Shown here one piece after another: positions 1 through 64,000 of a stretch of 64,000 nucleotides of DNA. Every line of letters starts with the position of its first letter. The stretch's first letter is position 1. The notes beneath the pieces are model-generated. The model did no database searches. It was given only the letters and a program-made list of their open reading frames with translations, and was not told the origin of the DNA. A program made the translations under genes and the position numbers. The DNA lies in NCBI GenBank assembly GCA_008501735.1, contig QQUF01000048.1:1-64000 (forward strand), given 5' to 3'. Source of the DNA: Calditrichota bacterium. GTDB lineage: Bacteria > CLD3.

Positions 1-2
1 CA

Positions 3-3000
3 AAAATCGACACTTCTGACACAGGTTTTACTTACGACGAGTCAACAGGTTTGATTTCATTTTATGCAATTGATATGCTCGGTTCAGAATATTTGCCAAA
101 CGGCTTCGACCACACTTTTACTTTTGAGGTTCAAATTGATGACTTCAACCTAATTCAATTCTCGCAAGTTGTGAGTTCAAGTGCTTATGATTTAGATGGA
201 AATGGAGTTGTAAACGGTCAAGCAAATGCAGTTGATTTGGGAACAATCAGTTACAACGACGACCCATTTATTTTCAATCCACTTTCAGGAACTTACACAA
301 TCGACCCTAACGGAAGTGGTGCAAACAATTTCACAAGTTTCACTTCGGCAACAGTTTCGATGGACTTGAACGGAATTACCGGAGCTGTAGTTTTCGATGT
401 AAAACCTGGAGTTTATCAAGAGACAGCAGGTGGACCAAACGGTATTCCTCAAATCACAGGAGCAAGTGCAACTAATACAATCACTTTTCAAAATGACGGA
501 AGTGGTGGAGACGTAGTAATTAGTCCAGTTTTGAATGGAGCACCAAATGCTTGTGTTTACTTAAATGGAGCAGATTGGTTGATTTTTGATGGAATCGACA
601 CAGCCCCAGACGTAAACAGCACACAAGGTTATTACGGATTTTACCTTACTGGCGGTTCTGAAAACAATGAAATAAAAAATTGTAATATTTCTTCAGCAGC
701 CAACAATAATTCAAACTACAGAGCAATTTACCAAACACAAACAGGTGGACTTGCGAACAACTCAAACAGCTACCACGACAACGAAATCCACACAGCTTAC
801 TCAGGAATTTACATTTCTGGAGCAAGTACAAACTACGACACATTAAACACAGTTTATAAAAATGACATTCACGATGTAGCACAACACGGAATTTATTTTT
901 ACTACCAAAAAACAGTTAACCTTTGGGGTAATGATATTCACGACATTGGCACAAATTCATTGACTTATGGAATGAATATTTTGGTTTCGAGTGCTAACAC
1001 AACCATCGAAGTTCACGACAACAAAATTCACGGAATCGCAGGAAGTAGTGGACGTGGATTACATTTTGGTGGAAGTTCATCTAAGAAACTTGTTTACAAC
1101 AATGCGATTTATGACTTCTCAACAACAGGTCAAAATTTAGCGATGTTTAATGCAGGAGCAAGTAGTGGTGATGAATATTACTACAATACAATTTACATTA
1201 ATGAGACAAATAGTACACAAGCAGCTTATGGTTTCTTTAATAATTCTGCACAAAACACAATCTTTAAAAACAACATAATTGCAATTGAAAAAGCTCAAGG
1301 ACAAGCGGTTTGTCAAAATAAACCAAATGGCACAATTGGCGATTACAATAACAATGTTTACTTTGTTGACCCAACAAATCAAAGTGCTTCTGTTGGTATT
1401 TTCCAAGGAATTAGTGGGCAATCACTTTTAGATTGGCAAACTGTTTCGGGACAAGATTTTAGTAGCTTCAATGCTGATCCAAAGTTTATTAGTGTAACAG
1501 ACCCACACATTGACCCAACTCAATATTCTCCAGCTGACAACAATGGAGTTCCAATTGCGAGTGTTACTGTTGATATTGATGGAGACACAAGAGACGCAAA
1601 CGCTCCAGATATTGGAGTTGACGAGTTTTCAGGTGTTCAGTTAGCTAATGATGTTGGTATTTCTGGTCCGATTACTCTTAATCCTTCTGCACCAACGAAC
1701 ATTGACCCACTTATTTTAACTGTTACAGTTAGTAACTTCACTGCTACAACTGAAACTTTTGATGTTGTTGCAACACTTGATGGTGGTTCTGCACAAGGTG
1801 GAATTGATTTAGGGGTTACAAATTTGACTCTTGTAGGAAATGCAGATTCAACAATTTCTTTTGCTTGGGGAACTCCAACGATTGGTCCTCATCTTGCAGA
1901 AATTCAAACAACTTTGTCAAATGACCAATTCACTGCAAATGACTATGTCTCAAATCAATTCTCAGTTGCTCAGGGTGCGACAGTTCCTTTCTTGGATACT
2001 TTTGGAGTTGCTGGTGTGACTACTTTAAACTCTGATTTATGGCCTGGACAAGTTGGTGGTAATGGAACAGGAAATCCAGCTGGATTTATTACTACAAATG
2101 CACCAAATCCACCTTCTCCACCAAATGCAATGTTAATTAATGCTGACCCAACGGGCTCAGATACAATTACTTCTGCAATTTTTGACCTTTCTCCTTACAG
2201 TGGAGTGTTTTTAAAATTTTGGTATCAAAGAGGTGGAGGTTTTGAAGCTCCTGATGCAAATGAGTTTTTAAGAACCTGGTATTTAAACAGTAATAACATC
2301 TGGACGCAAGTTCCTGGAGGTGAATTTGTTGGAAATAGTACATTGGAAACTACTTTCACTCAAGTTGATACCCTTCTCCCTCCAGATGCTTATCACGCAG
2401 GATTTAGATTGAGATTTACTGCAAACGGAACAGTCTGTGCTTGTGACGGTTGGGCAATTGATGACGTTGAGTTAGTTCCAAATAATGACTTAAAAGGTCC
2501 AAATATTAACGGATTGGTTGAATTTCAAGATACAGATATTAATGACCAACCATTTGACATTTGGGCGAAAATTACTGACCCTTCAGGAGTTGACACTCCA
2601 AGTGTTCAGTTAAACTGGAAATTCTCTACTGATGCGAATTACAATGTAATTCCAATGACTCCAGCTCCTCTTGATTCTTTCTTTGCACAAATTCCAGCAC
2701 CGAATCAATTTGATGTTACGATTGAGTACTACGTTACGGCGACTGATTTAGATTCCAGTATGAATGTAACAAACCTTCCTGATGTTCCAGGCGGTTTTCC
2801 TCCATATAGTTTTGATGTTCGTTTAATTCCTGCCGGAACCTTAAATGCCCAATCTAATGTTCCTTGTTCGATTCCTCTTGATTGGGGTGAACCAGGTGCA
2901 AACGGAATTGAACTGAAATACGATGATGGAACAAGTGAGTTTCAGTCAACAATTCCAAGTACTCCACCAGGTTTAAATTCTCCTGGACCAGCAGAATTTG

Positions 3001-4940
3001 CAAGTGTTTTTGATATTGCAAATCAGACACAAATTGTCGGTGATGCACAGATTAATTCATTGAGATTTTATGTTGATAACAATGCTTTATCGGCTTCTGA
3101 ATACAAAGTTAAGGTAGTAGATTTTGATGATGTTGCAGGAACCCCTGGAACCACCATTATCTTTGAATCTCCTTTACAAACTCAAGCAGGAAGTGCAGGA
3201 AGTTTTGTAAGTTTTGATATTGCTGACCCTGTAACAGGAGTTGGTCCATCTGTTGGAAATGGAAAATTTTCTATTATCATTGAACAAACAACAGCAGCAA
3301 AAATTTCCCTTGGTGGAGATTTGACACAACAACCTCCATTTACTTATGTAAACAATACTTTTTACATTAAGGCTGTTGGTTCTGCTTGGGCAACTCTTGA
3401 ATCTTTAGGAACTTTCTACGGTCCGTCAATTCCGATGGTTCGTTGTTTTGTTGAGCCTTTGATTGTTGTTGCACCTTCTGTTTCTTCATTCCAATCACAA
3501 TACTTTAAGAAAACTATTGAAAATTCACAAAATGACATTCCACAGTTTTCTAAAGCAAGCAACAGTGTTACAAAATCTCTAACAACAGCAAGAGGAAGTT
3601 TAAGCAAAGCTCGAACAAACTCTAAAGTTCGTAGAACAAGAATCGAAAGACAAAGAACTCAAAGCATTAAAGTTAACAAAAACTCAAACAGTATTAGTGG
3701 TTTGAGTAAAGGAAGTAACAAAATTAATGTTACTCCTTCTTGGGCAGTTTTAGGTTATAACCTTTATCAATTACCTGGTTCAGCCGCAACTTCTCAAGAT
3801 GTTGTAAATACTGGAACAATGATTTATACGGGTGTTTTACAACAATTTGACGATACGAGTGTAATGTCAGATTCAACTTACAGTTATGCTGTAACAGTTA
3901 ATTATGACGTAAATGGAACAAGTACTGAGTCTCCTCCTGGAAATCTCGTTGTTGCAACAACAGGAACTTGTACAACTGGTAATCCTAACATTACAACAAC
4001 TGCAACTTCTGTTGACTTTGGACAAATTCCACTTAACACAGCAAGTGTTCAGACTTTACAAATCAAGAATTCAGGTAATGGAGATTTAGATATTACTTCT
4101 TTCACTCCTTCTGCTCCTTTTACAATCCAAAATCCGCCAACACTTCCTTTCACAATTCTTGCTGGAGATAGTGCGGCAATTGACATTGCAGTTTTCTTAA
4201 CAACTGCTGGTGTTGTAAATGGAACTCTTGACATTGGAAACAACACTGCAAACAACAATCCTTACACTGTTAACTTGACTGCTGACGGAGCTTCTCCTGA
4301 TATTTCAGTAAGTTCAACTTTCTTAAACTTTGGTGGACAACTTTCTTTCCCACAAGGTTCGCCAGTTGTTGGAGCTGATACAGTTACTGTTACAAATACA
4401 GGAAGTGCAGATTTAACAATCTCTGCTTTAAATATCTCAGGAACAAATGTAAATAATTTTGCTGTCACAAATACAACTCCGGTTACTGTTACTCCTAATT
4501 CAAGTGTTGATATAATTGTTGACCTTGCAAATATAACAGCAACTGGGACTTACAACGCTACTTTGGAAATTGTAAATAACGCTCCAAGTGGAAATGTTTT
4601 TGTGAACTTAAGTGCTGATATTCTTATCTTAGGAATTGAAGATTTAGGAAATGCAATTCCAACAGAGTTTAGTTTAGCTCCGAATTATCCAAACCCATTT
4701 AATCCGACAACAACGATTAAATTTGGAATTCCAGAGAAGAACTTCACAAGAGTAGTTGTTTACAACGCACTTGGGCAGTCTGTTAAAACGTTAGTCAACG
4801 AAACTCTTGAAGCTTCTTTCTACGAGCTCAAATGGGACGGAACTGACAACAACGGAAACACTGTTGCGAGTGGAATTTACTTTGCAAGAATGGAAGCAGG
4901 TAAATTTGTTGAAATAAGAAAGATGACTTTCTTGAAATAA
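3..4940 (+). CDS. Giant T9SS-exported surface protein with beta-helix, split Fn3 and ASH domains (5' partial)
   Basis: The frame is open to the left edge, so the N-terminus and signal peptide are missing; 1645 residues remain. Counting from base 3, I see a right-handed parallel beta-helix region at about 95-546 (short N- and G-rich turns, 'ITGASATNTITFQ' start), a CARDB-like domain at about 553-660, a MAM/jelly-roll-like domain at about 661-826 and an Ig-like domain at about 830-943. A fibronectin-III-like fold follows, its two halves (WGEPGANGIELK at about 960; VLGYNLY at about 1249) separated by a long insert and a basic Ser/Asn/Arg linker. Next come two ASPM/SPD-2/Hydin-like beta domains (about 1328-1546) and a C-terminal T9SS type A sorting domain (NYPNPFNPTT...GIYFARM...MTFLK). 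By family knowledge such cargo is exported through the outer membrane and anchored or released. Adhesin or matrix component is an inference; I see no enzyme motif. The next gene is a paralogue. Confidence 0.85.
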   Translation, partial: KIDTSDTGFTYDESTGLISFYAIDMLGSEYLPNGFDHTFTFEVQIDDFNLIQFSQVVSSSAYDLDGNGVVNGQANAVDLGTISYNDDPFIFNPLSGTYTIDPNGSGANNFTSFTSATVSMDLNGITGAVVFDVKPGVYQETAGGPNGIPQITGASATNTITFQNDGSGGDVVISPVLNGAPNACVYLNGADWLIFDGIDTAPDVNSTQGYYGFYLTGGSENNEIKNCNISSAANNNSNYRAIYQTQTGGLANNSNSYHDNEIHTAYSGIYISGASTNYDTLNTVYKNDIHDVAQHGIYFYYQKTVNLWGNDIHDIGTNSLTYGMNILVSSANTTIEVHDNKIHGIAGSSGRGLHFGGSSSKKLVYNNAIYDFSTTGQNLAMFNAGASSGDEYYYNTIYINETNSTQAAYGFFNNSAQNTIFKNNIIAIEKAQGQAVCQNKPNGTIGDYNNNVYFVDPTNQSASVGIFQGISGQSLLDWQTVSGQDFSSFNADPKFISVTDPHIDPTQYSPADNNGVPIASVTVDIDGDTRDANAPDIGVDEFSGVQLANDVGISGPITLNPSAPTNIDPLILTVTVSNFTATTETFDVVATLDGGSAQGGIDLGVTNLTLVGNADSTISFAWGTPTIGPHLAEIQTTLSNDQFTANDYVSNQFSVAQGATVPFLDTFGVAGVTTLNSDLWPGQVGGNGTGNPAGFITTNAPNPPSPPNAMLINADPTGSDTITSAIFDLSPYSGVFLKFWYQRGGGFEAPDANEFLRTWYLNSNNIWTQVPGGEFVGNSTLETTFTQVDTLLPPDAYHAGFRLRFTANGTVCACDGWAIDDVELVPNNDLKGPNINGLVEFQDTDINDQPFDIWAKITDPSGVDTPSVQLNWKFSTDANYNVIPMTPAPLDSFFAQIPAPNQFDVTIEYYVTATDLDSSMNVTNLPDVPGGFPPYSFDVRLIPAGTLNAQSNVPCSIPLDWGEPGANGIELKYDDGTSEFQSTIPSTPPGLNSPGPAEFASVFDIANQTQIVGDAQINSLRFYVDNNALSASEYKVKVVDFDDVAGTPGTTIIFESPLQTQAGSAGSFVSFDIADPVTGVGPSVGNGKFSIIIEQTTAAKISLGGDLTQQPPFTYVNNTFYIKAVGSAWATLESLGTFYGPSIPMVRCFVEPLIVVAPSVSSFQSQYFKKTIENSQNDIPQFSKASNSVTKSLTTARGSLSKARTNSKVRRTRIERQRTQSIKVNKNSNSISGLSKGSNKINVTPSWAVLGYNLYQLPGSAATSQDVVNTGTMIYTGVLQQFDDTSVMSDSTYSYAVTVNYDVNGTSTESPPGNLVVATTGTCTTGNPNITTTATSVDFGQIPLNTASVQTLQIKNSGNGDLDITSFTPSAPFTIQNPPTLPFTILAGDSAAIDIAVFLTTAGVVNGTLDIGNNTANNNPYTVNLTADGASPDISVSSTFLNFGGQLSFPQGSPVVGADTVTVTNTGSADLTISALNISGTNVNNFAVTNTTPVTVTPNSSVDIIVDLANITATGTYNATLEIVNNAPSGNVFVNLSADILILGIEDLGNAIPTEFSLAPNYPNPFNPTTTIKFGIPEKNFTRVVVYNALGQSVKTLVNETLEASFYELKWDGTDNNGNTVASGIYFARMEAGKFVEIRKMTFLK

Positions 4941-4962
4941 GAAATCAAAGTTTGATTTTTTC

Positions 4963-4992
4963 AAGGGCAAGATTTTAATTAATCTTGCCCTT
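4963..4992 (+). terminator. Rho-independent terminator after first surface protein
   Basis: A perfect 12-bp stem (aagggcaagatt / aatcttgccctt, loop ttaatt) is followed by a run of T. It lies 22 bases after the stop codon and separates the two paralogous surface-protein genes into independent transcripts. Confidence 0.85.
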
Positions 4993-5063
4993 TTTTATTT
5001 TGATGAGTTTGAATGAAACTTCTTCTCCACAAACGATTTTAAATTGGTATTGTTTTTGCTTAT

Positions 5064-5090
5064 AAGTATTTCGAGATCTTGGAAATACTT
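5064..5090 (+). promoter_or_regulatory. Hairpin in the leader of the second surface-protein gene
   Basis: Perfect 9-bp arms (aagtatttc / gaaatactt) with a 9-base loop lie 28 bases before the start codon and 16 bases before the ribosome site GGGAGG (5107-5112). There is no T run, so it is not an ordinary terminator. A leader structure affecting mRNA stability or translation, or an operator dyad, are both possible. Confidence 0.4.
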
Positions 5091-5118
5091 AACTAATTAA
5101 AACCTTGGGAGGTTTTGA

Positions 5119-8100
5119 ATGCTCTTAAATTATAAAAGTTGGAGACTCGGACTTTTAACATTTTTGACATTTTACATTTCAGGAGTTAACGCTCAAACAA
5201 TCGACAAAGACGATTTAAAAGAGAAGAACAGTGAAACTTTGCAATTTGACTCAACTTTTAGAAATAGTATTTTTGAAGCAAAAGCAGTCAAAACTATTGA
5301 CTTAAAACTTGAAGATGAGAATGAAATTGGTAACGCTTTTTTTAGCGAAGTAAACAGTAGTGATTACACTTCAACTTCAAATCCAACTGATACAATGTTT
5401 TCTAGTGGACCTGATAATTTTGGTTATCAATGGGAAAGTAGTTACGACAGTTCTGCACAAGTAAACTTTACTGATATTTCAAACGACCCACTTGCAACAA
5501 ATTTGAATCTTTTTGGCTACGACTACGAAACTGTAACCTTGCCTTGGAGTTTTCCATTTTACGACAGCACTTACACGGAAATTCACGTTTACAGTGTTGG
5601 AGTTATAAAATTTACTTTCTCTTTCATTTACGTCTCAAATGGATTTAGTGGAACTCCTCCAGCTTTTCCAAATAACGATAACCCAAATAATGCAATTGCT
5701 CCATTTTGGGATAATATGAATGCTAACGGAAATATTTGGTACTACGAATCTTTAGACGGTGAAAAAGTCATAATCCAATGGGAAGAATCACAAATTTGTT
5801 GCGATCCAACAAACCCCAAAAATACTTTTCAAGTAATCCTTTGGCAAAATGGGACTATTGAATTTCAGTACGAAGAAGTGAACGATTCGAATGTAACAGC
5901 AACAATCGGAATCGAAAATTATGCAGGAAATGACGGACTACAAGTTGCAAACGACGAACCTTTTTTGAAAGACAGTCTTGGAGTCATTTTCTTTGCTGAC
6001 AGTTCACCAATCATCAGTCATTCTCCTTTGAAAAACACAACTAACACTTCAAATAATTACACGATAACAGCACACGTTCTTGACACAGGTTCTATTAATT
6101 TTACAGAACTTTATTGGAGGACGAACTCCTCAAGTAGTTTCACTGTTCAGTCAATGCTAAATGTCGGAGGAACGATTTACCAAACTCAAATTCCAGCACA
6201 AGCTAACGGAACAACAATTCAGTACTACATTCGCACAGAAGACAACGATTTGAACGAAACATTGCATCCTTCAAACGCTCCAAATGAATTTCATAATTTT
6301 ATCGTTAGTGCAACTCTACCGCCTGAAAATCTTTATGCATTTTCAAATATTGATTTAGAAGTTCCATTAATTTGGGAAATCCCAAACTCAAATGTTACTC
6401 CTCCAATTGCTCCAATTAACAGTTTTGCTTACACCAAAGTTGGAAATTCACAAATTGGTTTCAACGGTGCAGAAGGAATGTTTGCTACAAAATTTTCATT
6501 AAGCAAAACTCAAGGGCTTTCAAAAATCAAACTTAGGTTTTTGGAAAATGAAATTAGCAATTACACAGTTAGTCTTTACGATGTTGGAAGAGGCGGAAAG
6601 CCAAATCAATTTCTTGGAGTTATCGGTCAAGGGCAAACAGAAGGCTTTGAGGAAGAAGTAGAATTAAGTTTGGAAAACCCTTCTCAAATCGCTGAAGGAA
6701 GTTTCTTCGTAGTAATTTCTCAAGACAGTGAAAACTCTTTCGCATTAGCTTCTGAAACGGAAAACGAAATTCCTGCAAACACATTTTTTGTCAGTGGAAA
6801 AGGTTTTGAAAATTGGCAGTCTTTCGAGTCCGTTTCAATCAACAAAATTCCGCAAATAACAATCAAAACTGAAAGTCTAACTCACGAAAATAAATTCATT
6901 CCTGAGAGACAAAACCCGAAGTTAAAACTTTCAGAACAAGATTTAAGAGAATCCCAAAACATTACTTCTTACTTGAGTTTTAATAAACCTAAAAACTCTC
7001 AAGTGAAAGCTATTTCAGTTGCAAGATTTTTATCGAAAGGAATTAATTTTAGTGGCAAAAAGACAGGAAATCAAATTTTATCTTTAGGCTTGTCAGCTTT
7101 CAAAATTTATCGCTCAACTAATCCAACTGATTTAGTCTCTCCAACGAATAATTTTCTCATTTATGAATCGCCAGATGCAATGGTTTTAAGTTATTTGGAC
7201 AATGACCCAAGTTTGGTAAATGGAACAGAGTATTTTTACGCTGGAACTTCTGTTTTTATAGATTCCGTTTCAGGACAAGTAATTGAAAGCAGTCCTTCAA
7301 ATCTTGCTTCGGCGACTCCTTTAGATGTAATTCCAACTCAAGCACCAACAAACTTTTCAGCAATTTTGAATGGCTCTTTGGTGGATTTAGCTTGGACAAA
7401 TCCGACTTTAAACGTTGACAGTACAACTGTTGATGACTTAATCGGAGCAAGAATTTACAGACGAGACAACGCACAGCAGAACGGTTTTGTTCTTTACGAT
7501 TCTGTTGCTGCTCCGAATGAAACTTACACTGATGTAAATCCGCCAATTGATGCGACTTATTATGTTGTGGCAGTTGATTTGGGCGGAAATGAAAGTCAGA
7601 GAACTAACACAGCAAACACTTTTTACATCGCAGGTCTTGGAACTCCAATCTTTGAAGACAGCTTAGAAAGCCCTTCAAATTGGACTTTTTTTAATAACGA
7701 CCCAAGTGTAATTTGGAATGTTGACGCAACACCAAGCAATGTCCAAGGAACGGCAATTCCTTACTCTGGAAACGCCTGTTTAAATTACAACAATGGAGTT
7801 GATTTCTCATCTTTTGGAAGTCCGAACAGTGGAAGTGTTGTACTGAACCAAACAATTGATTTAACAGGTGTTGTATCGCCGAATCTTTTCTTTTGGACAC
7901 TTTACGAATCAGAATTCGGAAGTAATTACGACCAAAAGTGGGTGGAAATCAGTACGGATAATTTTCAAACTACAATCTTAGACACACAACTTTTTGTGCT
8001 AAATATTAACTCAGGAACTTGGGTTCCAACTGTAATTGCTCTTGATTCTTCTTGGCAACAAATTCAGTTGCGATTTAGGTTTGATTCTATTGACGGAATT

Positions 8101-10428
8101 GGGAATGGCGGAGCAGGTTGGTTCATTGATAATTTGGGAATTTACACGACAGCAGATTTAATAGGACCAGTTTTTGCAAACGAAACTCAAATCGGGAAAA
8201 CAGATGATTTTACAAATCACCAAGTTATCCAAGTTTCGGTTTCAGACCCTTCTGGGATTGATTCTGTTTGGTTAAACTACCGAGTAGGAAACACAGGAAA
8301 TTTCACAACCAAAGCAATGTCTTTTTCTGGCGGAAACACCTACATTGATTCGATTCCTCCACCAACAAACTTAACTTCTGATACAGTTTGGTATTTTTTC
8401 AAAGCTAATGACCTCTCAGATAGTTTGAATACAAGTCATTCTCCGTCTAATTATTTGAATAACCCAAATTCAAATTTACACTTTTACGTAGTTAGATTGC
8501 TTCCTTCTGGAACTCTCACTTTTGAACCAACTCCTGGAAATATTCATTTAGAATGGGGAATTCCAGGTGCAAACGGAATTGAGTTAAAACGTGATGACGG
8601 AACAAGTGAATTTCAGTCACCAATTCCAAGTTCATTGCCAGGTCTTAACAATCCTTCTCCTTCGACCTTTGCAACCAAATTTGATATTTCTTCACAAACA
8701 CAAATTAGTGGAAATGCACAAGTTAGTTCTGTCAAAATCTTTTTTGCAAACGGCGGAAGTGCTGGTGCGGAATTTAAAGTGAAAATTTATTCTGCTGACC
8801 CAATAACTTTACTTCCTGACGTTGTCCTGTGGGATACTTTAGCAACTCAATCAATTTTTGGTAATTTCATTTTGTTTGACCTTCCAACCCCTGTAAATGT
8901 TGGAAATGGATTATTTTTTGTTGGAGTAGAGCAGACCACAACAAACCAAATCTCACTTGGAGGAGATACAACTTTCCAACTTCCTTATGGCTTTAACAAC
9001 AACACTCACTTCATTCAAGGGTTTCAAACGAGTTGGTCTGCAACTGAACTTTTGTCGCCGATTTATGGTCAAGTAATTCCGATGATTCGTTGTTTTGTAG
9101 AACCTGTAACTACACCAATTGCAAGTTCAAAGGCGAATAAAATTACTTTTGAGTCTTTGAATTTTAAAGGAAAAAGCAAATCAGTTTCAAAAGTAAATCT
9201 TCTTTCTCAAAAAGACTCGAATCAAATTTTTGAAAATCCTTCTTACACAGTTTTAGAATACAATCTTTATAAAATGAACGGCTCTGCAAACGATGCTAAC
9301 GAAGTAGTTACAAACGGTTCTGTAATTTATGTCGGAACGGATTTGTTTTTTGATGACACAAATGTTTTGCCACTAAATCTTTACAGCTACGCGATAACCG
9401 TTACTTACGACGTAAATGGATTAAATGCATTTTCTGAACCCGGAAACTTGGTTATTGGAACTCCGCTTCCAAATGGAGGTTTCTTACTTGCAAATACTTT
9501 GGACTTCGGCGGAATACCAGAAAACACATCTGAGACAAAAGATTTCGTAATTCATAACATCGGGAATCTTGATGTAAATGTTTCAGCAATGAATTTTAGC
9601 ACACCGTTTACGCTAAGTTCAACTTCTCCTTTAGCTCCTCCGTTTACAATTACTGCTTTTGATTCGGTTACAATTTCCGTCTCTTGTTCTTTAAGTAATA
9701 TTGGAGTTGAAACAGGAACAGTTGACATTGTAAATGATTCACCACTTTCACCTTACTCAGTGAGTTTAGTCGCTGAAGGGATTAACCCTCAGATTTCAGT
9801 TAATTCACCTTTAATTGATTTTGGGGTTTTAGGGCTTGGTTCAGCAGATTCTGTTTTTGCTTCAATTAGTGTTACAAATGATGGCACAACTGATTTGGTA
9901 ATTTCAGGGTTTAATTTTAGTGGCTCAAATCCAACATTTTTTGCAAATACGAACCAACTTCCAATTACAATTTCTGCAAACCAAACTTCTCAAGTTGACT
10001 TTGTATTTTTACTCGGAACAGTTCAGAATCCTAGCATTTTCAGTACAAATCTTGAAATTGAAAGTAATGCTCTCAACACACTTGGAGTCATAAATTTACT
10101 TGCAAATGTTCAAGTTGTAAGCATTGGCGAAAGTGAAAACCTGATTCCAACAGAGTTCAGTTTGCAGCAAAATTATCCAAACCCGTTTAATCCAACAACT
10201 ACAATTCGATTTGGAATTCCACAGCGAAGTTTTACAAAAATTGTAATTTACAATGCCTTAGGACAAAAGGTGAAAATTCTCGTTAACAAGACTTTAGAAG
10301 CCTCTTACTACAATTTAAAGTGGAATGGAATCGATGAGAATGGAAATACAGTTTCAAGTGGAATCTACTTTGTCAAAATAGAATCGGGAGATTTCTCTCA
10401 AGTCAAAAAAATGACTTTCTTAAAGTAG
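5119..10428 (+). CDS. Giant T9SS-exported surface protein, paralogue of upstream gene
   Basis: 1769 residues, ATG behind GGGAGG. An N-terminal Sec signal peptide (hydrophobic core LGLLTFLTFYISGVNA, cleavage before QT) is followed by a nidogen-like beta domain (about 100-294), Ig-like domain (about 295-395), a first split fibronectin-III domain (halves near 414 and 661 with a nested domain at about 435-584), an intact Fn3 (about 735-850), a MAM/jelly-roll-like domain (about 844-1011), an Ig-like domain, a second split Fn3 (about 1131 and 1378, nested domain about 1151-1331), ASH-like domains (about 1453-1668) and a T9SS type A sorting domain. From the second split Fn3 onward it matches the upstream protein closely (for instance NGIELK.DDGTSEFQS and IPM.RCFVEP in both), so the pair arose by tandem duplication with different N-terminal modules. 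Role likely adhesion or extracellular matrix; no catalytic motif seen. Confidence 0.87.
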   Translation: MLLNYKSWRLGLLTFLTFYISGVNAQTIDKDDLKEKNSETLQFDSTFRNSIFEAKAVKTIDLKLEDENEIGNAFFSEVNSSDYTSTSNPTDTMFSSGPDNFGYQWESSYDSSAQVNFTDISNDPLATNLNLFGYDYETVTLPWSFPFYDSTYTEIHVYSVGVIKFTFSFIYVSNGFSGTPPAFPNNDNPNNAIAPFWDNMNANGNIWYYESLDGEKVIIQWEESQICCDPTNPKNTFQVILWQNGTIEFQYEEVNDSNVTATIGIENYAGNDGLQVANDEPFLKDSLGVIFFADSSPIISHSPLKNTTNTSNNYTITAHVLDTGSINFTELYWRTNSSSSFTVQSMLNVGGTIYQTQIPAQANGTTIQYYIRTEDNDLNETLHPSNAPNEFHNFIVSATLPPENLYAFSNIDLEVPLIWEIPNSNVTPPIAPINSFAYTKVGNSQIGFNGAEGMFATKFSLSKTQGLSKIKLRFLENEISNYTVSLYDVGRGGKPNQFLGVIGQGQTEGFEEEVELSLENPSQIAEGSFFVVISQDSENSFALASETENEIPANTFFVSGKGFENWQSFESVSINKIPQITIKTESLTHENKFIPERQNPKLKLSEQDLRESQNITSYLSFNKPKNSQVKAISVARFLSKGINFSGKKTGNQILSLGLSAFKIYRSTNPTDLVSPTNNFLIYESPDAMVLSYLDNDPSLVNGTEYFYAGTSVFIDSVSGQVIESSPSNLASATPLDVIPTQAPTNFSAILNGSLVDLAWTNPTLNVDSTTVDDLIGARIYRRDNAQQNGFVLYDSVAAPNETYTDVNPPIDATYYVVAVDLGGNESQRTNTANTFYIAGLGTPIFEDSLESPSNWTFFNNDPSVIWNVDATPSNVQGTAIPYSGNACLNYNNGVDFSSFGSPNSGSVVLNQTIDLTGVVSPNLFFWTLYESEFGSNYDQKWVEISTDNFQTTILDTQLFVLNINSGTWVPTVIALDSSWQQIQLRFRFDSIDGIGNGGAGWFIDNLGIYTTADLIGPVFANETQIGKTDDFTNHQVIQVSVSDPSGIDSVWLNYRVGNTGNFTTKAMSFSGGNTYIDSIPPPTNLTSDTVWYFFKANDLSDSLNTSHSPSNYLNNPNSNLHFYVVRLLPSGTLTFEPTPGNIHLEWGIPGANGIELKRDDGTSEFQSPIPSSLPGLNNPSPSTFATKFDISSQTQISGNAQVSSVKIFFANGGSAGAEFKVKIYSADPITLLPDVVLWDTLATQSIFGNFILFDLPTPVNVGNGLFFVGVEQTTTNQISLGGDTTFQLPYGFNNNTHFIQGFQTSWSATELLSPIYGQVIPMIRCFVEPVTTPIASSKANKITFESLNFKGKSKSVSKVNLLSQKDSNQIFENPSYTVLEYNLYKMNGSANDANEVVTNGSVIYVGTDLFFDDTNVLPLNLYSYAITVTYDVNGLNAFSEPGNLVIGTPLPNGGFLLANTLDFGGIPENTSETKDFVIHNIGNLDVNVSAMNFSTPFTLSSTSPLAPPFTITAFDSVTISVSCSLSNIGVETGTVDIVNDSPLSPYSVSLVAEGINPQISVNSPLIDFGVLGLGSADSVFASISVTNDGTTDLVISGFNFSGSNPTFFANTNQLPITISANQTSQVDFVFLLGTVQNPSIFSTNLEIESNALNTLGVINLLANVQVVSIGESENLIPTEFSLQQNYPNPFNPTTTIRFGIPQRSFTKIVIYNALGQKVKILVNKTLEASYYNLKWNGIDENGNTVSSGIYFVKIESGDFSQVKKMTFLK

Positions 10429-10459
10429 AAAATTACCAAAATTTTCAGGTTAAAATTAA

Positions 10460-10490
10460 AAAAGCCGAAACTTTTACAGTTTTGGCTTTT
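10460..10490. terminator. Bidirectional terminator between converging genes
   Basis: A 13-bp stem (aaaagccgaaact / agttttggctttt, one G-U pair, loop tttac) is flanked by A runs on the left and T on the right. It can end the plus-strand surface-protein gene and also any minus-strand transcript from dnaE. Confidence 0.75.
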
Positions 10491-10496
10491 TAGTTC

Positions 10497-10613
10497 TTAC
10501 TTCAAAAATACCATTTTCTTTACGCTTGAAGATTTGCCTTTTGAAATTACTTTATAAAAATAAACTCCACTCGAAACTTGGTTCCCAAAAATATTAAAGA
10601 TTACCAAATTCTT
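10497..10613 (-). pseudogene. Relic of a T9SS C-terminal sorting domain
   Basis: Read on the minus strand, 38 codons plus a TAA encode KNLVIFNIFG directly joined to NQVSSGVYFYKV, ending SVKKMVFLK. This is the beginning and the end of a T9SS type A sorting domain; the roughly 25 residues normally between them (the G.KVK.L...W.G.N..G part) are gone. In-frame stop codons lie just before it, and there is no start codon or ribosome site. I infer it is the 3' end of a lost cargo gene that was deleted when dnaE came to lie next to it. It ends close to the shared terminator, as a real gene would. Confidence 0.7.
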
Positions 10614-10622
10614 AGTTTAATT

Positions 10623-13600
10623 TTAATTCAGCCAAACTCTTTGTTCTCCAATTAGTTGGCGAATCTCTGCGATGAGTTTTTGTGAAGGATTAATTCCGAA
10701 TCCGCTTGGTTCGACCAAGTATGAATTTCCGTCGTTGGCAATTAATTTGAATCTGACTTTACAAGTTCCCGGAGATTCTTCGAGAAGTTCTTTGACTTTG
10801 AGCAAGTTTTCCTTGCTAACAATGTCTGTCGGGATTTCACAATTCATCCAACTTGCGTTTTCCGAAGCAGAAACAATTGACTCGATTTTGTTGGCATTAA
10901 TTTTATAATTGTCTTCGTCTTCAAATTCAATTCTTCCTGAAACTTTGACGATAAGATCATCTCCGATTGCATCTTGGCACTGTGCGTAAGGTCTTGGAAA
11001 AACGAGAACTTTGATTTTTCCAACGAAATCTTCAAGCTCAAGAGAGCACATTTTCTCTTGCTTTCGCTTTGTTGTCAAAGACCTGAATTTGCTAATAATT
11101 CCACAGACTTGAACCTCTTTTCCGTCCCATCTTTTTTTATCAACTTCATCAAGTGTCAAACTTGAAAAGGCAATAATTTCTGCTCTAAAATTGTTCAAAG
11201 GGTGTCCTGAAACGTAAAAACCGATTAAGTCCTTTTCGTTCTGTAACTCAACTTCCTTTGCGTAAGGTGCTGCAAAAGCGAGTTTTGGTTTTATTGCACT
11301 GCTTTCCGAATTTTCGGCAAAAATGTCAAACATTGAAACTTGGTCGGAGTTCTTTTCTTCCGCAATTTTTTGCCCGTAAGTAATGGCAATTTCAACAGAA
11401 GCAAATTTTTCTGCTCTTGTTCCTTCTAAAGAATCGCAAGCTCCTCCGAGAATCAAACTTTCGAGTGCTTTTTTAGAACAAATTTTTGTGTCAATGTTTG
11501 CTGTTAAATCAAAAATATCTTTAAATTTGCCAAACTCTTTTCTTGCTCTGACAATTTCGTTAATCGCTTTAGAACCGACATTTTTTACTGCCGCCATTCC
11601 AAAACTGATTTTGTTTTCGTGAACGGTAAAAGTATCAAAAGAATCGTTTACATTTGGTTGAAGAACTTCGAGTTCCATCTTTTTACATTCTTCAATGAGC
11701 TTCGGAACTCCGTCTTTCGTGGACATTTCACTCGTCATCATTGCCGCCATAAAATGTGCAGGATAATGAGCTTTCAAGTAAGCAGTTTGGTAAGCAACCC
11801 AAGAGTAACAAGCACTGTGAGATTTGTTGAAACCGTAATTTGCAAATTTGAAAATCAATTCCCAAATCTCATTGATTTGCTTTTCAGGAACATTGTGTTT
11901 TTCGACTGCACCTTGAATGAATTCCTTTTTCATTTTTTCCATTTTACCAAGGTCTTTCTTACCCATAGCTCGGCGAAGAATATCAGCTTTTCCAAGTGAA
12001 AAGTTACAAAGTTCCGCCGCAATTTGCATAATCTGTTCTTGGTAAACGATGATTCCGTAAGTCTCTTTCAAGATTTCTTCAAGGCAAAAATGCGGATAAG
12101 TAACTTCTTCACGACCGAATTTTCTTTCGATAAAACTTGGAATGTTGTCCATTGGGCCAGGTCTGTAAAGTGCGTTCATCGCAATCAGGTCTTCGATTCG
12201 CGTCGGTTTGAGACGTTTCAAATACTCTTGCATTCCCGCGGACTCAAACTGGAAAACGCCGACTGTTAAACCGTCACTAAAAAGTTGGTAAGTTTTTTCG
12301 TCGTCAATTGGAATTTCTTCGATGTCAATTTCGATTCCTTCGGCTTTGAGAAGTTCCAAAGTATCGTAAATTACCGTTAGAGTTTTGAGACCAAGAAAAT
12401 CCATTTTCAGAAGTCCGATTCCCTCAACAGCTTTCATATCGAATTGGGTTACAACATCTTCTTCGCCGTTTCTTTTGTAAAGGGGAGAAAATTTCACGAG
12501 TTTGTCAGGAGCAATTACAACTGCTGCTGCGTGTTTTCCTGTTTGTCTGTTCAAACCTTCAAGTGTTTTTGCGTATTCAAAAAGGTTGTTGAAGGTCTCG
12601 TCGTTGAGGGCAATTTTTTCTTTGAATTCAGGCAGTTGCTCCATTGATTTTTGGATTGAAAGCGGTTTCCCGAAAGTAACAGGAATTGCTTTGGAAAGTT
12701 TGTCAGCGTCTCCGTAAGAAATTTTCAAAATTCTCGCAACGTCTTTGAGAACAGCTTTTGGAGCAAGTCTTCCGTAAGTGATGACTTGAGCAACGTTTGG
12801 CTCGCCGTATTTTTCTTTCACGTAATCAATTACTTCACCTCTTCGTCGCATACAAAAATCAATGTCAACGTCAGGCATTGTTACTCTTTCAGGATTCAAA
12901 AAACGCTCAAAAAGTAAGTTGTAAGGTAAAGGGTCAAGATTCGTAATTCCCATACAATAAGCGAGTAAAGAACCTCCGGCAGAACCTCTTCCGGGTCCAA
13001 CAGGAATTCCTTGAAGTCTTGCTTGACCGATGAAATCTTGAGTAATCAAAAAGTAAGAAGCAAATCCCATATCTTTTATAATTCCAAATTCATAATCAAA
13101 ACGCTCTTGGTATTCTTTTGGAATTTTTGAGGTTTTAAGTCTAGCTTCCAAGCCTTCACGGCAAATCTTTTCAAAAAACTCCAAGTCTGTTTTACAACCC
13201 GAACTTTCAGGAATTGGGAAACTTGGGTACTTGTAACCGAAGTCAAGTTTCAGGTTAATTTTGTCATAAATTTCAAGAGTTGACTCGATTGCTTGAGGTT
13301 GGTCTTTGAAAAGCTCACACATTTGGTCGCCGGACTTAAAGTAAATGTCGTGAGTTTCGTAACGCATTCGAGTTGGGTCGTCAAGGTCTTTTCCCGATTG
13401 CATACAAAGCATAATGTCGTGAGCTTCCCAATCTTTTTCCTCGATGTAATGAATGTCATTTGTTCCGCAAAGTTTGATGTCAAGTTCTTTGGCAATTTCG
13501 ATTGCACCTTTTCTTGCATTGTCTTCTTCAGGAATTCCGTGGTCTTGCAATTCAAGGTAAAAATCATCGCCAAAAATATCTTTGTATTCTTTCGCAGTTG

Positions 13601-14075
13601 CCCTTGCATCGCTGAATTGACCTCTGTTAATCAGAGAAGCAACTTCTCCTTTCAGACAAGCAGTCAAACAAATAAGACCTTCCGAATGTTTACGCAGAAC
13701 TTCTTTGTCAATTCTCGGTTTGTAGTAAAAGCCTTCCAAGTAACCAATTGAAGAAAGTTGCATCAAATTTTGAAAGCCGATTTCATTTTTCGCCAAAAGA
13801 ATTAAGTGGTGCATTCCGCCACCACGATTTTTTCCTCTGTCAGTTCTTCCTCCACGAGTCATATAAGTTTCGCAACCGATAATCGGTTTGATGCCTTGAG
13901 CGGTGCATTCGTTGTAAAATTCAATTGCTCCGAACATATTTCCGTGGTCAGTCAAAGCAATTCCGGGCATATCGAATTCTTTTGCTTTACTTACAAATTC
14001 TTTGACTTTACAAAGCCCGTCAAGAAGGCTGTAATGTGAATGATTGTGAAGGTGAATGAACTGGTCTTGTGGCAT
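10623..14075 (-). CDS. dnaE: DNA polymerase III subunit alpha
   Basis: 1150 residues, close to the usual DnaE1 length. The catalytic subunit of the replicative polymerase extends DNA in the replisome with the sliding clamp and clamp loader. The N-terminal PHP domain begins HLHNHSHYSLLDG. The polymerase palm carries the catalytic aspartates in PDVDIDFC, and the third acidic site in the segment LLKMDFLGLKT. The sequence GPGRGSAGGSLLAY is the conserved nucleotide-binding segment, and the C-terminal third has a helix-hairpin-helix and an OB-fold (VQVCGIISKFRSLTTKR). Start MPQDQ chosen because the PHP motif follows at once; the upstream ribosome site is weak. It stands alone on the minus strand between two plus-strand surface-protein loci. 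PolC is excluded by the lack of an inserted exonuclease domain. Confidence 0.97.
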   Translation of the reverse strand: MPQDQFIHLHNHSHYSLLDGLCKVKEFVSKAKEFDMPGIALTDHGNMFGAIEFYNECTAQGIKPIIGCETYMTRGGRTDRGKNRGGGMHHLILLAKNEIGFQNLMQLSSIGYLEGFYYKPRIDKEVLRKHSEGLICLTACLKGEVASLINRGQFSDARATAKEYKDIFGDDFYLELQDHGIPEEDNARKGAIEIAKELDIKLCGTNDIHYIEEKDWEAHDIMLCMQSGKDLDDPTRMRYETHDIYFKSGDQMCELFKDQPQAIESTLEIYDKINLKLDFGYKYPSFPIPESSGCKTDLEFFEKICREGLEARLKTSKIPKEYQERFDYEFGIIKDMGFASYFLITQDFIGQARLQGIPVGPGRGSAGGSLLAYCMGITNLDPLPYNLLFERFLNPERVTMPDVDIDFCMRRRGEVIDYVKEKYGEPNVAQVITYGRLAPKAVLKDVARILKISYGDADKLSKAIPVTFGKPLSIQKSMEQLPEFKEKIALNDETFNNLFEYAKTLEGLNRQTGKHAAAVVIAPDKLVKFSPLYKRNGEEDVVTQFDMKAVEGIGLLKMDFLGLKTLTVIYDTLELLKAEGIEIDIEEIPIDDEKTYQLFSDGLTVGVFQFESAGMQEYLKRLKPTRIEDLIAMNALYRPGPMDNIPSFIERKFGREEVTYPHFCLEEILKETYGIIVYQEQIMQIAAELCNFSLGKADILRRAMGKKDLGKMEKMKKEFIQGAVEKHNVPEKQINEIWELIFKFANYGFNKSHSACYSWVAYQTAYLKAHYPAHFMAAMMTSEMSTKDGVPKLIEECKKMELEVLQPNVNDSFDTFTVHENKISFGMAAVKNVGSKAINEIVRARKEFGKFKDIFDLTANIDTKICSKKALESLILGGACDSLEGTRAEKFASVEIAITYGQKIAEEKNSDQVSMFDIFAENSESSAIKPKLAFAAPYAKEVELQNEKDLIGFYVSGHPLNNFRAEIIAFSSLTLDEVDKKRWDGKEVQVCGIISKFRSLTTKRKQEKMCSLELEDFVGKIKVLVFPRPYAQCQDAIGDDLIVKVSGRIEFEDEDNYKINANKIESIVSASENASWMNCEIPTDIVSKENLLKVKELLEESPGTCKVRFKLIANDGNSYLVEPSGFGINPSQKLIAEIRQLIGEQRVWLN

Positions 14076-14207
14076 TTTTTAGCTTTCTTTTTTTTCGTAA
14101 AATTGGGATGTTTTTGGAAAAGTTAGGCATAAAATAGAAATAAATTTTTAAGGTCAAAAGCCGAATTTTTTTTTCTTTTGCCTTGACACCTTTTAATGAT
14201 TTGTAAG

Positions 14208-14240
14208 ACCTATCAGATAGCTAAAAACTATCTGATAGGT
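14208..14240. repeat. Perfect 13-bp inverted repeat between divergent genes
   Basis: Arms acctatcagatag / ctatctgataggt with loop ctaaaaa. It lies in the 262-base gap between dnaE (minus) and the LVIVD lipoprotein (plus), so it cannot terminate either gene. The outer part AGACCTA(T)CAG matches the arm of a second inverted repeat at 58452-58484, so the two probably belong to one family of dispersed palindromic elements. Confidence 0.7.
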
Positions 14241-14250
14241 AAATATTTTT

Positions 14251-14290
14251 TACTTCTAATTTCTGGCTCTTGTCTTCTGACTCTTGTTTG
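14251..14290 (-). repeat. Short degenerate direct repeat (CAAGAGnCAGAA type)
   Basis: On the minus strand caagagtcagaag is followed one base later by caagagccagaaa. Purine-rich micro-repeats of this kind are, from memory, scattered in intergenic DNA of several bacterial lineages. It abuts the inverted repeat at 14208-14240, and the two may form one element. Confidence 0.45.
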
Positions 14291-14337
14291 GAACCAAAAT
14301 TGCTTATCTTTTTTATTACACAAAATGGAGAAGGTTT

Positions 14338-15393
14338 TTGTTTTTTAGAATTTTATTACTAAGTCTTTTGTTTACAGTGCTTTCAAGTTGTGGTGAACCG
14401 AATGAACCAAAAGATTTTAGTGCTGGAAATGACATTTTTGAATTAACGGATTTCATTCCAACGGCAGGTTTTGCACTTGACGTTGAAGTTTTGAACGGTA
14501 AAGCCTTTGTGGCGAACTCCGAAGCTGGAATTCAAGTTCTTGATTTTACGACTTTCAACGACTCTGTTTTCATTTCTGAATCTTTCAAAAAAGGCGTTTC
14601 AAGGCACAAAAAAGTTAAAGTATTGGAAGAAAATTCTCTGCTTTTTGTGATGCCAAATTTGGCGAGACTTTACGCTTTCAAAAACTTTGGCGATTCAACG
14701 GCTTTCCTTGACGAATTAGGTTCAACCAATAGCAAAATTCCACGAGATTTGTCAGTTGTGAAAAAAGGGAAAAAATACTTCACTTACTACGCAACTCAAC
14801 CAAAAGAAGAAAGTCCGTTTTCACTCTACTTTGTAGTCTCGAGTTCAAATGATTTTCCGCTTTCTTTTTGGGAGAGGCAAGGTTTTTACTTGAGCAAAGG
14901 CGAACCCAACGGAATCTTTGCCGACACAAGTTTTGTTTACATTGCAGACGGAGAATTTGGTTTGACTGTTACAACCTCAGAAGCGGAAGAAGTTTTGAAT
15001 TTTGACCTTGTTGGTGAAGCTCAAAGTGTTTTTGTTGCTGACAGTGTTGCCTTTGTTAGTTGTGGAAGTGCCGGAGTTTTTTGGCTGGACTTGAGAACTT
15101 CTTTGCGAGAGTTCTTAGAAACCGATTCTGTTTCGACAAAACCAGCTTTACTAAGTTATTTCACAAGTTCAGGCTTTTCATCGGAAGTTGTTTTGTGGAA
15201 TGAGCATTTATTAATTGCTGACGGTGGAAATGGATTAGTCGTTTTGAATTTGGAAGACAAAAAGAACCCTGTTTTCGTGCAAAGATTCGACACAAAAGAT
15301 GCCAACGCAATTGCAATTTACGAAAACAAAATCTTTCTCGCAGACGACGACGGAGTTTACTTTTTCAAAGAAAAATTAAAATTAGCGGAGTAA
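14338..15393 (+). CDS. Lipoprotein with LVIVD-type beta-propeller repeats
   Basis: Start set at TTG 14338 because GGAGAAGG lies just upstream (14327-14334) and the product then begins with a compact lipoprotein signal, MFFRILLLSLLFTVLSSC, acylated at the Cys; a longer frame begins at TTG 14284. About 351 residues. The body has repeated blades with the signature xxAFVAN..AGIQVLDF, YIADGEFGLTV, AFVSCGSAGVFWLDL, LIADGGNGLVVLNLE and IFLADDDGVYFF, typical of LVIVD (PF08309) propeller repeats. These occur in surface proteins of unknown biochemical role. It is followed after three bases by the DpnD-like gene, so they are probably co-transcribed. Confidence 0.75.
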   Translation: MFFRILLLSLLFTVLSSCGEPNEPKDFSAGNDIFELTDFIPTAGFALDVEVLNGKAFVANSEAGIQVLDFTTFNDSVFISESFKKGVSRHKKVKVLEENSLLFVMPNLARLYAFKNFGDSTAFLDELGSTNSKIPRDLSVVKKGKKYFTYYATQPKEESPFSLYFVVSSSNDFPLSFWERQGFYLSKGEPNGIFADTSFVYIADGEFGLTVTTSEAEEVLNFDLVGEAQSVFVADSVAFVSCGSAGVFWLDLRTSLREFLETDSVSTKPALLSYFTSSGFSSEVVLWNEHLLIADGGNGLVVLNLEDKKNPVFVQRFDTKDANAIAIYENKIFLADDDGVYFFKEKLKLAE

Positions 15394-15396
15394 AAA

Positions 15397-15621
15397 ATGA
15401 AAAATTTTGAAGTTTATCTTACAAGAACTTACAAAGTAGAAGTTAAAACTGAATCTGAAGAAAAAGCAAGAGGTATTGCAGAACACTTTCTAAGTAATTG
15501 TAAAGACAATTCAAATCAAAAATCTCGTGAAGAGTTTGGTTTTGAAATCGGGGAAATTGAATTAGTTTTAAATGAAGCAACGGAATCACACGAAATTATT
15601 GAAAAAGAAAAGGAATTCTGA
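15397..15621 (+). CDS. DpnD/PcfM-like small protein
   Basis: 74 residues, ATG three bases after the lipoprotein stop. The beginning MKNFEVYLTRTYKVEVKTES with EEKARGIAEHF and a C-terminal F.IGEIEL strand matches the DpnD/PcfM-like fold pattern (beta strand, beta strand, helix, acidic strand). Members occur in restriction loci and on mobile elements, without a settled function. Predicted soluble and acidic. Confidence 0.6.
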   Translation: MKNFEVYLTRTYKVEVKTESEEKARGIAEHFLSNCKDNSNQKSREEFGFEIGEIELVLNEATESHEIIEKEKEF

Positions 15622-15790
15622 AAAAATAATTTATTCAATCAACATTGGAGATGTCCAAAATGTCGCAGAACAGGAGTTAGGCAGAGAATTAACACCGAAA
15701 GAACTTAAAGTAATCGAAGATAAAATTGGTGACTACTTCGATTGGTTCGATTCAATCTCCTTTGCAATTGCTGCAAACATTGAATCTTAA
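15572..15790 (+). CDS. Small conserved-looking protein overlapping the DpnD-like gene
   Basis: 72 residues if started at ATG 15572, inside the 3' end of the preceding gene in another frame. The convincing part starts later (IIYSINIGDVQNVAEQELGR, then LTPKELKVIEDKIGDYFDWF and ISFAIAANI), so the real start may be TTG 15599 or a non-canonical codon just after the upstream stop at 15621. The helical body resembles small proteins that I recall next to DpnD/PcfM-like genes, which supports translational coupling. Function unknown. Confidence 0.55.
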   Translation: MKQRNHTKLLKKKRNSEKIIYSINIGDVQNVAEQELGRELTPKELKVIEDKIGDYFDWFDSISFAIAANIES

Positions 15791-15868
15791 AAATTGGAAT
15801 AATTTATACCTTTAAACCTTTACAAATTAAATCCTTAACCTAAAACCTTTTCCTCAAAGGTGAAAAAA

Positions 15869-18800
15869 ATGAAGAGTCTTAAAATTTTACTCACAGCCAT
15901 TTTTTTAATGGCTTCGCAAATTGCAAATTCAACTGAAATTTTTGAGTTGAAACCTGCAAACAATGATTTTGAAATCCAAGTCAAACCTGCTCGCTCAGAA
16001 GGTTTTGCTGAAATCGAAATTACTTTCAATCGCTACGAAATTGAAAATCTAAGAGGCAAACTCGAATCTGTCAAAATTGGCACTTCCGAGAACTTGCTTC
16101 AAGATGCTTTTGGAACAAAATTCATCGCAGTTCCTGAAAGAGGCAAAATTGAACTTGAAGTTCTAAGCCAAAGATTTGAAGAAACCGATTTTACTCTGTC
16201 AAAAATTGAAAGCCAAAATTTAGTTTCTGTTACCGAACCAAAGATTTTAAAAGATTTCAGACTTGTCAACCTTGCTGTTAACCCGATAAAAGTTGAAAAC
16301 GGAAAAGTGAGCTTGTTAAAAGATTTGAAAGTTCGTTTAAAGTCTGATTTTTCTGCTAAAGGTCAAAATGAAAAATTACACAAAAGTTCAAATTACTCAC
16401 TCGCTTTCAAAAACCTTTACGAAAATAACATCTTGAATTTCGATGAAGTTACACTTGGAATGGAGCCTGAAAGAGGCAGATTTTTATTCATTTCCAATGA
16501 CACGAATTTTTCACAATTGTTCCAACTAATCGACTTGAAACAACGACAAGGTTTTGAAGTAATCGCAACTTCTTTTTCACAAATTCCAACTCCTTTTCCA
16601 ACTCAAAGTTTTGATTCGATTAACGACTACATTTCACAAGTTTACAATGCAAGTTCAAAGCCTTTGGAATACGTTATGCTTGTTGGAGACGTTGCAAACA
16701 CAACTCTTCCGCCAAGTGAAGCAATGCCGAGCTTCTTTTTTAACGGACAAATCGGACAAGGCGTTTCCGACCATGCTTTTGCACTTCATGAAGGAGACGA
16801 CTACTTTCCCGATTTGCTAATTGGAAGACTTCCTGTGCAAGACGTTGGGCAACTTACTTTGATGACAATTAAAAATATGGTTTACCAAGCAAATCTAAAT
16901 CTTTCTTCAACTGATTGGTACAAAAGAGCAGTTGTTGTCGCAGGAAACGAACAAGCTGTAACTCCTGTAATCAATTCACAATGGGTTAAAAACGAACTTC
17001 TGACAAAAGGAAATTTTACCGAAGTCGTAGAGCTTTACGACTACAAAGACGGTTCAACTCCGCCAAGTCCTGTGCAAATTGGAAACTTGCTTAGTCAAGG
17101 ACAAGGTCTTGTGAATTACAGAGGTTGGGCAAGTTTTTCGGGTTGGATTTATCCGCAATTTACGACGAACAACGTTTTGGGGCTTGGAAATATTGACAAA
17201 CTTTCTGTTGTAACAAGTGTCGTTTGTGGAACAGGTAATTTTCAAGTAGAAGATTCTTTTGGTGAAGCTTGGTTACAGGCTGGAAGTCCACAAATTCCTA
17301 CTGGAGGAGTTGCATTTTGGGGAGCTTCTCATTCTGACCTTCACACAAAATGGCTAAATCCGCTTTCGGTAGGTTTTTACGACGGACTTTTGAATCAAGG
17401 TTTGGAGACTTTTGGTGAACTTACAGTGAATGCAAAACTCTTGCAGTACCAACAATTTCCAAACGATGTTGCTTTGGATTCCACTTTGTCAAACGTTCGC
17501 GGTTACGCTTATCTTTTCAACATTCTTGGAGACCCTTCACTTTCAGTTTGGTCTGATGCTCCACAACCGATGAATGTTTCTTATGATTTAGGTCCAAGTG
17601 TTTTAGAAAATACTTTTGAAGTAACTGTAACAGATGGAAATGGAAATCCTTTGGAAGAAGTTTTGGTAAGCATTTTTAAAGAAAATGAAATCTTAGACAA
17701 TGAGTTCACAAACTCAAATGGAAAAGCATTTTTACAAACTGATGGTGCAACCACAGGAGTAGTGCAAGTTACTGCAATGAAGCACAATTTTGTTCCTCAT
17801 TTGGGAGTAGCGGATTTTATTAACTTTCCGATTGAACTTGTTGTTGACAGTGTTTGGGTAACAGACGGAAACGATGACATAGCTTTTCCAAATGAAGAAA
17901 TGACTTTGAATTTTGCAATCCGAAACGACACATTTTTAGATTTGCAAATTGGTTTTGAAGTGAATTCTAAAGATGTTTTTGGAGAAGTTACTCAAGGAGT
18001 CGAAAACTTTACTCTTCAAGGAGCAACTTCAACAATTGTTACGAAAACCGTAAAAGCCGAAAGTTTTGCACCTGATGGAAGAGTTTTGGATTTTCTCGCA
18101 GAATTTTCCTACAACGGAGAAATTTTGAAAGAAAAAGTTTCTGTGGAAGTTAAAGCACCTGTTTTTAAAATTCAGTGGTTTGACTCAATTTCGGCTTTGT
18201 ATTTTTATCCGGGAGCAGGAGCTCAGTACCAAATTGTTTTGGAAAATTTAGGTTCTGTTGCAAGTGGCGACTTTGATTTATTTTTAGAAACTCCTACAAA
18301 CTTGGTAACAATTCAACCACAAAATTTACAATTCCTTTCAATTCCTTCCGGACAATCAGGCGGAAACACAGGTCAATTTGCGATGACAGTTTCTCAAGAT
18401 ATGGCTTGGGGAACAAGAGTTCCTTTTACAATGACTTTGACACAACCAAACGGATTCTCACAAAAACTTCACACAGAACTTGTAGCAGGAATTTACATTG
18501 ATTCGACAAATTACGTTAGCTCTGACGAATTCGGCTACTTTGGTTACGACTCGGAAGATTCAACTGAAATCGAAAAACCGACTTTCACTTGGCAAGAAAT
18601 CAATCCAAATTTAGGTGGAAACGGAACAAACCTCAATCTTAGCGACGACGATTTAGTAAAAGTTGCTTTGCCTTGGAATTTCAAATTTTACGGAACTGAC
18701 TACGATTCTTTGACAATTTGCACAAATGGTTGGGCAAGTTTTGAAAATCCTTTGGACGCAAGTTTCAGAAATTGGGGAATTCCTTACGCTGCAAATCCTG

Positions 18801-19546
18801 AGGCTTTGTTAGCTCCTTTTTGGGACGACTTGAAACCAGAAGTTAGCCAAGCGAATGCAGGAGTTTTTACCTTTTACGACCAAACTCAAGATGCTTTTAT
18901 TATCGAGTGGAGTTTGTTAAAACACGCTCCTGTTTCAACTACAAATCCGACTGCAATTCCACTTACAGACCCGAATTTTGAAGAGACTTTCCAGCTTGTG
19001 CTTTACGGTCAAAATTCAAACCAAACTGCGACAAGTGGAAACGGTGAAATTGCTTTCTTTTACCAAAACATCAAAGACATTGACCCAAACAATAATTGGT
19101 CAACAGTCGGAATTAGCAATCTTGACGGAACAGACGGAGTTCAGTACAGCTTTTCAAATTCAGTTGCACTTGGTGGAACAAAATTGAAAAATGGACTTGC
19201 TGTAAAATTTTCAACAGACGTTCCTGAAAGTTACATTCCAACAAGTGTTGAAGAAGAAAATTCTGTGCCTCAAGGTTTTAACCTTTCTCAGAATTTCCCA
19301 AATCCATTCAACCCAACGACTGTGATTAATTACGAATTAGAAATTACGAATTACGAAAATGCGAAGTTGGTAATTTTTAATGTTTTGGGTGAGAAGGTGA
19401 AGGAATTTGTTTTGGACAAAGCGAAAGGTTCAGTTGTTTGGAACGGAACGAATAGTTTTGGAAAATCAGTTGCAAGTGGAGTTTATTTTTACAGACTTGA
19501 AGCAGGTAATTTTATTGACACGAAAAAGATGTTGTTCTTGAAGTAA
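15869..19546 (+). CDS. Gingipain-family (C25) T9SS-exported protein, probable non-canonical active site
   Basis: ATG 15869 chosen because AAAGGTGA sits 8 bases upstream and overlaps the alternative GTG at 15860; 1225 residues. A Sec signal (LKILLTAIFLMASQIANS) precedes a C25 propeptide-like region (to about 190) and the C25 caspase-like core (about 200-564: GRFLFISND, YVMLVGDV, PDLLIGRLP, SVVCGTGNF, FNILGDPSLSVW). Cys453 in VVCGTGNF aligns with the gingipain nucleophile, but the position 33 residues earlier, where gingipain R has its catalytic His, is Trp420 (NYRGWASFSGW). After the core come Ig-like domains (one like a carboxypeptidase-regulatory domain near 580-650), a nidogen-like domain (about 888-1114) shared with the surface protein at 5119, and a T9SS type A sorting domain. 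Known relatives are secreted cysteine proteases; activity here is uncertain. Confidence 0.85.
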   Translation: MKSLKILLTAIFLMASQIANSTEIFELKPANNDFEIQVKPARSEGFAEIEITFNRYEIENLRGKLESVKIGTSENLLQDAFGTKFIAVPERGKIELEVLSQRFEETDFTLSKIESQNLVSVTEPKILKDFRLVNLAVNPIKVENGKVSLLKDLKVRLKSDFSAKGQNEKLHKSSNYSLAFKNLYENNILNFDEVTLGMEPERGRFLFISNDTNFSQLFQLIDLKQRQGFEVIATSFSQIPTPFPTQSFDSINDYISQVYNASSKPLEYVMLVGDVANTTLPPSEAMPSFFFNGQIGQGVSDHAFALHEGDDYFPDLLIGRLPVQDVGQLTLMTIKNMVYQANLNLSSTDWYKRAVVVAGNEQAVTPVINSQWVKNELLTKGNFTEVVELYDYKDGSTPPSPVQIGNLLSQGQGLVNYRGWASFSGWIYPQFTTNNVLGLGNIDKLSVVTSVVCGTGNFQVEDSFGEAWLQAGSPQIPTGGVAFWGASHSDLHTKWLNPLSVGFYDGLLNQGLETFGELTVNAKLLQYQQFPNDVALDSTLSNVRGYAYLFNILGDPSLSVWSDAPQPMNVSYDLGPSVLENTFEVTVTDGNGNPLEEVLVSIFKENEILDNEFTNSNGKAFLQTDGATTGVVQVTAMKHNFVPHLGVADFINFPIELVVDSVWVTDGNDDIAFPNEEMTLNFAIRNDTFLDLQIGFEVNSKDVFGEVTQGVENFTLQGATSTIVTKTVKAESFAPDGRVLDFLAEFSYNGEILKEKVSVEVKAPVFKIQWFDSISALYFYPGAGAQYQIVLENLGSVASGDFDLFLETPTNLVTIQPQNLQFLSIPSGQSGGNTGQFAMTVSQDMAWGTRVPFTMTLTQPNGFSQKLHTELVAGIYIDSTNYVSSDEFGYFGYDSEDSTEIEKPTFTWQEINPNLGGNGTNLNLSDDDLVKVALPWNFKFYGTDYDSLTICTNGWASFENPLDASFRNWGIPYAANPEALLAPFWDDLKPEVSQANAGVFTFYDQTQDAFIIEWSLLKHAPVSTTNPTAIPLTDPNFEETFQLVLYGQNSNQTATSGNGEIAFFYQNIKDIDPNNNWSTVGISNLDGTDGVQYSFSNSVALGGTKLKNGLAVKFSTDVPESYIPTSVEEENSVPQGFNLSQNFPNPFNPTTVINYELEITNYENAKLVIFNVLGEKVKEFVLDKAKGSVVWNGTNSFGKSVASGVYFYRLEAGNFIDTKKMLFLK
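19328..19357 (+). repeat. In-frame attacgaa micro-repeat inside a T9SS sorting domain
   Basis: Three copies of a heptamer-like unit (aattacgaatta, gaa, attacgaattacgaa) encode most of NYELEITNYEN in the sorting domain of the C25 protein. The sorting domains of the two other plus-strand surface proteins have an unrelated sequence (FGIPEKNF, FGIPQRSF) at this point. Confidence 0.6.
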
Positions 19547-19567
19547 GGTTACCTTTTATTGATTTTC

Positions 19568-19600
19568 AAAGCCGAATTTAATTTTAGGTTCGGCTTTTTG
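19568..19600 (+). terminator. Terminator after C25 protein gene
   Basis: Stem aaagccgaa / ttcggcttt with a 12-base loop and a T run. It lies 22 bases after the stop codon. Confidence 0.8.
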
Positions 19601-19678
19601 GGTTAATTAATTTTCAAAAAATTAAAATTTTGTTTAGAACTAATCTGCTCTTACATTTAATTTTATTATTCACGAAAA

Positions 19679-19993
19679 ATGGAAAATGAAATGGATAAAG
19701 TCATAACTCGTTCAAAAATTCTTGAAGTTCTCAGAAAATTTAAAAATGAGAATTCTGAGAAGTATGGGATAAACAATCTTGGATTGTTTGGTTCTTATTC
19801 AAAAAATGAAGCGAAACCTGAAAGCGACATTGACATTGTTATCGAAACTTTTGAACCTGATTTATTCAAAATCGTTCATATTAAAGAGGACTTGGAAAAG
19901 TTACTCAGTAAGACGGTTGACATCGTTCGGAAACGTGAAAGTATGAATCCTTATTTAAAGAAATACATCGAAAAAGATTCAATTTATGTATGA
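19679..19993 (+). CDS. mntA: MntA-type minimal nucleotidyltransferase antitoxin
   Basis: 104 residues. The nucleotidyltransferase signature G-S-X10-D-X-D is exact: G38-S39 ... D50-I51-D52 (GSYSKNEAKPESDID), preceded by NNLGLFGSY. In type VII toxin-antitoxin systems the antitoxin MntA transfers AMP to a tyrosine of the HEPN toxin HepT and so silences its RNase. The next gene overlaps by 8 bases and encodes exactly that toxin. A second Met (residue 5) is an alternative start. The pair is preceded by a terminator and is likely its own transcription unit. Confidence 0.9.
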   Translation: MENEMDKVITRSKILEVLRKFKNENSEKYGINNLGLFGSYSKNEAKPESDIDIVIETFEPDLFKIVHIKEDLEKLLSKTVDIVRKRESMNPYLKKYIEKDSIYV

Positions 19994-20357
19994 CAAAGAA
20001 TTAGTAACAGATATTCTAAAGCAAATTTTAGATGCTACTCAAAAAGTGATTTTCCGTTTCAAACCAATAAAAACCTTTAAGGATTTTACAAACTCACCCG
20101 AAGGAATGGAAAAACTTGATTCAATCTGTATGCAATTAATTGCCATAGGGGAAAGTCTAAAAAATATCGATAAAATTACGAATAAAAACCTTTTAATCGA
20201 ATATCCTGAAGTAGATTGGAAAGGTGCGAAAGGTTTGAGAGATATTATTACGCATCATTATTTTGACATTGACGCAGAAGAAATTTTTTGGGTTTGTGAA
20301 AAACATATTCCTTTGCTTGCCGAAACAATTAAGAAGATAATTGGTGATTTGAAATAG
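19986..20357 (+). CDS. hepT: HepT-type HEPN RNase toxin
   Basis: 123 residues, all helical in appearance. The HEPN catalytic motif R-X4-H-X-Y is exact: R85-D-I-I-T-H90-H-Y92. By family knowledge R and H cleave RNA, and the Tyr is the residue AMPylated by MntA. The MEKLDSICMQLIAIGESL segment is the usual helix before the active site. The start overlaps the antitoxin's end by 8 bases, giving translational coupling. Likely a defence or plasmid/chromosome-stability module. Confidence 0.9.
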   Translation: MYDKELVTDILKQILDATQKVIFRFKPIKTFKDFTNSPEGMEKLDSICMQLIAIGESLKNIDKITNKNLLIEYPEVDWKGAKGLRDIITHHYFDIDAEEIFWVCEKHIPLLAETIKKIIGDLK

Positions 20358-20416
20358 GCTCAAATGATTTTACAAGTGTCAACATTTCTTTTTTAAAATC
20401 TTAAGGTAAATAACCT

Positions 20417-21055
20417 TTGCATTTAGTAATGTTTGACATTGACGGAACACTTGTTCAGTCTTACGAATTTGACGGCAAGTGTTACTTTGAAGCAGTTGAG
20501 AAAGTGCTTCAAACTTCCATTCAAAGTGATTGGTTGAAGTACCAAAATGTAACCGATTCGGGAATTCTTGATGAAATTATTGGCAGAATGGATTTGCAGA
20601 CTGAAAGGGAAAACCTTCATTTTGAAGTGAAAAAGGAATTCATTAAAAGGGTAAAAAATCACGTCCGAAATAACAAAGTTGAGCCAATTCTTGGAGCCGT
20701 TAAATTCATCGAAAATCTCAAAAATCGAAAAGATGTTACAATCTCAATTGCAACAGGAGGTTGGCGAGAAACTGCAATTCTGAAACTCGAATCCGCAGGA
20801 ATTGACTTTGCAGGAATTCCAATCGCTTCTGCTTCCGACCACTTTGAAAGAGTCGAAATTATGAAAATTGCTGAGCAGAAAACAGGTTTACAAACCTTTG
20901 AAACCAAGACTTACTTCGGCGACGGAGAATGGGACAAAAAAGCATCTGAAATTCTTGGTTACAATTTTGTCCTTGTTGGGAACAGATTTGAAAATTCACA
21001 AAGAATTGATAATTTTACTTTTTCCGAAGAAGCCTTAAAATTTATTGGTTTTTAA
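20417..21055 (+). CDS. HAD-family phosphohydrolase
   Basis: 212 residues from TTG 20417, supported by AAGGTA eight bases upstream and by the HAD motif starting at residue 6. Motif I is FDIDGTL (nucleophile D7, acid D9), motif II is IATGGW near 112-116, and the metal-binding motif IV is FGDGEWD near 168. The cap is the small helical C1 type, as in phosphoglycolate phosphatase-like enzymes. Substrate cannot be read from sequence. The HIRAN gene follows after three bases, so they are probably co-transcribed. Confidence 0.85.
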   Translation: MHLVMFDIDGTLVQSYEFDGKCYFEAVEKVLQTSIQSDWLKYQNVTDSGILDEIIGRMDLQTERENLHFEVKKEFIKRVKNHVRNNKVEPILGAVKFIENLKNRKDVTISIATGGWRETAILKLESAGIDFAGIPIASASDHFERVEIMKIAEQKTGLQTFETKTYFGDGEWDKKASEILGYNFVLVGNRFENSQRIDNFTFSEEALKFIGF

Positions 21056-21058
21056 ATT

Positions 21059-21913
21059 ATGAGCAAAAGTATAGAAATTTCTTTCAAAAATATTGGCGAT
21101 TTTTGTGTTGAACTTTTCCTGAAATTTCCTACAAAAACAGTAAGAATTGATTGTAGCAATGCTTTTCCACCTTTTTACAGTTTTTTTAATTTTGTAGAGT
21201 TAATTGCAGAGAACTCCTTACCAACAGAAATTACAATTGACGAAGAAGGGTACGGCAAAACTTTAACTGCTTTTGAAAGCCCTCAAAAAAATGAAGATTT
21301 TTTTCTTTTAGAAATTGAAACTTGGGCGACAAAAGATGACAAGGTTTTAATTGAAATAGAACTTTCAAAAGAAGAATTTATTTTACAGTTTGTAACAAAG
21401 TTTGAGAAATTCCTTAAACAAAACCCTAAACTTGATTCGGAGTTTGGTGGCGAAGATGAAAATGAAAAACCGCTAAGCCTTTTAAAAGAATTACCTTTTG
21501 CAAAAATTAAAAATTACTTTAAGAAAAAAAAGAAGAACGAAAATTTTCCAATAATTTTAGAGGGATTAAAAATGGATAATATTTTTTTAAAATCATTTCA
21601 CATCGCAGGGTTTAGTTACTACCAAGGAGCTTTTGTTTTTGGAGACCTGAAAATCGGTTCTGAAATCGAACTCGTACTTGATGAAAAAAATATTTACGAC
21701 GATCACGCAGTCGAACTTAGATTTCAAGACAAGAAAATCGGTTACATTCCAAAAGGTGAAAACAGAGAAATTGCTTTAATTCTAAAAGCAGGTTACAAAA
21801 TCTTTGAAGCTGTTGTTCAACAAATTTCGCCAGATGAACACCCCGAAAACCAAGTGAGAATCGGAGTTTTTGTAGATAAAAGAGAAGATTTTTCTACTTT
21901 AATGGAAGAGTAA
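21059..21913 (+). CDS. HIRAN-domain protein
   Basis: 284 residues, three bases after the HAD stop. The C-terminal ~105 residues (from FLKSFHIAGFSYYQG near 176) have the HIRAN pattern: IAGFSYYQG, L..G.EIELVLDEKNIYDDHAV.L, KIGYIPKGENREIA..L..G. HIRAN domains in eukaryotic HLTF bind 3' DNA ends; stand-alone bacterial ones are of unclear role but are thought to act in DNA repair or stress. The N-terminal 170 residues are acidic and I do not recognise them. Confidence 0.75.
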   Translation: MSKSIEISFKNIGDFCVELFLKFPTKTVRIDCSNAFPPFYSFFNFVELIAENSLPTEITIDEEGYGKTLTAFESPQKNEDFFLLEIETWATKDDKVLIEIELSKEEFILQFVTKFEKFLKQNPKLDSEFGGEDENEKPLSLLKELPFAKIKNYFKKKKKNENFPIILEGLKMDNIFLKSFHIAGFSYYQGAFVFGDLKIGSEIELVLDEKNIYDDHAVELRFQDKKIGYIPKGENREIALILKAGYKIFEAVVQQISPDEHPENQVRIGVFVDKREDFSTLMEE

Positions 21914-22055
21914 TCGGTCGGCTTCTAAAATTCATTTCAAACACAAACTTAACAGCCAAGTAAAACAGAAATTAATCAAACCTAAAATCCTTCTTTTTAT
22001 CTATCTTTAAAATTACGTGTAAAAAGAATTATTTCCAAAAAATGTAGAGGTAACA

Positions 22056-23411
22056 ATGAAAGTCTTAAAAGTTTTACCGTTGTTAGTTGCCACTTCACTT
22101 TCCGCACAAGGAATCGAAGTTACAGTTTACAACAACAATCAAGGTTTCATCAAAGAATCAAGAGAGTTTAATTTTTCAAAAGGTGTCTCGGAATTTTCTT
22201 TTAAGGACATTGCTTCGGGAATTCTTCCGACTTCCGTTCATCTTAGCGGAAAAAGTTGGGACGTAAATATTTTAGAGCAAAATTACCGTTACGACCTCGT
22301 TAGCATCGACAAAATTTTTGAAAAATACCTCGAAGAAAAAGTCGTCATCAAACTTGACAAAGGCGAAGTTTTTGAAGGAAAACTTTTGGCGATTCCGCAA
22401 CAAAATAAAATTGTAATCGGAAGTAAAAACGGGATTCAAATTATCAACACAGATGAAGTAATTACTTTTGATTTTCCGGAACTTCCTGAAGGTTTGATTT
22501 CAAAACCTGAACTTGCTTGGAAACTTTACTCTAAAAAAACAGGCAAACAAAATATTGAACTTTCTTACTTGAGTTCGGGCTTGAATTGGAATGCAGAATA
22601 CGTTGCTTTAGTAAACGATAAAGACACAGCAATGGATTTGACTTCTTGGGTTTCCGTCAACAACCGTTCAGGAAAAACGTTCAAAAATGCACAACTCAAA
22701 GTCATCGCAGGAACTTTGAACCAAGCAACAAACCAATTCGGAAATTTACGTCATTTAAAATCTCAGTCGCCAGCAATTATGGATGGAAATGAGTTGCACT
22801 TCCAAGCTCAAGAAGAATCATTTTTTGAATACCATCTTTACACGATTCCACAAAAAGTTACTTTGAAATCGAATGAAGAAAAGCAAGTAACAATGTTTGC
22901 GGATTCAAAAGTAAAAACTAAAAAAGTTTACCGTTTCGACAAATCTTACGACACAGGAAAACCTGAAAATGTGGACGTTGTTCTCACTTTTGAAAACAGT
23001 AAAGATGACGGACTTGGTTTACCGCTTCCACAAGGAAGGTTCAGAATTTATAAAAAAGACTCGAAAGGCTCCAACCAACTAATCGGCGAAGACAGAATTG
23101 AACACACTCCAAAAGACGAAGAAGTAAAACTTAAAGTCGGTGAAGCCTTTGACGTTGTTGGTGAGCGAAGAACTAAAGAAAATCGCAGAATCTCAAACCG
23201 CGTAAACGAGCAAACAATTGAAGTTTCTTTGAGAAACCACAAAGAAGAAAACATCGAAGTAATTGTTGAAGCAAGAGTTTGGGGGGATTGGGAAATTTTG
23301 AAATCGAACTATCAGTACACAAAGAAAAGTGCAAGTAAAATTGAATTCAAAATTCCAGTCAAAAAAGACGGCGAGTCAACTTTGGAATACGAAATTAGAT
23401 TCAAACACTAG
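22056..23411 (+). CDS. DUF4139 domain-containing exported protein
   Basis: 451 residues with an N-terminal signal (VLKVLPLLVATSLSAQG) and ribosome site AGAGG. The region from about 165 to the end (LSYLSSGLNWNAEYVALVND, LTSWVSVNNRSGKTFKNA.L) matches the DUF4139 family, whose members are periplasmic or surface beta proteins with no known activity. The early IEVTVYNNNQGFIKESREF is typical of the family N-terminus. It is flanked by a strong terminator and appears monocistronic. Confidence 0.8.
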   Translation: MKVLKVLPLLVATSLSAQGIEVTVYNNNQGFIKESREFNFSKGVSEFSFKDIASGILPTSVHLSGKSWDVNILEQNYRYDLVSIDKIFEKYLEEKVVIKLDKGEVFEGKLLAIPQQNKIVIGSKNGIQIINTDEVITFDFPELPEGLISKPELAWKLYSKKTGKQNIELSYLSSGLNWNAEYVALVNDKDTAMDLTSWVSVNNRSGKTFKNAQLKVIAGTLNQATNQFGNLRHLKSQSPAIMDGNELHFQAQEESFFEYHLYTIPQKVTLKSNEEKQVTMFADSKVKTKKVYRFDKSYDTGKPENVDVVLTFENSKDDGLGLPLPQGRFRIYKKDSKGSNQLIGEDRIEHTPKDEEVKLKVGEAFDVVGERRTKENRRISNRVNEQTIEVSLRNHKEENIEVIVEARVWGDWEILKSNYQYTKKSASKIEFKIPVKKDGESTLEYEIRFKH

Positions 23412-23424
23412 AATTTATTTTATT

Positions 23425-23456
23425 AAAAGCCTCGAAAATTTTCGAGGCTTTTTTTA
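23425..23456 (+). terminator. Terminator after DUF4139 gene
   Basis: Perfect palindrome aaaagcctcgaaaa / ttttcgaggctttt followed by T5; 13 bases after the stop. Confidence 0.88.
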
Positions 23457-23520
23457 TAAGAAAAATCATTGTAAAAACTTTTAAGCATTTGTAAATTTTA
23501 GAAATTAATTTTTGAGAAAA

Positions 23521-23820
23521 ATGCTAAAACTTCCTCCCAAAAATATCCGAAACTTAATCTTAGCACTTGGTGCGATTGTTTTCATCGTTGTTTATGTTTT
23601 AGACGACGAAGGCATTTTTTCAATCTTTGGAATGGAGATAGAAAATCAAGAACTTGCAGAAGAGATTGATGAATTGAAGGCTAAAAATCTTGAGATGAGA
23701 ACTAATATTGAACGTCTTCAAAATGACCCTGAGTATCAGCAGAAAGTTGCGCGAGAAGAGCTTAGTATGCAAAAACCTGGCGAGACAGTTTACATTACTG
23801 TTCCCGAAAACGATGAGTAA
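23521..23820 (+). CDS. FtsB/DivIC-like septum formation initiator
   Basis: About 99 residues from ATG 23521 (TTG 23512 is possible). One transmembrane segment (NLILALGAIVFIVVYVL) is followed by a coiled coil (ENQELAEEIDELKAKNLEMR) and the family's short C-terminal motif (DPEYQQKVAREELSMQKPGE). FtsB/DivIC-type proteins form the FtsQLB-like complex that controls septal peptidoglycan synthesis. Size, topology and the ARE.L.M..PGE ending all fit. Confidence 0.88.
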   Translation: MLKLPPKNIRNLILALGAIVFIVVYVLDDEGIFSIFGMEIENQELAEEIDELKAKNLEMRTNIERLQNDPEYQQKVAREELSMQKPGETVYITVPENDE

Positions 23821-23868
23821 ATTTTCTTAATTCAATAAATATTTAAATTTTAAAATCGGAGAAAAGCA

Positions 23869-24366
23869 ATGAAGAAAATATTAATGACACTCATTTTATT
23901 GATGTCAATAACAGGAGCTTTGTTTGCAGAAGTTGAAGTCAAATTAAAATCAGGGTTGAGTTTAAAAGGTGAACTCAATAAAATCACCGAAGATTCTATT
24001 TTTCTTCTAAAAGATGGTCAACCTTTTCAAATTAAAAAAGGCAACATTGAAGATGTAACTGAAAATGGTTACAGTAAATTGGATTTCATAATGTCGAAAA
24101 CCAATTACGAATCACCTTCTGTTATGAAAAAGAAGTTAGATTTTAAAAAGAAAAATTTGCTTAAAGACACGAAAGAACAAAAGTTTTTGATGAAGCAGTT
24201 TGATGATATGTCTGAAAGAGAATTTCAAATTTATCTTACTCAAATTCAAATTGAACAAAACAAAAAAATTGAAGATAAGATAAATCGCATTAGTAATACA
24301 ATGATAGGAATTGCAGTTGGAACAATTTTAGGTGGAGTTATTATGGGGCTTGTTATCGGAGGTTAA
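23869..24366 (+). CDS. Small exported protein with C-terminal membrane anchor, unknown
   Basis: 165 residues behind ATCGGAGAA. Signal peptide (ILMTLILLMSITGALFA), then a short beta domain (VEVKLKSGLSLKGELNKIT...ILLKDG-like, reminiscent of Sm-like or NfeD-like strands), a lysine-rich helical middle, and a C-terminal Gly-rich transmembrane segment (IGIAVGTILGGVIMGLVIGG). I do not recognise a family. It follows the FtsB-like gene by 48 bases and may share its transcript. Confidence 0.7.
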   Translation: MKKILMTLILLMSITGALFAEVEVKLKSGLSLKGELNKITEDSIFLLKDGQPFQIKKGNIEDVTENGYSKLDFIMSKTNYESPSVMKKKLDFKKKNLLKDTKEQKFLMKQFDDMSEREFQIYLTQIQIEQNKKIEDKINRISNTMIGIAVGTILGGVIMGLVIGG

Positions 24367-24370
24367 AATT

Positions 24371-24721
24371 TTAGCCTTTAGTCTTTTTGAAAAGTCGAAA
24401 CTCATGGCTTCCGATTTTTTCAAAACAAATCGAATCACCTGCTTGTAAATTACTTTCCGCAATCCAACGATTTGGGCCAGCTTCGGATTTACTTTTTGAA
24501 CGTAAAGCCATTTTGTTTTTTGGAATGTCTGTTTGGAAGGAGAAATCTAAATCGGTATGAATTGTGAGATACTTGACTGAATCGTCATTATCTTTTTCGT
24601 TCGGCATTCCGAACGAATCTTCAGGAAAAATTTCTAAAATATCAAAAACAGAAAACGTACGCTCTAAAAACCATACGTTTTCTGTTGTAACTTCTATCTT
24701 TGAAAATTGATTTTCACTCAA
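24371..24721 (-). CDS. Small unknown protein at the end of the isc cluster
   Basis: 116 residues, starting two bases after the iscA stop. No signal or membrane segment. Blocks VKYLTIHTDLDFSFQTD and WIAESNLQAGDSICFEKIGSHEFRLFKK suggest a small beta-barrel (the last part resembles a SpoVT/AbrB or pseudo-barrel DNA-binding strand pattern, unproven). Its coding DNA contains two perfect inverted repeats (24598-24615 and 24647-24686). Position suggests co-expression with iron-sulfur assembly genes; function unknown. Confidence 0.6.
   Translation of the reverse strand: MSENQFSKIEVTTENVWFLERTFSVFDILEIFPEDSFGMPNEKDNDDSVKYLTIHTDLDFSFQTDIPKNKMALRSKSKSEAGPNRWIAESNLQAGDSICFEKIGSHEFRLFKKTKG
24598..24615. 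repeat. Perfect 7-bp inverted repeat within a coding region
   Basis: cgttcgg / ccgaacg with loop catt, inside the small unknown gene 3' of iscA. Confidence 0.6.
24647..24686. repeat. Perfect 13-bp inverted repeat within a coding region
   Basis: aacagaaaacgta / tacgttttctgtt, separated by 14 bases, near the start of the small unknown gene. In its mRNA this would fold a stable hairpin about 35 bases after the start codon. Confidence 0.7.
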
Positions 24722-24723
24722 AT

Positions 24724-25050
24724 CTAAACACCGAAAGATTCACCGCAACCGCAAGTTCGCGAAGCGTTTGGATTGATAAATTGGAAACCTTTACCGTTCA
24801 GACCATCTGAGAAATCGAGTTCTGTTCCGTTTAAGTAGAGGAAACTTTTTCCGTCAACCACGACTCTTACGCCGTCTTCCTCGAAAATTTTATCTCCTGC
24901 TCTTTCTTCACTGTCAAAGTCAAGGTAGTAAGAAAGTCCTGAACAACCTCCACCTTTGACACCTACTCTTAAAAAATAATCGGAAGAAATACTTTCATCC
25001 GTCATAACTGTTTTAATTTGCTTTACAGCTTTTGGGCTAATTTCTATCAT
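24724..25050 (-). CDS. iscA: Iron-sulfur cluster assembly A-type carrier
   Basis: 108 residues from ATG 25050 (MIEISPKAVKQI); a longer in-frame extension to 25110 would overlap iscU and lacks family similarity. The three cluster ligands are present: C36 in GGGCSGLSY, and C100 and C102 in TCGCGESF. A-type carriers receive Fe-S clusters from IscU and pass them to apoproteins. It sits 13 bases after iscU in an nfu-iscS-iscU-iscA order. ErpA/HesB-type naming is equally possible. Confidence 0.93.
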   Translation of the reverse strand: MIEISPKAVKQIKTVMTDESISSDYFLRVGVKGGGCSGLSYYLDFDSEERAGDKIFEEDGVRVVVDGKSFLYLNGTELDFSDGLNGKGFQFINPNASRTCGCGESFGV

Positions 25051-25063
25051 TTTTCTACCGCTC

Positions 25064-25441
25064 TTAGTTATTTTTCTTTTTGTAATCTTCAATTGCAGAA
25101 TGAATCGCATCTTCTGCTAAAACAGAACAATGGATTTTTACAGGAGGTAAACTTAACTCCTCAACAATTTCAGTGTTCTTAATTGCTTGAGCTTCATTTA
25201 TTGATTTTCCTTTGAGCCACTCAGTAGCCAAAGATGAAGAAGCAATTGCAGAACCACAACCAAAAGTTTTGAATTTTGCATCGACAATCACGTCGTCTTT
25301 CACTTCAATTTGTAGTTTCATTACATCGCCACATTCAGGAGCTCCGACGAGTCCTGTTCCAACGGTTTTGGATTTTGTGTCTAGTTTTCCCATATTTCTT
25401 GGGTTGTTGAAGTGGTCAATTACTTTGTCAGAATATGCCAT
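25064..25441 (-). CDS. iscU: Iron-sulfur cluster scaffold
   Basis: 125 residues. The three cluster cysteines are C37 (APECGDVM), C62 (FGCGSA) and C105 (KIHCSVLAED), with the assembly aspartate D39. The LPPVK sequence (98-102) is the binding site for the HscA/Hsc66 chaperone in typical IscU. This makes it an ISC-type and not a SUF- or NIF-type scaffold. It receives sulfur from the IscS encoded just upstream. Confidence 0.95.
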   Translation of the reverse strand: MAYSDKVIDHFNNPRNMGKLDTKSKTVGTGLVGAPECGDVMKLQIEVKDDVIVDAKFKTFGCGSAIASSSLATEWLKGKSINEAQAIKNTEIVEELSLPPVKIHCSVLAEDAIHSAIEDYKKKNN

Positions 25442-25477
25442 TTTTATTTACCTATATTTTAAAATTGTTTATTTCGA

Positions 25478-26695
25478 TTAATGGTGGTCTTGCCACTCAA
25501 CTTTGCTGAGATCGATTCCATCTTTTACCATTTCATAAAGTGGAGACATTTCGCGAAGGTGATTTACAGCTTTAATTACATTGTCAACTGCGTAATCAAC
25601 CTCTTCTTCTGTTGTAAATCTTCCAATTCCGAAACGAATTGAACTGTGAGCTAACTCGTCGCCAATTCCAAGAGATTTCAAAACGTAAGAAGGTTCTAAA
25701 GATGCAGAAGTACAAGCAGAACCTGAAGAAACAGCTAAATCTTTCATTCCCATCATCAAACCTTCGCCTTCAACGTAAGCGAAACTAATGTTTAAATTTC
25801 CAGGAAGTCTTTCTGTCGGATGCCCATTTATGTAAGTTTCGTCCAATGCTTCGAAGATTTTGGTTTTAAATTTATCAGAAAGTTCCATAATTCTTTTGTG
25901 GTCTTTTTCCATATCTTGCATTGCAATTTCACAAGCAGCTCCGAGTCCAACAATTCCAGGAACGTTTAAAGTTCCTGAACGCATTCCTCTTTCGTGTCCG
26001 CCTCCGTCAATTACTCCTGCGAGTTTTACCCTTGGACTTTTACGTCTGACGTAAAGAGCTCCAACTCCTTTTGGACCATACATTTTATGAGCAGAAATCG
26101 ACATAATGTCAATATTCATTTTGTTCACATCAATTGGAACTTTTCCAACACATTGAGTTGCATCTGTGTGGAGAATTACGTTGTGTTTACGGCAAACAGC
26201 ACCAATTTCTTTGATTGGGTTAATTGTTCCAATTTCGTTATTGCCCATAATTAAACTTACAAGAATTGTTTTGTCTGTGATTGCTTTTTCAATGTCTTCA
26301 GGGTGAACCATTCCGTATTTGTCTGGTTTTAAATAAGTTACTTCAAAACCTTTTTTCTCCAATTTGCGACAAGGGTCAAGAACAGCTTTGTGCTCAATTT
26401 CACAAGTAATTATGTGATTCCCTTTTCGCTCATACATTTCAGCAGCACCTTTAATTGCGATGTTATCGCTTTCAGTTGCACCACTTGTAAAAACAATTTC
26501 CTTAGAAGAAGCACCGATAATTTTTGCTACTTGTTCTCTAGCTTTTTCGACAGCGTCTTCAGCTTCCCAGCCAAAAGCGTGATTTCTACTTGCAGCATTC
26601 CCATAAACGTTCATAAAGTATGGTTTCATCGCTTCAAATACACGAGGATCCATTGGAGTAGTTGAGTTATTATCTAAGTAAATTGGAAGTTTCAT
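25478..26695 (-). CDS. iscS: Cysteine desulfurase
   Basis: 405 residues, the standard length. PLP enzyme that removes sulfur from cysteine as a persulfide for Fe-S clusters and thio-modifications. Visible: substrate region [17 protein letters not shown] lysine in [12 protein letters not shown], and the mobile-loop catalytic cysteine in [17 protein letters not shown], which marks a group I IscS/NifS. It lies between the Nfu-like gene and iscU. No IscR repressor gene is seen in the window. Confidence 0.96.
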
Positions 26696-26713
26696 TTATT
26701 TTAAATCCTTAAT

Positions 26714-27016
26714 TTATCCCCAGCCCAAAACAACATTAGATGTTTCAGATTGATTAACATTTTCTACAATTAGGTTTGGTAAATTTAACTCTTCTCTAAG
26801 GGTTTTCTCAATGCCATTTTTCAATGTGATTAAAGAACTTGGGCAAGTACCACAAGCACCTTTCATCGCAACTTTGACTTTACCCTCTTTGATTTCGACT
26901 AATTCAAGAATCCCGCCATCCATTGCAATTGCAGGTCTTAACATTTTATCAAAAATATCTTCAATCTTTTGGTTCAAGTCGTAAGTTGGCATTTCATTTC
27001 TTTGAGAAGTGTTCAT
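26714..27016 (-). CDS. NifU C-terminal-domain (Nfu) iron-sulfur carrier
   Basis: 100 residues. A single Nfu domain with the cluster-binding pair C55-G-T-C58 in MKGACGTCPSSLITLKNGIE, preceded by LRPAIAMDGGILELVEI. Nfu proteins carry 4Fe-4S clusters to target enzymes. Stand-alone short form, first gene of the isc transcription unit. The second Met (residue 9) could be the start. Confidence 0.92.
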   Translation of the reverse strand: MNTSQRNEMPTYDLNQKIEDIFDKMLRPAIAMDGGILELVEIKEGKVKVAMKGACGTCPSSLITLKNGIEKTLREELNLPNLIVENVNQSETSNVVLGWG

Positions 27017-27130
27017 AGGTATTTAATTTAACAAATTCTGTGCCGAAAACTGTAATAGATTTTACAAGTTTAAATAGAAATAAAACATTACTGAAGTGCC
27101 TTAATCTAGCAACAGCGTTAAAATTGTCGC

Positions 27131-27136
27131 ATTATA
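27131..27136 (-). promoter_or_regulatory. Candidate promoter -10 for the isc cluster
   Basis: On the minus strand TGCTATAAT forms an extended -10 element about 115 bases upstream of the Nfu start. No good -35 is visible at 16-18 bases. Weak evidence, given because it is the only such element in the 187-base gap. Confidence 0.3.
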
Positions 27137-27168
27137 GCAGGTAATTTTTGGAATTTTAATATGAGAGT

Positions 27169-27199
27169 AAATCATCTAATATAGAAAGTTAGATGATTT
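27169..27199 (-). terminator. Likely terminator of the envelope operon
   Basis: Perfect 11-bp stem (aaatcatctaa / ttagatgattt, loop 9 bases), 5 bases beyond the stop of the beta-barrel gene. On the minus strand it is followed by a short T-rich stretch only, so efficiency is uncertain. Confidence 0.5.
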
Positions 27200-27203
27200 T
27201 AAA

Positions 27204-28607
27204 TTAAATTTTAGCGGTGAGTGAAAACCCGAAACTTATTCCCTTTGTGTCAAGAGCCAACCTTTCGTGAGTTGCATAGGCAAAATCAAAATCGAAGTAA
27301 CGAGTATTAATTCCTGTTCCCCAAGTTGTTGCAACTCCGTCAACTCCTCTTAAAATGATACCAAATCTTAAAGGAATTCGTTGCTTCCAAAGACGGTACT
27401 CAATTCCTGAGCTATATCGAACCGCACTGAAAAATGAAATATCATTTTTGGTAAGTCCTTTTTCCATCTCGAAAGTCCAAGTGACGTTATCCCAAGATTT
27501 CCCGATTCCAAATTTTACTAAAGAAGGGTATTCGCTTGTAAATCCACCTGTTGCAATAGTTGAATCAGCAACTTCAACATCAACTGAGTCAGAATCAATG
27601 TCAAAATAATTTGGCTCTGTGTAAAATTCTGTATATTTGAATTCAGCTTTTTTATTCCATTTTACATTTGAGCCCAATACATTGAGAACTGTCAGTCCGT
27701 AAGAAGTTCTTGGAGCACCTTTTATTTCTGTATATAACCCAATGTCAATAATTGGAACTAGAGTTCTGCCGCCTTCAGAAGTAAGGACAGAGATTCTAGA
27801 AACTTGATTTGGATTGTTAGGGTTTATTGAAGGTACACTTGCAAAAGTTTTGAAATTTCTTTGATGTTTATATTCAGCAAAAGGATAATCTGAGGTGTAG
27901 TAGTTAGTAGTATTATCAAAGACACTAACATCTTTTGCTGTAAAGATTCCTCCTGTTGCTTCTACAACTTTGAAATATCTTAGTCCTTCAAAATGTCTTA
28001 CTCCGATTCCAGCCGTAAAAATTTTCATTCGCTTAGTTTTAGGTAATTTAAAACCATAATTAAAGCCAATTTCAGCACCACCAAAACCTTCTGCTTGCGT
28101 TCCGTCAATTGAAAAATCATCTATATTGACATTACCTGAAAGTGCATATTCAAAAACACCTCTTGGAACTTTCCCTTCTCCGAAACCGACTCCTTGAATA
28201 TGAATTGAGAAATTGTTCTGTGCATAAGCGAGAATAGTAGCTTCTGTTGTGAAATTAAATTTCATACTTTCTGATTCAATACTAGAAAGTAAATCTTGCT
28301 TTTGTGTATCTGTTAAATAGTCACCTTTATCTCTAAAGAAGTATCTATTATAAGTACCAATATCCATAGAGTTGTTTCCAGCGACCATGCTTAGACTTGT
28401 AAATCTAACTTGAATAGGTAAATCAACCCAAGAAGCTGCAAGACGGGCAGGATTATTCTTATAAGAATCAATTCCGAGAGCATGAGTTACACCTGTTTTT
28501 CCCATTCCAAGTGAACGGACACTTCCGTTTCCTGCTGCAAAAGAATTTTCATTAAAAGCTAAAAATAAAACGATTAGTAGTAACCTTCTAAACATTATTC
28601 GTACCAT
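27204..28607 (-). CDS. Outer-membrane beta-barrel protein (PorV/FadL-like), last gene of envelope operon
   Basis: 467 residues (ATG 28607 directly abuts the preceding stop; ATG 28595 is an alternative). Signal peptide (LLLIVLFLAFNENSFAA) followed by VRSLGMGKTGVTHALGIDSYKNNPARLA, the N-terminal hallmark of PorV/FadL-like and DUF5723-like barrels. Alternating hydrophobic strands run to a C-terminal strand ending in a hydrophobic residue pattern (GISFGFSLTAKI). Such barrels transport hydrophobic ligands or act as T9SS attachment cofactors; which applies is not decidable here. Transcribed with two lipoprotein genes upstream. Confidence 0.75.
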   Translation of the reverse strand: MVRIMFRRLLLIVLFLAFNENSFAAGNGSVRSLGMGKTGVTHALGIDSYKNNPARLAASWVDLPIQVRFTSLSMVAGNNSMDIGTYNRYFFRDKGDYLTDTQKQDLLSSIESESMKFNFTTEATILAYAQNNFSIHIQGVGFGEGKVPRGVFEYALSGNVNIDDFSIDGTQAEGFGGAEIGFNYGFKLPKTKRMKIFTAGIGVRHFEGLRYFKVVEATGGIFTAKDVSVFDNTTNYYTSDYPFAEYKHQRNFKTFASVPSINPNNPNQVSRISVLTSEGGRTLVPIIDIGLYTEIKGAPRTSYGLTVLNVLGSNVKWNKKAEFKYTEFYTEPNYFDIDSDSVDVEVADSTIATGGFTSEYPSLVKFGIGKSWDNVTWTFEMEKGLTKNDISFFSAVRYSSGIEYRLWKQRIPLRFGIILRGVDGVATTWGTGINTRYFDFDFAYATHERLALDTKGISFGFSLTAKI

Positions 28608-29711
28608 TTAATTTAAAGGGTTGTATTGAGAGGCGAATCTTTCGAATTTATACATTACTAAGTTCCCATCTCTAATGAAAAACTTGTAGTCAAAATTTAT
28701 TAATCTACCTTTATGTTCAAAATTCAAATTGATTAAACTATCAGAGAGAATTTTATAACTTCCAGGAGAAGTAAATTCTTCAACTATTTCATTAGTAACT
28801 TCTGTCTTTGTGGTAGAGGTTGTATCACTTAGCGTTCTGAAAAACTGTGTGGTAATTACAGAATCTTTCTTATTGATTTTCTCGGAAAGTGAATAAAAAA
28901 GACTTGTTGCATCTCCAAATTGAGTTACTCTCTCTTTAGTTTCAAAATGATAACCTTCAACCAAAGTTAGAGTTTCAACTCCGTTTAAATAAAAAGAATC
29001 CTTAATTGCATAAGTTGAGTCTAAATTTAAAATTCTAGACTTCCAAGTGCTGTTTTCTAGTTCGGAGCTTTCACCATAATAGTTTTCAGTTCCATAGAGT
29101 ATCAAACTTTGAGACTGGATTTCTGCAAAAACAGCCCAAGGATCTAAACCAAATTTAGGAGAGTTTGTTGCTGTATCAATTGGAGTATTAAATATAAAAT
29201 TTCCATATTTTATTTCGAATGAGTTTATTCTTTTATAAACTGAATCCATATAAAATGGGTTTCCTAATATATCAATAAATAAAGTAGGTCCTTGATTAAA
29301 TACTGTTTGTAATGCGTAGTTAAAACCACTTTTGCTACCAAGATTGAATGTTTTTGTAGAATCAATATTACAAAAACCAGAAGTGTCATCAGGCAATCCA
29401 TTTAATCTAAACAAACGTCCTGAAAATGATTCAACCTCATTTGTATTTTGATTGTAGTTCGTTGAGGCAATATCAAAAAGGAAACTCAAAGAAACTGTTA
29501 AGTCGGTTTGTCCACAAGAAATAACCATTGACTCAGGAACATCTTCCTCATTTTTATTAGCAGATAAAAGCCATTTTCCACTCAAGTCAGAGGAAGATAT
29601 AGATTTTCTATCTAATGAGTTTAAGCCAAAATCATTAGGTGAATCTGTATCGTCTGCACTACAAGCAAACATAAAAATTGTTAAACTTAAAATTATAAAA
29701 ATTCTTATCAT
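28608..29711 (-). CDS. Lipoprotein, unknown, in envelope operon
   Basis: Start set at ATG 29711 (MIRIFIILSLTIFMFAC), with AGAGG upstream; a longer frame from 29750 would overlap the preceding gene and spoil the signal. About 367 residues. Lipobox ending at Cys17, then a Ser/Asp-rich linker and the segment DLSGKWLLSANKNEEDVPE, which resembles the strand pattern of lipocalin-like lipoproteins. I cannot name the family. It lies 13 bases after the large lipoprotein gene and directly before the barrel gene. Confidence 0.7.
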   Translation of the reverse strand: MIRIFIILSLTIFMFACSADDTDSPNDFGLNSLDRKSISSSDLSGKWLLSANKNEEDVPESMVISCGQTDLTVSLSFLFDIASTNYNQNTNEVESFSGRLFRLNGLPDDTSGFCNIDSTKTFNLGSKSGFNYALQTVFNQGPTLFIDILGNPFYMDSVYKRINSFEIKYGNFIFNTPIDTATNSPKFGLDPWAVFAEIQSQSLILYGTENYYGESSELENSTWKSRILNLDSTYAIKDSFYLNGVETLTLVEGYHFETKERVTQFGDATSLFYSLSEKINKKDSVITTQFFRTLSDTTSTTKTEVTNEIVEEFTSPGSYKILSDSLINLNFEHKGRLINFDYKFFIRDGNLVMYKFERFASQYNPLN

Positions 29712-29724
29712 TTTTAAAAAACCT

Positions 29725-32139
29725 CTAATGATTATCAATTCTTCGGTCAATCACCAAATCAAACAATAAATTTATATTTGCTCTAAGAACAGCATCTTTG
29801 GGGATAGAATTATATTTACCAGTAAATCTCACAAGTTCAGGCAAGGCTGCAACAAAAATTTTATTTGTTTCATTTGTTTGTGTTGTAAATGGTGGATAGT
29901 AAAAATCTTTGTAGTTTGATGAAGTTGGGATTTCAAAGCCATTTAGAGCAATAGTATCTTTGATGCTACTAGAAGGAAAAATACTTGTTATTGATTTAAC
30001 GGCATTTATTTTCTCTAAACTGTCAAGTAAAGTAATAAATTTTGTGCTATCTCCAAATGAGACTTCATTAGTTACTAAATTTTTAATACTGTTGAAATTT
30101 GAAACTAAGTTTTGCCTTGATGTGTCCATAAAAATATAAAAATTCATTTTTAATGGAAGATCATTTTTTAATTCTATTGCTAATTCAATATTTTGAAGTT
30201 GTCCGTTTATAAAGTCTACAGAACTTTCGCTAACGTCAAATTCTGAAAAAGAGTTTGGGTCATTTACATCAACTTCATTAAAGAATAAACTCTTAGTAAG
30301 AGAAATATTCATAGGTAGTTGTAAATCAATTTTTGCATTTGTTACTAATTTTTCACCATCTAAAATAAAATCGTCACCACTATTCTTATTTCCAATATGC
30401 AGGTCTACAATAAATTCAAGGTTTTCAGGATATTTGTTAATTACACTTGCTAAATCTCTCCAATTCTTGATAAAACTATCTGAAATAGATTTATTCTGGG
30501 AAGGATGAGGTGCAAAATAAATTCTTGATTTATCTGATAATTTTGTTGAGATTGTATCTTTTTCGCCACCAGGCAAGTCTTTAATGCCTCTTGCTATTAA
30601 GTCAGCATAACCACTTAATCTTGTATTAGGTATTTCGATATTTATACCGAGGTTCGATGTTTCAAATGCTATACCTTTATCTTTAATTTCGTCAGGGTAT
30701 GAAACTTGTTGTTTAACAATTGTTGAATCTGTATAGTCACTAATTTTTCCCTCCAAGAAAGATTCATTAGCATAAATTACCTTTACAGGACCATCAACTT
30801 TAACAGTAACTCCATCTGAAGATTTGATAGAAATATATTGGCTATCTTGGAGTGCCAAATTATAATCTATATTTAGACTTAAAGATTGGTCTTTTTGTTT
30901 GAATTCTGGAGGGTTATCAAATCGCATTATGACTTTTTCTAAGACTAGATTTAATCTTTGCCCTATTTCAGATTTTAACACTACTTTTCGAAAAGGGGTG
31001 CTTAAATCTATAGAGCAAATCTCTAGCTTACTAAATATATTTCCAGGTCTTTCATAAAGCTCTTCAAAACTTATCACAAAAGCGGTATCGGCTAATATAT
31101 CTACTAAATTTGAATCCATCTCAATCTTTAATGGAATTATTAAAGTATCAAAAAAAGCACATTCAATTATCATTGCATTTGCATTAGGGTTTATAGGGTC
31201 GAATGGAGCATTTGCCTCATAAATAGCAATACTATCTGATATTGGGTCTACTTTTAAATCTTCGCTATTTGTTATTAGAACACTATCAACTTCTGAAACT
31301 TTATATTCAGTTTCTTGTTGCACTTCAATTGAAACAAAATTATCTAACTCTTGTCCATAAGTTGAATCATTTTGGACAAGGTATGATCCAGTAAGTGCTA
31401 CGGAGTAAATTCTCCAAAGAGTTTGATTTTCAAATCTATGTGGCAAATCAAGAGTATTTCCTGGCTGAACAATCTCGTTTATATTTGATTTCTTAAATGC
31501 AACGAATTGTGTTCCTGAGAAATCAGTAGTCCAAAAGGTTAATTCCTTAATCTCAAGTGGGTTTGTAAAGTTATTTTTCAACTTAATTGTATCATCTTTA
31601 CTAGATTCTACAATTACAATTTTATTAAAATCTTGAAACTCATTTTCCACAGGGATTGATTCAAAATCATAAGTCTCACCAATAATTCCTAAAGTAGAAA
31701 AACGTAAAGTATCCTGTTGTTGTGAAGTAGGGAAGTTAGTATTGATATTGGTTTGAACTGAATCAGGTATAATATTAGATTCTAAAAAAGTGATAGTATC
31801 ATTTGAAGATGATGAGACTGTTACATCAAAGATTCCAACTTTTGACTCTGTTGGATTTGAGTCAGTTTCAATTTCACCAAAAATCTCCAAAGAAGAGCTT
31901 GATTCACGTTCAATAGACATCACTACATTATTTTTATCGGTTATGAAGTAAATTGAATCCGAAGGAGCGGTTTGGTCATTTAATTCGCTTAGCACAGAAA
32001 AAGCTTTAGAAAGAAGGTCAATTTTTATTTTCGTGAGAAATTCAGGAGCTTCGGGAGTTCCTAACTCTGGAACTGTACAAGCTTGAATTCCAAAGAGAAA
32101 TAGTGGAATTGAAAGCAAAAGCCATAATTTTTTAGTCAA
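29725..32139 (-). CDS. Large lipoprotein, unknown, in envelope operon
   Basis: 804 residues from TTG 32139, fixed by GGAGG seven bases upstream. Signal and lipobox LLLSIPLFLFGIQAC, acylated at Cys21. The body is rich in beta strands, Ser, Thr and Asp with no catalytic motif I recognise; repeated phrases such as L.LPHRF, IPNTRLSGYADL and KIDLQLPMNISL suggest several similar beta-sandwich domains. Codon choice looks more AT-ended than in dnaE or the surface proteins. It is encoded 16 bases after the sigma/methyltransferase fusion gene. Confidence 0.7.
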   Translation of the reverse strand: MTKKLWLLLSIPLFLFGIQACTVPELGTPEAPEFLTKIKIDLLSKAFSVLSELNDQTAPSDSIYFITDKNNVVMSIERESSSSLEIFGEIETDSNPTESKVGIFDVTVSSSSNDTITFLESNIIPDSVQTNINTNFPTSQQQDTLRFSTLGIIGETYDFESIPVENEFQDFNKIVIVESSKDDTIKLKNNFTNPLEIKELTFWTTDFSGTQFVAFKKSNINEIVQPGNTLDLPHRFENQTLWRIYSVALTGSYLVQNDSTYGQELDNFVSIEVQQETEYKVSEVDSVLITNSEDLKVDPISDSIAIYEANAPFDPINPNANAMIIECAFFDTLIIPLKIEMDSNLVDILADTAFVISFEELYERPGNIFSKLEICSIDLSTPFRKVVLKSEIGQRLNLVLEKVIMRFDNPPEFKQKDQSLSLNIDYNLALQDSQYISIKSSDGVTVKVDGPVKVIYANESFLEGKISDYTDSTIVKQQVSYPDEIKDKGIAFETSNLGINIEIPNTRLSGYADLIARGIKDLPGGEKDTISTKLSDKSRIYFAPHPSQNKSISDSFIKNWRDLASVINKYPENLEFIVDLHIGNKNSGDDFILDGEKLVTNAKIDLQLPMNISLTKSLFFNEVDVNDPNSFSEFDVSESSVDFINGQLQNIELAIELKNDLPLKMNFYIFMDTSRQNLVSNFNSIKNLVTNEVSFGDSTKFITLLDSLEKINAVKSITSIFPSSSIKDTIALNGFEIPTSSNYKDFYYPPFTTQTNETNKIFVAALPELVRFTGKYNSIPKDAVLRANINLLFDLVIDRRIDNH

Positions 32140-32155
32140 TATTATTTCCTCCGAA

Positions 32156-33331
32156 TTAGCTTTTTTTGCTACAAATTATCCAAAATATTTTCGGATAATT
32201 GTTTACTTCTTCGCTAATGAAAGTTTTAAAATTTGTCATCTTCATTTTTTTCAAATGTTTCACCAAATCGTCAGGTGCAAAACCTAACCAAATGTTACGC
32301 ATTTTATCCCATAAATCGGGTTTCTTATGTTTTACAAAATCTAAAATCACCAATCTACCATTAGGCTCCAAAACTCTTTGAAACTCGTTTAATGTTTCAA
32401 GAGGGTTTTTAGCGTGGTGCAATGCAAGGTTGCAAAAAAGTAGATTAAACTTTCCTGAATCAAAAGGAAGTCTCTCCATTTCACCACAAATGAAAAGCGA
32501 TTTCTGATTACTTCTCTTCTTTGCTTCAAAAAGAAGGTCATTGTTTAAATCAATGCCGAAAGAGATTTCCTGCTTTGTGATTTCGGTCAAGAATTTACCA
32601 ACTCCACATCCAACATCCAACACTTTTTCTTGCCCATTTAAATTTAATTGACCGAGAAGCCCTGAGATTACTTCTTTTTTCAAAAATTCATCTTTAATGT
32701 CATCCCATTTCTCGTAAACGGATGAAAAATATTCTATTATTTTTTTATTTAAGTAATTCCAAAAATCTTCTTGCGGTGCAAACGGGTGTAGCTTTTCAAG
32801 TAAATCTTGGTTTTTACTTTCTTCTGAAACAGTTACCGCCCATCTTGGTGCAATTGAAAATAAAAATTGCTTTTTGAATTCTCTTCTCGCACGGTTCAAA
32901 AGCGATGTTAAAGCAGATTCTGAGATTCCAAAAATTTCAGCAATTTTTTTATAACTGTAATTTTCAAAATCTTTCAATTCCAAGACTTTTCGATAATTTG
33001 GAGGCAAACTTTCAAGAACTTTCTGAATTTGGCTTTTTAGGTCGTCGGCTTCTTCTGTTGACTCAAGAACTAAGTTCTCATTTTCAATGTCAGAGGTTCG
33101 TTTGGTTTTATTCAGATAATTAATTGCGTGATTTCGAGCAATCGTGTAGAGGAAACTCTTAATCTCTGGCTTAGAAGCCTCAGGCTTGACTTTTGCAAGA
33201 GCTTTTAAAAAAACATCTTGGGCTAAGTCTTTAGCAGTTTCTTCATCTTTGACAAATCCAAAAAGGTAGTGTTTGATTTGGTCAAAGTGAGAAAAAAGAA
33301 TTTCTTCAACATTTTTATTCGGTTGATTCAT
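32156..33331 (-). CDS. ECF sigma factor fused to a SAM-dependent methyltransferase
   Basis: 391 residues in one uninterrupted frame. Residues 12-78 are ECF sigma region 2 (DLAQDVFLKALAKV, FLYTIARNHAINYL). Residues about 102-156 are region 4 (LESLPPNYRKVLELKDFENY, YKKIAEIFGISESALTSLLN). After a linker, residues about 195-391 form a class I methyltransferase: motif I VLDVGCGVGKFL at 237-248, acidic SFGIDLN, then GEMERLPFDSGKFNLLFCN, NEFQRVLEPNGRLVILDF and a tail with IWLGFAP. That methyltransferase type is known fused to ArsR regulators; here a sigma factor takes the DNA-binding role. Likely a self-contained signal-responsive regulator, the ligand or methyl acceptor unknown. The start overlaps the TonB-like gene by 17 bases. 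Confidence 0.88.
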   Translation of the reverse strand: MNQPNKNVEEILFSHFDQIKHYLFGFVKDEETAKDLAQDVFLKALAKVKPEASKPEIKSFLYTIARNHAINYLNKTKRTSDIENENLVLESTEEADDLKSQIQKVLESLPPNYRKVLELKDFENYSYKKIAEIFGISESALTSLLNRARREFKKQFLFSIAPRWAVTVSEESKNQDLLEKLHPFAPQEDFWNYLNKKIIEYFSSVYEKWDDIKDEFLKKEVISGLLGQLNLNGQEKVLDVGCGVGKFLTEITKQEISFGIDLNNDLLFEAKKRSNQKSLFICGEMERLPFDSGKFNLLFCNLALHHAKNPLETLNEFQRVLEPNGRLVILDFVKHKKPDLWDKMRNIWLGFAPDDLVKHLKKMKMTNFKTFISEEVNNYPKIFWIICSKKS

Positions 33332-34376
33332 TCGATTGTTTTATCACAGGGTTATTTGATTTAATTCCTGGTCCAAATTTAGTTTCCCATTCTTTTCTTC
33401 TTGCTCTGTGGTAGCTTGTTTCTGGGTAAAACATTTGAATTGTTACCACCAAAGAATCTTCCGGGAAGCCCGAAGGTAACGGAATTTTTACATTTTTCAA
33501 CGCTTGTTCACTTGAGAATTGAAATGATTCGTGTCCAATGACTTCGATTGTTTCAAGAATTTTAACTTTACCGTCTCTTTGAATCGAAAATTTTTCTACA
33601 GTGTGTCCAAAAAAGAAAAAAGGCGAACCATAACCACTCGGCGGTTGCCAACCTTCTTGCACTTTTGCCAAATACTTTTCAAAGTACTCAGCCCATTTCC
33701 ATTCTCTTGTGCTTAGACTAAGAATACCACTTTCGCCAGAAAAACTTTCTTGATTATCGAATCTTTTTTGTTTATAAAGTCCACTTCCGTCCGAAGAATT
33801 AGTTTTGCCTTGCTCATTTCCCTTTGATTCCGTCAAGAAAATCGGGTTAAATTTTGACTCTTTACGTGGATTATAAAAATCATTTTCTTGTCTTTCCTTT
33901 TGTAGTATTCTTCCTTTTTCAAGTAATCGTTTTTCGGCTTCTGACTTTTTACTTTCTTTGGTTTCTTGAGAAGGAGCAACTTGAGGATTTTGCGAACCGT
34001 CAGGTTTACCTTTCCCAGCAAGTTCTGAAATATCAAACGAGTTTTTTTGCTCACCTTTGACAAATGGCAAATCACTTTTTTTCAAGTTCTCTTTTGGTTC
34101 TTGGTCTTTAGCCTTTGAGATTTTCTGAGAAAGTAGGTTGGTCTGTTCGGGAACTTCAGAGTTGAAGTTTTCATTTCGAACAATCTTTTCCCTAGATTCA
34201 TCTTTTTTAGGAGGAGGTTTTAAAACGAAGTCTAATTTTTTAGGTTCACTTTTGATTCTGTCAAGTTCTGAAGAGTTAAAAGCAAATATTTCATTGAATG
34301 GCAAGTAGAAAAAAACAACGTGAAAAAACAACGAAAGTAGAAAAGCGAAGAGAAAGATTTTATCTCTTTTTTTCAA
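33315..34376 (-). CDS. TonB-like energy transducer
   Basis: 353 residues. One N-terminal transmembrane segment (IFLFAFLLSLFFHVVFFYLP), a long Lys/Pro/Glu-rich periplasmic spacer (DFVLKPPPKKDES onward), and a C-terminal domain with the TonB-like pattern FSIQRDGKVKILETIEVIGH, SFQFSSEQALKNVKIPLPSGFP. TonB proteins couple the proton gradient to outer-membrane receptors; ExbB/ExbD are not in the window. Divergence from canonical TonB leaves open a related TolA-like role. Second gene of the six-gene run and overlapping the sigma fusion. Confidence 0.75.
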   Translation of the reverse strand: MKKRDKIFLFAFLLSLFFHVVFFYLPFNEIFAFNSSELDRIKSEPKKLDFVLKPPPKKDESREKIVRNENFNSEVPEQTNLLSQKISKAKDQEPKENLKKSDLPFVKGEQKNSFDISELAGKGKPDGSQNPQVAPSQETKESKKSEAEKRLLEKGRILQKERQENDFYNPRKESKFNPIFLTESKGNEQGKTNSSDGSGLYKQKRFDNQESFSGESGILSLSTREWKWAEYFEKYLAKVQEGWQPPSGYGSPFFFFGHTVEKFSIQRDGKVKILETIEVIGHESFQFSSEQALKNVKIPLPSGFPEDSLVVTIQMFYPETSYHRARRKEWETKFGPGIKSNNPVIKQSNESTE

Positions 34377-34406
34377 AAAAATTGCCTTTGAAAAGTAAAA
34401 TGATTT

Positions 34407-34997
34407 TTAATGTAAAGCGTATTTTACAACAAAAAATCCACCAATCAACAAGACAGTAAAAACAATTGCTAAAAGGTTAAAGTATTTGTCAATGAATTCC
34501 TGAATCTCTTCTCCGAATTTCCAGATTAAACCGCCAACAAGGAAAAATCTTGCACTTCGACCAACAAGTGAGGCTAAGACAAATCCGAAAAAGTTAATTT
34601 CAAAAACACCTGCAGTAATCGTAAAAAGTTTGTAAGGGATTGGTGTAAAACCAGCTGTAAAAACTACCCAAAACCCATTTTCTTCGTAAAGAGTCCTTAC
34701 CATTTCAAATTTGTCAGGAGTAAAGCCTGGGATATATGAGAAAAATAAATCACTAACAACACTCCACAAACCTAATCCGATGTAGTAACCGAACATTCCA
34801 CCGAGAACAGAAGCAACCGAGCAGTAAAGTGCAAAGTGAAGAGACTTTTTTGGTTTTCCGACTGCAAGTGCAACAAGCAAAACATCTGGTGGAATTATAA
34901 AAAAAGCAGATTCAGTAAAAGCTAAAATTGCAAGTGCTAATGGACCGTAAGGAGTTTCAGCCCATTTCAAAACCCAATCGTAAATTTTTCTAACCAT
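34407..34997 (-). CDS. YqaA/DedA-family (VTT domain) membrane protein
   Basis: 196 residues with about five membrane segments. The VTT/SNARE-associated family signature is visible: ESAFFIIPPDVLL, GGMFGYYIGLG, and FTPIPYKLFTITAGV followed by GRSARFFLVGG. Family members are lipid scramblases or transporters such as undecaprenyl-phosphate flippases and membrane-homeostasis factors. First gene of the co-directional run toward 27204, 30 bases before the TonB-like gene. Confidence 0.85.
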   Translation of the reverse strand: MVRKIYDWVLKWAETPYGPLALAILAFTESAFFIIPPDVLLVALAVGKPKKSLHFALYCSVASVLGGMFGYYIGLGLWSVVSDLFFSYIPGFTPDKFEMVRTLYEENGFWVVFTAGFTPIPYKLFTITAGVFEINFFGFVLASLVGRSARFFLVGGLIWKFGEEIQEFIDKYFNLLAIVFTVLLIGGFFVVKYALH

Positions 34998-35091
34998 TAA
35001 TCTTAGTAACCTATTTTTAACAAGAAATATTTTTTGAAAGTCTCTGAAATTAAAATTTTTTTAGAAAAAGACAATCTTAAAATGAAGTAGT

Positions 35092-38000
35092 TTAAAATTG
35101 CTCTTTTGAAATTCCGTATCGTTGTAAAATTCTTCTGACTCTTTTAGTGTCAATTCCTAATTCTTCAGCAGAATGTGTGATGTTTCCATTGTGTTTTTTT
35201 AAAGCTTCCTCTGTAACAAACTTTTCTAAAAGTGCAATTTTTTCATTTAGGCTTTTTCCTTCGGTAATTTTGTTAAAAATCTCTAAGTAAGTTTCTTCAA
35301 AATCGTCACTAAGTTTTTCAACGGTAATTTTCTGAGATGTGAAATTTTTCTCACCAAAAAGTTCTTTTGAACTTACCTGAGAGTTTTCATTTGTTTTAAC
35401 AATTGCTTTTGCAATCGTGTTTTCTAACTCTTTGACATTTCCTAACCAATCCGAGTTTTGCATTCGTTCAATCGCCTCATTGGTAAATCCTAGAGTATTT
35501 TTGCCAAGTTCTTGGGAATACCTCTCCAGAAGATGATAAGCTAAAAGTGGAATGTCTTGTCTTCTTTCACGAAGTGGAGGAACAGTGATTTTTAAAACAT
35601 CAAGCTTGTGAAATAAATCTTCTCGAAAATTACCGTCTTTCACTTCCTCTTCAAGATTTTTGTGGGTTGCAACAATGATTCGGCAATTAAGTGAAATTGG
35701 TCTTTCAGCTCCAATTCTCCAAACTTCCTTTTTTTGTAAAACTCTAATAAACTTAGCCTGTAATTCCAAATTAAGTTCTGCAATTCCGTCTAAAAAAAGT
35801 GTGCTGTCGTTTGCAAGTTCAAACTTTCCTTTCTTATCAGAAGTTGCTCCCGTAAAAGCACCTTTCTCGTACCCGAAAAGTTCACTTTCCGCTAAGTCTT
35901 TTGGAATTGTCGCACAATTTACTTCAACAAAGAAATTACATTTTCTTGAACTTAAGTTGTGCAAGGCTTCTGCAACAAGTTCTTTTCCTGTTCCTATTTC
36001 GCCTTGAATACAAACCGTAAAATTAACTTTTGATGCTTCTTCGATTGATTTGTAAACTTCTTGCATACGAGGACTATTGCCAATGAAAATTCCTAAATTA
36101 CGAATCTCAAAGTCAAGTTTTGCTTTCACAGATTCTTCCTGACGAATGAGCAAGGGTGTTAGCAAATCTGCAATTTTTTGGACTTTCTCTAAATCCTCCG
36201 AAACAAAACTTCCACTTGAAAAATCTTGTCTGTCTAAATACAAAGCACCAATTACTTTTTCGCTAACTCGTAGCGGAACAGCGATTACAGAGAGAAAAAT
36301 TTTCCCAACAACGCTTTCGTCTGCACCAAATTCTTCTGACTCAACCGCATTTTCTATTAATAAGAATTGGTTGTTTTTTACACATTTCTCCAAAATGCTT
36401 TTACTAAAAAATGATTCTTCAGGTTTAAGGTTCTTGGACTCTGCTTTCACTAAAATTTCATTGTGGAAGCTATCGTAAGTGATAATTTGGCTTTTTGTTG
36501 CTTTGCACTCGTCGAGCAAAAAGTCTAAAAATTGTTGGTATGCTGTTGAAGGGGTTAGAAAATTAGTTACCAAATTTAAAAGGTTGTCTAATTTCATTTT
36601 TGAATTTTTTGTAAGTAATTTTTTCGGCTTTTCGCCACCTAATAATTTGAGTTCTTCAATTCGAACTTTGTCAAAATTTCGCTTCTTTTCAAAATAAATT
36701 TTTTCATAAAAGCTGAGGGCTTCTTTGCGGTAATAATCAACTTCTGAGTAAGATTTTTCCATTTTTAAGGCAAAATCGAAAAGTGTGTAATTCTTAAAGG
36801 CTAAAATTTCATTTTGCTTTTTCAGATTTTTCAAATTTTTGACTTGCTCAAAAGCCAATTTTTTCTTTCCAAGTTCAAAAGCAATTTTTGATTTGTAAAT
36901 TTCTACTATTAATTTTTTGGATTTTAATTTGAGAAAAGAGTCCTGAAAAAACTTGTTGAAGATTTTTTGTGCCTCTAAAGGATTTTTCAAAACCAAAAGA
37001 GTCTTGATTTTTGCTAAAGCACAATTTATAACCTCGTTTTTATTTTTGAATTTCTGAGTAAGTTTTAATGAAGTGGAAAAATATTTTAAGGCTACGTCAA
37101 AATCTCCCTTTTCCCAAAAGCATTCACCGAGAAATCTGTTTATGATAATAACCATTCTTTCCAAATTATTCTCTTTGGCAAATTTCAGAGCAGTCTTTTG
37201 TAGTTCAATAGATTTTGTGTAGTTCCCTTGGTATTTTTCAATCAAGCCAATGTCAGAAAGCGTCATTGCAATTTCTTTTGTACTTCTTATTTTCCTATAA
37301 ATTCTTTGGGCTTTTTCAAAATTATCAATTGCCTTTCCAAAATTTCCAAGAGAACCTCTTAACTTTCCAAGGCTCGTAAAAATTATTGCTTGAGTTTGAA
37401 CCTCTCCAAGCTTCTCGTGGAGTTTTGCACTTTCCTTGTAAAATTCAATTGCCTTTTTTTTGTTTCCAATTTCAAAGTAAACGTGTCCCAGATTTAAGTA
37501 AGTTTTTGCCTTGATAAGTAAGTCATCAGTTTTTAAAGTTTCTTTCAAGTAGTGAATTGATTTTTTCGATTTCCCAAATTTTCTACAAGTGGTTCCCAAG
37601 TTCACCAAAGAAGAAATTCGACCTTGCTCATATTTAACTTTTTCTGAGAGTTTTAGTTGTTTGTTAAAAACACTTGTGGCTTTTTTGAAGTTCATTTTTA
37701 CCAGCTCTGTTTGTCCAGAGATTTTCAGAATTTCAATTTCCAAATAAATATCATCAAGCCTTTGAGCAATCATAAGTGCTTCTTCAAGCAAAAGGTCAAC
37801 TTGAGAAAAATATCTTAAGCCTTTGAATAAAGTTGCTAAAGCAATATTAGCTTCTGCAATCCACTTATCAAAATGACCTTCCAAAGCTAATTCTCTAGCT
37901 TTTTCTAAGGTCTTTTGTTCTTCTGCCTTTTTGCTAAGGAACTTTAAAGCCCAAGCAATTTTTAGTAAAAGTTTTATTTTTTGAAGTTCCGATTTTTGTG

Positions 38001-40122
38001 TTTCGGCAAGTTCAAAAGCAGCTTGAAAGTAATTTAGTGCCTCTTTAACTGCGAATTTTTCTTTTGAAATTTCACCTGCCAAATCATTGTAGAAAATCGC
38101 TTTCTTGGTGTTTCTCGCCTCTGTGAAATGCTTGGCTAATTTTTCAGCAACTTGTTTTTCTTTGCCCGAAAAAGTGCTTTCTAAAAAAAATCCAATTTTT
38201 GAGTGAAGATTTTTCTCTCTTTTTCCTGAAAGACCGCTCAGCAAAATTTCTTTAATTTTATCGTTCTTGAACTCATAATTTTCAGTAACCAAATTGATTT
38301 CTTTAACTTCGTCCAAAATTGCAAAAAGCTTAGCTTCTTCAAACTCATTGAGTTTGAGCAAAGTCTGAAAATCAAAATCGCTGTTCAGAACGGCTTCTAC
38401 CTCAAGTAAATTTTTTGCGTCGTCAGAAATATTTGAGAGTTTCTCCAAAAGTATTTGTTCAAGGTTTTCTGACTGGAAAATATTGCCGTCAAGGTCAAAA
38501 ATTAATTCCCAAGAGTTTCCATTGAACCTAAAATTTCCTTGTCTAAAACTTTCCTGCACTAAAGTTTCAGTAAGCAAAGGAATTCCTTTTGACCGATTAA
38601 AAAATTCATTAGCAATTTCGGTTGCTACAAATTCACTTTGCCCTAAAATAGAAGCAAGCATCTTTTGCAAAGGTTCAATTTCTAAAGGCTCAAGTTGGAT
38701 TTTTTGAAAGTCTTTTTCAAAACGATTTTGTATTTCACTACAAGTTCCAACAATTAGAATCTGGCTTTCCTTAAAGATTTCAATAAAATTTTCAAACCAC
38801 TCAAAAGTTTTTTCATCAAGATTTTGAATATCGTCAAAGAGAAAAACAAAAGATTTTTTCTCTTTACTAAACTTCATAAGGTTTTGAATGAAGTCGAAAG
38901 TTGCTTGGTGCAGCCTTAACTCTTGAGCTTTTCCAGAAAGTTCAGGCAGTTTTTCGATTAAGTTCATAAATGGCATTGCAGAGAGTTGTGGTAGGATTTT
39001 GGTCAAGTCCCAAGCAAAATGACCTAAAATTTGAGCTTTTTCAGTATCTGAAACTTTGTAGAGTGAATCAATAGTTTGAAACAAGAGTATTTGTAAAACA
39101 CTGTAAGGATTGTCCTTCTCGTTACACTTAATTTTGAAAAATGCTGCATTCTTATTGGAAACATTTTTTTGGAATTCTTCAAAGAGCTTAGTTTTCCCAA
39201 TTCCATTTTCACCACAAATTAGGATTTTTTGGAGAAAGTTTTTTTGAGTTTGGGTAAAAATTTTTTCTAAAGATTTAAGCTCATTCTCTCTGCCTACAAA
39301 AGAAGGTGGAAGAAGGTAATTCCCCGAAATTTCAACTTGTTCTTTTGGATTTAAGAATTTGTATAATTTGGAGGCAAGTTCTCTTGCGGATTGAAATCTA
39401 TTTTTGGGATTCTTTTCCAAAAGTTTTCGGACAACGAGTTCAATTTCTTTGGGAATTTGGGTAGATAAATTTTCGGGAAAAACAATCGGAGACTCCAAAT
39501 GTCCAAAAGCAATTTGAGAAATATTCATTCCTTGAAAGGGAGTTGTTCCCGTCAATAATTCATAAAAAATTATTCCAAGTGAATAAAGGTCGCTTCGGTT
39601 GTCAATGCTCGAAAATTTTTTAAACTGTTCTGGTGAAGCGTAAACAACTGTGTCTAAAAAAGAATTTTCGTTTAAAAGTGTGAAAAACATTTCTGTTTTA
39701 ATCAAACCAAAGTCTTTAAGTTTTACAATTCCGTCAGCAGTGCAAAGAATGTTTTCGGGTTTCAAGTTTCCGTGAATGATTCCTTTGGAATGCAAAATCT
39801 CAAGCCCATTACAAATTTGAATAATTTTTGAGATTTTCTCTTGTAGAGATGCAATTCCTTGAGCCTTTACAGATTCCACAAATTCCATTATGAAACCGAA
39901 GTCATTTTCTTTTTCGTACCACTCCAACATTTCTACACAATTCTTGTGTTTGATTTTTGAAGCAGAAAAGAATTTCTTTTTAATTCTTAGCTTGTTTCTA
40001 TCAGATGAGAATTTTGAATGCAAAACTTTTAGTGCAGCAATTTCATCGGTAACTTTATTTTGAATTTTATAATTTTTCCCCAAATTATCGGAATTGATTT
40101 CTTCAAGAACTTGCCAATTCAT
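35092..40122 (-). CDS. Giant signalling protein: kinase-like, AAA/TPR, GAF, sigma-54 activator, Fis HTH
   Basis: ATG 40122 (MNWQVLEE) chosen because GGAG lies seven bases before it; 1676 residues. Order: Ser/Thr kinase-like domain (about 5-265; Lys32 in AALKVL, DFG at 137-139, YASPEQ), a STAND/AAA ATPase (Walker A GENGIGKT near 300, Walker B FVFLFDDIQ), many TPR repeats (about 650-1130), GAF domain (about 1150-1330), sigma-54 activator AAA (about 1360-1590; GEIGTGKE, GAFTGA loop, SDWLGNVKELEN) and a Fis-type HTH (NITHSAEELGIDTKRVRRIL). Two catalytic residues differ from consensus: the kinase HRD is HGN (Asn119), and the sigma-54 Walker B DE is DG (Gly1446). Kinase-TPR-sigma54 proteins are known in deltaproteobacteria and planctomycetes. 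It probably integrates a signal into sigma-54 transcription, but may be catalytically degenerate. Confidence 0.9.
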   Translation of the reverse strand: MNWQVLEEINSDNLGKNYKIQNKVTDEIAALKVLHSKFSSDRNKLRIKKKFFSASKIKHKNCVEMLEWYEKENDFGFIMEFVESVKAQGIASLQEKISKIIQICNGLEILHSKGIIHGNLKPENILCTADGIVKLKDFGLIKTEMFFTLLNENSFLDTVVYASPEQFKKFSSIDNRSDLYSLGIIFYELLTGTTPFQGMNISQIAFGHLESPIVFPENLSTQIPKEIELVVRKLLEKNPKNRFQSARELASKLYKFLNPKEQVEISGNYLLPPSFVGRENELKSLEKIFTQTQKNFLQKILICGENGIGKTKLFEEFQKNVSNKNAAFFKIKCNEKDNPYSVLQILLFQTIDSLYKVSDTEKAQILGHFAWDLTKILPQLSAMPFMNLIEKLPELSGKAQELRLHQATFDFIQNLMKFSKEKKSFVFLFDDIQNLDEKTFEWFENFIEIFKESQILIVGTCSEIQNRFEKDFQKIQLEPLEIEPLQKMLASILGQSEFVATEIANEFFNRSKGIPLLTETLVQESFRQGNFRFNGNSWELIFDLDGNIFQSENLEQILLEKLSNISDDAKNLLEVEAVLNSDFDFQTLLKLNEFEEAKLFAILDEVKEINLVTENYEFKNDKIKEILLSGLSGKREKNLHSKIGFFLESTFSGKEKQVAEKLAKHFTEARNTKKAIFYNDLAGEISKEKFAVKEALNYFQAAFELAETQKSELQKIKLLLKIAWALKFLSKKAEEQKTLEKARELALEGHFDKWIAEANIALATLFKGLRYFSQVDLLLEEALMIAQRLDDIYLEIEILKISGQTELVKMNFKKATSVFNKQLKLSEKVKYEQGRISSLVNLGTTCRKFGKSKKSIHYLKETLKTDDLLIKAKTYLNLGHVYFEIGNKKKAIEFYKESAKLHEKLGEVQTQAIIFTSLGKLRGSLGNFGKAIDNFEKAQRIYRKIRSTKEIAMTLSDIGLIEKYQGNYTKSIELQKTALKFAKENNLERMVIIINRFLGECFWEKGDFDVALKYFSTSLKLTQKFKNKNEVINCALAKIKTLLVLKNPLEAQKIFNKFFQDSFLKLKSKKLIVEIYKSKIAFELGKKKLAFEQVKNLKNLKKQNEILAFKNYTLFDFALKMEKSYSEVDYYRKEALSFYEKIYFEKKRNFDKVRIEELKLLGGEKPKKLLTKNSKMKLDNLLNLVTNFLTPSTAYQQFLDFLLDECKATKSQIITYDSFHNEILVKAESKNLKPEESFFSKSILEKCVKNNQFLLIENAVESEEFGADESVVGKIFLSVIAVPLRVSEKVIGALYLDRQDFSSGSFVSEDLEKVQKIADLLTPLLIRQEESVKAKLDFEIRNLGIFIGNSPRMQEVYKSIEEASKVNFTVCIQGEIGTGKELVAEALHNLSSRKCNFFVEVNCATIPKDLAESELFGYEKGAFTGATSDKKGKFELANDSTLFLDGIAELNLELQAKFIRVLQKKEVWRIGAERPISLNCRIIVATHKNLEEEVKDGNFREDLFHKLDVLKITVPPLRERRQDIPLLAYHLLERYSQELGKNTLGFTNEAIERMQNSDWLGNVKELENTIAKAIVKTNENSQVSSKELFGEKNFTSQKITVEKLSDDFEETYLEIFNKITEGKSLNEKIALLEKFVTEEALKKHNGNITHSAEELGIDTKRVRRILQRYGISKEQF

Positions 40123-40240
40123 TTTTATCTCCAATTTTGGTTTGGTAGTGCAAAATGCCTTACTTTGAATTTAAGCAAAAATGCTTCTAAAACCGAAGAA
40201 AAAGGGAATGATTCTAACGAATTTGTTAGGTTAAATCGTT

Positions 40241-40975
40241 CTAATTGTCAGTTGGTTTTTTTCTTTTGTTTTTGCCCCAAGCAATTACCTTCACTCCTTT
40301 TGAATAATGAGATTTATTAGGCTTGCCCTTGAGTAATTTACTGAATCTTGGATAAAAGATATTTAAATCGGTTAACTCAACTTCACCAACTTCCCATTCT
40401 AAATGATGAATCTCAAACTCATTTATGGAATTTTTTGTGTCCTGAAAAAGTGCGTACCTTTCAGTAAGCCATTTATCAATTGGCTTTTTAGAAATGGCTT
40501 TTTGCCCTACCAAAAAATTCAAATTAAATTTGTCACCAAATTCAGTGTTTTTTGACTTGTAATTATTTTCATTTCTACTCATTTCTGAAAATCTGTAAGG
40601 CAATTCAGAAATTATTTTTGCCAATTTACAAGACAAACTTGTGCCACCTTCAATACTCAAAAAATACACTCCAGTTTTCGAGTTTGATTTTACGTAGGTT
40701 CGAATATTAATTTCATCAAAATCTGAAATTGGTGGAAAGGAAGGTAAGTTTCTTGGTCTGATTTTCTCCATAGTAAAAGCGACTAAAGAAACCCAAGGTT
40801 CTCCTTCAAAAGTATCAATTTCGAGTTCTTTAGGAACGAACTTTTTAAGAGCCTCCATCTCAACTTTCCAATGTAAAAAAATTGCATCATTCCATTCTTG
40901 GTAAAATTTCCAATTTTCTTGTGGAATTTCCCAAGGTCTGTGCTTCGTAGAATTTAAAATTTCTTGGATTTTCAT
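40241..40975 (-). CDS. DUF2071 (YqjF-like) protein
   Basis: 244 residues. Features of the family: DAIFLHWKVEMEALKKFVP near the start, WVSLVAFTMEKIRPRNLP, INIRTYVKSNSKTGVYFLSI, and a second strand pattern around LTERYALF. Members are small beta-barrel cytosolic proteins (acetoacetate-decarboxylase-like fold) without known activity. It lies alone between the two giant signalling genes, 118 bases beyond the kinase gene's start and 30 bases after the GGDEF gene's stop, so it may share that gene's transcript. Confidence 0.85.
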   Translation of the reverse strand: MKIQEILNSTKHRPWEIPQENWKFYQEWNDAIFLHWKVEMEALKKFVPKELEIDTFEGEPWVSLVAFTMEKIRPRNLPSFPPISDFDEINIRTYVKSNSKTGVYFLSIEGGTSLSCKLAKIISELPYRFSEMSRNENNYKSKNTEFGDKFNLNFLVGQKAISKKPIDKWLTERYALFQDTKNSINEFEIHHLEWEVGEVELTDLNIFYPRFSKLLKGKPNKSHYSKGVKVIAWGKNKRKKPTDN

Positions 40976-41005
40976 TCTAAATAAAATCCTTAGTAAAGTG
41001 ATTTT

Positions 41006-44000
41006 TTAGGAAATTTTATCTCGAAATTTCTGCAAAATTTCAGAGTTTGGTTTTTTAGAAATGAAGAGGTTCTGATTTTCCTGAGAAGCCATTCTGCGTT
41101 TACACACAGAGACAATTCTATGTGCGTTGCGTAAATACTCTTCTGCTAAATCAGAGTTTATTCTACCGCTTAATTTGTCATAAACTTTAAACGATAGAAA
41201 CCAGTTTTCTTGAGAAGTAAAGTCAGAGTAAAATTCTAATTGCTCTACCATTTTATTCACTAATTCTTTCGCTCTTTGCAAGTTACCTAAGTTTAAATAG
41301 CAGTAACTTTGATAAAGGTAAAGATGAATTAATGTGTAATTTTCTAAATTAGAGTCGAATTTCTCAAGCTCTTTTAAGCATTCCGAATATTCTTTCTTTA
41401 CAAAGAGAAATTTAATTTTTGTGGCAGACAGTTTTTCTAAAATTTCAGGTACATTGATTTCTTTAGACATTACTTCCCCTTCTTTGAGAAAGATTTCCGC
41501 ATTTTCCAAATCTTCAATTTCTGCGTAAAGCTCACTTAGATTTAGAGTCAGTGAGAATTTTTGAACTTTGTTACCAATCTCTGTGGCAATTGCAATTGCA
41601 CTTTCTAATCTTTTTCTTGACGCTGAGAAATTGCCGATATTTTTGTAAGTTTCAGCTAACATATCCAAAGCGTTAACTTCTTCCTGTTTGCTGTCGATTT
41701 GTTTGGCAATTTTTAATCCTTCTTCCAAAATCAAAATTGATTTTTCAAAGTAACCTAACCTTGCTTCCAAGTTCCCTAAATTAAAAGCAGTTGTAATCAA
41801 AGTTTCTTTGTTGTCAATTTGGTAAGCAATTTTATACGATTGGTTTAAGTACTCTTTTGCTTTTTCAAAATTTCCTAAAGCATCGTACATAATTCCAACG
41901 CTTCCAATTGAAGTGCAAATTAGATTTTTGTCGTCAATAGTTTGAGCTAACTCCAAAGATTTTTTGTAATGCTTAAGGGCTTCAAGGTAAAACTTGTTGT
42001 CCAAATTGAAATTTCCCAAAATCCTGTAAGCAAGAGCCATTCCTTCAAGGTCATTTAACTCTCCTTTGAGAATTAAACTATTTTCAAGAAGCAATTTGCT
42101 ATTTTCAAAATTTCCGACTTGGTGTTCAAATTTTGCGAGTCTCAAATAAATGTCGGAGGTTTTCAAGGCATCTTTTAATTTCTGTGAAACAGATAACAAA
42201 TTGTCTAAAAGCTTTTTAATTTTTTTGGTTTCATAAAGTTTTTCTAAAATTTCTAAGAAGTTGAAGTTTGCCTCATAATACTTTTCTAACAAATCTCGGT
42301 CATTCGGATTGGCTTCCAATTTATTTGCCAAAATTTCATTTGCAAGTTTATAGTAGTTTGAAGCGATTTCATTTGAGTAAACTGACTTTGATTTTGCAGC
42401 TGAAAGCAATGCATAGCTCAATGTCTTTTGCGAATCTCCAACGACTTTATAATGTCTTGTTAGTTGCTCAAAAAACTTGTCAATTCTTTGGATATAAATT
42501 TTTTCGATTGTTCGAGCAGCTTTGAGATGAAGTTCCTTTTTTCTTTCTTCAGAAATTTGGTTGTAGATAAAATCCGCTTCAATTTGCAAACTAAAATTAA
42601 AAATTTCTGCTGTACCTCTTTCATCTTCTTGAATGATGTTAAACTCAAGAAGTTTATCTAAAATCTCGTACAAACGCCCTTCTGGAATCCCTGAAACTTC
42701 CTCCAAAATCCTTAAGGGACATTCATCACCAACTACAGAAATTACTTCCAAAATCTCACTTAACTCAGAATCAAATTTATTAAAACGTCTTTGGATTATT
42801 TCTTTGAGAGTTTGTGGTAACTCTTCAATTAATTTTCCTTTATCGATTTTCATCTCTTTTGTATTTTTAAAAAACTTTACAAGTTCTTTGAGAAAAATCG
42901 GAATTCCAGCAGAAAGCTCTTGGATTTCGTCTGTCATAGTTAGTGGGATGTTGTGGTAAGCAAGTAGTTTTTCAGTTTCAGATTTTGTAAAATTCTTCAA
43001 TTCAATCAGCGAAGCATTTTCATTTTTGAGTAGAAAATTACTGACGAATTCCAAAACATTTTCGTCGGGCTGAACTGTGAAAATGAAAAAAACTTTTTTG
43101 TCTTTTAAATTCCTAACCAAGTACTGAATTAGCAAAAGACTTTCTTTGTCTAAAACCTGAATTTCTTCAAAAGAAAGAATTAAAGGCTCAACTTCTGCAA
43201 CTCCTTGCAAGAATTTGTAAATTGCAAAGTAGAGACTGTGTTCATCAGCTTTTCTTGCTCGTCTGTTTTCTATTTTTTGTTCAAATTCAGGAAGTAGCGA
43301 CTTAATTTCTTCTTTTTGTTCACTTACCAAGTTGTTGAAAGAAGAATAAAAGATTAGTTCCTTTTTTGAATAAATTCGGCTAAGAATTTCCCGAATTGGT
43401 TGGTAAGAAACATCATTTGTTTGTTTACACTTTCCTCTAAAAAATGAGTGTCTGCGTCCTTTGCCAATCTTTTCTACAAATTGGTAAATCATTGCAGTTT
43501 TTCCCATTCCGATTTGACCACTAACGATTACTGCTTGACCTTTTCCTTTCTCAATCAAATCAAACTTTTTTTCAAGAGTTTGAAATTCTTGACCACGACC
43601 AATGAAGACGTATTCTTTTTTCTCTTTTTCTTCAATTGTGTCAGTTACAGTCGAAACTCTTCCACGACCTGCTTGTTTGGAATTGTAAAGAGCTTTGTCT
43701 GCGAGTGAAAGTAAGTTTTCTGTTTGCTCTGTATCGGATGGAAAGTTGGCAATTCCAATAGAAATGCTAATAGGAACTCTTTTATTCTTGACGAGGTATT
43801 GAGTTTCTTGAACCATTTGCAACATTCTTTCAGCAACAATCAAACTTCCTTCTTTTGTCGATTCAGGAAGCAGAACAACGAATTCATCTCCTGCATAACG
43901 AAAAACTTTGTCAGTGTCCCGAACAGCTTTTTGCAAGATTTCGGAGACAATTTTTATAACCTCATCACCAACTAAATGCCCAAAAGTATCGTTCACCCCT

Positions 44001-44170
44001 TTGAAGTGGTCAATGTCAAGCATCAGCAAAGTTAGTTCTCTATTGTAACGAGTCGTTCTTTGAGCTTCGACTTGAAATTGTTCTTTGAAGTAACGTCTAT
44101 TGTAAACTTTCGTTAATTCGTCGTGAAAAGCTAATTTTTTAAGTTGTTCTAAAGAATAGTCTTTTTCCAT
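41006..44170 (-). CDS. GGDEF-AAA-TPR signalling protein (probable diguanylate cyclase)
   Basis: ATG 44170 chosen because AAAGGTGA lies five bases upstream and overlaps the GTG alternative; 1054 residues. The N-terminal GGDEF domain (about 10-170) has the metal aspartate D52 (LDIDHFKGVND), an active-site variant A93-G-D-E-F97 (AGDEF enzymes are known to be active) and the inhibitory I-site R84-D-T-D87. It makes c-di-GMP by family knowledge. A STAND/AAA ATPase follows (GQIGMGKTAMIYQF), then a long TPR array to the C-terminus. Having the cyclase first, with no membrane segment, suggests a cytoplasmic sensor with ligand or partner binding by the TPRs. The AAA/TPR middle resembles that of the kinase/sigma-54 protein nearby. 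Confidence 0.9.
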   Translation of the reverse strand: MEKDYSLEQLKKLAFHDELTKVYNRRYFKEQFQVEAQRTTRYNRELTLLMLDIDHFKGVNDTFGHLVGDEVIKIVSEILQKAVRDTDKVFRYAGDEFVVLLPESTKEGSLIVAERMLQMVQETQYLVKNKRVPISISIGIANFPSDTEQTENLLSLADKALYNSKQAGRGRVSTVTDTIEEKEKKEYVFIGRGQEFQTLEKKFDLIEKGKGQAVIVSGQIGMGKTAMIYQFVEKIGKGRRHSFFRGKCKQTNDVSYQPIREILSRIYSKKELIFYSSFNNLVSEQKEEIKSLLPEFEQKIENRRARKADEHSLYFAIYKFLQGVAEVEPLILSFEEIQVLDKESLLLIQYLVRNLKDKKVFFIFTVQPDENVLEFVSNFLLKNENASLIELKNFTKSETEKLLAYHNIPLTMTDEIQELSAGIPIFLKELVKFFKNTKEMKIDKGKLIEELPQTLKEIIQRRFNKFDSELSEILEVISVVGDECPLRILEEVSGIPEGRLYEILDKLLEFNIIQEDERGTAEIFNFSLQIEADFIYNQISEERKKELHLKAARTIEKIYIQRIDKFFEQLTRHYKVVGDSQKTLSYALLSAAKSKSVYSNEIASNYYKLANEILANKLEANPNDRDLLEKYYEANFNFLEILEKLYETKKIKKLLDNLLSVSQKLKDALKTSDIYLRLAKFEHQVGNFENSKLLLENSLILKGELNDLEGMALAYRILGNFNLDNKFYLEALKHYKKSLELAQTIDDKNLICTSIGSVGIMYDALGNFEKAKEYLNQSYKIAYQIDNKETLITTAFNLGNLEARLGYFEKSILILEEGLKIAKQIDSKQEEVNALDMLAETYKNIGNFSASRKRLESAIAIATEIGNKVQKFSLTLNLSELYAEIEDLENAEIFLKEGEVMSKEINVPEILEKLSATKIKFLFVKKEYSECLKELEKFDSNLENYTLIHLYLYQSYCYLNLGNLQRAKELVNKMVEQLEFYSDFTSQENWFLSFKVYDKLSGRINSDLAEEYLRNAHRIVSVCKRRMASQENQNLFISKKPNSEILQKFRDKIS

Positions 44171-44271
44171 TTCAATCACCTTTGCTTTTGGAGGAAGTAA
44201 AATTTCACCTAAAAATAATTACAAAATTTCAAAAGATTGGAATTGTTTTTAATTTCTTAGAAAGTTTTAGG

Positions 44272-44300
44272 CAAAAAAAAAGCGTAGAAAAAATCTACGC
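44272..44300 (-). terminator. Terminator of duplicated lipoprotein gene
   Basis: On the minus strand a 7-bp stem gcgtaga / tctacgc with a 5-base loop is followed by nine T. It lies 28 bases after the stop. Confidence 0.88.
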
Positions 44301-44327
44301 CTTAAAAGCATTTATGTAGAAAGGTAG

Positions 44328-46970
44328 TTAGTCGTTCCAACGAACCCAAGATTTTGTAGTCCAATTGTCAGAGCCAATTGCACCTTGATGAGTTGCAGAA
44401 GAGTCAAAGAAACCATCATTTGGAGGAGTTGCTCCTGTTAAAGCAGGAGAGCTTTCTTGTAAACTAAAATCGTTTATTGAAGCGTCTGTGAACATTGGGT
44501 CTTGAACAGCATTGTTGTTAGCTCCTGCTAAGAATCTTGTTTCATCAGTCGCATCGTTAAAACCATTGAATTCGCTTGGAGTTGAAGAATCAAGATTGTT
44601 TCCAAAGGCAGTGAAGTTTTGGAGTTCCAAAGCACCACTGTCAAAGTTTGCAGAAGTAATATCGCCACTTCCACTTTCAAGTTTCCAGTTAATACCTGCA
44701 AAATTTGAAACGATGAAGTTGTGAAGTTTTCCAGAGAAGTCTTCTCTTAGTCTCATTCCGTAATTTTTGTCAGAAGCATCTTTTCCTGTTCCAAAACCGT
44801 AAAGAGTTGCGTTGTAAATTGTTGGGTTAGAAGCATCTCCTTCACCAAGAACTTTTCTTCCGTCAGACTCAAAACCGTTGTCTGCTCCAGGAGCTTGAAC
44901 AGCTAACCAAAATTGGTTTTTACCATTCCAACCTTCGTCCATATCAAAACTGTCATCGTCGTTGTACGCAGAGATTAAGTATTTTGTATTTACGCTTCCA
45001 CCGAAGAACTCAAAACCATCGTCAGTACATTTGTAAACTTGAATGTGGTCAAGGTTTGTTTCGCTTCCAACAGAGTAAAGAGAAAGTCCGTTGATTTCAG
45101 AGTCAGGAGCAATTCCAAATCCACAATATTCGATTCTCACGTAACTCAAACTTCCACTGTTATCAGATGAATTGCTTCCACCGTATTTTACAACTTCAGG
45201 AAGACCTTCAACATCACCTTCTCCGCCAGGAATATTATTTGGAGCTTCTCCAACTAAAATTACTCCTCCCCAATCTCCTGCTTCTTTTGTTCCTTTTGCA
45301 GAAGTTAAAACGATTGGTTCAGTTTCAGTTCCTTCGGCTACTAATTTTCCACTTGGTCTCGCAGAAGAGAAGTTAGTTGCATCAGCTTTTAAAGTGATGA
45401 TTGCACCAACTTTTTCGCTGTTTCCGTCGTGGTAAGTGAAAGCAATGTTAGAACCTTTTTCAATTGTCAAAGTGATTCCAGGAAGAACGTAATATTTTCC
45501 AGTAAGAGTTTGGTTGCCGCTCCAAGTTGTGTTTTGGCTGATGACAGTTCCGATTGATTGAAGACCTTCGTAAGCTTCAGGGACTTCATTTGGCAATTCA
45601 CCAAGAGAGTCGTCCCAACGAACCCAAGGCTCAGAAGCCCAATTTGTTGTTCCAAAAGCTCCTCTGTAAGTTGCAGAAGCATCGAAGAATCCGTCGTTTG
45701 GTGGAGTTGCTGCATTTTCTAAAGCAGGTGAAGCATTTTGAAGTGCAAAGTTAAAGTTAGAAGCATTTTGGAAAAGTGGACTTGCGTAGTGATTGTTTTG
45801 AGTAGTAGCTAAGAATCTTGTTTCATCGTCAGCAGAGCCAAAACCACTGAGTTCACTTGGAGTATCAGCGTCAAGGTTATTTCCCCAAAAAACTGTGTTT
45901 GCAAGGTGTAAGTTTCCATTGTCAAAGTTAGCAGAAGTAACGTCTCCATCATTGCTTTCGAGTTTCCAATTTATTCCTGCAAAATTTGAAATTACAAAAT
46001 TGTGTAACATTCCTTGAAAGTCTTCTCTTAGTCTCATTCCGTAATTTTTGTCAGAAGCATCTTTTCCTGTTCCAAAACCGTAAAGAGTTGCGTTGTAAAT
46101 TGTTGGGTTAGAAGCATCTCCTTCACCAAGAACTTTTCTTCCGTCAGACTCAAAACCGTTGTCTGCTCCAGGAGCTTGAACAGCTAACCAAAATTGGTTT
46201 TTACCGTTCCAACCTTCGTCCATATCAAAACTGTCATCGTCGTTGTAAGCAGAAACCAGATATTTTGTGTTTACACTTCCTCCGAAGAACTCAAAACCAT
46301 CGTCAGTACATTTATAAACTTGAATGTGGTCGAGATTAGTTTCACTTCCAACAGAGTAAAGAGAAAGTCCGTTGATTTCAGAGTCAGGAGCAATTCCAAA
46401 CCCACAATATTCGATTCTTACGTAACTCAAACTTCCACTGTTATCAGTTGAATTTGTTCCACCGTATTTTATTGAAGTGTCAAAACCTTCGACATCGCCT
46501 TCGCCACCAGGAATATTGTTTGGAGCTTCTCCAATTAAAATAATTCCGCCCCAATCTCCAGCTTCTTTTGTTCCTTTTGCAGAAGTGAAAATGATTGGCT
46601 CATTTGAAGTTCCAACAGCGACTAATTTTCCACTTGGTTGAGGAGTGTCGTAGTTAGTTGCATCAGCTCTTAAAGTGATGATTGCACCGACTTTTGTGTT
46701 GTCGTTGTTGTGATAAGTGAAAGAGATTGTTGAACCTTTTTCGATTGTCAAAGTAACTCCTGGCATTACGTAATATTTTCCAGTGAGAGTTTGATTTCCA
46801 CTCCAAGTTGTGTCGGAAGTGATAAAAGTTCCGATTAAGTTTCCGTAAGCCGCAGGAATGTCAGGTGTTCCAGTAATTATTTTATCATCATAATCGTCAT
46901 CACCACAACTCATTACAAAAAGTGATGAAGCAATAATCAAAGCAGTTAAAATGTTATGCCAAATTCGCAT
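44328..46970 (-). CDS. Surface lipoprotein with two tandem ~427-residue repeats
   Basis: ATG 46970 (MRIWHNILTALI) chosen: GGAG eight bases upstream and an immediate lipobox (SLFVMSC, Cys22); a 19-residue longer frame has no signal. About 880 residues. Two copies of one module follow, each with WSGNQTLTGKYYV.PG.TLTIEKG, GTKEAGDWGG.IL.GEAPNN, SLSYVRIEYCGFGI and DDGFEFFGGSVNTKYL. The pattern suggests a right-handed beta-helix. From memory, similar proteins of unknown function are often encoded next to TonB-dependent receptors in Bacteroidota, as here. Likely a surface partner of the receptor encoded upstream. Confidence 0.85.
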   Translation of the reverse strand: MRIWHNILTALIIASSLFVMSCGDDDYDDKIITGTPDIPAAYGNLIGTFITSDTTWSGNQTLTGKYYVMPGVTLTIEKGSTISFTYHNNDNTKVGAIITLRADATNYDTPQPSGKLVAVGTSNEPIIFTSAKGTKEAGDWGGIILIGEAPNNIPGGEGDVEGFDTSIKYGGTNSTDNSGSLSYVRIEYCGFGIAPDSEINGLSLYSVGSETNLDHIQVYKCTDDGFEFFGGSVNTKYLVSAYNDDDSFDMDEGWNGKNQFWLAVQAPGADNGFESDGRKVLGEGDASNPTIYNATLYGFGTGKDASDKNYGMRLREDFQGMLHNFVISNFAGINWKLESNDGDVTSANFDNGNLHLANTVFWGNNLDADTPSELSGFGSADDETRFLATTQNNHYASPLFQNASNFNFALQNASPALENAATPPNDGFFDASATYRGAFGTTNWASEPWVRWDDSLGELPNEVPEAYEGLQSIGTVISQNTTWSGNQTLTGKYYVLPGITLTIEKGSNIAFTYHDGNSEKVGAIITLKADATNFSSARPSGKLVAEGTETEPIVLTSAKGTKEAGDWGGVILVGEAPNNIPGGEGDVEGLPEVVKYGGSNSSDNSGSLSYVRIEYCGFGIAPDSEINGLSLYSVGSETNLDHIQVYKCTDDGFEFFGGSVNTKYLISAYNDDDSFDMDEGWNGKNQFWLAVQAPGADNGFESDGRKVLGEGDASNPTIYNATLYGFGTGKDASDKNYGMRLREDFSGKLHNFIVSNFAGINWKLESGSGDITSANFDSGALELQNFTAFGNNLDSSTPSEFNGFNDATDETRFLAGANNNAVQDPMFTDASINDFSLQESSPALTGATPPNDGFFDSSATHQGAIGSDNWTTKSWVRWND
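44738..44924 (-). repeat. Identical 187-bp segment, copy 2 of intragenic duplication
   Basis: These 187 bases equal 46019-46205 without a mismatch, offset 1281 bases (427 codons, the repeat unit). Flanking parts of the two modules differ at many sites. Confidence 0.9.
46019..46205 (-). repeat. Identical 187-bp segment, copy 1 of intragenic duplication
   Basis: Partner of 44738-44924, compared base by base. Encodes the QAPGADNGFESDGRKV to NYGMRLRED block of the module. Confidence 0.9.
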
Positions 46971-47137
46971 AAAGTTTCTCCAAAATTTTAGTTTAAAATT
47001 TATTAAGTAATTCAATTTTGTGTGCAAAGTTATGCAAGGTAGGTTAGGTAAAAATTAGTAAGATGTAATCTTATGTTTATAAAATGATTGGAGTTTCGTT
47101 TGTAAATTGTTATAAAGTTGTAAAGCATTTTTTCACT

Positions 47138-47172
47138 AAAAAAATAGCCCTCAACACAATTTGCTGAGAGCC
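47138..47172 (-). terminator. Terminator of TonB-dependent receptor gene
   Basis: Minus-strand stem ggctctcagc / gttgagggct (some G-U pairs, loop aaattgt) followed by ATTTTTTT. It lies 28 bases past the stop and separates the receptor from the lipoprotein gene. Confidence 0.75.
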
Positions 47173-47200
47173 ATTTCTTAAAGGGCGTGAACGAATTTAT

Positions 47201-49876
47201 TTATAAAGAATAAGTTATACCGACAGAGAATGTTGTTCCAAGATTGTACTTGTTTGTAACGATTCCTGCTTGTTTGTAAACAACATCGTCGTCTAAAAGA
47301 TTCGATGCGGAAAACTTAAATCTATAATTGCTAAGTTTGTAAGTAAGCGAAGCGTCTAATTTGTTAAAAGGCATTTCGTATTCATCGGCTGCTTGTTGAC
47401 GGCTTCCAACTCCTGCGATTCTTTTCCCAAATCTGTTAAAAGCGACATTCAATTCTGTATTCAATTTGCTGAAAAAGTAGGAAGCGTTTACGTTTACAGT
47501 GTAAGGAGATTGCCCAAACATTGGACGTTTTTGTTCTGCTTGTGCAGGAGCTTCGCCTTCGTAATCAATTTCCGAATCAATTAACGACAAGTTTGCAGTT
47601 ACTTTCAAATTCTCAAAAAACTCTTTTCTTGCTTCAAATTCCAAACCGTACAAATCTGATCTTGGAACGTTGTTATAAAAAACTTCTGGATTCTGACTAC
47701 TTCTGTGGAAAATCTCAATTGGATTTTTGAACCTTTTGTAGAATCCACTTACTGCGATAATTTCTCCGGCATTCGGATAAAATTCCCAACGTAAATCGTA
47801 GTTGTAAATTTTTGTTCTTTTGAGTTCAGGATTCCCGAAAATTGTTCTTGAACCGATGAAGTCTGTAAAGAAGAATTCTGAAAGTTCTCTAAACTCTGGT
47901 CTTGCAAGCGTAATCGAAGCAGCACTTCTCAAATTCATTTTTTTACTGAGTTTATAAGTTGCGTTTGCTGTTGGTAAAATGTCAGTTGTGTGAAGTGCCG
48001 ATTTTTTGTTCAAGCTTTGGTCAGAATCTTCAACTCTTGCTCCAAGAATTAAACTTAAGTTTTCTGAAACTGCAAAGTCTGTCGAGACAAATCCGGCAAA
48101 AAGAACTTGGTCAGCGTCATAAGAGTCAGAAGTTTGTGAACTTTCATAAAATCTCAAACCACCTTCGTCAGAAACTAATTCTGGATTAAGAGCAACTTCT
48201 GGAAGCTCACTTCTTTCAGTTGTGTAATTTGAGTTTTTATCGTAAATGAATCTTCGAGCTGTAAATTCTCTGTCTTTGTAAAAAGACAAACCACCTGTTT
48301 TAATTTTTAAATTTGAAGTTGGTTTGAATTCCCAAGTTGATTTGAAGTTGTAATTTTTATCGTCTTGTTCTAAAAAAAAGTGTGAATTTCCGCGAAGGCT
48401 TAAAACAATGTCAAATGCCTCTTTTGATTCGTTGTAAGCGTAATGCGTGTTTCTTGTGTCAGGTTCGTAACGTCTTGCTTTTGCGTAAGAACCTTCAAAG
48501 TTGAATTTTGATTCCATAAAGTTTTTAGCAAAAGTTTCGTAAACTGCGTTTGTTGAGTAAACATTTCTTTGAGTAAATTTTAAAACGGTTTGCTTGTAGT
48601 CACCATCAGAGTTGTAGTAGTAACCTTGAAGTTGTGTTGTTTGGTCTTCGGATTTGTTTGTATAAACATTTTTGATTCCAATTTTTGAAGTTGGAGTCGG
48701 TTTCATAAAAACATTAAACATCACGTTTGTTGAGGTGTTGGTATTTCCTCTACTTACTTTGTAATCGGAAGAAACAGAACTTGGTTGAAATAAATTTCGG
48801 TAATCTTCATCACGTGAGCTATTTGAGTAACCGTAATTTATAGAAGCAATTAAACCGACTGGAGTTTCATTCATCAAAAATTGATTTCCATAAGAAACAG
48901 AGTAACTTTGACCGATTAAAGCAGTTGAAGTTTCTGGAGTCCAAACGTTTTGAAAATCACTTGCCACTTCAGAGGATTTGGTACTGTTTTCACTTGTTCC
49001 TGTTTCGGTAACACGAATTCCGTCAACCGATGAAGGTAAATCTCTTTCGCCACTGTCGTAACCGAGAAAGTCTGTTTTTCCACCGTCGTAAGTCAAAAAA
49101 CTGTTAAAAGTTGATTGTGTGTTGTAGTTCGTTGACATTCCAACACTAAGAGTTTTTGAATCGGGAAAGTCTTTTGTTTCAATTTGGACAGAACCACCTG
49201 AAAACTCTCCGGGCTGGTCAGCAGTGTAAGTTTTTTGAACAACAATGTTGTCAACCAAGTTTGCTGAAAAAACGTCAAGGGGAGCTTCTTTTTTGTCGGG
49301 ATTTGTGGAAGGAAGTTCTGCACCGTTAAGTTGAACATTGGAATAACGGTTTCCGAGTCCGCGAACAAAAACATCTTTTCCACCGACAACAGAAACTCCT
49401 GTTACTCTTTTCAAAGCACTTCCAACGTTGCTGTCTGCATTTTTTGTCATTTGTTGTGAACTCAAACCGTCGAAAATTTTGTTCGAGTTTCTTTGGGCAA
49501 TCAAAAGCCCGTTTTCAGAATTCTTTAAGATTTTCGCTTCAACAACAACTTCGTCAAGAAGCACTTCGTCCGAATGACAAGTAACATTTAGGTGAGTTGT
49601 TTCGCCTGATTTGATTTTTACATTTTTGATAGTTTTTGATTGGTAAGAGATGTAAGAAACTACAACGTTGTAAGTTCCTTCATCAACTAAAAGAAAGTAA
49701 TTTCCATCAATGTCAGCGGAAGTTCCGAGAGCCGAACCTTCAACTACTAAACTTGCACCAATTAACGGTTCACCATTTTTCTCGTCAACAATTTGACCTG
49801 CTAATTTCCCTTTTCTTTGAGCAAAAGCATTCGCCACAAAAGAAAGAAGAAGTAATGTTAATAAAATTTTTTTCAT
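47201..49876 (-). CDS. TonB-dependent outer-membrane receptor
   Basis: 891 residues. Signal peptide (ILLTLLLLSFVANAFAQ), carboxypeptidase-regulatory-like beta domain (about 22-105: AGQIVDEKNGEPLIGASLVV, GTSADIDGNYFLLV), plug domain (QMTKNADSNVGSALKRVTGV, DVFVRGLGNRYSNVQLNGAE) and a 22-strand-type barrel ending in the aromatic-terminated strand TTFSVGITYSL. Imports a large or scarce ligand using TonB; substrate not readable. No SusD-like partner is present; the duplicated lipoprotein downstream is the probable partner. A TonB-like gene lies at 33315-34376 but is not adjacent. Confidence 0.93.
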   Translation of the reverse strand: MKKILLTLLLLSFVANAFAQRKGKLAGQIVDEKNGEPLIGASLVVEGSALGTSADIDGNYFLLVDEGTYNVVVSYISYQSKTIKNVKIKSGETTHLNVTCHSDEVLLDEVVVEAKILKNSENGLLIAQRNSNKIFDGLSSQQMTKNADSNVGSALKRVTGVSVVGGKDVFVRGLGNRYSNVQLNGAELPSTNPDKKEAPLDVFSANLVDNIVVQKTYTADQPGEFSGGSVQIETKDFPDSKTLSVGMSTNYNTQSTFNSFLTYDGGKTDFLGYDSGERDLPSSVDGIRVTETGTSENSTKSSEVASDFQNVWTPETSTALIGQSYSVSYGNQFLMNETPVGLIASINYGYSNSSRDEDYRNLFQPSSVSSDYKVSRGNTNTSTNVMFNVFMKPTPTSKIGIKNVYTNKSEDQTTQLQGYYYNSDGDYKQTVLKFTQRNVYSTNAVYETFAKNFMESKFNFEGSYAKARRYEPDTRNTHYAYNESKEAFDIVLSLRGNSHFFLEQDDKNYNFKSTWEFKPTSNLKIKTGGLSFYKDREFTARRFIYDKNSNYTTERSELPEVALNPELVSDEGGLRFYESSQTSDSYDADQVLFAGFVSTDFAVSENLSLILGARVEDSDQSLNKKSALHTTDILPTANATYKLSKKMNLRSAASITLARPEFRELSEFFFTDFIGSRTIFGNPELKRTKIYNYDLRWEFYPNAGEIIAVSGFYKRFKNPIEIFHRSSQNPEVFYNNVPRSDLYGLEFEARKEFFENLKVTANLSLIDSEIDYEGEAPAQAEQKRPMFGQSPYTVNVNASYFFSKLNTELNVAFNRFGKRIAGVGSRQQAADEYEMPFNKLDASLTYKLSNYRFKFSASNLLDDDVVYKQAGIVTNKYNLGTTFSVGITYSL

Positions 49877-50041
49877 TTCACGCCTTGTTGTTTAAAAGTC
49901 CTTGTTTTAAAACTTTAGGCTCGAAAGAAAAGGAAAGTTTATTACTAAATTATGAAACTTAGATTTTCAAATGATTATGTTTTTATTGGTTTTTTGTATT
50001 GAATAGGTCAATAAATTGTTAATTCGTCAAAGTTAATACAA

Positions 50042-52708
50042 CTACCTAACTATAACAAATTTATCGATTCTTTCAGAACTTTCAGTGTAGATTTTGTAAA
50101 TATAAATTCCTGCACTAATTTCATTTTCTTCACTATTTTTCAAGTTCCATTCGACAATGTGATTTGAACTTTGGTTTCGTAAAGTCGCCACTTTTTCGCC
50201 ACTCAAAGTAAAAATTTGGATTTTCGCTTCATCTGGAACGTTGTAGAAAAATAAATTCTTACTTCCACTTTTAGTTTCCTTTTCGTGACTTCCCAAGTAA
50301 GGGTTCGGAACAACAAAGACATCTTCTGCTGCATCAAAAACAAAAGTGTCAAGTTCTGTAATCTCTTCGGTTGTTGAGATTTTCTTTGCAAATTCTCGTG
50401 GGCTTTCCAAGATTTTAATTTCATCTCCTTCAACTAAAATTCCATCTCCGTTATCTCCGTTGTCGAAAGCTGTTACGACGTAATCGTATTCTGTTTCAAA
50501 TTCTAAATTTGTGTCTTCAAATTTGTAGGCAAAACCAAAGTTCTCACTTACTGAGTCTTGAGCAACTTGGACATTCCCTTCTGAGTCCAAAGGCTCAAGC
50601 AAAAATTCACCGATTCCATTGAAGTCAACAAAGTCTTTTGGCATTCCAAGGTCGAAGTTTACTCCGTTGTTTTTGAGGTCGAACTGTTTGAGCAGAACAA
50701 AATTTTCTGTGCCTTTTTTCCTTCGTAAAACTCGGTAGCCTTCAAAGTCTTCTCTTGCATTTTTTCCCGAGTTAAGTTCAGAAGGAACATTTGGCAAAAA
50801 TTTATCGAAAGTTCTTTTCTCAGAAAGATTGTCCCAAAAGATTTCAGTTTTATTTTCATCTTTGCTGACTACTCTAAAAGCAGGAGAAATCGGAGCAGTT
50901 GCACCTTTTAAACCACTTTCGTAAAAGAGTTCGGCTTTTCTTCCATTTTCAACCAATCCTTCGTGAGACATTGCATTGATGTAAGAAATTGCAACTTTTG
51001 TTGTTTGGCCTGGAAGAAGGTCTTGCAAAGGACCGAAAGAAAGAAGTGTTGTCCAATCTCCTAATTCATATTTATCGTTTTCGTGAATTCCGCTTGTCAT
51101 TGCTTGGTATTTCTCAGCATTGTTTGTAGGAATGGTTGGAGAATTTGTCTGATAATTTTTGTAAGTAAAAGTTAAATTTTCTGAGTTTGGGTAAATTGCT
51201 TTACAACCAAAAAATGGAATTTTTTCATTTCCAAAAAATACTTCTCCTGTTGCGATTGCCATATTTTCATGTTCACTAAAATAAGTTATATCATTTTCAC
51301 TGCACGCAAGTCCTCCTTCAAGGATAAAGCAAACATCAAAATCAATAAAATATCCAAAGTGAGTATTTCTAATAATTTCTGTTCCAACATTTTTGATTTC
51401 GAATTCTAAAATGAAAAACTCTTCCGCAAAACTTTCTTCTGAAACAATGATTTTTTCCGTTACCAAAACTCCCATTGGAGTGTAACCATCTGAATCTGAA
51501 TTGAAAACTTCACTTTCGATTGTGTCAACAACTCCAATGAAAAACTCATTCGTAGTTAAAGCACTTCGGTCTTCATCAATTCTTCCGTCGTTATCGTCGT
51601 CAAAGCAAAGAGGTTCTTTTGGCATTTCATAAATTTTCACACCATTTTCAGTATAAAATTCTTGAGTTCTTCTAAACTCGCTAATTTTTGTGTGGTAATC
51701 GAAAATTTCTTCTTTTGAACAGGGAAGTAAATCTCCATCAAAGTCTGGGTCATTTTCGTCAAAAAGCCCATCAAAATCATCGTCAATTAAATTATTTGCT
51801 TTGTCGTGTGGAGGGTCTTCGTCAATTTTGGGTTCAGGGTCGTAATCGAAAATCAAATCTCCATTTGCGTCGCTTGGAAAATGGATTAATTCTAAGCCTG
51901 TTAAAACTTCCCTATGCCAAAAGCCATTTGGTTTTATCCAACCTTCAATATCAAACCTATCTTTGCATTCATCGTAAGTTGCCACAAGTTCTCGTAAATC
52001 TTTTAGTTCCGAAAGTAAAATTTCATCAACGAAAGAACCGTCTTCCAAAGACAAACAACCAACATCTTCATCAATTTTTCCGTCTCCGTCATTATCTTTT
52101 CCGTCCCAGAGTTCTTCATCAATTCTTCCGTCTCTGTCATCGTCAAGTGAAAGAACTCCGTCAAAATCAGCGGAAGGAATTCCATCTTTGTTCCAGTCGG
52201 AATCTAAATTCCAATCTCCATCATCGTCAAAATATTTTGGAGTATTTTTGCTAGAACTGTAAGTCCAAGAAGCAATCCTTCCGAATTCAGCAGTTTGGTC
52301 ATCTACGTCAACTGTTGTTGAAACAATTTTTTCTCCATTAACCATTCCTCCAACCCAAAAACCTGCTGAAAAAACAGACATTAGATTTTCAGGAATTTCA
52401 GGATTTTTATAACTAACAGGAAATAATCTATACTCTTCTAAAAAATAGAAAGTAGTATCAATTCCGGGGAAATGAAGTATTTTCCCTTTCTCAAAATCGT
52501 ACCTGTCATCTCTGAAAAAGCTCATTTTTCCATCATTATCAAAAAAATAGGTTTGTTTCGTTCCGAATGTAAAAGCTAAATCTTGCCCAACATTAAACTT
52601 CGTACCTGAAATCTCAGGATTTTTGTTCTTTGAGTTTTGTGCATTACCTTGCTCCAAAAGTAAAGTTACACAAAACAAAAGAATCCCTTTTAGAAATTTT
52701 GTTTTCAC
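50042..52708 (-). CDS. T9SS-exported protein with Asp-rich calcium-type repeats
   Basis: 888 residues. Signal peptide (GILLFCVTLLLEQGNAQ). From about 155 to 375 there are many DxDxDGxxDE units (DDDRDGRIDEELW, GKDNDGDGKIDEDVG, DDDNDGRIDEDRS), the calcium-binding loops seen in thrombospondin type 3 and EF-hand-like surface proteins. A large beta region and an Fn3-like segment (about 590-760, ENFVLLKQFD...YDYVVTAFDNG) follow. The C-terminus is a T9SS type A-like sorting domain of the VVPNPY subtype (IQIFTLSGEKVATL, EISAGIYIYKI, KFVIVR). Probably a calcium-stabilised extracellular structural protein. Confidence 0.85.
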   Translation of the reverse strand: MKTKFLKGILLFCVTLLLEQGNAQNSKNKNPEISGTKFNVGQDLAFTFGTKQTYFFDNDGKMSFFRDDRYDFEKGKILHFPGIDTTFYFLEEYRLFPVSYKNPEIPENLMSVFSAGFWVGGMVNGEKIVSTTVDVDDQTAEFGRIASWTYSSSKNTPKYFDDDGDWNLDSDWNKDGIPSADFDGVLSLDDDRDGRIDEELWDGKDNDGDGKIDEDVGCLSLEDGSFVDEILLSELKDLRELVATYDECKDRFDIEGWIKPNGFWHREVLTGLELIHFPSDANGDLIFDYDPEPKIDEDPPHDKANNLIDDDFDGLFDENDPDFDGDLLPCSKEEIFDYHTKISEFRRTQEFYTENGVKIYEMPKEPLCFDDDNDGRIDEDRSALTTNEFFIGVVDTIESEVFNSDSDGYTPMGVLVTEKIIVSEESFAEEFFILEFEIKNVGTEIIRNTHFGYFIDFDVCFILEGGLACSENDITYFSEHENMAIATGEVFFGNEKIPFFGCKAIYPNSENLTFTYKNYQTNSPTIPTNNAEKYQAMTSGIHENDKYELGDWTTLLSFGPLQDLLPGQTTKVAISYINAMSHEGLVENGRKAELFYESGLKGATAPISPAFRVVSKDENKTEIFWDNLSEKRTFDKFLPNVPSELNSGKNAREDFEGYRVLRRKKGTENFVLLKQFDLKNNGVNFDLGMPKDFVDFNGIGEFLLEPLDSEGNVQVAQDSVSENFGFAYKFEDTNLEFETEYDYVVTAFDNGDNGDGILVEGDEIKILESPREFAKKISTTEEITELDTFVFDAAEDVFVVPNPYLGSHEKETKSGSKNLFFYNVPDEAKIQIFTLSGEKVATLRNQSSNHIVEWNLKNSEENEISAGIYIYKIYTESSERIDKFVIVR

Positions 52709-52975
52709 TTTAATCCTCCGTGTCCGTGTTGTTTCCTTAAAAACATTTCAATTTTCGTGCCGAATGATTTTTCTACTCAAAAGCTTCTTTAAAACGGACT
52801 TTAAAATTTCACTTTCCCAAAAGGTAACAGGTTTTTCGGTCAAGTAACAAAGTTGCTTTTGAAGAATTTACCTGAAAAGTTAATTTGGAAACAATTTCTT
52901 AAATCTTGTTTTTCCACCAAAAATTTTTAACTTTTACAACTTTATTTTTCCCCACAAAATTACAGGACCGTTTTT

Positions 52976-53968
52976 GTGAACGCTTTTACCAAAAATATTT
53001 TGATTTTCTTAGTTGGTGTCGTTGCTCTTTTAGTGATTGAAAACTTTTCGGGTGCGATTAATCCGTACTACTTTTCAATTCTAATTTACATCGGAATCAA
53101 CATTTCTCTTGCTGTAAGTTTGAATTTAATTAATGGCTTCACAGGACAATTTTCACTTGGTCACGCAGGTTTTATGGCGATTGGAGCTTACTCTTCGGCT
53201 GTCGTAACTCACTACTTTGGAAGCGAGTTAGTCGCAATCTTTGGAAATGGAATCTTTGGTAATTCGGCGATTTTGGTAATTTCTTTGACTTTTGGTGGTT
53301 TGTGTGCGGCACTTTCAGGACTCATCGTTGGAATTCCGAGTTTGAGATTAAAAGGGGATTACCTTGCGATTGTTACTTTGGGATTTGGGGAAATTATTCG
53401 CGTTGTGATTTTGAATCTTGACGTGGTCGGTGGAGCAAGAGGTTTTTCTGCAACAAGTGAATCAATCCCAAAACTTACCAATTTTTTCTGGACTTTCTTT
53501 TTTGCTTTTACAGTAATTCTTTTTGTGAACAACCTTGTGAAGTCAACTTACGGAAGAGCCTTTATCGCAGTTCACGATGATGAAATCGCTTCAGAAGCAA
53601 TGGGAATTAACACAACTCGTTACAAAGTAATTGCTTTCATTGCAGGAGCTTTTTTCGGAGGAATTGCTGGTGGGCTTTTCTCACAATTTTTGCCTTCGAT
53701 TTACCCTCAAAGCTTCACTTTCCTCAAATCAATCGAAATTGTTGTAATGGTAATTCTCGGTGGAATGGGAAGTATTGTTGGTTCTGTAATTGCTGCAATA
53801 ATTTTAACAATTTTACCCGAACTTCTGCGAGGATTTTCTGAGTACCGAATGATAATTTATGCACTTTTGATAATTGTAATGATGCTCACACGACCAACAG
53901 GACTTTTCGGCGGTGGTGAACTTGACAAACTTTTAGCAAAATTCAGGAGGAAAGAAAAACTTGGCTAA
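52976..53968 (+). CDS. livM: Branched-chain amino-acid ABC transporter permease
   Basis: 330 residues from GTG 52976, supported by AGGA nine bases upstream. About nine membrane segments with the LivM landmarks SLNLINGFTGQFSLGHAGFMAIGAY (start of the conserved core) and GIPSLRLKGDYLAIVTLGFGEIIR. It forms the inner-membrane channel with LivH, powered by LivG/LivF. The ATPase LivG is encoded with an 8-base overlap downstream. LivH, LivF and the binding protein LivK are not in the window. Confidence 0.93.
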   Translation: MNAFTKNILIFLVGVVALLVIENFSGAINPYYFSILIYIGINISLAVSLNLINGFTGQFSLGHAGFMAIGAYSSAVVTHYFGSELVAIFGNGIFGNSAILVISLTFGGLCAALSGLIVGIPSLRLKGDYLAIVTLGFGEIIRVVILNLDVVGGARGFSATSESIPKLTNFFWTFFFAFTVILFVNNLVKSTYGRAFIAVHDDEIASEAMGINTTRYKVIAFIAGAFFGGIAGGLFSQFLPSIYPQSFTFLKSIEIVVMVILGGMGSIVGSVIAAIILTILPELLRGFSEYRMIIYALLIIVMMLTRPTGLFGGGELDKLLAKFRRKEKLG

Positions 53969-54722
53969 GATTTTAGAAGTTGAAAATTGCTCAATTTGTT
54001 TTGGTGGTTTAACAGCAGTTTGTGAATTGAATTTTTCAATCGGCGACAACGAACTTGTCGGAATGATTGGACCTAACGGAGCGGGGAAAACAACGGTTTT
54101 TAACATCATCACAGGAGTTTACCAACCGACAGAAGGCGAAGTGAAATTTGAAGGGAAATCAATTGTTGGAACGCCAAGTTTTGACATCGCTTCTTTGGGA
54201 ATCGGAAGGACTTTTCAGAACATTCGACTTTTCCCACAAATGACAGTTTTTGACAATGTTCGTTGTGCTTTTAATCATCGTTTGAAGCAGAATTTGTTAA
54301 CCTCAATTTTCCGAACAACAGGTTACGAGCAAGAAGAAAAGGAGATTCGAGAAGAGGTCTTTGAATTACTGAAAAAATTCAAACTTGAGAAAAATTGGGA
54401 TTCACCTGCAACAAGTTTGCCTTACGGAGAACAAAGACGACTTGAAATTGCTCGAGCTTTGGCGACCAAACCAAAACTTCTTTTACTCGATGAACCTGCC
54501 GCAGGAATGAATCCGACAGAAAAAGTCGAACTCAACGAATTAATCAAATGGGTAAAAGACCATTTCCAAATTGCAATCCTGCTTATTGAACACGATATGA
54601 AAGTTGTAATGGGAGTTTCTGAACACATTTTCGTTCTCGACCACGGAATCAAAATTGGCGAAGGAACACCAAAGGAAATTCAACAAAACCCAAAAGTGAT
54701 TGAAGCGTATTTGGGGCAGTAA
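53961..54722 (+). CDS. livG: Branched-chain amino-acid ABC transporter ATPase
   Basis: 253 residues from TTG 53961 behind AGGAGG. Walker A GPNGAGKTT, Q-loop in FQNIRLFPQMTVFDNV, signature LPYGEQRRLEIARAL, Walker B LLLLDEPAAGMNP and switch His in IEHDMKVVM, plus the LivG-specific insert HRLKQNLLTSIFRT. Hydrolyses ATP to drive uptake through LivM. The overlap with livM means coupled translation. Ends 24 bases from the convergent oligopeptidase gene. Confidence 0.95.
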   Translation: MAKILEVENCSICFGGLTAVCELNFSIGDNELVGMIGPNGAGKTTVFNIITGVYQPTEGEVKFEGKSIVGTPSFDIASLGIGRTFQNIRLFPQMTVFDNVRCAFNHRLKQNLLTSIFRTTGYEQEEKEIREEVFELLKKFKLEKNWDSPATSLPYGEQRRLEIARALATKPKLLLLDEPAAGMNPTEKVELNELIKWVKDHFQIAILLIEHDMKVVMGVSEHIFVLDHGIKIGEGTPKEIQQNPKVIEAYLGQ

Positions 54723-54743
54723 ACCCAAAAAATGTCAGGGTTT
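54721..54743. terminator. Weak hairpin between converging livG and oligopeptidase genes
   Basis: aaaccc / gggttt arms separated by 11 bases fill the 24-base gap between the two stop codons. It could serve both directions; short and AT-rich, so weak. Confidence 0.35.
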
Positions 54744-54746
54744 AAA

Positions 54747-56897
54747 TTATTCTTTAACATTTTCTAAGTTTAGCAAAAATGAATATTTTAAAGCAATTTC
54801 TTCATAAATTTTGAATCTTCCTGAAGCTCCGCCGTGACCGACATCCATATTACAATTCATAAGTAATAAATTATCATTGGTTCTGAGGTCTCTAAGTTTA
54901 GCAATCCATTTTGCAGGTTCCCAATATTGCACCTGACTATCCCAATAACCTGTAATAATTAAAAGATTTGGATAATCTTTTGCCTCAACATTATCGTAAG
55001 GTGAATAAGATTTCATATAATCGTAGAATTCTTTCTCCTTTGGATTTCCCCATTCGTCAAATTCTCCAGTAGTCAAAGGAATTGTTTCGTCAAGCATTGT
55101 TGTAACTACATCAACAAACGGAACGTCAGCAATGACACCGTTCCAAAGATTTGGTTCGATGTTAATAATTGCTCCCATTAACAAACCTCCAGCACTTCCA
55201 CCTTGTGCGTACAAATGTTGAGCCGATGTATAATTCTGAGTTATTAAATATTTCCCACAGTCTATGAAATCGTAAAATGTGTTTTTCTTTTTCAACAATT
55301 TTCCATCTTCATACCATTCACGACCCATTTCTTGTCCTCCTCTAACGTGAGCAATTGCATAAACAAATCCTCTGTCGAGCAAACTTAGCATTGAGGAACT
55401 GAAATAAGGGTCAGAATTAGCACCGTAAGAACCGTAACCTTCCAAAAGCAAAGGAGAATCCGAGTTTTTTACGAACCCTTTTTTATAGACAATTGAAATT
55501 GGGATTGATGTTTTACCATCTCTGCTTGGTGCAAAGATTCGTTCTGAAACGTAATTTTGGGAATCAAATTTTCCTCCTAGAACTTCGTCTTGTTTCATTA
55601 AGGTTCGGTCTTTTGTCGATAAATTGTAATCATAAATGGTATTTGGAGTTGTCAAAGAAGAATAAAAAAATCGGAGTAGATTTGTATCAAATTCAGGATT
55701 TTTAGAAGTGTAAACCATATAAGTTGGGTCATTGAATTCAATATTATGCTCTGACTCATCTTCCCAATTAATAACTCTTAGCTTAGGCAAACCGTTTTTA
55801 CGTTCACTTACTACCAAATAATCTTTGAAAATATCAATGTATTCTAATAACACATTTGGTCTATGTTCGATTACAGTTTGCCAATTTTCTTTTTGCGTAG
55901 CATTTACAGGTGTTTTCATAAGGCAGAAATTCTTGGCTTTGTAATTGGTTAGGATGTAAAAATGATCTTCAAAATGATAGACAGAATATTCTAAATCTTT
56001 TTCTCTCGGTTGAATTATTTTCCATTTCCCTTCCGGATTATCTGCATCTAAGAATTGATGTTCTTGAGACAGTGTGCTGTATGAATTAATTATCAAATAT
56101 TTTCGAGATTTAGATTTATAAATTGAGCAACTAAAAGTTTCATCTTTTTCCTCATAAACCAGAACATCTTCTGATGAATCCGTTCCTATTTTATGCCGAT
56201 AGATTCGATTTGCTCGTAATGTCTGAGGGTCTTTTTTGGTGTAAAAAATTGTTTTGTTGTCATTCGCCCAAGTAATTCCGCTAGTAGTTTGCCCAATTTT
56301 ATCTTCAAGAATTTCGCCTGTAACAAGATTTTTTATTGAAATTGTGTATTCTCTTCTCGAAACTAAATCAACAGTGAAAGCCAATAATTCATTGTTCTCG
56401 CTAACCGAATAGCTACCTATCGAAAAGTAACTTTGTCCTTTTCCCATAATTGGTCCATTAAGCATAATTTCCTCTTTGGCACCTTCTTCATTTTTCTTAC
56501 GGCAATAAAACTCGTAATCTTCTCCTTCCTCGAAGCGTGTGTAATAAGTATAACCATTTTGAGAAACAGGAACTGACTTATCATCTTGTTTTATTCTACT
56601 AATGATTTCATTATAAAGTTTTTTTTGAAGCCCTTCAGTACTTGCCATTTCTGCTTTGAGGTAGTCGTTTTCTGCATTTAAGTAATCAAGCACTTCTTTT
56701 GTCTGATTGTTTGGTTTTTCAACTTCTTTTTGCTCATCTGAAAGTCGCATCCAATAATAATTATCAGTTCGTTTATCGTCAAAGTTTGTCAAAATCTCTT
56801 TATGTTTTTTCGCAATAGGTTCTTTTGTTGACTTGCTAATGGCAGCATTTGTAGATAGAATTGTCATAAGTATTATTCCTAAGATTTTATTTTGCAT
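54747..56897 (-). CDS. Oligopeptidase B-like serine peptidase (S9A)
   Basis: 716 residues with an N-terminal hydrophobic signal (LGIILMTILSTNAAI), so probably periplasmic. Seven-bladed propeller (about 75-430; DNYYWMRL, SVSENNELLAF, WANDNKTIFYTKKD), then an alpha/beta-hydrolase. Catalytic Ser in YAQGGSAGGLLMGA, Asp in YWDSQVQYWEPAKW and His in DVGHGGASGRF. S9A oligopeptidase B cleaves short peptides after basic residues; prolyl oligopeptidase is the alternative, but the RGG.E.GREWYEDGK region fits PtrB better. Confidence 0.93.
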   Translation of the reverse strand: MQNKILGIILMTILSTNAAISKSTKEPIAKKHKEILTNFDDKRTDNYYWMRLSDEQKEVEKPNNQTKEVLDYLNAENDYLKAEMASTEGLQKKLYNEIISRIKQDDKSVPVSQNGYTYYTRFEEGEDYEFYCRKKNEEGAKEEIMLNGPIMGKGQSYFSIGSYSVSENNELLAFTVDLVSRREYTISIKNLVTGEILEDKIGQTTSGITWANDNKTIFYTKKDPQTLRANRIYRHKIGTDSSEDVLVYEEKDETFSCSIYKSKSRKYLIINSYSTLSQEHQFLDADNPEGKWKIIQPREKDLEYSVYHFEDHFYILTNYKAKNFCLMKTPVNATQKENWQTVIEHRPNVLLEYIDIFKDYLVVSERKNGLPKLRVINWEDESEHNIEFNDPTYMVYTSKNPEFDTNLLRFFYSSLTTPNTIYDYNLSTKDRTLMKQDEVLGGKFDSQNYVSERIFAPSRDGKTSIPISIVYKKGFVKNSDSPLLLEGYGSYGANSDPYFSSSMLSLLDRGFVYAIAHVRGGQEMGREWYEDGKLLKKKNTFYDFIDCGKYLITQNYTSAQHLYAQGGSAGGLLMGAIINIEPNLWNGVIADVPFVDVVTTMLDETIPLTTGEFDEWGNPKEKEFYDYMKSYSPYDNVEAKDYPNLLIITGYWDSQVQYWEPAKWIAKLRDLRTNDNLLLMNCNMDVGHGGASGRFKIYEEIALKYSFLLNLENVKE

Positions 56898-56955
56898 TTT
56901 GTTTTCCTTAAATCGAATTTTACGATAAAAAGTTTATACTCTTTTCATTTGGAAC

Positions 56956-58425
56956 TCAATGATTTCCAATTTCTTTTACTCTTCCTTCAACAACAGATTT
57001 TAATACTTTTTGTTCCCTCGCAACTTCGATGAAGAGCTCCTTGTCAATCACATCTAACTCACGAAATTCGATATTATCAGGCGAAAGTCCAAAGAATTTG
57101 TAAAAATGACCAATCATATAATTATTGACAATAATTGAGTAAAATTTTTCGGCTTTTGGCTTTTCGCCATTCACAAGAATTTCTTGCACTTCCTTTCCTA
57201 AGTGAGTGTAACTAAGTCCTGATAGTTGCAAAAATTCTCGGTTCTTTCCGCTGACTTGAAATTCAACAAGTTTTCGCAAATCTTTGCCGTTGACTTTGAA
57301 CTCAACAAAAGTGTTCCCAAAAGGATTAATTTCCCAAAAATCACGAATTGTTACTTCACCTTTTGGTAAATTTTTTCGTAAACCACCTGAATTCATAAAA
57401 GCAATATCGCAACCGAATTTCTCACGCATTGCATCAGTTTCCCAATTTCCAAGATTACTTTCTCCGTGCCAATTCCTAACCCAATCTGTTTCGAGTGTTG
57501 CAATTACTTCGCTTAGTTCTTCTGAAACTAAACTCTCAAACTCAGCGACTTTTGCAGCAATTTCTTTGTCAGGTCTGTAGCCTACATTTTTAATCAAAAC
57601 TCCGTTGTGCGAAATAACTTTTCCCTCTTTAATCTTCAGGTCAAGTTTTCCCAAAAATTCCCCTCTTGAACCCGCTTGGCAAATCACAACTCCATTTTCA
57701 ACAATTGGAGTGTCAACTTTTGTGTGACTGTGCCCTCCGATAATCACGTCAATTTCAGGAACATTTTGTGCTAGCCGAATGTCTTCCTTTAAGCCAATGT
57801 GTGTAAGTGCGACGATAAAATCAACTTCGCCTACTTTTAGTTCATTTACGTATTTTTTCGCAGTTTCAACAATCGGTAAAACTTTCATTCCTTTGCTGTT
57901 TTCTTTTAAAACAAGCTCCAAAAGGTCTTCGGCAAGCAAACCGATTACTCCGATTTTTAAATCTCCACTTTTCAAGACTGTATAAGGAAAAGGTGCAAGA
58001 AGTTCGCCTTTTTCCTTATCCCAAACATTTGCACAAAGAATCGGGAAATTCACCTTGCCAAAGTAACTTGAAAGAATTCCTTTTCCGTAATCGAATTCGT
58101 GATTTCCGAGTACAAAAGCATCAGGTCTAACAAGTTTCAGGAGTTCGATTTGGCTTTCACCTTTTGTGATTTCGGAAACCGGCGAACCTTGAAAATCATC
58201 TCCTGCATTCAAAAAAATCTGGTTTTCAACTTTTGAGGCTTCTGAGTGGTAGAGTGAATAAAGTTCTGCAACTCCACCAACCCAAACATCTCCCGAGTCA
58301 GTTTTAACTTTTGTAGGCAAGTTTGCGGAGTGAAAGTCGTTGTAATGGAAAATTGTAAGCTCGTGAGTTTGTTCGCAACTCAAGAGAGTTGTTGAAAGTA
58401 AAAGCAGTAAAAGAAATTTTTTCAT
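56956..58425 (-). CDS. 5'-nucleotidase/metallophosphatase lipoprotein
   Basis: 489 residues. Lipoprotein signal LLLLLLSTTLLSC (Cys17). The N-terminal metallophosphatase domain has all metal-binding motifs: FHYNDFHSA, NAGDDFQG, LGNHEFDYG, ALTHIGLKED and GGHSHT. The C-terminal 5'-nucleotidase domain (about 285-470) has the substrate-binding NSGGLRKNLPKG and NPFGNTFVEF. Hydrolyses nucleotides or nucleotide-sugars outside the cytoplasm to salvage nucleosides and phosphate. Next gene on the other strand is guaA; no obvious co-regulation. Confidence 0.93.
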   Translation of the reverse strand: MKKFLLLLLLSTTLLSCEQTHELTIFHYNDFHSANLPTKVKTDSGDVWVGGVAELYSLYHSEASKVENQIFLNAGDDFQGSPVSEITKGESQIELLKLVRPDAFVLGNHEFDYGKGILSSYFGKVNFPILCANVWDKEKGELLAPFPYTVLKSGDLKIGVIGLLAEDLLELVLKENSKGMKVLPIVETAKKYVNELKVGEVDFIVALTHIGLKEDIRLAQNVPEIDVIIGGHSHTKVDTPIVENGVVICQAGSRGEFLGKLDLKIKEGKVISHNGVLIKNVGYRPDKEIAAKVAEFESLVSEELSEVIATLETDWVRNWHGESNLGNWETDAMREKFGCDIAFMNSGGLRKNLPKGEVTIRDFWEINPFGNTFVEFKVNGKDLRKLVEFQVSGKNREFLQLSGLSYTHLGKEVQEILVNGEKPKAEKFYSIIVNNYMIGHFYKFFGLSPDNIEFRELDVIDKELFIEVAREQKVLKSVVEGRVKEIGNH

Positions 58426-58451
58426 TTTAAACCCTTGTTGATGTGATTTTT

Positions 58452-58484
58452 AGACCTAACAGGTTTTAAAAAATTGTTAGGTCT
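58452..58484. repeat. Inverted repeat with AGACCTAACA arms
   Basis: 10-bp arms agacctaaca / tgttaggtct with a 13-base loop, in the 150-base divergent gap between the nucleotidase gene and guaA. The arm shares AGACCTA.CAG with the repeat at 14208-14240. Palindromes of the type agacctaacaggtt are, from memory, frequent intergenic elements in several Bacteroidota. Confidence 0.65.
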
Positions 58485-58575
58485 TGACGCAAGTTAAAAT
58501 GATTGAAAGTTTTACTAAAAGAAAAAATTTTATTCCTTAAATTTGGGCGAAAATTACAGCTTAGAGGTTTCGAAA

Positions 58576-60117
58576 ATGTTGCACAAAAATTTTATTCTAA
58601 TTTTAGACTTTGGCTCACAGTTTACGCAATTGATTGCTCGCCGAATTCGTGAAATGAATGTTTACTGTGAAATTCACCCTTTTAACATTCCGTTTGAAAA
58701 AATCAAAGAACTCCAACCTAAAGGAATTATTCTTTCCGGAGGTCCTTCGAGTGTTTACTCGGAATTTGCTCCAATTCCCGACGGAAGAATTTTTGAACTC
58801 GGAATTCCTGTTTTGGGAATTTGCTACGGAGTTCAGCTTTTGGGCAATTTTTTTAACGGAAAAGTCGGAGTTGCAGACAAAAAAGAATTTGGGAAAGCAG
58901 AACTTGAAATCACAAGCGATTCAGTAATTTTTGACGGTTTGGAAAAATGTGAAACGGTTTGGATGAGTCACGGAGATTACTTAGAAAAAATGCCCGAAGG
59001 CTTTTCCCCAATTGCAAAAACCGAAAACGCACCAATCGCAGCAATCGAAAACACAGATAAAAATATTTTTGGAATCCAATTTCACCCTGAAGTTGTTCAC
59101 ACACCAAAAGGCAAAGTTGTTCTGAAAAACTTTGTTGTGGGAGTTTGTAAAGCCGAACAAAATTGGACTTCCCATAATTTTGTTGAAGCGGAAATCAAGG
59201 AAGTCAGAAAAAAAGTAGGTAATAAAAAAGTGATTTGTGGACTTTCGGGAGGAGTTGATTCTTCTGTTGTTGCAGTTTTGCTTCACAAAGCGATTGGCGA
59301 CCAACTGACCTGCATTTTCGTTGACCACGGTTTGATGCGAAAAGACGAAATGAAACAAGTACGCGAGACTTTTACAAAACATTTTTCAATGAACGTAATT
59401 TACGTTGATGCTTCTGAAACATTTTTGAAAAAACTAAAAGGCGTAACAGACCCTGAGAGAAAGAGAAAAATTATTGGGAACACTTTCATAGAAGTTTTTG
59501 ACGAAACAGCCAAATCACTTGGAGAAGTCGATTTTCTTGCACAAGGAACTCTTTATCCTGATGTGATTGAATCGGTTAGTTTCAAAGGACCTTCTGCAAC
59601 AATAAAATCTCACCACAACGTCGGTGGTTTGCCTGAAAAAATGAAAATGTCTTTAATTGAGCCATTACGTGAACTTTTTAAAGATGAAGCACGCGAAGTT
59701 GGGCACGAACTTGGTTTACCTGACGAAGTAATTCACAGACATCCGTTTCCGGGACCTGGACTTGGAATCAGAATTCTCGGAGATATTACAGAAGCCAAAG
59801 TCAAAGTTTTACAAGAAGCAGACGCAATTTACATTGAAGAACTAAAGAAAACAGGGCAGTACGAAAAGATTTGGCAAGCAGGTTCTGTTTTGCTTCCTGT
59901 TCAATCGGTTGGAGTTATGGGAGACGAAAGGACTTACGAAAACGTTCTTGCTCTTCGTGCCGTTACAAGTCTTGACGGAATGACAGCAGATTGGGCTCAC
60001 ATTCCTTACGAGATTCTTGGCAAAATCTCTAATCGAATCATTAACGAAGTTCGCGGAATTAACCGCGTTGTTTACGACGTTAGTTCAAAACCACCTGCAA
60101 CAATCGAATGGGAATAA
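58576..60117 (+). CDS. guaA: GMP synthase (glutamine-hydrolysing)
   Basis: Start set at ATG 58576 (AGAGG eight bases upstream; family N-terminus at once); a TTG 11 codons earlier is less likely. 513 residues. Converts XMP to GMP with glutamine and ATP. Class I amidotransferase: nucleophile C83 in [10 protein letters not shown], His/Glu in [14 protein letters not shown]-pyrophosphatase P-loop in [15 protein letters not shown] site in the C-terminal dimerisation domain ([35 protein letters not shown]). Complete and canonical. Confidence 0.98.
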
Positions 60118-60128
60118 ATTTAAAACAA

Positions 60129-60172
60129 GTAGAGACGCACGGCTGTGCATCTTATTTCCAAAAAATGCGTCT
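60129..60172. repeat. Degenerate GTAGAGACGCACGG-type palindromic repeat
   Basis: The core gtagagacgcacggctgtgc carries its own short dyad (gcac / gtgc), and the arm agacgca (60133-60139) recurs inverted as tgcgtct (60166-60172). From memory it resembles an intergenic palindrome (GTAGAGACGCACGGCCGTGCGTCTC type) widespread in bacteria. Here it is imperfect and sits 11 bases after guaA. Confidence 0.5.
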
Positions 60173-60192
60173 TAATTTTAAATTTTCGAAAA

Positions 60193-60228
60193 TAAAAAAG
60201 CCTCTAAAAGTTTTACTTAAAGAGGCTT
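60193..60228 (-). terminator. Terminator of the glycosyltransferase/micro-protein unit
   Basis: Minus-strand stem aagcctct / agaggctt followed by TTTTTATTTT. It lies 44 bases beyond the stop of the 39-residue gene. In the plus direction it could also back up guaA termination, but has no T run there. Confidence 0.7.
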
Positions 60229-60271
60229 GTTGTGTAGCAAGGTTATTCAAAAGCTTGTTTTCTTTCTAGGT

Positions 60272-60391
60272 TCAAACCGACAAATCTTTTCCTTTGTCGC
60301 CAACAAAAAAGCTTGTTGAAATTAATCCAACAACAAAAAGTACGTTTACCACTATCCAAAAGATGAATAGGTTTACGATTAAATTTGACAT
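60272..60391 (-). CDS. 39-residue single-pass membrane micro-protein
   Basis: ATG 60391 is preceded at six bases by GAGGAG, one of the better ribosome sites in the window, and the frame ends at TGA 60272. The product has one transmembrane helix (LIVNLFIFWIVVNVLFVVGL) and a short charged tail (GDKGKDLSV). It begins 14 bases after the GT9 stop codon, which overlaps the ribosome site region, and a terminator follows. That arrangement argues for a translated gene. I do not recognise a family. Confidence 0.65.
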   Translation of the reverse strand: MSNLIVNLFIFWIVVNVLFVVGLISTSFFVGDKGKDLSV

Positions 60392-60405
60392 TTTGAACTC
60401 CTCTC

Positions 60406-61566
60406 TTAGCTCTTACTGAAAAATTTAGTTACTTCTCTGAAAACCTCAGAAACTTCAATTGACTCCATACACTTTGGAGAATCGTAAATACAATTTACAG
60501 TCTTAGAATTATTAACGCTCATACACGGGCTACATTCCAAGTTTTTGTAAACCACTGATTTTTTTTCTCCTAAAGGTGAATACCTCAGAGGTGTTTCAGG
60601 TCCAAAGAGTCCTACAATTTTTGTGCCGACTGTCACACCTAAGTGCATTGGACCACTGTCATTTGTAACTAAAATTTCAGCTCGTGAGAGTAGAACGGCT
60701 AAATCCAAAAGTTCTAACTTTCCTGCCAAATTCAAAACTTGCTCTTTTGAGTTGCACAAATTTTGTATCATTTTTACATAGTTTGTCTCATTTTGAGAAC
60801 CAATTAAAATTACTCCGTAGTCATTTAGAAAAGTGATTTTGTTAATTAATTCTGCAAAATTCCTAAAATCCCAACGTCTTTCAAAAGCAAGTTGACTTGC
60901 ATTTGGATTTACCACAACGAATTTTTTCCCAAACTCAAAATTTTTAAGAACTTCCTGAATTTTGAAAAGATTTTCTTGTGGAAATTTTTTGTGTTGAGTT
61001 TTTAATTTTTCAACTTTCGTTTCATTTTCGGAAACGACTAATTTTAAAAAATTTAGTGAGGTGTGCATTTGTTCATCAAAAATTATCGAAAAATCGAGAA
61101 GGCTCTCTTTTATAACTTTCTGACCGTGTGTGAAGCCTTTTAGAACTTGCTTCTTTAACAGAAATCCAAAAATTGTTGAGAAATTTGCAAAGAACTCAAG
61201 GTCAAAAACGATGTCAAATTTGATTTTTCTAAGTTTTTTCCACGCCAAAGTTGACGAGAAAAAAAACTCATCGAAATCTCCGAGCTTAATTGTAAAAAAC
61301 TTTTCAACGTTCGGCAAAAGCTTCTCAAGTTCTTTGTTTTGTGCCAAAGTCAAAATGTAAATTTTGCAGTCTGGAAATTTTTCTTTGAACTTTGAAATCG
61401 AAGGTTCAGCCAACAAAAGACTTCCGATTCCCCAAAATTTTATGAAAAGCACATTCTTTGGATTTTCAGGGTATTGTTTCGATTTTGAGGATTTGAAGAA
61501 AGAAAGTAACCGAATCAGAAAATTCCCAATTCTTTCGTCAACACCTTTCATTGAAGCAATTTTCAT
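60406..61566 (-). CDS. Glycosyltransferase family 9 (heptosyltransferase-like)
   Basis: 386 residues. GT-B fold: N-terminal NVLFIKFWGIGSLLLAEPS, central VVVNPNASQLAFERRW, and the donor-binding motif LVTNDSGPMHLGVTVGTKIVGLFGPETPLRYSPLG-type loop, characteristic of GT9. Transfers ADP-heptose-like sugars to lipid A core or other surface glycans in the cytoplasm. A cysteine-rich tail (LECSPCMSV, VNCIYDSPKCM) is typical of the family. The ATG shares one base with the stop of the membrane glycosyltransferase upstream (TAATG). Confidence 0.88.
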   Translation of the reverse strand: MKIASMKGVDERIGNFLIRLLSFFKSSKSKQYPENPKNVLFIKFWGIGSLLLAEPSISKFKEKFPDCKIYILTLAQNKELEKLLPNVEKFFTIKLGDFDEFFFSSTLAWKKLRKIKFDIVFDLEFFANFSTIFGFLLKKQVLKGFTHGQKVIKESLLDFSIIFDEQMHTSLNFLKLVVSENETKVEKLKTQHKKFPQENLFKIQEVLKNFEFGKKFVVVNPNASQLAFERRWDFRNFAELINKITFLNDYGVILIGSQNETNYVKMIQNLCNSKEQVLNLAGKLELLDLAVLLSRAEILVTNDSGPMHLGVTVGTKIVGLFGPETPLRYSPLGEKKSVVYKNLECSPCMSVNNSKTVNCIYDSPKCMESIEVSEVFREVTKFFSKS

Positions 61567-63134
61567 TACTTCAATTCCAGCTTGTAAACTGTCGGGAAAC
61601 CAACTCCTCTTCCTCGTTCACTCAAGAAAACGATTGTTTTTTCGTCTAACCAAAACGGCTGTGAATTTCTACCTTTTGAGTTTGTGAGTTGTCTTTTGTT
61701 AAGGAAAATTTGATTGCTTTCAACTTGAAGTGAATCGGTTGCAGTAAATTTTTCACCCAGAAATTCTTTTTCGACTTCACCTTTGAAATTCAAGAAATGA
61801 GCAAACAAGTAACCGTTTTCTTCTGAAATTTTATAAGCTAAAAGTTCTTTTTCTTCGCTGAAAAATGGCTTTGCCGTGTCAGTTGTAATTTGCCGAAACA
61901 AAAATGGTGAAAGGAAAAACAAGGCAAAGGCAACTTTTACGAAAGCATAATTTTTGAACTTTACAGGTTTCACAAAAAACATAAAAACACATATTAAAAC
62001 CCAAAATCGTGGAATTTTTAAAAAGTCAGGAAAACTTGAAAACCAGCTATAAGGAAGTGTGAAAAGAATGAAGGAAAACAGAAGAACAAAAATCACTTCC
62101 GATTCCTTTTCTTCCTTTAAGTTTTCGTAGCACAAAACCAAAAGTGGTAAAAGTAATATTACAAAATGGTAAGTCGCAGAAGTTGAAGAAATTAAAAGAC
62201 TGAGTGTTAGCCAAGAAACGAACTTCACATTTTCAGAGACTTCCAAATTTTTGTTTTGTAGAAAAGTCAGGCTGAAAAAAGTCCCCTTAAAGAGTGCAGA
62301 CAAAACTGAAAGCCAAAGTAAAGATTCGACAAAAGGGTTCGGGTTCAAAAGAGAATCTTTCAAAAAAAGATTTTTGAGCAAAACGTCAAAACTTTGGAAA
62401 CTCCACGAAAACGGATTTTGCAAAAATCCTTGTGAAGCTCTCGGCAAAATTTCTGTGAGGTAAAATTTGTAAATCTCAAAATCCACTGCAAACAAAGTCA
62501 AACCACTAAGAACTAAGCAGAAAGTCAAAGTGCAAAAAATGCTTTTGAAATCTTTTTTAAGCAGGAAATGGAAAAGCAAAATCGCAGGAGTAATTTTTAA
62601 AAGAATTGATAGACTGAGTAAAATTGAAGCAAGAACCCGTTTTTCCTTTTGGTAAGCCAAGAAAGTTTCGGTCAGCAGAAACAGTAGAAAAATGTAAGTT
62701 TGCCCGATGTAAAAATTATTTCTCAGAGGAATGAAGCAAAGTAAAGCCACAAAAAAACTTAGCGTAAAATCCTTTTTGTAAAAACTTGAAATCCTGACAA
62801 GGACCCAAAAGAGTAAGAAGAAGTTGAAAAGATTCCACAGAAATTTTGCTTCGTAAGGTTCAAAAAAAGTCAGTGGCAAAAAGTAAAAAGGAGTCGTTGG
62901 TGGAAAAGGAATGAAACTAACGTACTCGTCTTCGATTCCACAATTTTTGACTTCTTGATTGAACTTGTAAACGTCGTAAATCTCGTTTGAGAACTTTCCT
63001 TCCACTAAAATTTTTGCAGAAGTGTAGTAGTTGGCAAAATCTCCAAATTTGTAACTTTGTGCAGGAACTAAAACTCCAAACACAAAAACAAAAATGAAAA
63101 TGGCAATTACAAGTAAGTCTTTTCTTTTAGACAA
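61566..63134 (-). CDS. Polytopic membrane glycosyltransferase (GT87-like) with C-terminal soluble module
   Basis: 522 residues, about ten membrane segments. The first loop has the GT-C pattern (FGDFANYYTSAKILVEGKF, acidic GDF near the membrane edge; PFPPTTPFYFLPLTF), then LLKITPAILLFHFLL typical of GT87/DUF2029 mannosyltransferase-like enzymes that use polyprenyl-phosphate sugars. The last ~95 residues (from RQITTDTAKPFF) are soluble and look like WD40/PD40 beta blades (SQPFWLDEKTIVFLSERG). Coupled to the GT9 gene by a one-base overlap; together they probably build a surface glycan. Confidence 0.8.
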   Translation of the reverse strand: MSKRKDLLVIAIFIFVFVFGVLVPAQSYKFGDFANYYTSAKILVEGKFSNEIYDVYKFNQEVKNCGIEDEYVSFIPFPPTTPFYFLPLTFFEPYEAKFLWNLFNFFLLFWVLVRISSFYKKDFTLSFFVALLCFIPLRNNFYIGQTYIFLLFLLTETFLAYQKEKRVLASILLSLSILLKITPAILLFHFLLKKDFKSIFCTLTFCLVLSGLTLFAVDFEIYKFYLTEILPRASQGFLQNPFSWSFQSFDVLLKNLFLKDSLLNPNPFVESLLWLSVLSALFKGTFFSLTFLQNKNLEVSENVKFVSWLTLSLLISSTSATYHFVILLLPLLVLCYENLKEEKESEVIFVLLFSFILFTLPYSWFSSFPDFLKIPRFWVLICVFMFFVKPVKFKNYAFVKVAFALFFLSPFLFRQITTDTAKPFFSEEKELLAYKISEENGYLFAHFLNFKGEVEKEFLGEKFTATDSLQVESNQIFLNKRQLTNSKGRNSQPFWLDEKTIVFLSERGRGVGFPTVYKLELK

Positions 63135-63160
63135 ATTAAAATTCTTCTTTAAAAGGTTTG

Positions 63161-63243
63161 ATTTTAAAGTCCCTTTTTGAAGAGGGATTTAGGGAGATGT
63201 TAAAGGAAAACATCCTCCTAACCTCCTTCAAAGGAGGAATTTG
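63161..63243. repeat. Intergenic element with small palindromes
   Basis: Contains tccctttttgaagaggga and ctccttcaaaggag palindromes with gatttagggagatg between. The composition resembles a short palindromic element common between genes in Bacteroidota (from memory). It lies between the membrane glycosyltransferase gene and a terminator. Confidence 0.45.
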
Positions 63244-63280
63244 TTGGGTGTAAAATAGCTAAAATTAATTTATTAAAAAT

Positions 63281-63312
63281 AAAAAAGCCCTCACGAAATT
63301 GTGAAGGCTTTT
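63281..63312. terminator. Terminator of the small lipoprotein gene
   Basis: 12-bp stem aaaagccctcac / gtgaaggctttt with one mismatch, loop gaaatt, A run on one side and T run on the other; usable in both directions. It is 20 bases beyond the stop of the minus-strand lipoprotein gene. Confidence 0.8.
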
Positions 63313-63332
63313 TATCAAATTTTGAAACTGAA

Positions 63333-63629
63333 TCAGTAAGTAATATGGAGTACTCGATTCTTTGAATCAACCAAAATACTTACAGCTGTTTTTAGTTCAT
63401 AGTATATCGCATAATCAGTAAATTCAATAACTAAAAATCCTTCTTTTGCATAAGCATCTGTTCTTTCTACAAAAGAATTTGGAGAAGAAGTTCCATCAAA
63501 ATTTAGTATTGAAATAGACTGAATAGGTCGAATTGAATTTATTTCATCTTCAATAGTAAATTCATCTTCCTCACAAGAGAATGAAAAAACTGATAAAATT
63601 AAAATCAGCAATAAAATTAATCTTTGCAT
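63333..63629 (-). CDS. Small lipoprotein, unknown
   Basis: 98 residues behind AAGGAG. Lipoprotein signal RLILLLILILSVFSFSC (Cys19) followed by an acidic stretch (EEDEFTIEDE) and a small beta domain (FLVIEFTDYAIYYELKTAVS). No family recognised. Separated by 53 bases from the molybdoenzyme gene upstream; may be in the same transcript. Confidence 0.65.
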   Translation of the reverse strand: MQRLILLLILILSVFSFSCEEDEFTIEDEINSIRPIQSISILNFDGTSSPNSFVERTDAYAKEGFLVIEFTDYAIYYELKTAVSILVDSKNRVLHITY

Positions 63630-63682
63630 TTTTTTACTCCTTTAAAATTTTTTAGGGCGAATCTTTCTCTTCGCCCTAAAAG

Positions 63683-64000
63683 TTACACTTTAGTTTCTAC
63701 TTTCTTTTCAGTTTTTCCGTTTGTGTGAGTTCCGTTTGTATGCCCATTTTTGAGAGCCAAAGCATCTGCTTTTTTCTTTTCTTCGATTGCTCTTAAAACT
63801 CTTTCAGGAGTAATCGGAACTTCGTTGATTCTCACACCAATTGCATCATAAACTGCATTTACAATCGCAGGAATTGAAGGTGCAAGAGGTCCTTCTCCTG
63901 ATTCTTTTGCTCCAAAAGGTCCTTCAGGGTCGTCTGATTCGACCAAAATTGAGTTAAGTTCTGGCGTATCATAAATTGTTGGAATTTTGTATTCAAGTAA
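63683..64000 (-). CDS. Xanthine dehydrogenase-type molybdenum hydroxylase, large subunit C-terminus (partial)
   Basis: The frame is open to the right edge; 105 residues of the C-terminus are visible (LLEYKIPTIYDTPEL...). GPFGAKESGEGPLAPSIPAI holds the conserved Glu of molybdenum hydroxylases (the GAKE.GE loop), and NAVYDAIGVRINEVPITPERVL is the standard C-terminal helix region. Members hydroxylate purines or aromatic CoA esters using Mo-cofactor with FAD and 2Fe-2S subunits. The last 30 residues are a low-complexity Asn/Thr/Gly/Lys tail (NGHTNGTHTNGKTEKK), unusual for the family. Confidence 0.88.
   Translation of the reverse strand, partial: LLEYKIPTIYDTPELNSILVESDDPEGPFGAKESGEGPLAPSIPAIVNAVYDAIGVRINEVPITPERVLRAIEEKKKADALALKNGHTNGTHTNGKTEKKVETKV

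Follow-up and report, generated by a model that had tools for sequence, protein, structure and literature searches.

A gene on the minus strand of the 64,000-nucleotide window, the whole stretch of DNA analysed here, encodes an ECF sigma factor fused to a methyltransferase domain, and the protein is predicted to be a self-contained sigma factor that drives ahcY in response to SAH, or to the SAM/SAH ratio, as sensed by its methyltransferase pocket, a reading to which we give a probability of roughly 0.7. ECF sigma factors usually take orders from a separate anti-sigma protein. SAH is the waste product of all methylation reactions and inhibits methyltransferases generally; its known control is exerted by riboswitches or by the repressor SahR. 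If the reading is true, the fusion would be a one-protein metabolite-to-promoter switch acting through an enzyme-like domain, and sigma-based SAH control would form a third type beside riboswitches and SahR. The fusion gene and its parts are as follows.

32156..33331, minus strand: ECF sigma factor-methyltransferase fusion gene, 391 amino acids
33095..33289, minus strand: sigma region 2, residues 15-79 (Pfam PF04542, E 7.2e-12)
32882..33031, minus strand: sigma region 4, residues 101-150 (Pfam PF08281, E 7.9e-16)
32747..32881, minus strand: linker joining the sigma half to the methyltransferase domain, residues 151-195, with P162 invariant in 12/12 relatives (helices predicted, low confidence at about 185-188)
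32159..32746, minus strand: class I SAM-binding methyltransferase domain, residues 196-391 (PF08241, E 8.9e-20; predicted fold)
32594..32623, minus strand: SAM motif I VLDVGCGVGK, residues 237-246, with D239, G241 and G245 invariant among relatives
32279..32341, minus strand: subfamily signature DFVKH...WLGF, residues 331-351, common to ArsR-methyltransferases

The fusion is a genuine single protein. The preliminary description had placed sigma regions 2 and 4 and a methyltransferase in one chain, with the motifs VLDVGCGVGK and WLGF, and both points are borne out: the motifs are present, WLGF at residues 348-351, and the Pfam search assigns Sigma70_r2 (residues 15-79, E 7e-12), Sigma70_r4_2 (101-150, 8e-16) and Methyltransf_11 (238-329, 9e-20), all above their curated cut-offs. 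The sigma part has the ECF-type layout, with regions 2 and 4 only, and scores 87.6 bits with the ECF superfamily model TIGR02937 (cut-off 42.9), the sole NCBIfam sigma model to reach its cut-off among the matches listed; the SigZ equivalog TIGR02959 is not reached (88.2 bits versus 168.65). The C-terminal half is a class I SAM methyltransferase by profile (PF08241), by the motif VLDVGCGVGK, by GIDLN, which supplies the acidic residue after beta 2, and by Foldseek. The full-chain structure prediction (mean pLDDT 81) gives a sigma half made of helices only and a C-terminal half with a Rossmann-type fold, the mutual placement of which is unreliable at a pTM of 0.60. Foldseek matches of the predicted fold are SAM methyltransferases, several of them SAH-bound, and the longer protein Rv2258c. 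Among the Pfam matches listed there is neither a SnoaL domain, the criterion for ECF41, the C-terminal half being a methyltransferase, nor an HTH_5 or ArsR domain, in place of which the sigma domains stand.

The same architecture was sought elsewhere and was found in a second genus and in two other phyla. In the second genus, which belongs to the same family, the chain recurs at 66% identity over residues 5-390, linker included and with no internal stop (matching public contig JADZEA010000077.1), so the concern that the fusion might occur only here and be frameshifted in relatives falls away. Ten genomes of the two other phyla carry the fusion at 26-33% identity, and the full-length fusion is present in 12 genomes of three phyla in total. 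Since the architecture, including the linker, is intact in another genus and two other phyla, an assembly error is ruled out as its source. The genome set holds nine genomes of the window's phylum, and a full-length match is absent from the seven sister-family genomes at the threshold used. A profile search of 386 genomes (about 327 genera) added two full-length members from other phyla, one in G112 and one in G351, the latter genome being a single contig of 4,978,541 bases; carriers amount to 9/40 genomes in the G351 phylum, with one copy cut by a contig end, and 1/2 in the G112 phylum. No additional member was seen in a second wide genome sample, which largely overlaps the first, and no relative in a scan of viral contigs. 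Across the relatives LHH is invariant and the DFxxH and WLGF positions are conserved; some, such as G351 with DAGSATG, have a weaker form of motif I.

The candidate target of the sigma factor emerges from gene order. In all nine carriers of the G351 phylum the next co-directional gene after the fusion is ahcY (adenosylhomocysteinase, 418 amino acids), identified by TIGR00936 at 642-645 bits versus a cut-off of 498 (642 for the G351 copy). Nearly all fusion-free genomes of this phylum still have ahcY, with other neighbours in those read. The ahcY of G389 adjoins the same hydrogenase-maturation genes as that of G399 with the sigma gene missing, which looks like a loss in G389. Three fusion genomes, the window's among them, have ahcY unlinked to the fusion. 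Two further observations concern the surroundings of ahcY. In G351 a gene at L020:11600-12145, three genes upstream of sigma-ahcY, encodes a protein resembling, by eye, the adenosine-specific kinase family, adenosine being a product of AhcY. In three sister-family loci (L101, L102 and L103) ahcY is directly followed by a gene that by eye encodes a MetH N-terminal-like methionine synthase.

A shared upstream element ties the unlinked cases to the linked ones. In 8/8 readable upstream regions of the G351 phylum GCGAAAGA-N15-TGTATA stands at the start of the sigma gene with constant spacing, with the variants GCAAAAGA in G408 and CCGAAAGA in G387 and G388. Relative to the element the reading frame shifts, by inspection, from genome to genome, and the conservation is therefore not that of coding sequence. 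The -10-like hexamer of six relatives reaches up to or into the predicted start codon, so that either the true start lies further in or the transcript is leaderless. When whole genomes were searched with one mismatch allowed, a match directly before ahcY first came to light in G001; direct reading of the ahcY upstream regions gave GCGAAAGGTTTTAAAACAAGACTTGTATT in G000 and CCGAAAGAAACCGGTATTTAAGTTGTTTT in G112. A two-box matrix trained on the eight sigma-gene sites only was then run on the 300 nt upstream of 29 ahcY genes. The three ahcY elements had been noticed by eye before this run and none was used in training. The top three scores (15.3, 15.2 and 13.9, at -83, -88 and -94) belong to the fusion genomes with unlinked ahcY, the next best is 6.9 and the 17 fusion-free ahcY genomes reach at most 5.0. 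The chance of picking exactly these three among 20 unlinked ahcY genes is 1 in 1140, and at most two of 753,853 background positions score as high.

The pattern CGAAAGRTTTT-N10-TTGTAT, which was drawn from the G000 and G001 sites themselves, has one exact genome-wide match in each of these two genomes, the ahcY promoter. The other matches, considered as candidate sites of additional methionine-cycle genes, carry two mismatches and are no more frequent than in the control, and with the spacer made one base longer there are no exact matches; because what remains is at control level, the predicted regulon is very small. Extra exact motif matches in G399 and G407 lie within coding regions and were taken as chance. 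A riboswitch was considered as the control of ahcY and set aside, with no Rfam match in a scan that covered the fusion loci and the window and left the ahcY loci of G000, G001 and G112 outside. As a candidate target of the fusion sigma factor, ahcY has strong support from these genomic comparisons, which place it in the predicted regulon by linkage in nine genomes and by the promoter element in three more.

The methyltransferase domain links the fusion to a known family of regulators. The 21-residue signature [DE][FLA]xxH-x13-[WR]xGF is common to the ArsR-fused, sigma-fused and stand-alone WLGF-type domains tested (in the G386 copy E replaces the first D) and is missing from five generic methyltransferases. 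When plasmid records were searched with the domain by tblastn, the annotated regulators among the high-coverage matches were ArsR/SmtB proteins of 320-341 amino acids, whose genes directly precede metF in Sinorhizobium, Rhizobium, Sphingomonas and Novosphingobium; the S. meliloti protein consists of HTH_5 and Methyltransf_11. The kinship with ArsR-type methyltransferases that had been proposed is thus upheld by the signature and by the context beside metF. SahR is an SAH-responsive member of the ArsR family with a core regulon of ahcY, metH, metF and metK (PMC4239095), and the sahR gene of Ensifer aridi, at 1023 bp (PMC8877191), is about as long as the ArsR-methyltransferase genes found here. 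From size, domains and context we infer that the ArsR-methyltransferases beside metF are SahR.

In a tree of the methyltransferase domain the sigma, ArsR and stand-alone types separate, and the deep branching order is not resolved by the tree. A single origin of the fusion is favoured by the shared linker, though the tree itself does not tell a single from a repeated origin. The suggestion that a sigma factor had replaced the repressor does not follow from such a tree; a fusion of neighbouring genes looks equally possible, given the unfused pairs of SigZ and methyltransferase genes. Stand-alone genes for WLGF-type methyltransferases of 206-207 amino acids adjoin SigZ-type ECF sigma genes in two genomes of the G351 phylum (L051:1160-2648 and L053:2918-4324); such pairs may be the unfused counterpart to the single chain. 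In the sister family, WLGF-type methyltransferases (L022:4655-5458 and L023:5025-5672) by eye adjoin a PEP mutase/isocitrate lyase-like gene, with a LysR gene nearby.

We infer from these comparisons that the sigma factor reads the element and that its ligand is SAH or SAM, with SAH as the activating signal. The fusion would then be an ECF sigma factor for the methylation cycle that works without a separate anti-sigma factor, its C-terminal methyltransferase domain serving as the ligand pocket. When SAH rises, or the SAM/SAH ratio falls, binding would alter the contact of the domain with sigma regions 2 and 4, and the sigma factor, once free, would associate with RNA polymerase and recognise CGAAAGR-N15-TGTATN promoters. 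The window's genome has a single exact match to the clade's site pattern, which stands before ahcY, so that adenosylhomocysteinase would be made and SAH removed; in the G351 phylum the element stands at the start of the sigma-ahcY operon, which would add autoregulation. Against this reading count the weaker motif I of some relatives, the contact of the -10-like hexamer with the start codon in six of them, and the place of the fusion gene in the window's genome, in an envelope operon with no copy of the element ahead of it. The preliminary description had offered SAM-type chemistry and a metal or metalloid among the signals that might set sigma activity. The ahcY linkage and the promoter element support the former and narrow it to SAH/SAM, with ahcY as the target; the latter is without support, no metal gene having been seen beside the fusion in the genomes examined.

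It is less probable, and on balance unlikely, that the fusion controls ahcY with a pocket that reads SAM or its lack, or as a default-active sigma factor that the ligand shuts off. The same genomic evidence fits such a circuit, and both signs have a precedent in PMC8999054, where the extensions of ECF41 are inhibitory and those of the CorE type are needed for activity. Against it, inducing ahcY is what homeostasis would call for when SAH builds up, and SAH is the signal of the closest regulators, those of the SahR kind (PMC4239095).

The locus in the window bears on a further alternative. There the fusion gene stands in an unrelated envelope operon, with these neighbours.

34407..34997, minus strand: VTT/DedA-domain membrane protein, first gene of the putative operon (Pfam PF09335; synteny with the second-genus locus L014)
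33315..34376, minus strand: TonB-like single-pass protein, upstream, overlapping the fusion start by 17 bp (TonB-like by eye, no Pfam match; synteny kept in L014)
29725..32139, minus strand: predicted lipoprotein of 804 amino acids, downstream, 16 bp past the fusion (no Pfam or NCBIfam family; kept in L014)

The gene order (VTT protein, TonB-like protein, fusion, two predicted lipoproteins, outer-membrane-like protein) is the same in L014. The two lipoproteins and the outer-membrane-like protein occupy positions 27204-32139 of the window and have no Pfam or NCBIfam match. The promoter element is absent from the 300 nt upstream of the window's fusion gene and of its near neighbours. Two long chains are encoded further along: one of 1680 amino acids (35092-40134), by eye a Ser/Thr kinase with AAA-type ATPase/TPR and sigma-54 activator parts and a Fis-like end, and one of 1057 amino acids (41006-44179), by eye a GGDEF domain with an ATPase and TPR repeats.

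These envelope genes would suit a C-terminal part that is an active methyltransferase on a small molecule, lipid or protein, coupling its activity or the level of its substrate to transcription, with ahcY clearing its SAH. The SAM motif and fold are intact in the window's protein, and an active site could be built from the invariant LHH together with the conserved positions of DFxxH and WLGF. Yet one regulatory enzyme is hardly likely to require a dedicated switch at the ahcY promoter, and the neighbourhoods of the fusion in the three phyla showed no common gene of a substrate pathway; we regard an active enzyme as improbable. That the element belongs to another, co-occurring regulator and the fusion-ahcY linkage is historical is scarcely credible: what revealed the element was its position and not binding, but it tracks the fusion in three phyla, is missing from the 17 fusion-free ahcY upstream regions and has a two-box, promoter-like layout with a constant 15-nt gap.

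With SAH as the preferred signal, the fusion probably represents an undescribed ECF group, spread over three phyla or more, whose built-in sensor is a methyltransferase fold and in which SAH licenses RNA polymerase at ahcY, the SahR circuit re-invented by activation and not repression. No published description of ECF sigma factors with a methyltransferase domain, ahcY or SAH was found in the open-licence literature without the 2021 ECF re-classification, so an earlier listing among ECF groups is possible. The predicted CGAAAGR-N15-TGTATN promoter before ahcY opens the reading to a direct test with a single protein, promoter and metabolite, and the fusion could serve as an SAH biosensor.

Among known systems, the ECF41- and CorE-type sigma factors are steered by an attached domain and share with the fusion the order of regions 2 and 4 and then a domain believed to stand in for the anti-sigma factor, according to the available portion of PMC8999054; the extension here is instead a SAM-binding methyltransferase, and no such group is named in that portion. 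OrbS, a sigma factor for iron starvation that carries its own iron sensor, is alike in that the sigma factor itself senses a small effector, but its effector is iron and no methyltransferase domain is mentioned in the available portion of PMC9023288. The SigZ-WLGF pairs likewise combine an ECF sigma gene with a neighbouring methyltransferase that carries the 21-residue signature; there, however, the two are separate genes, and the fusion sigma part scores 88 bits against the SigZ cut-off of 169. Closest are the SahR/SamR-type regulators, in which a methyltransferase domain that also carries this signature is attached to a DNA-reading domain. SahR has ahcY as a core target and SAH as effector (PMC4239095, PMC8877191), both of which are predicted for the fusion; the difference is that SahR is an ArsR winged-helix repressor, whereas the ECF sigma factor described here would activate.
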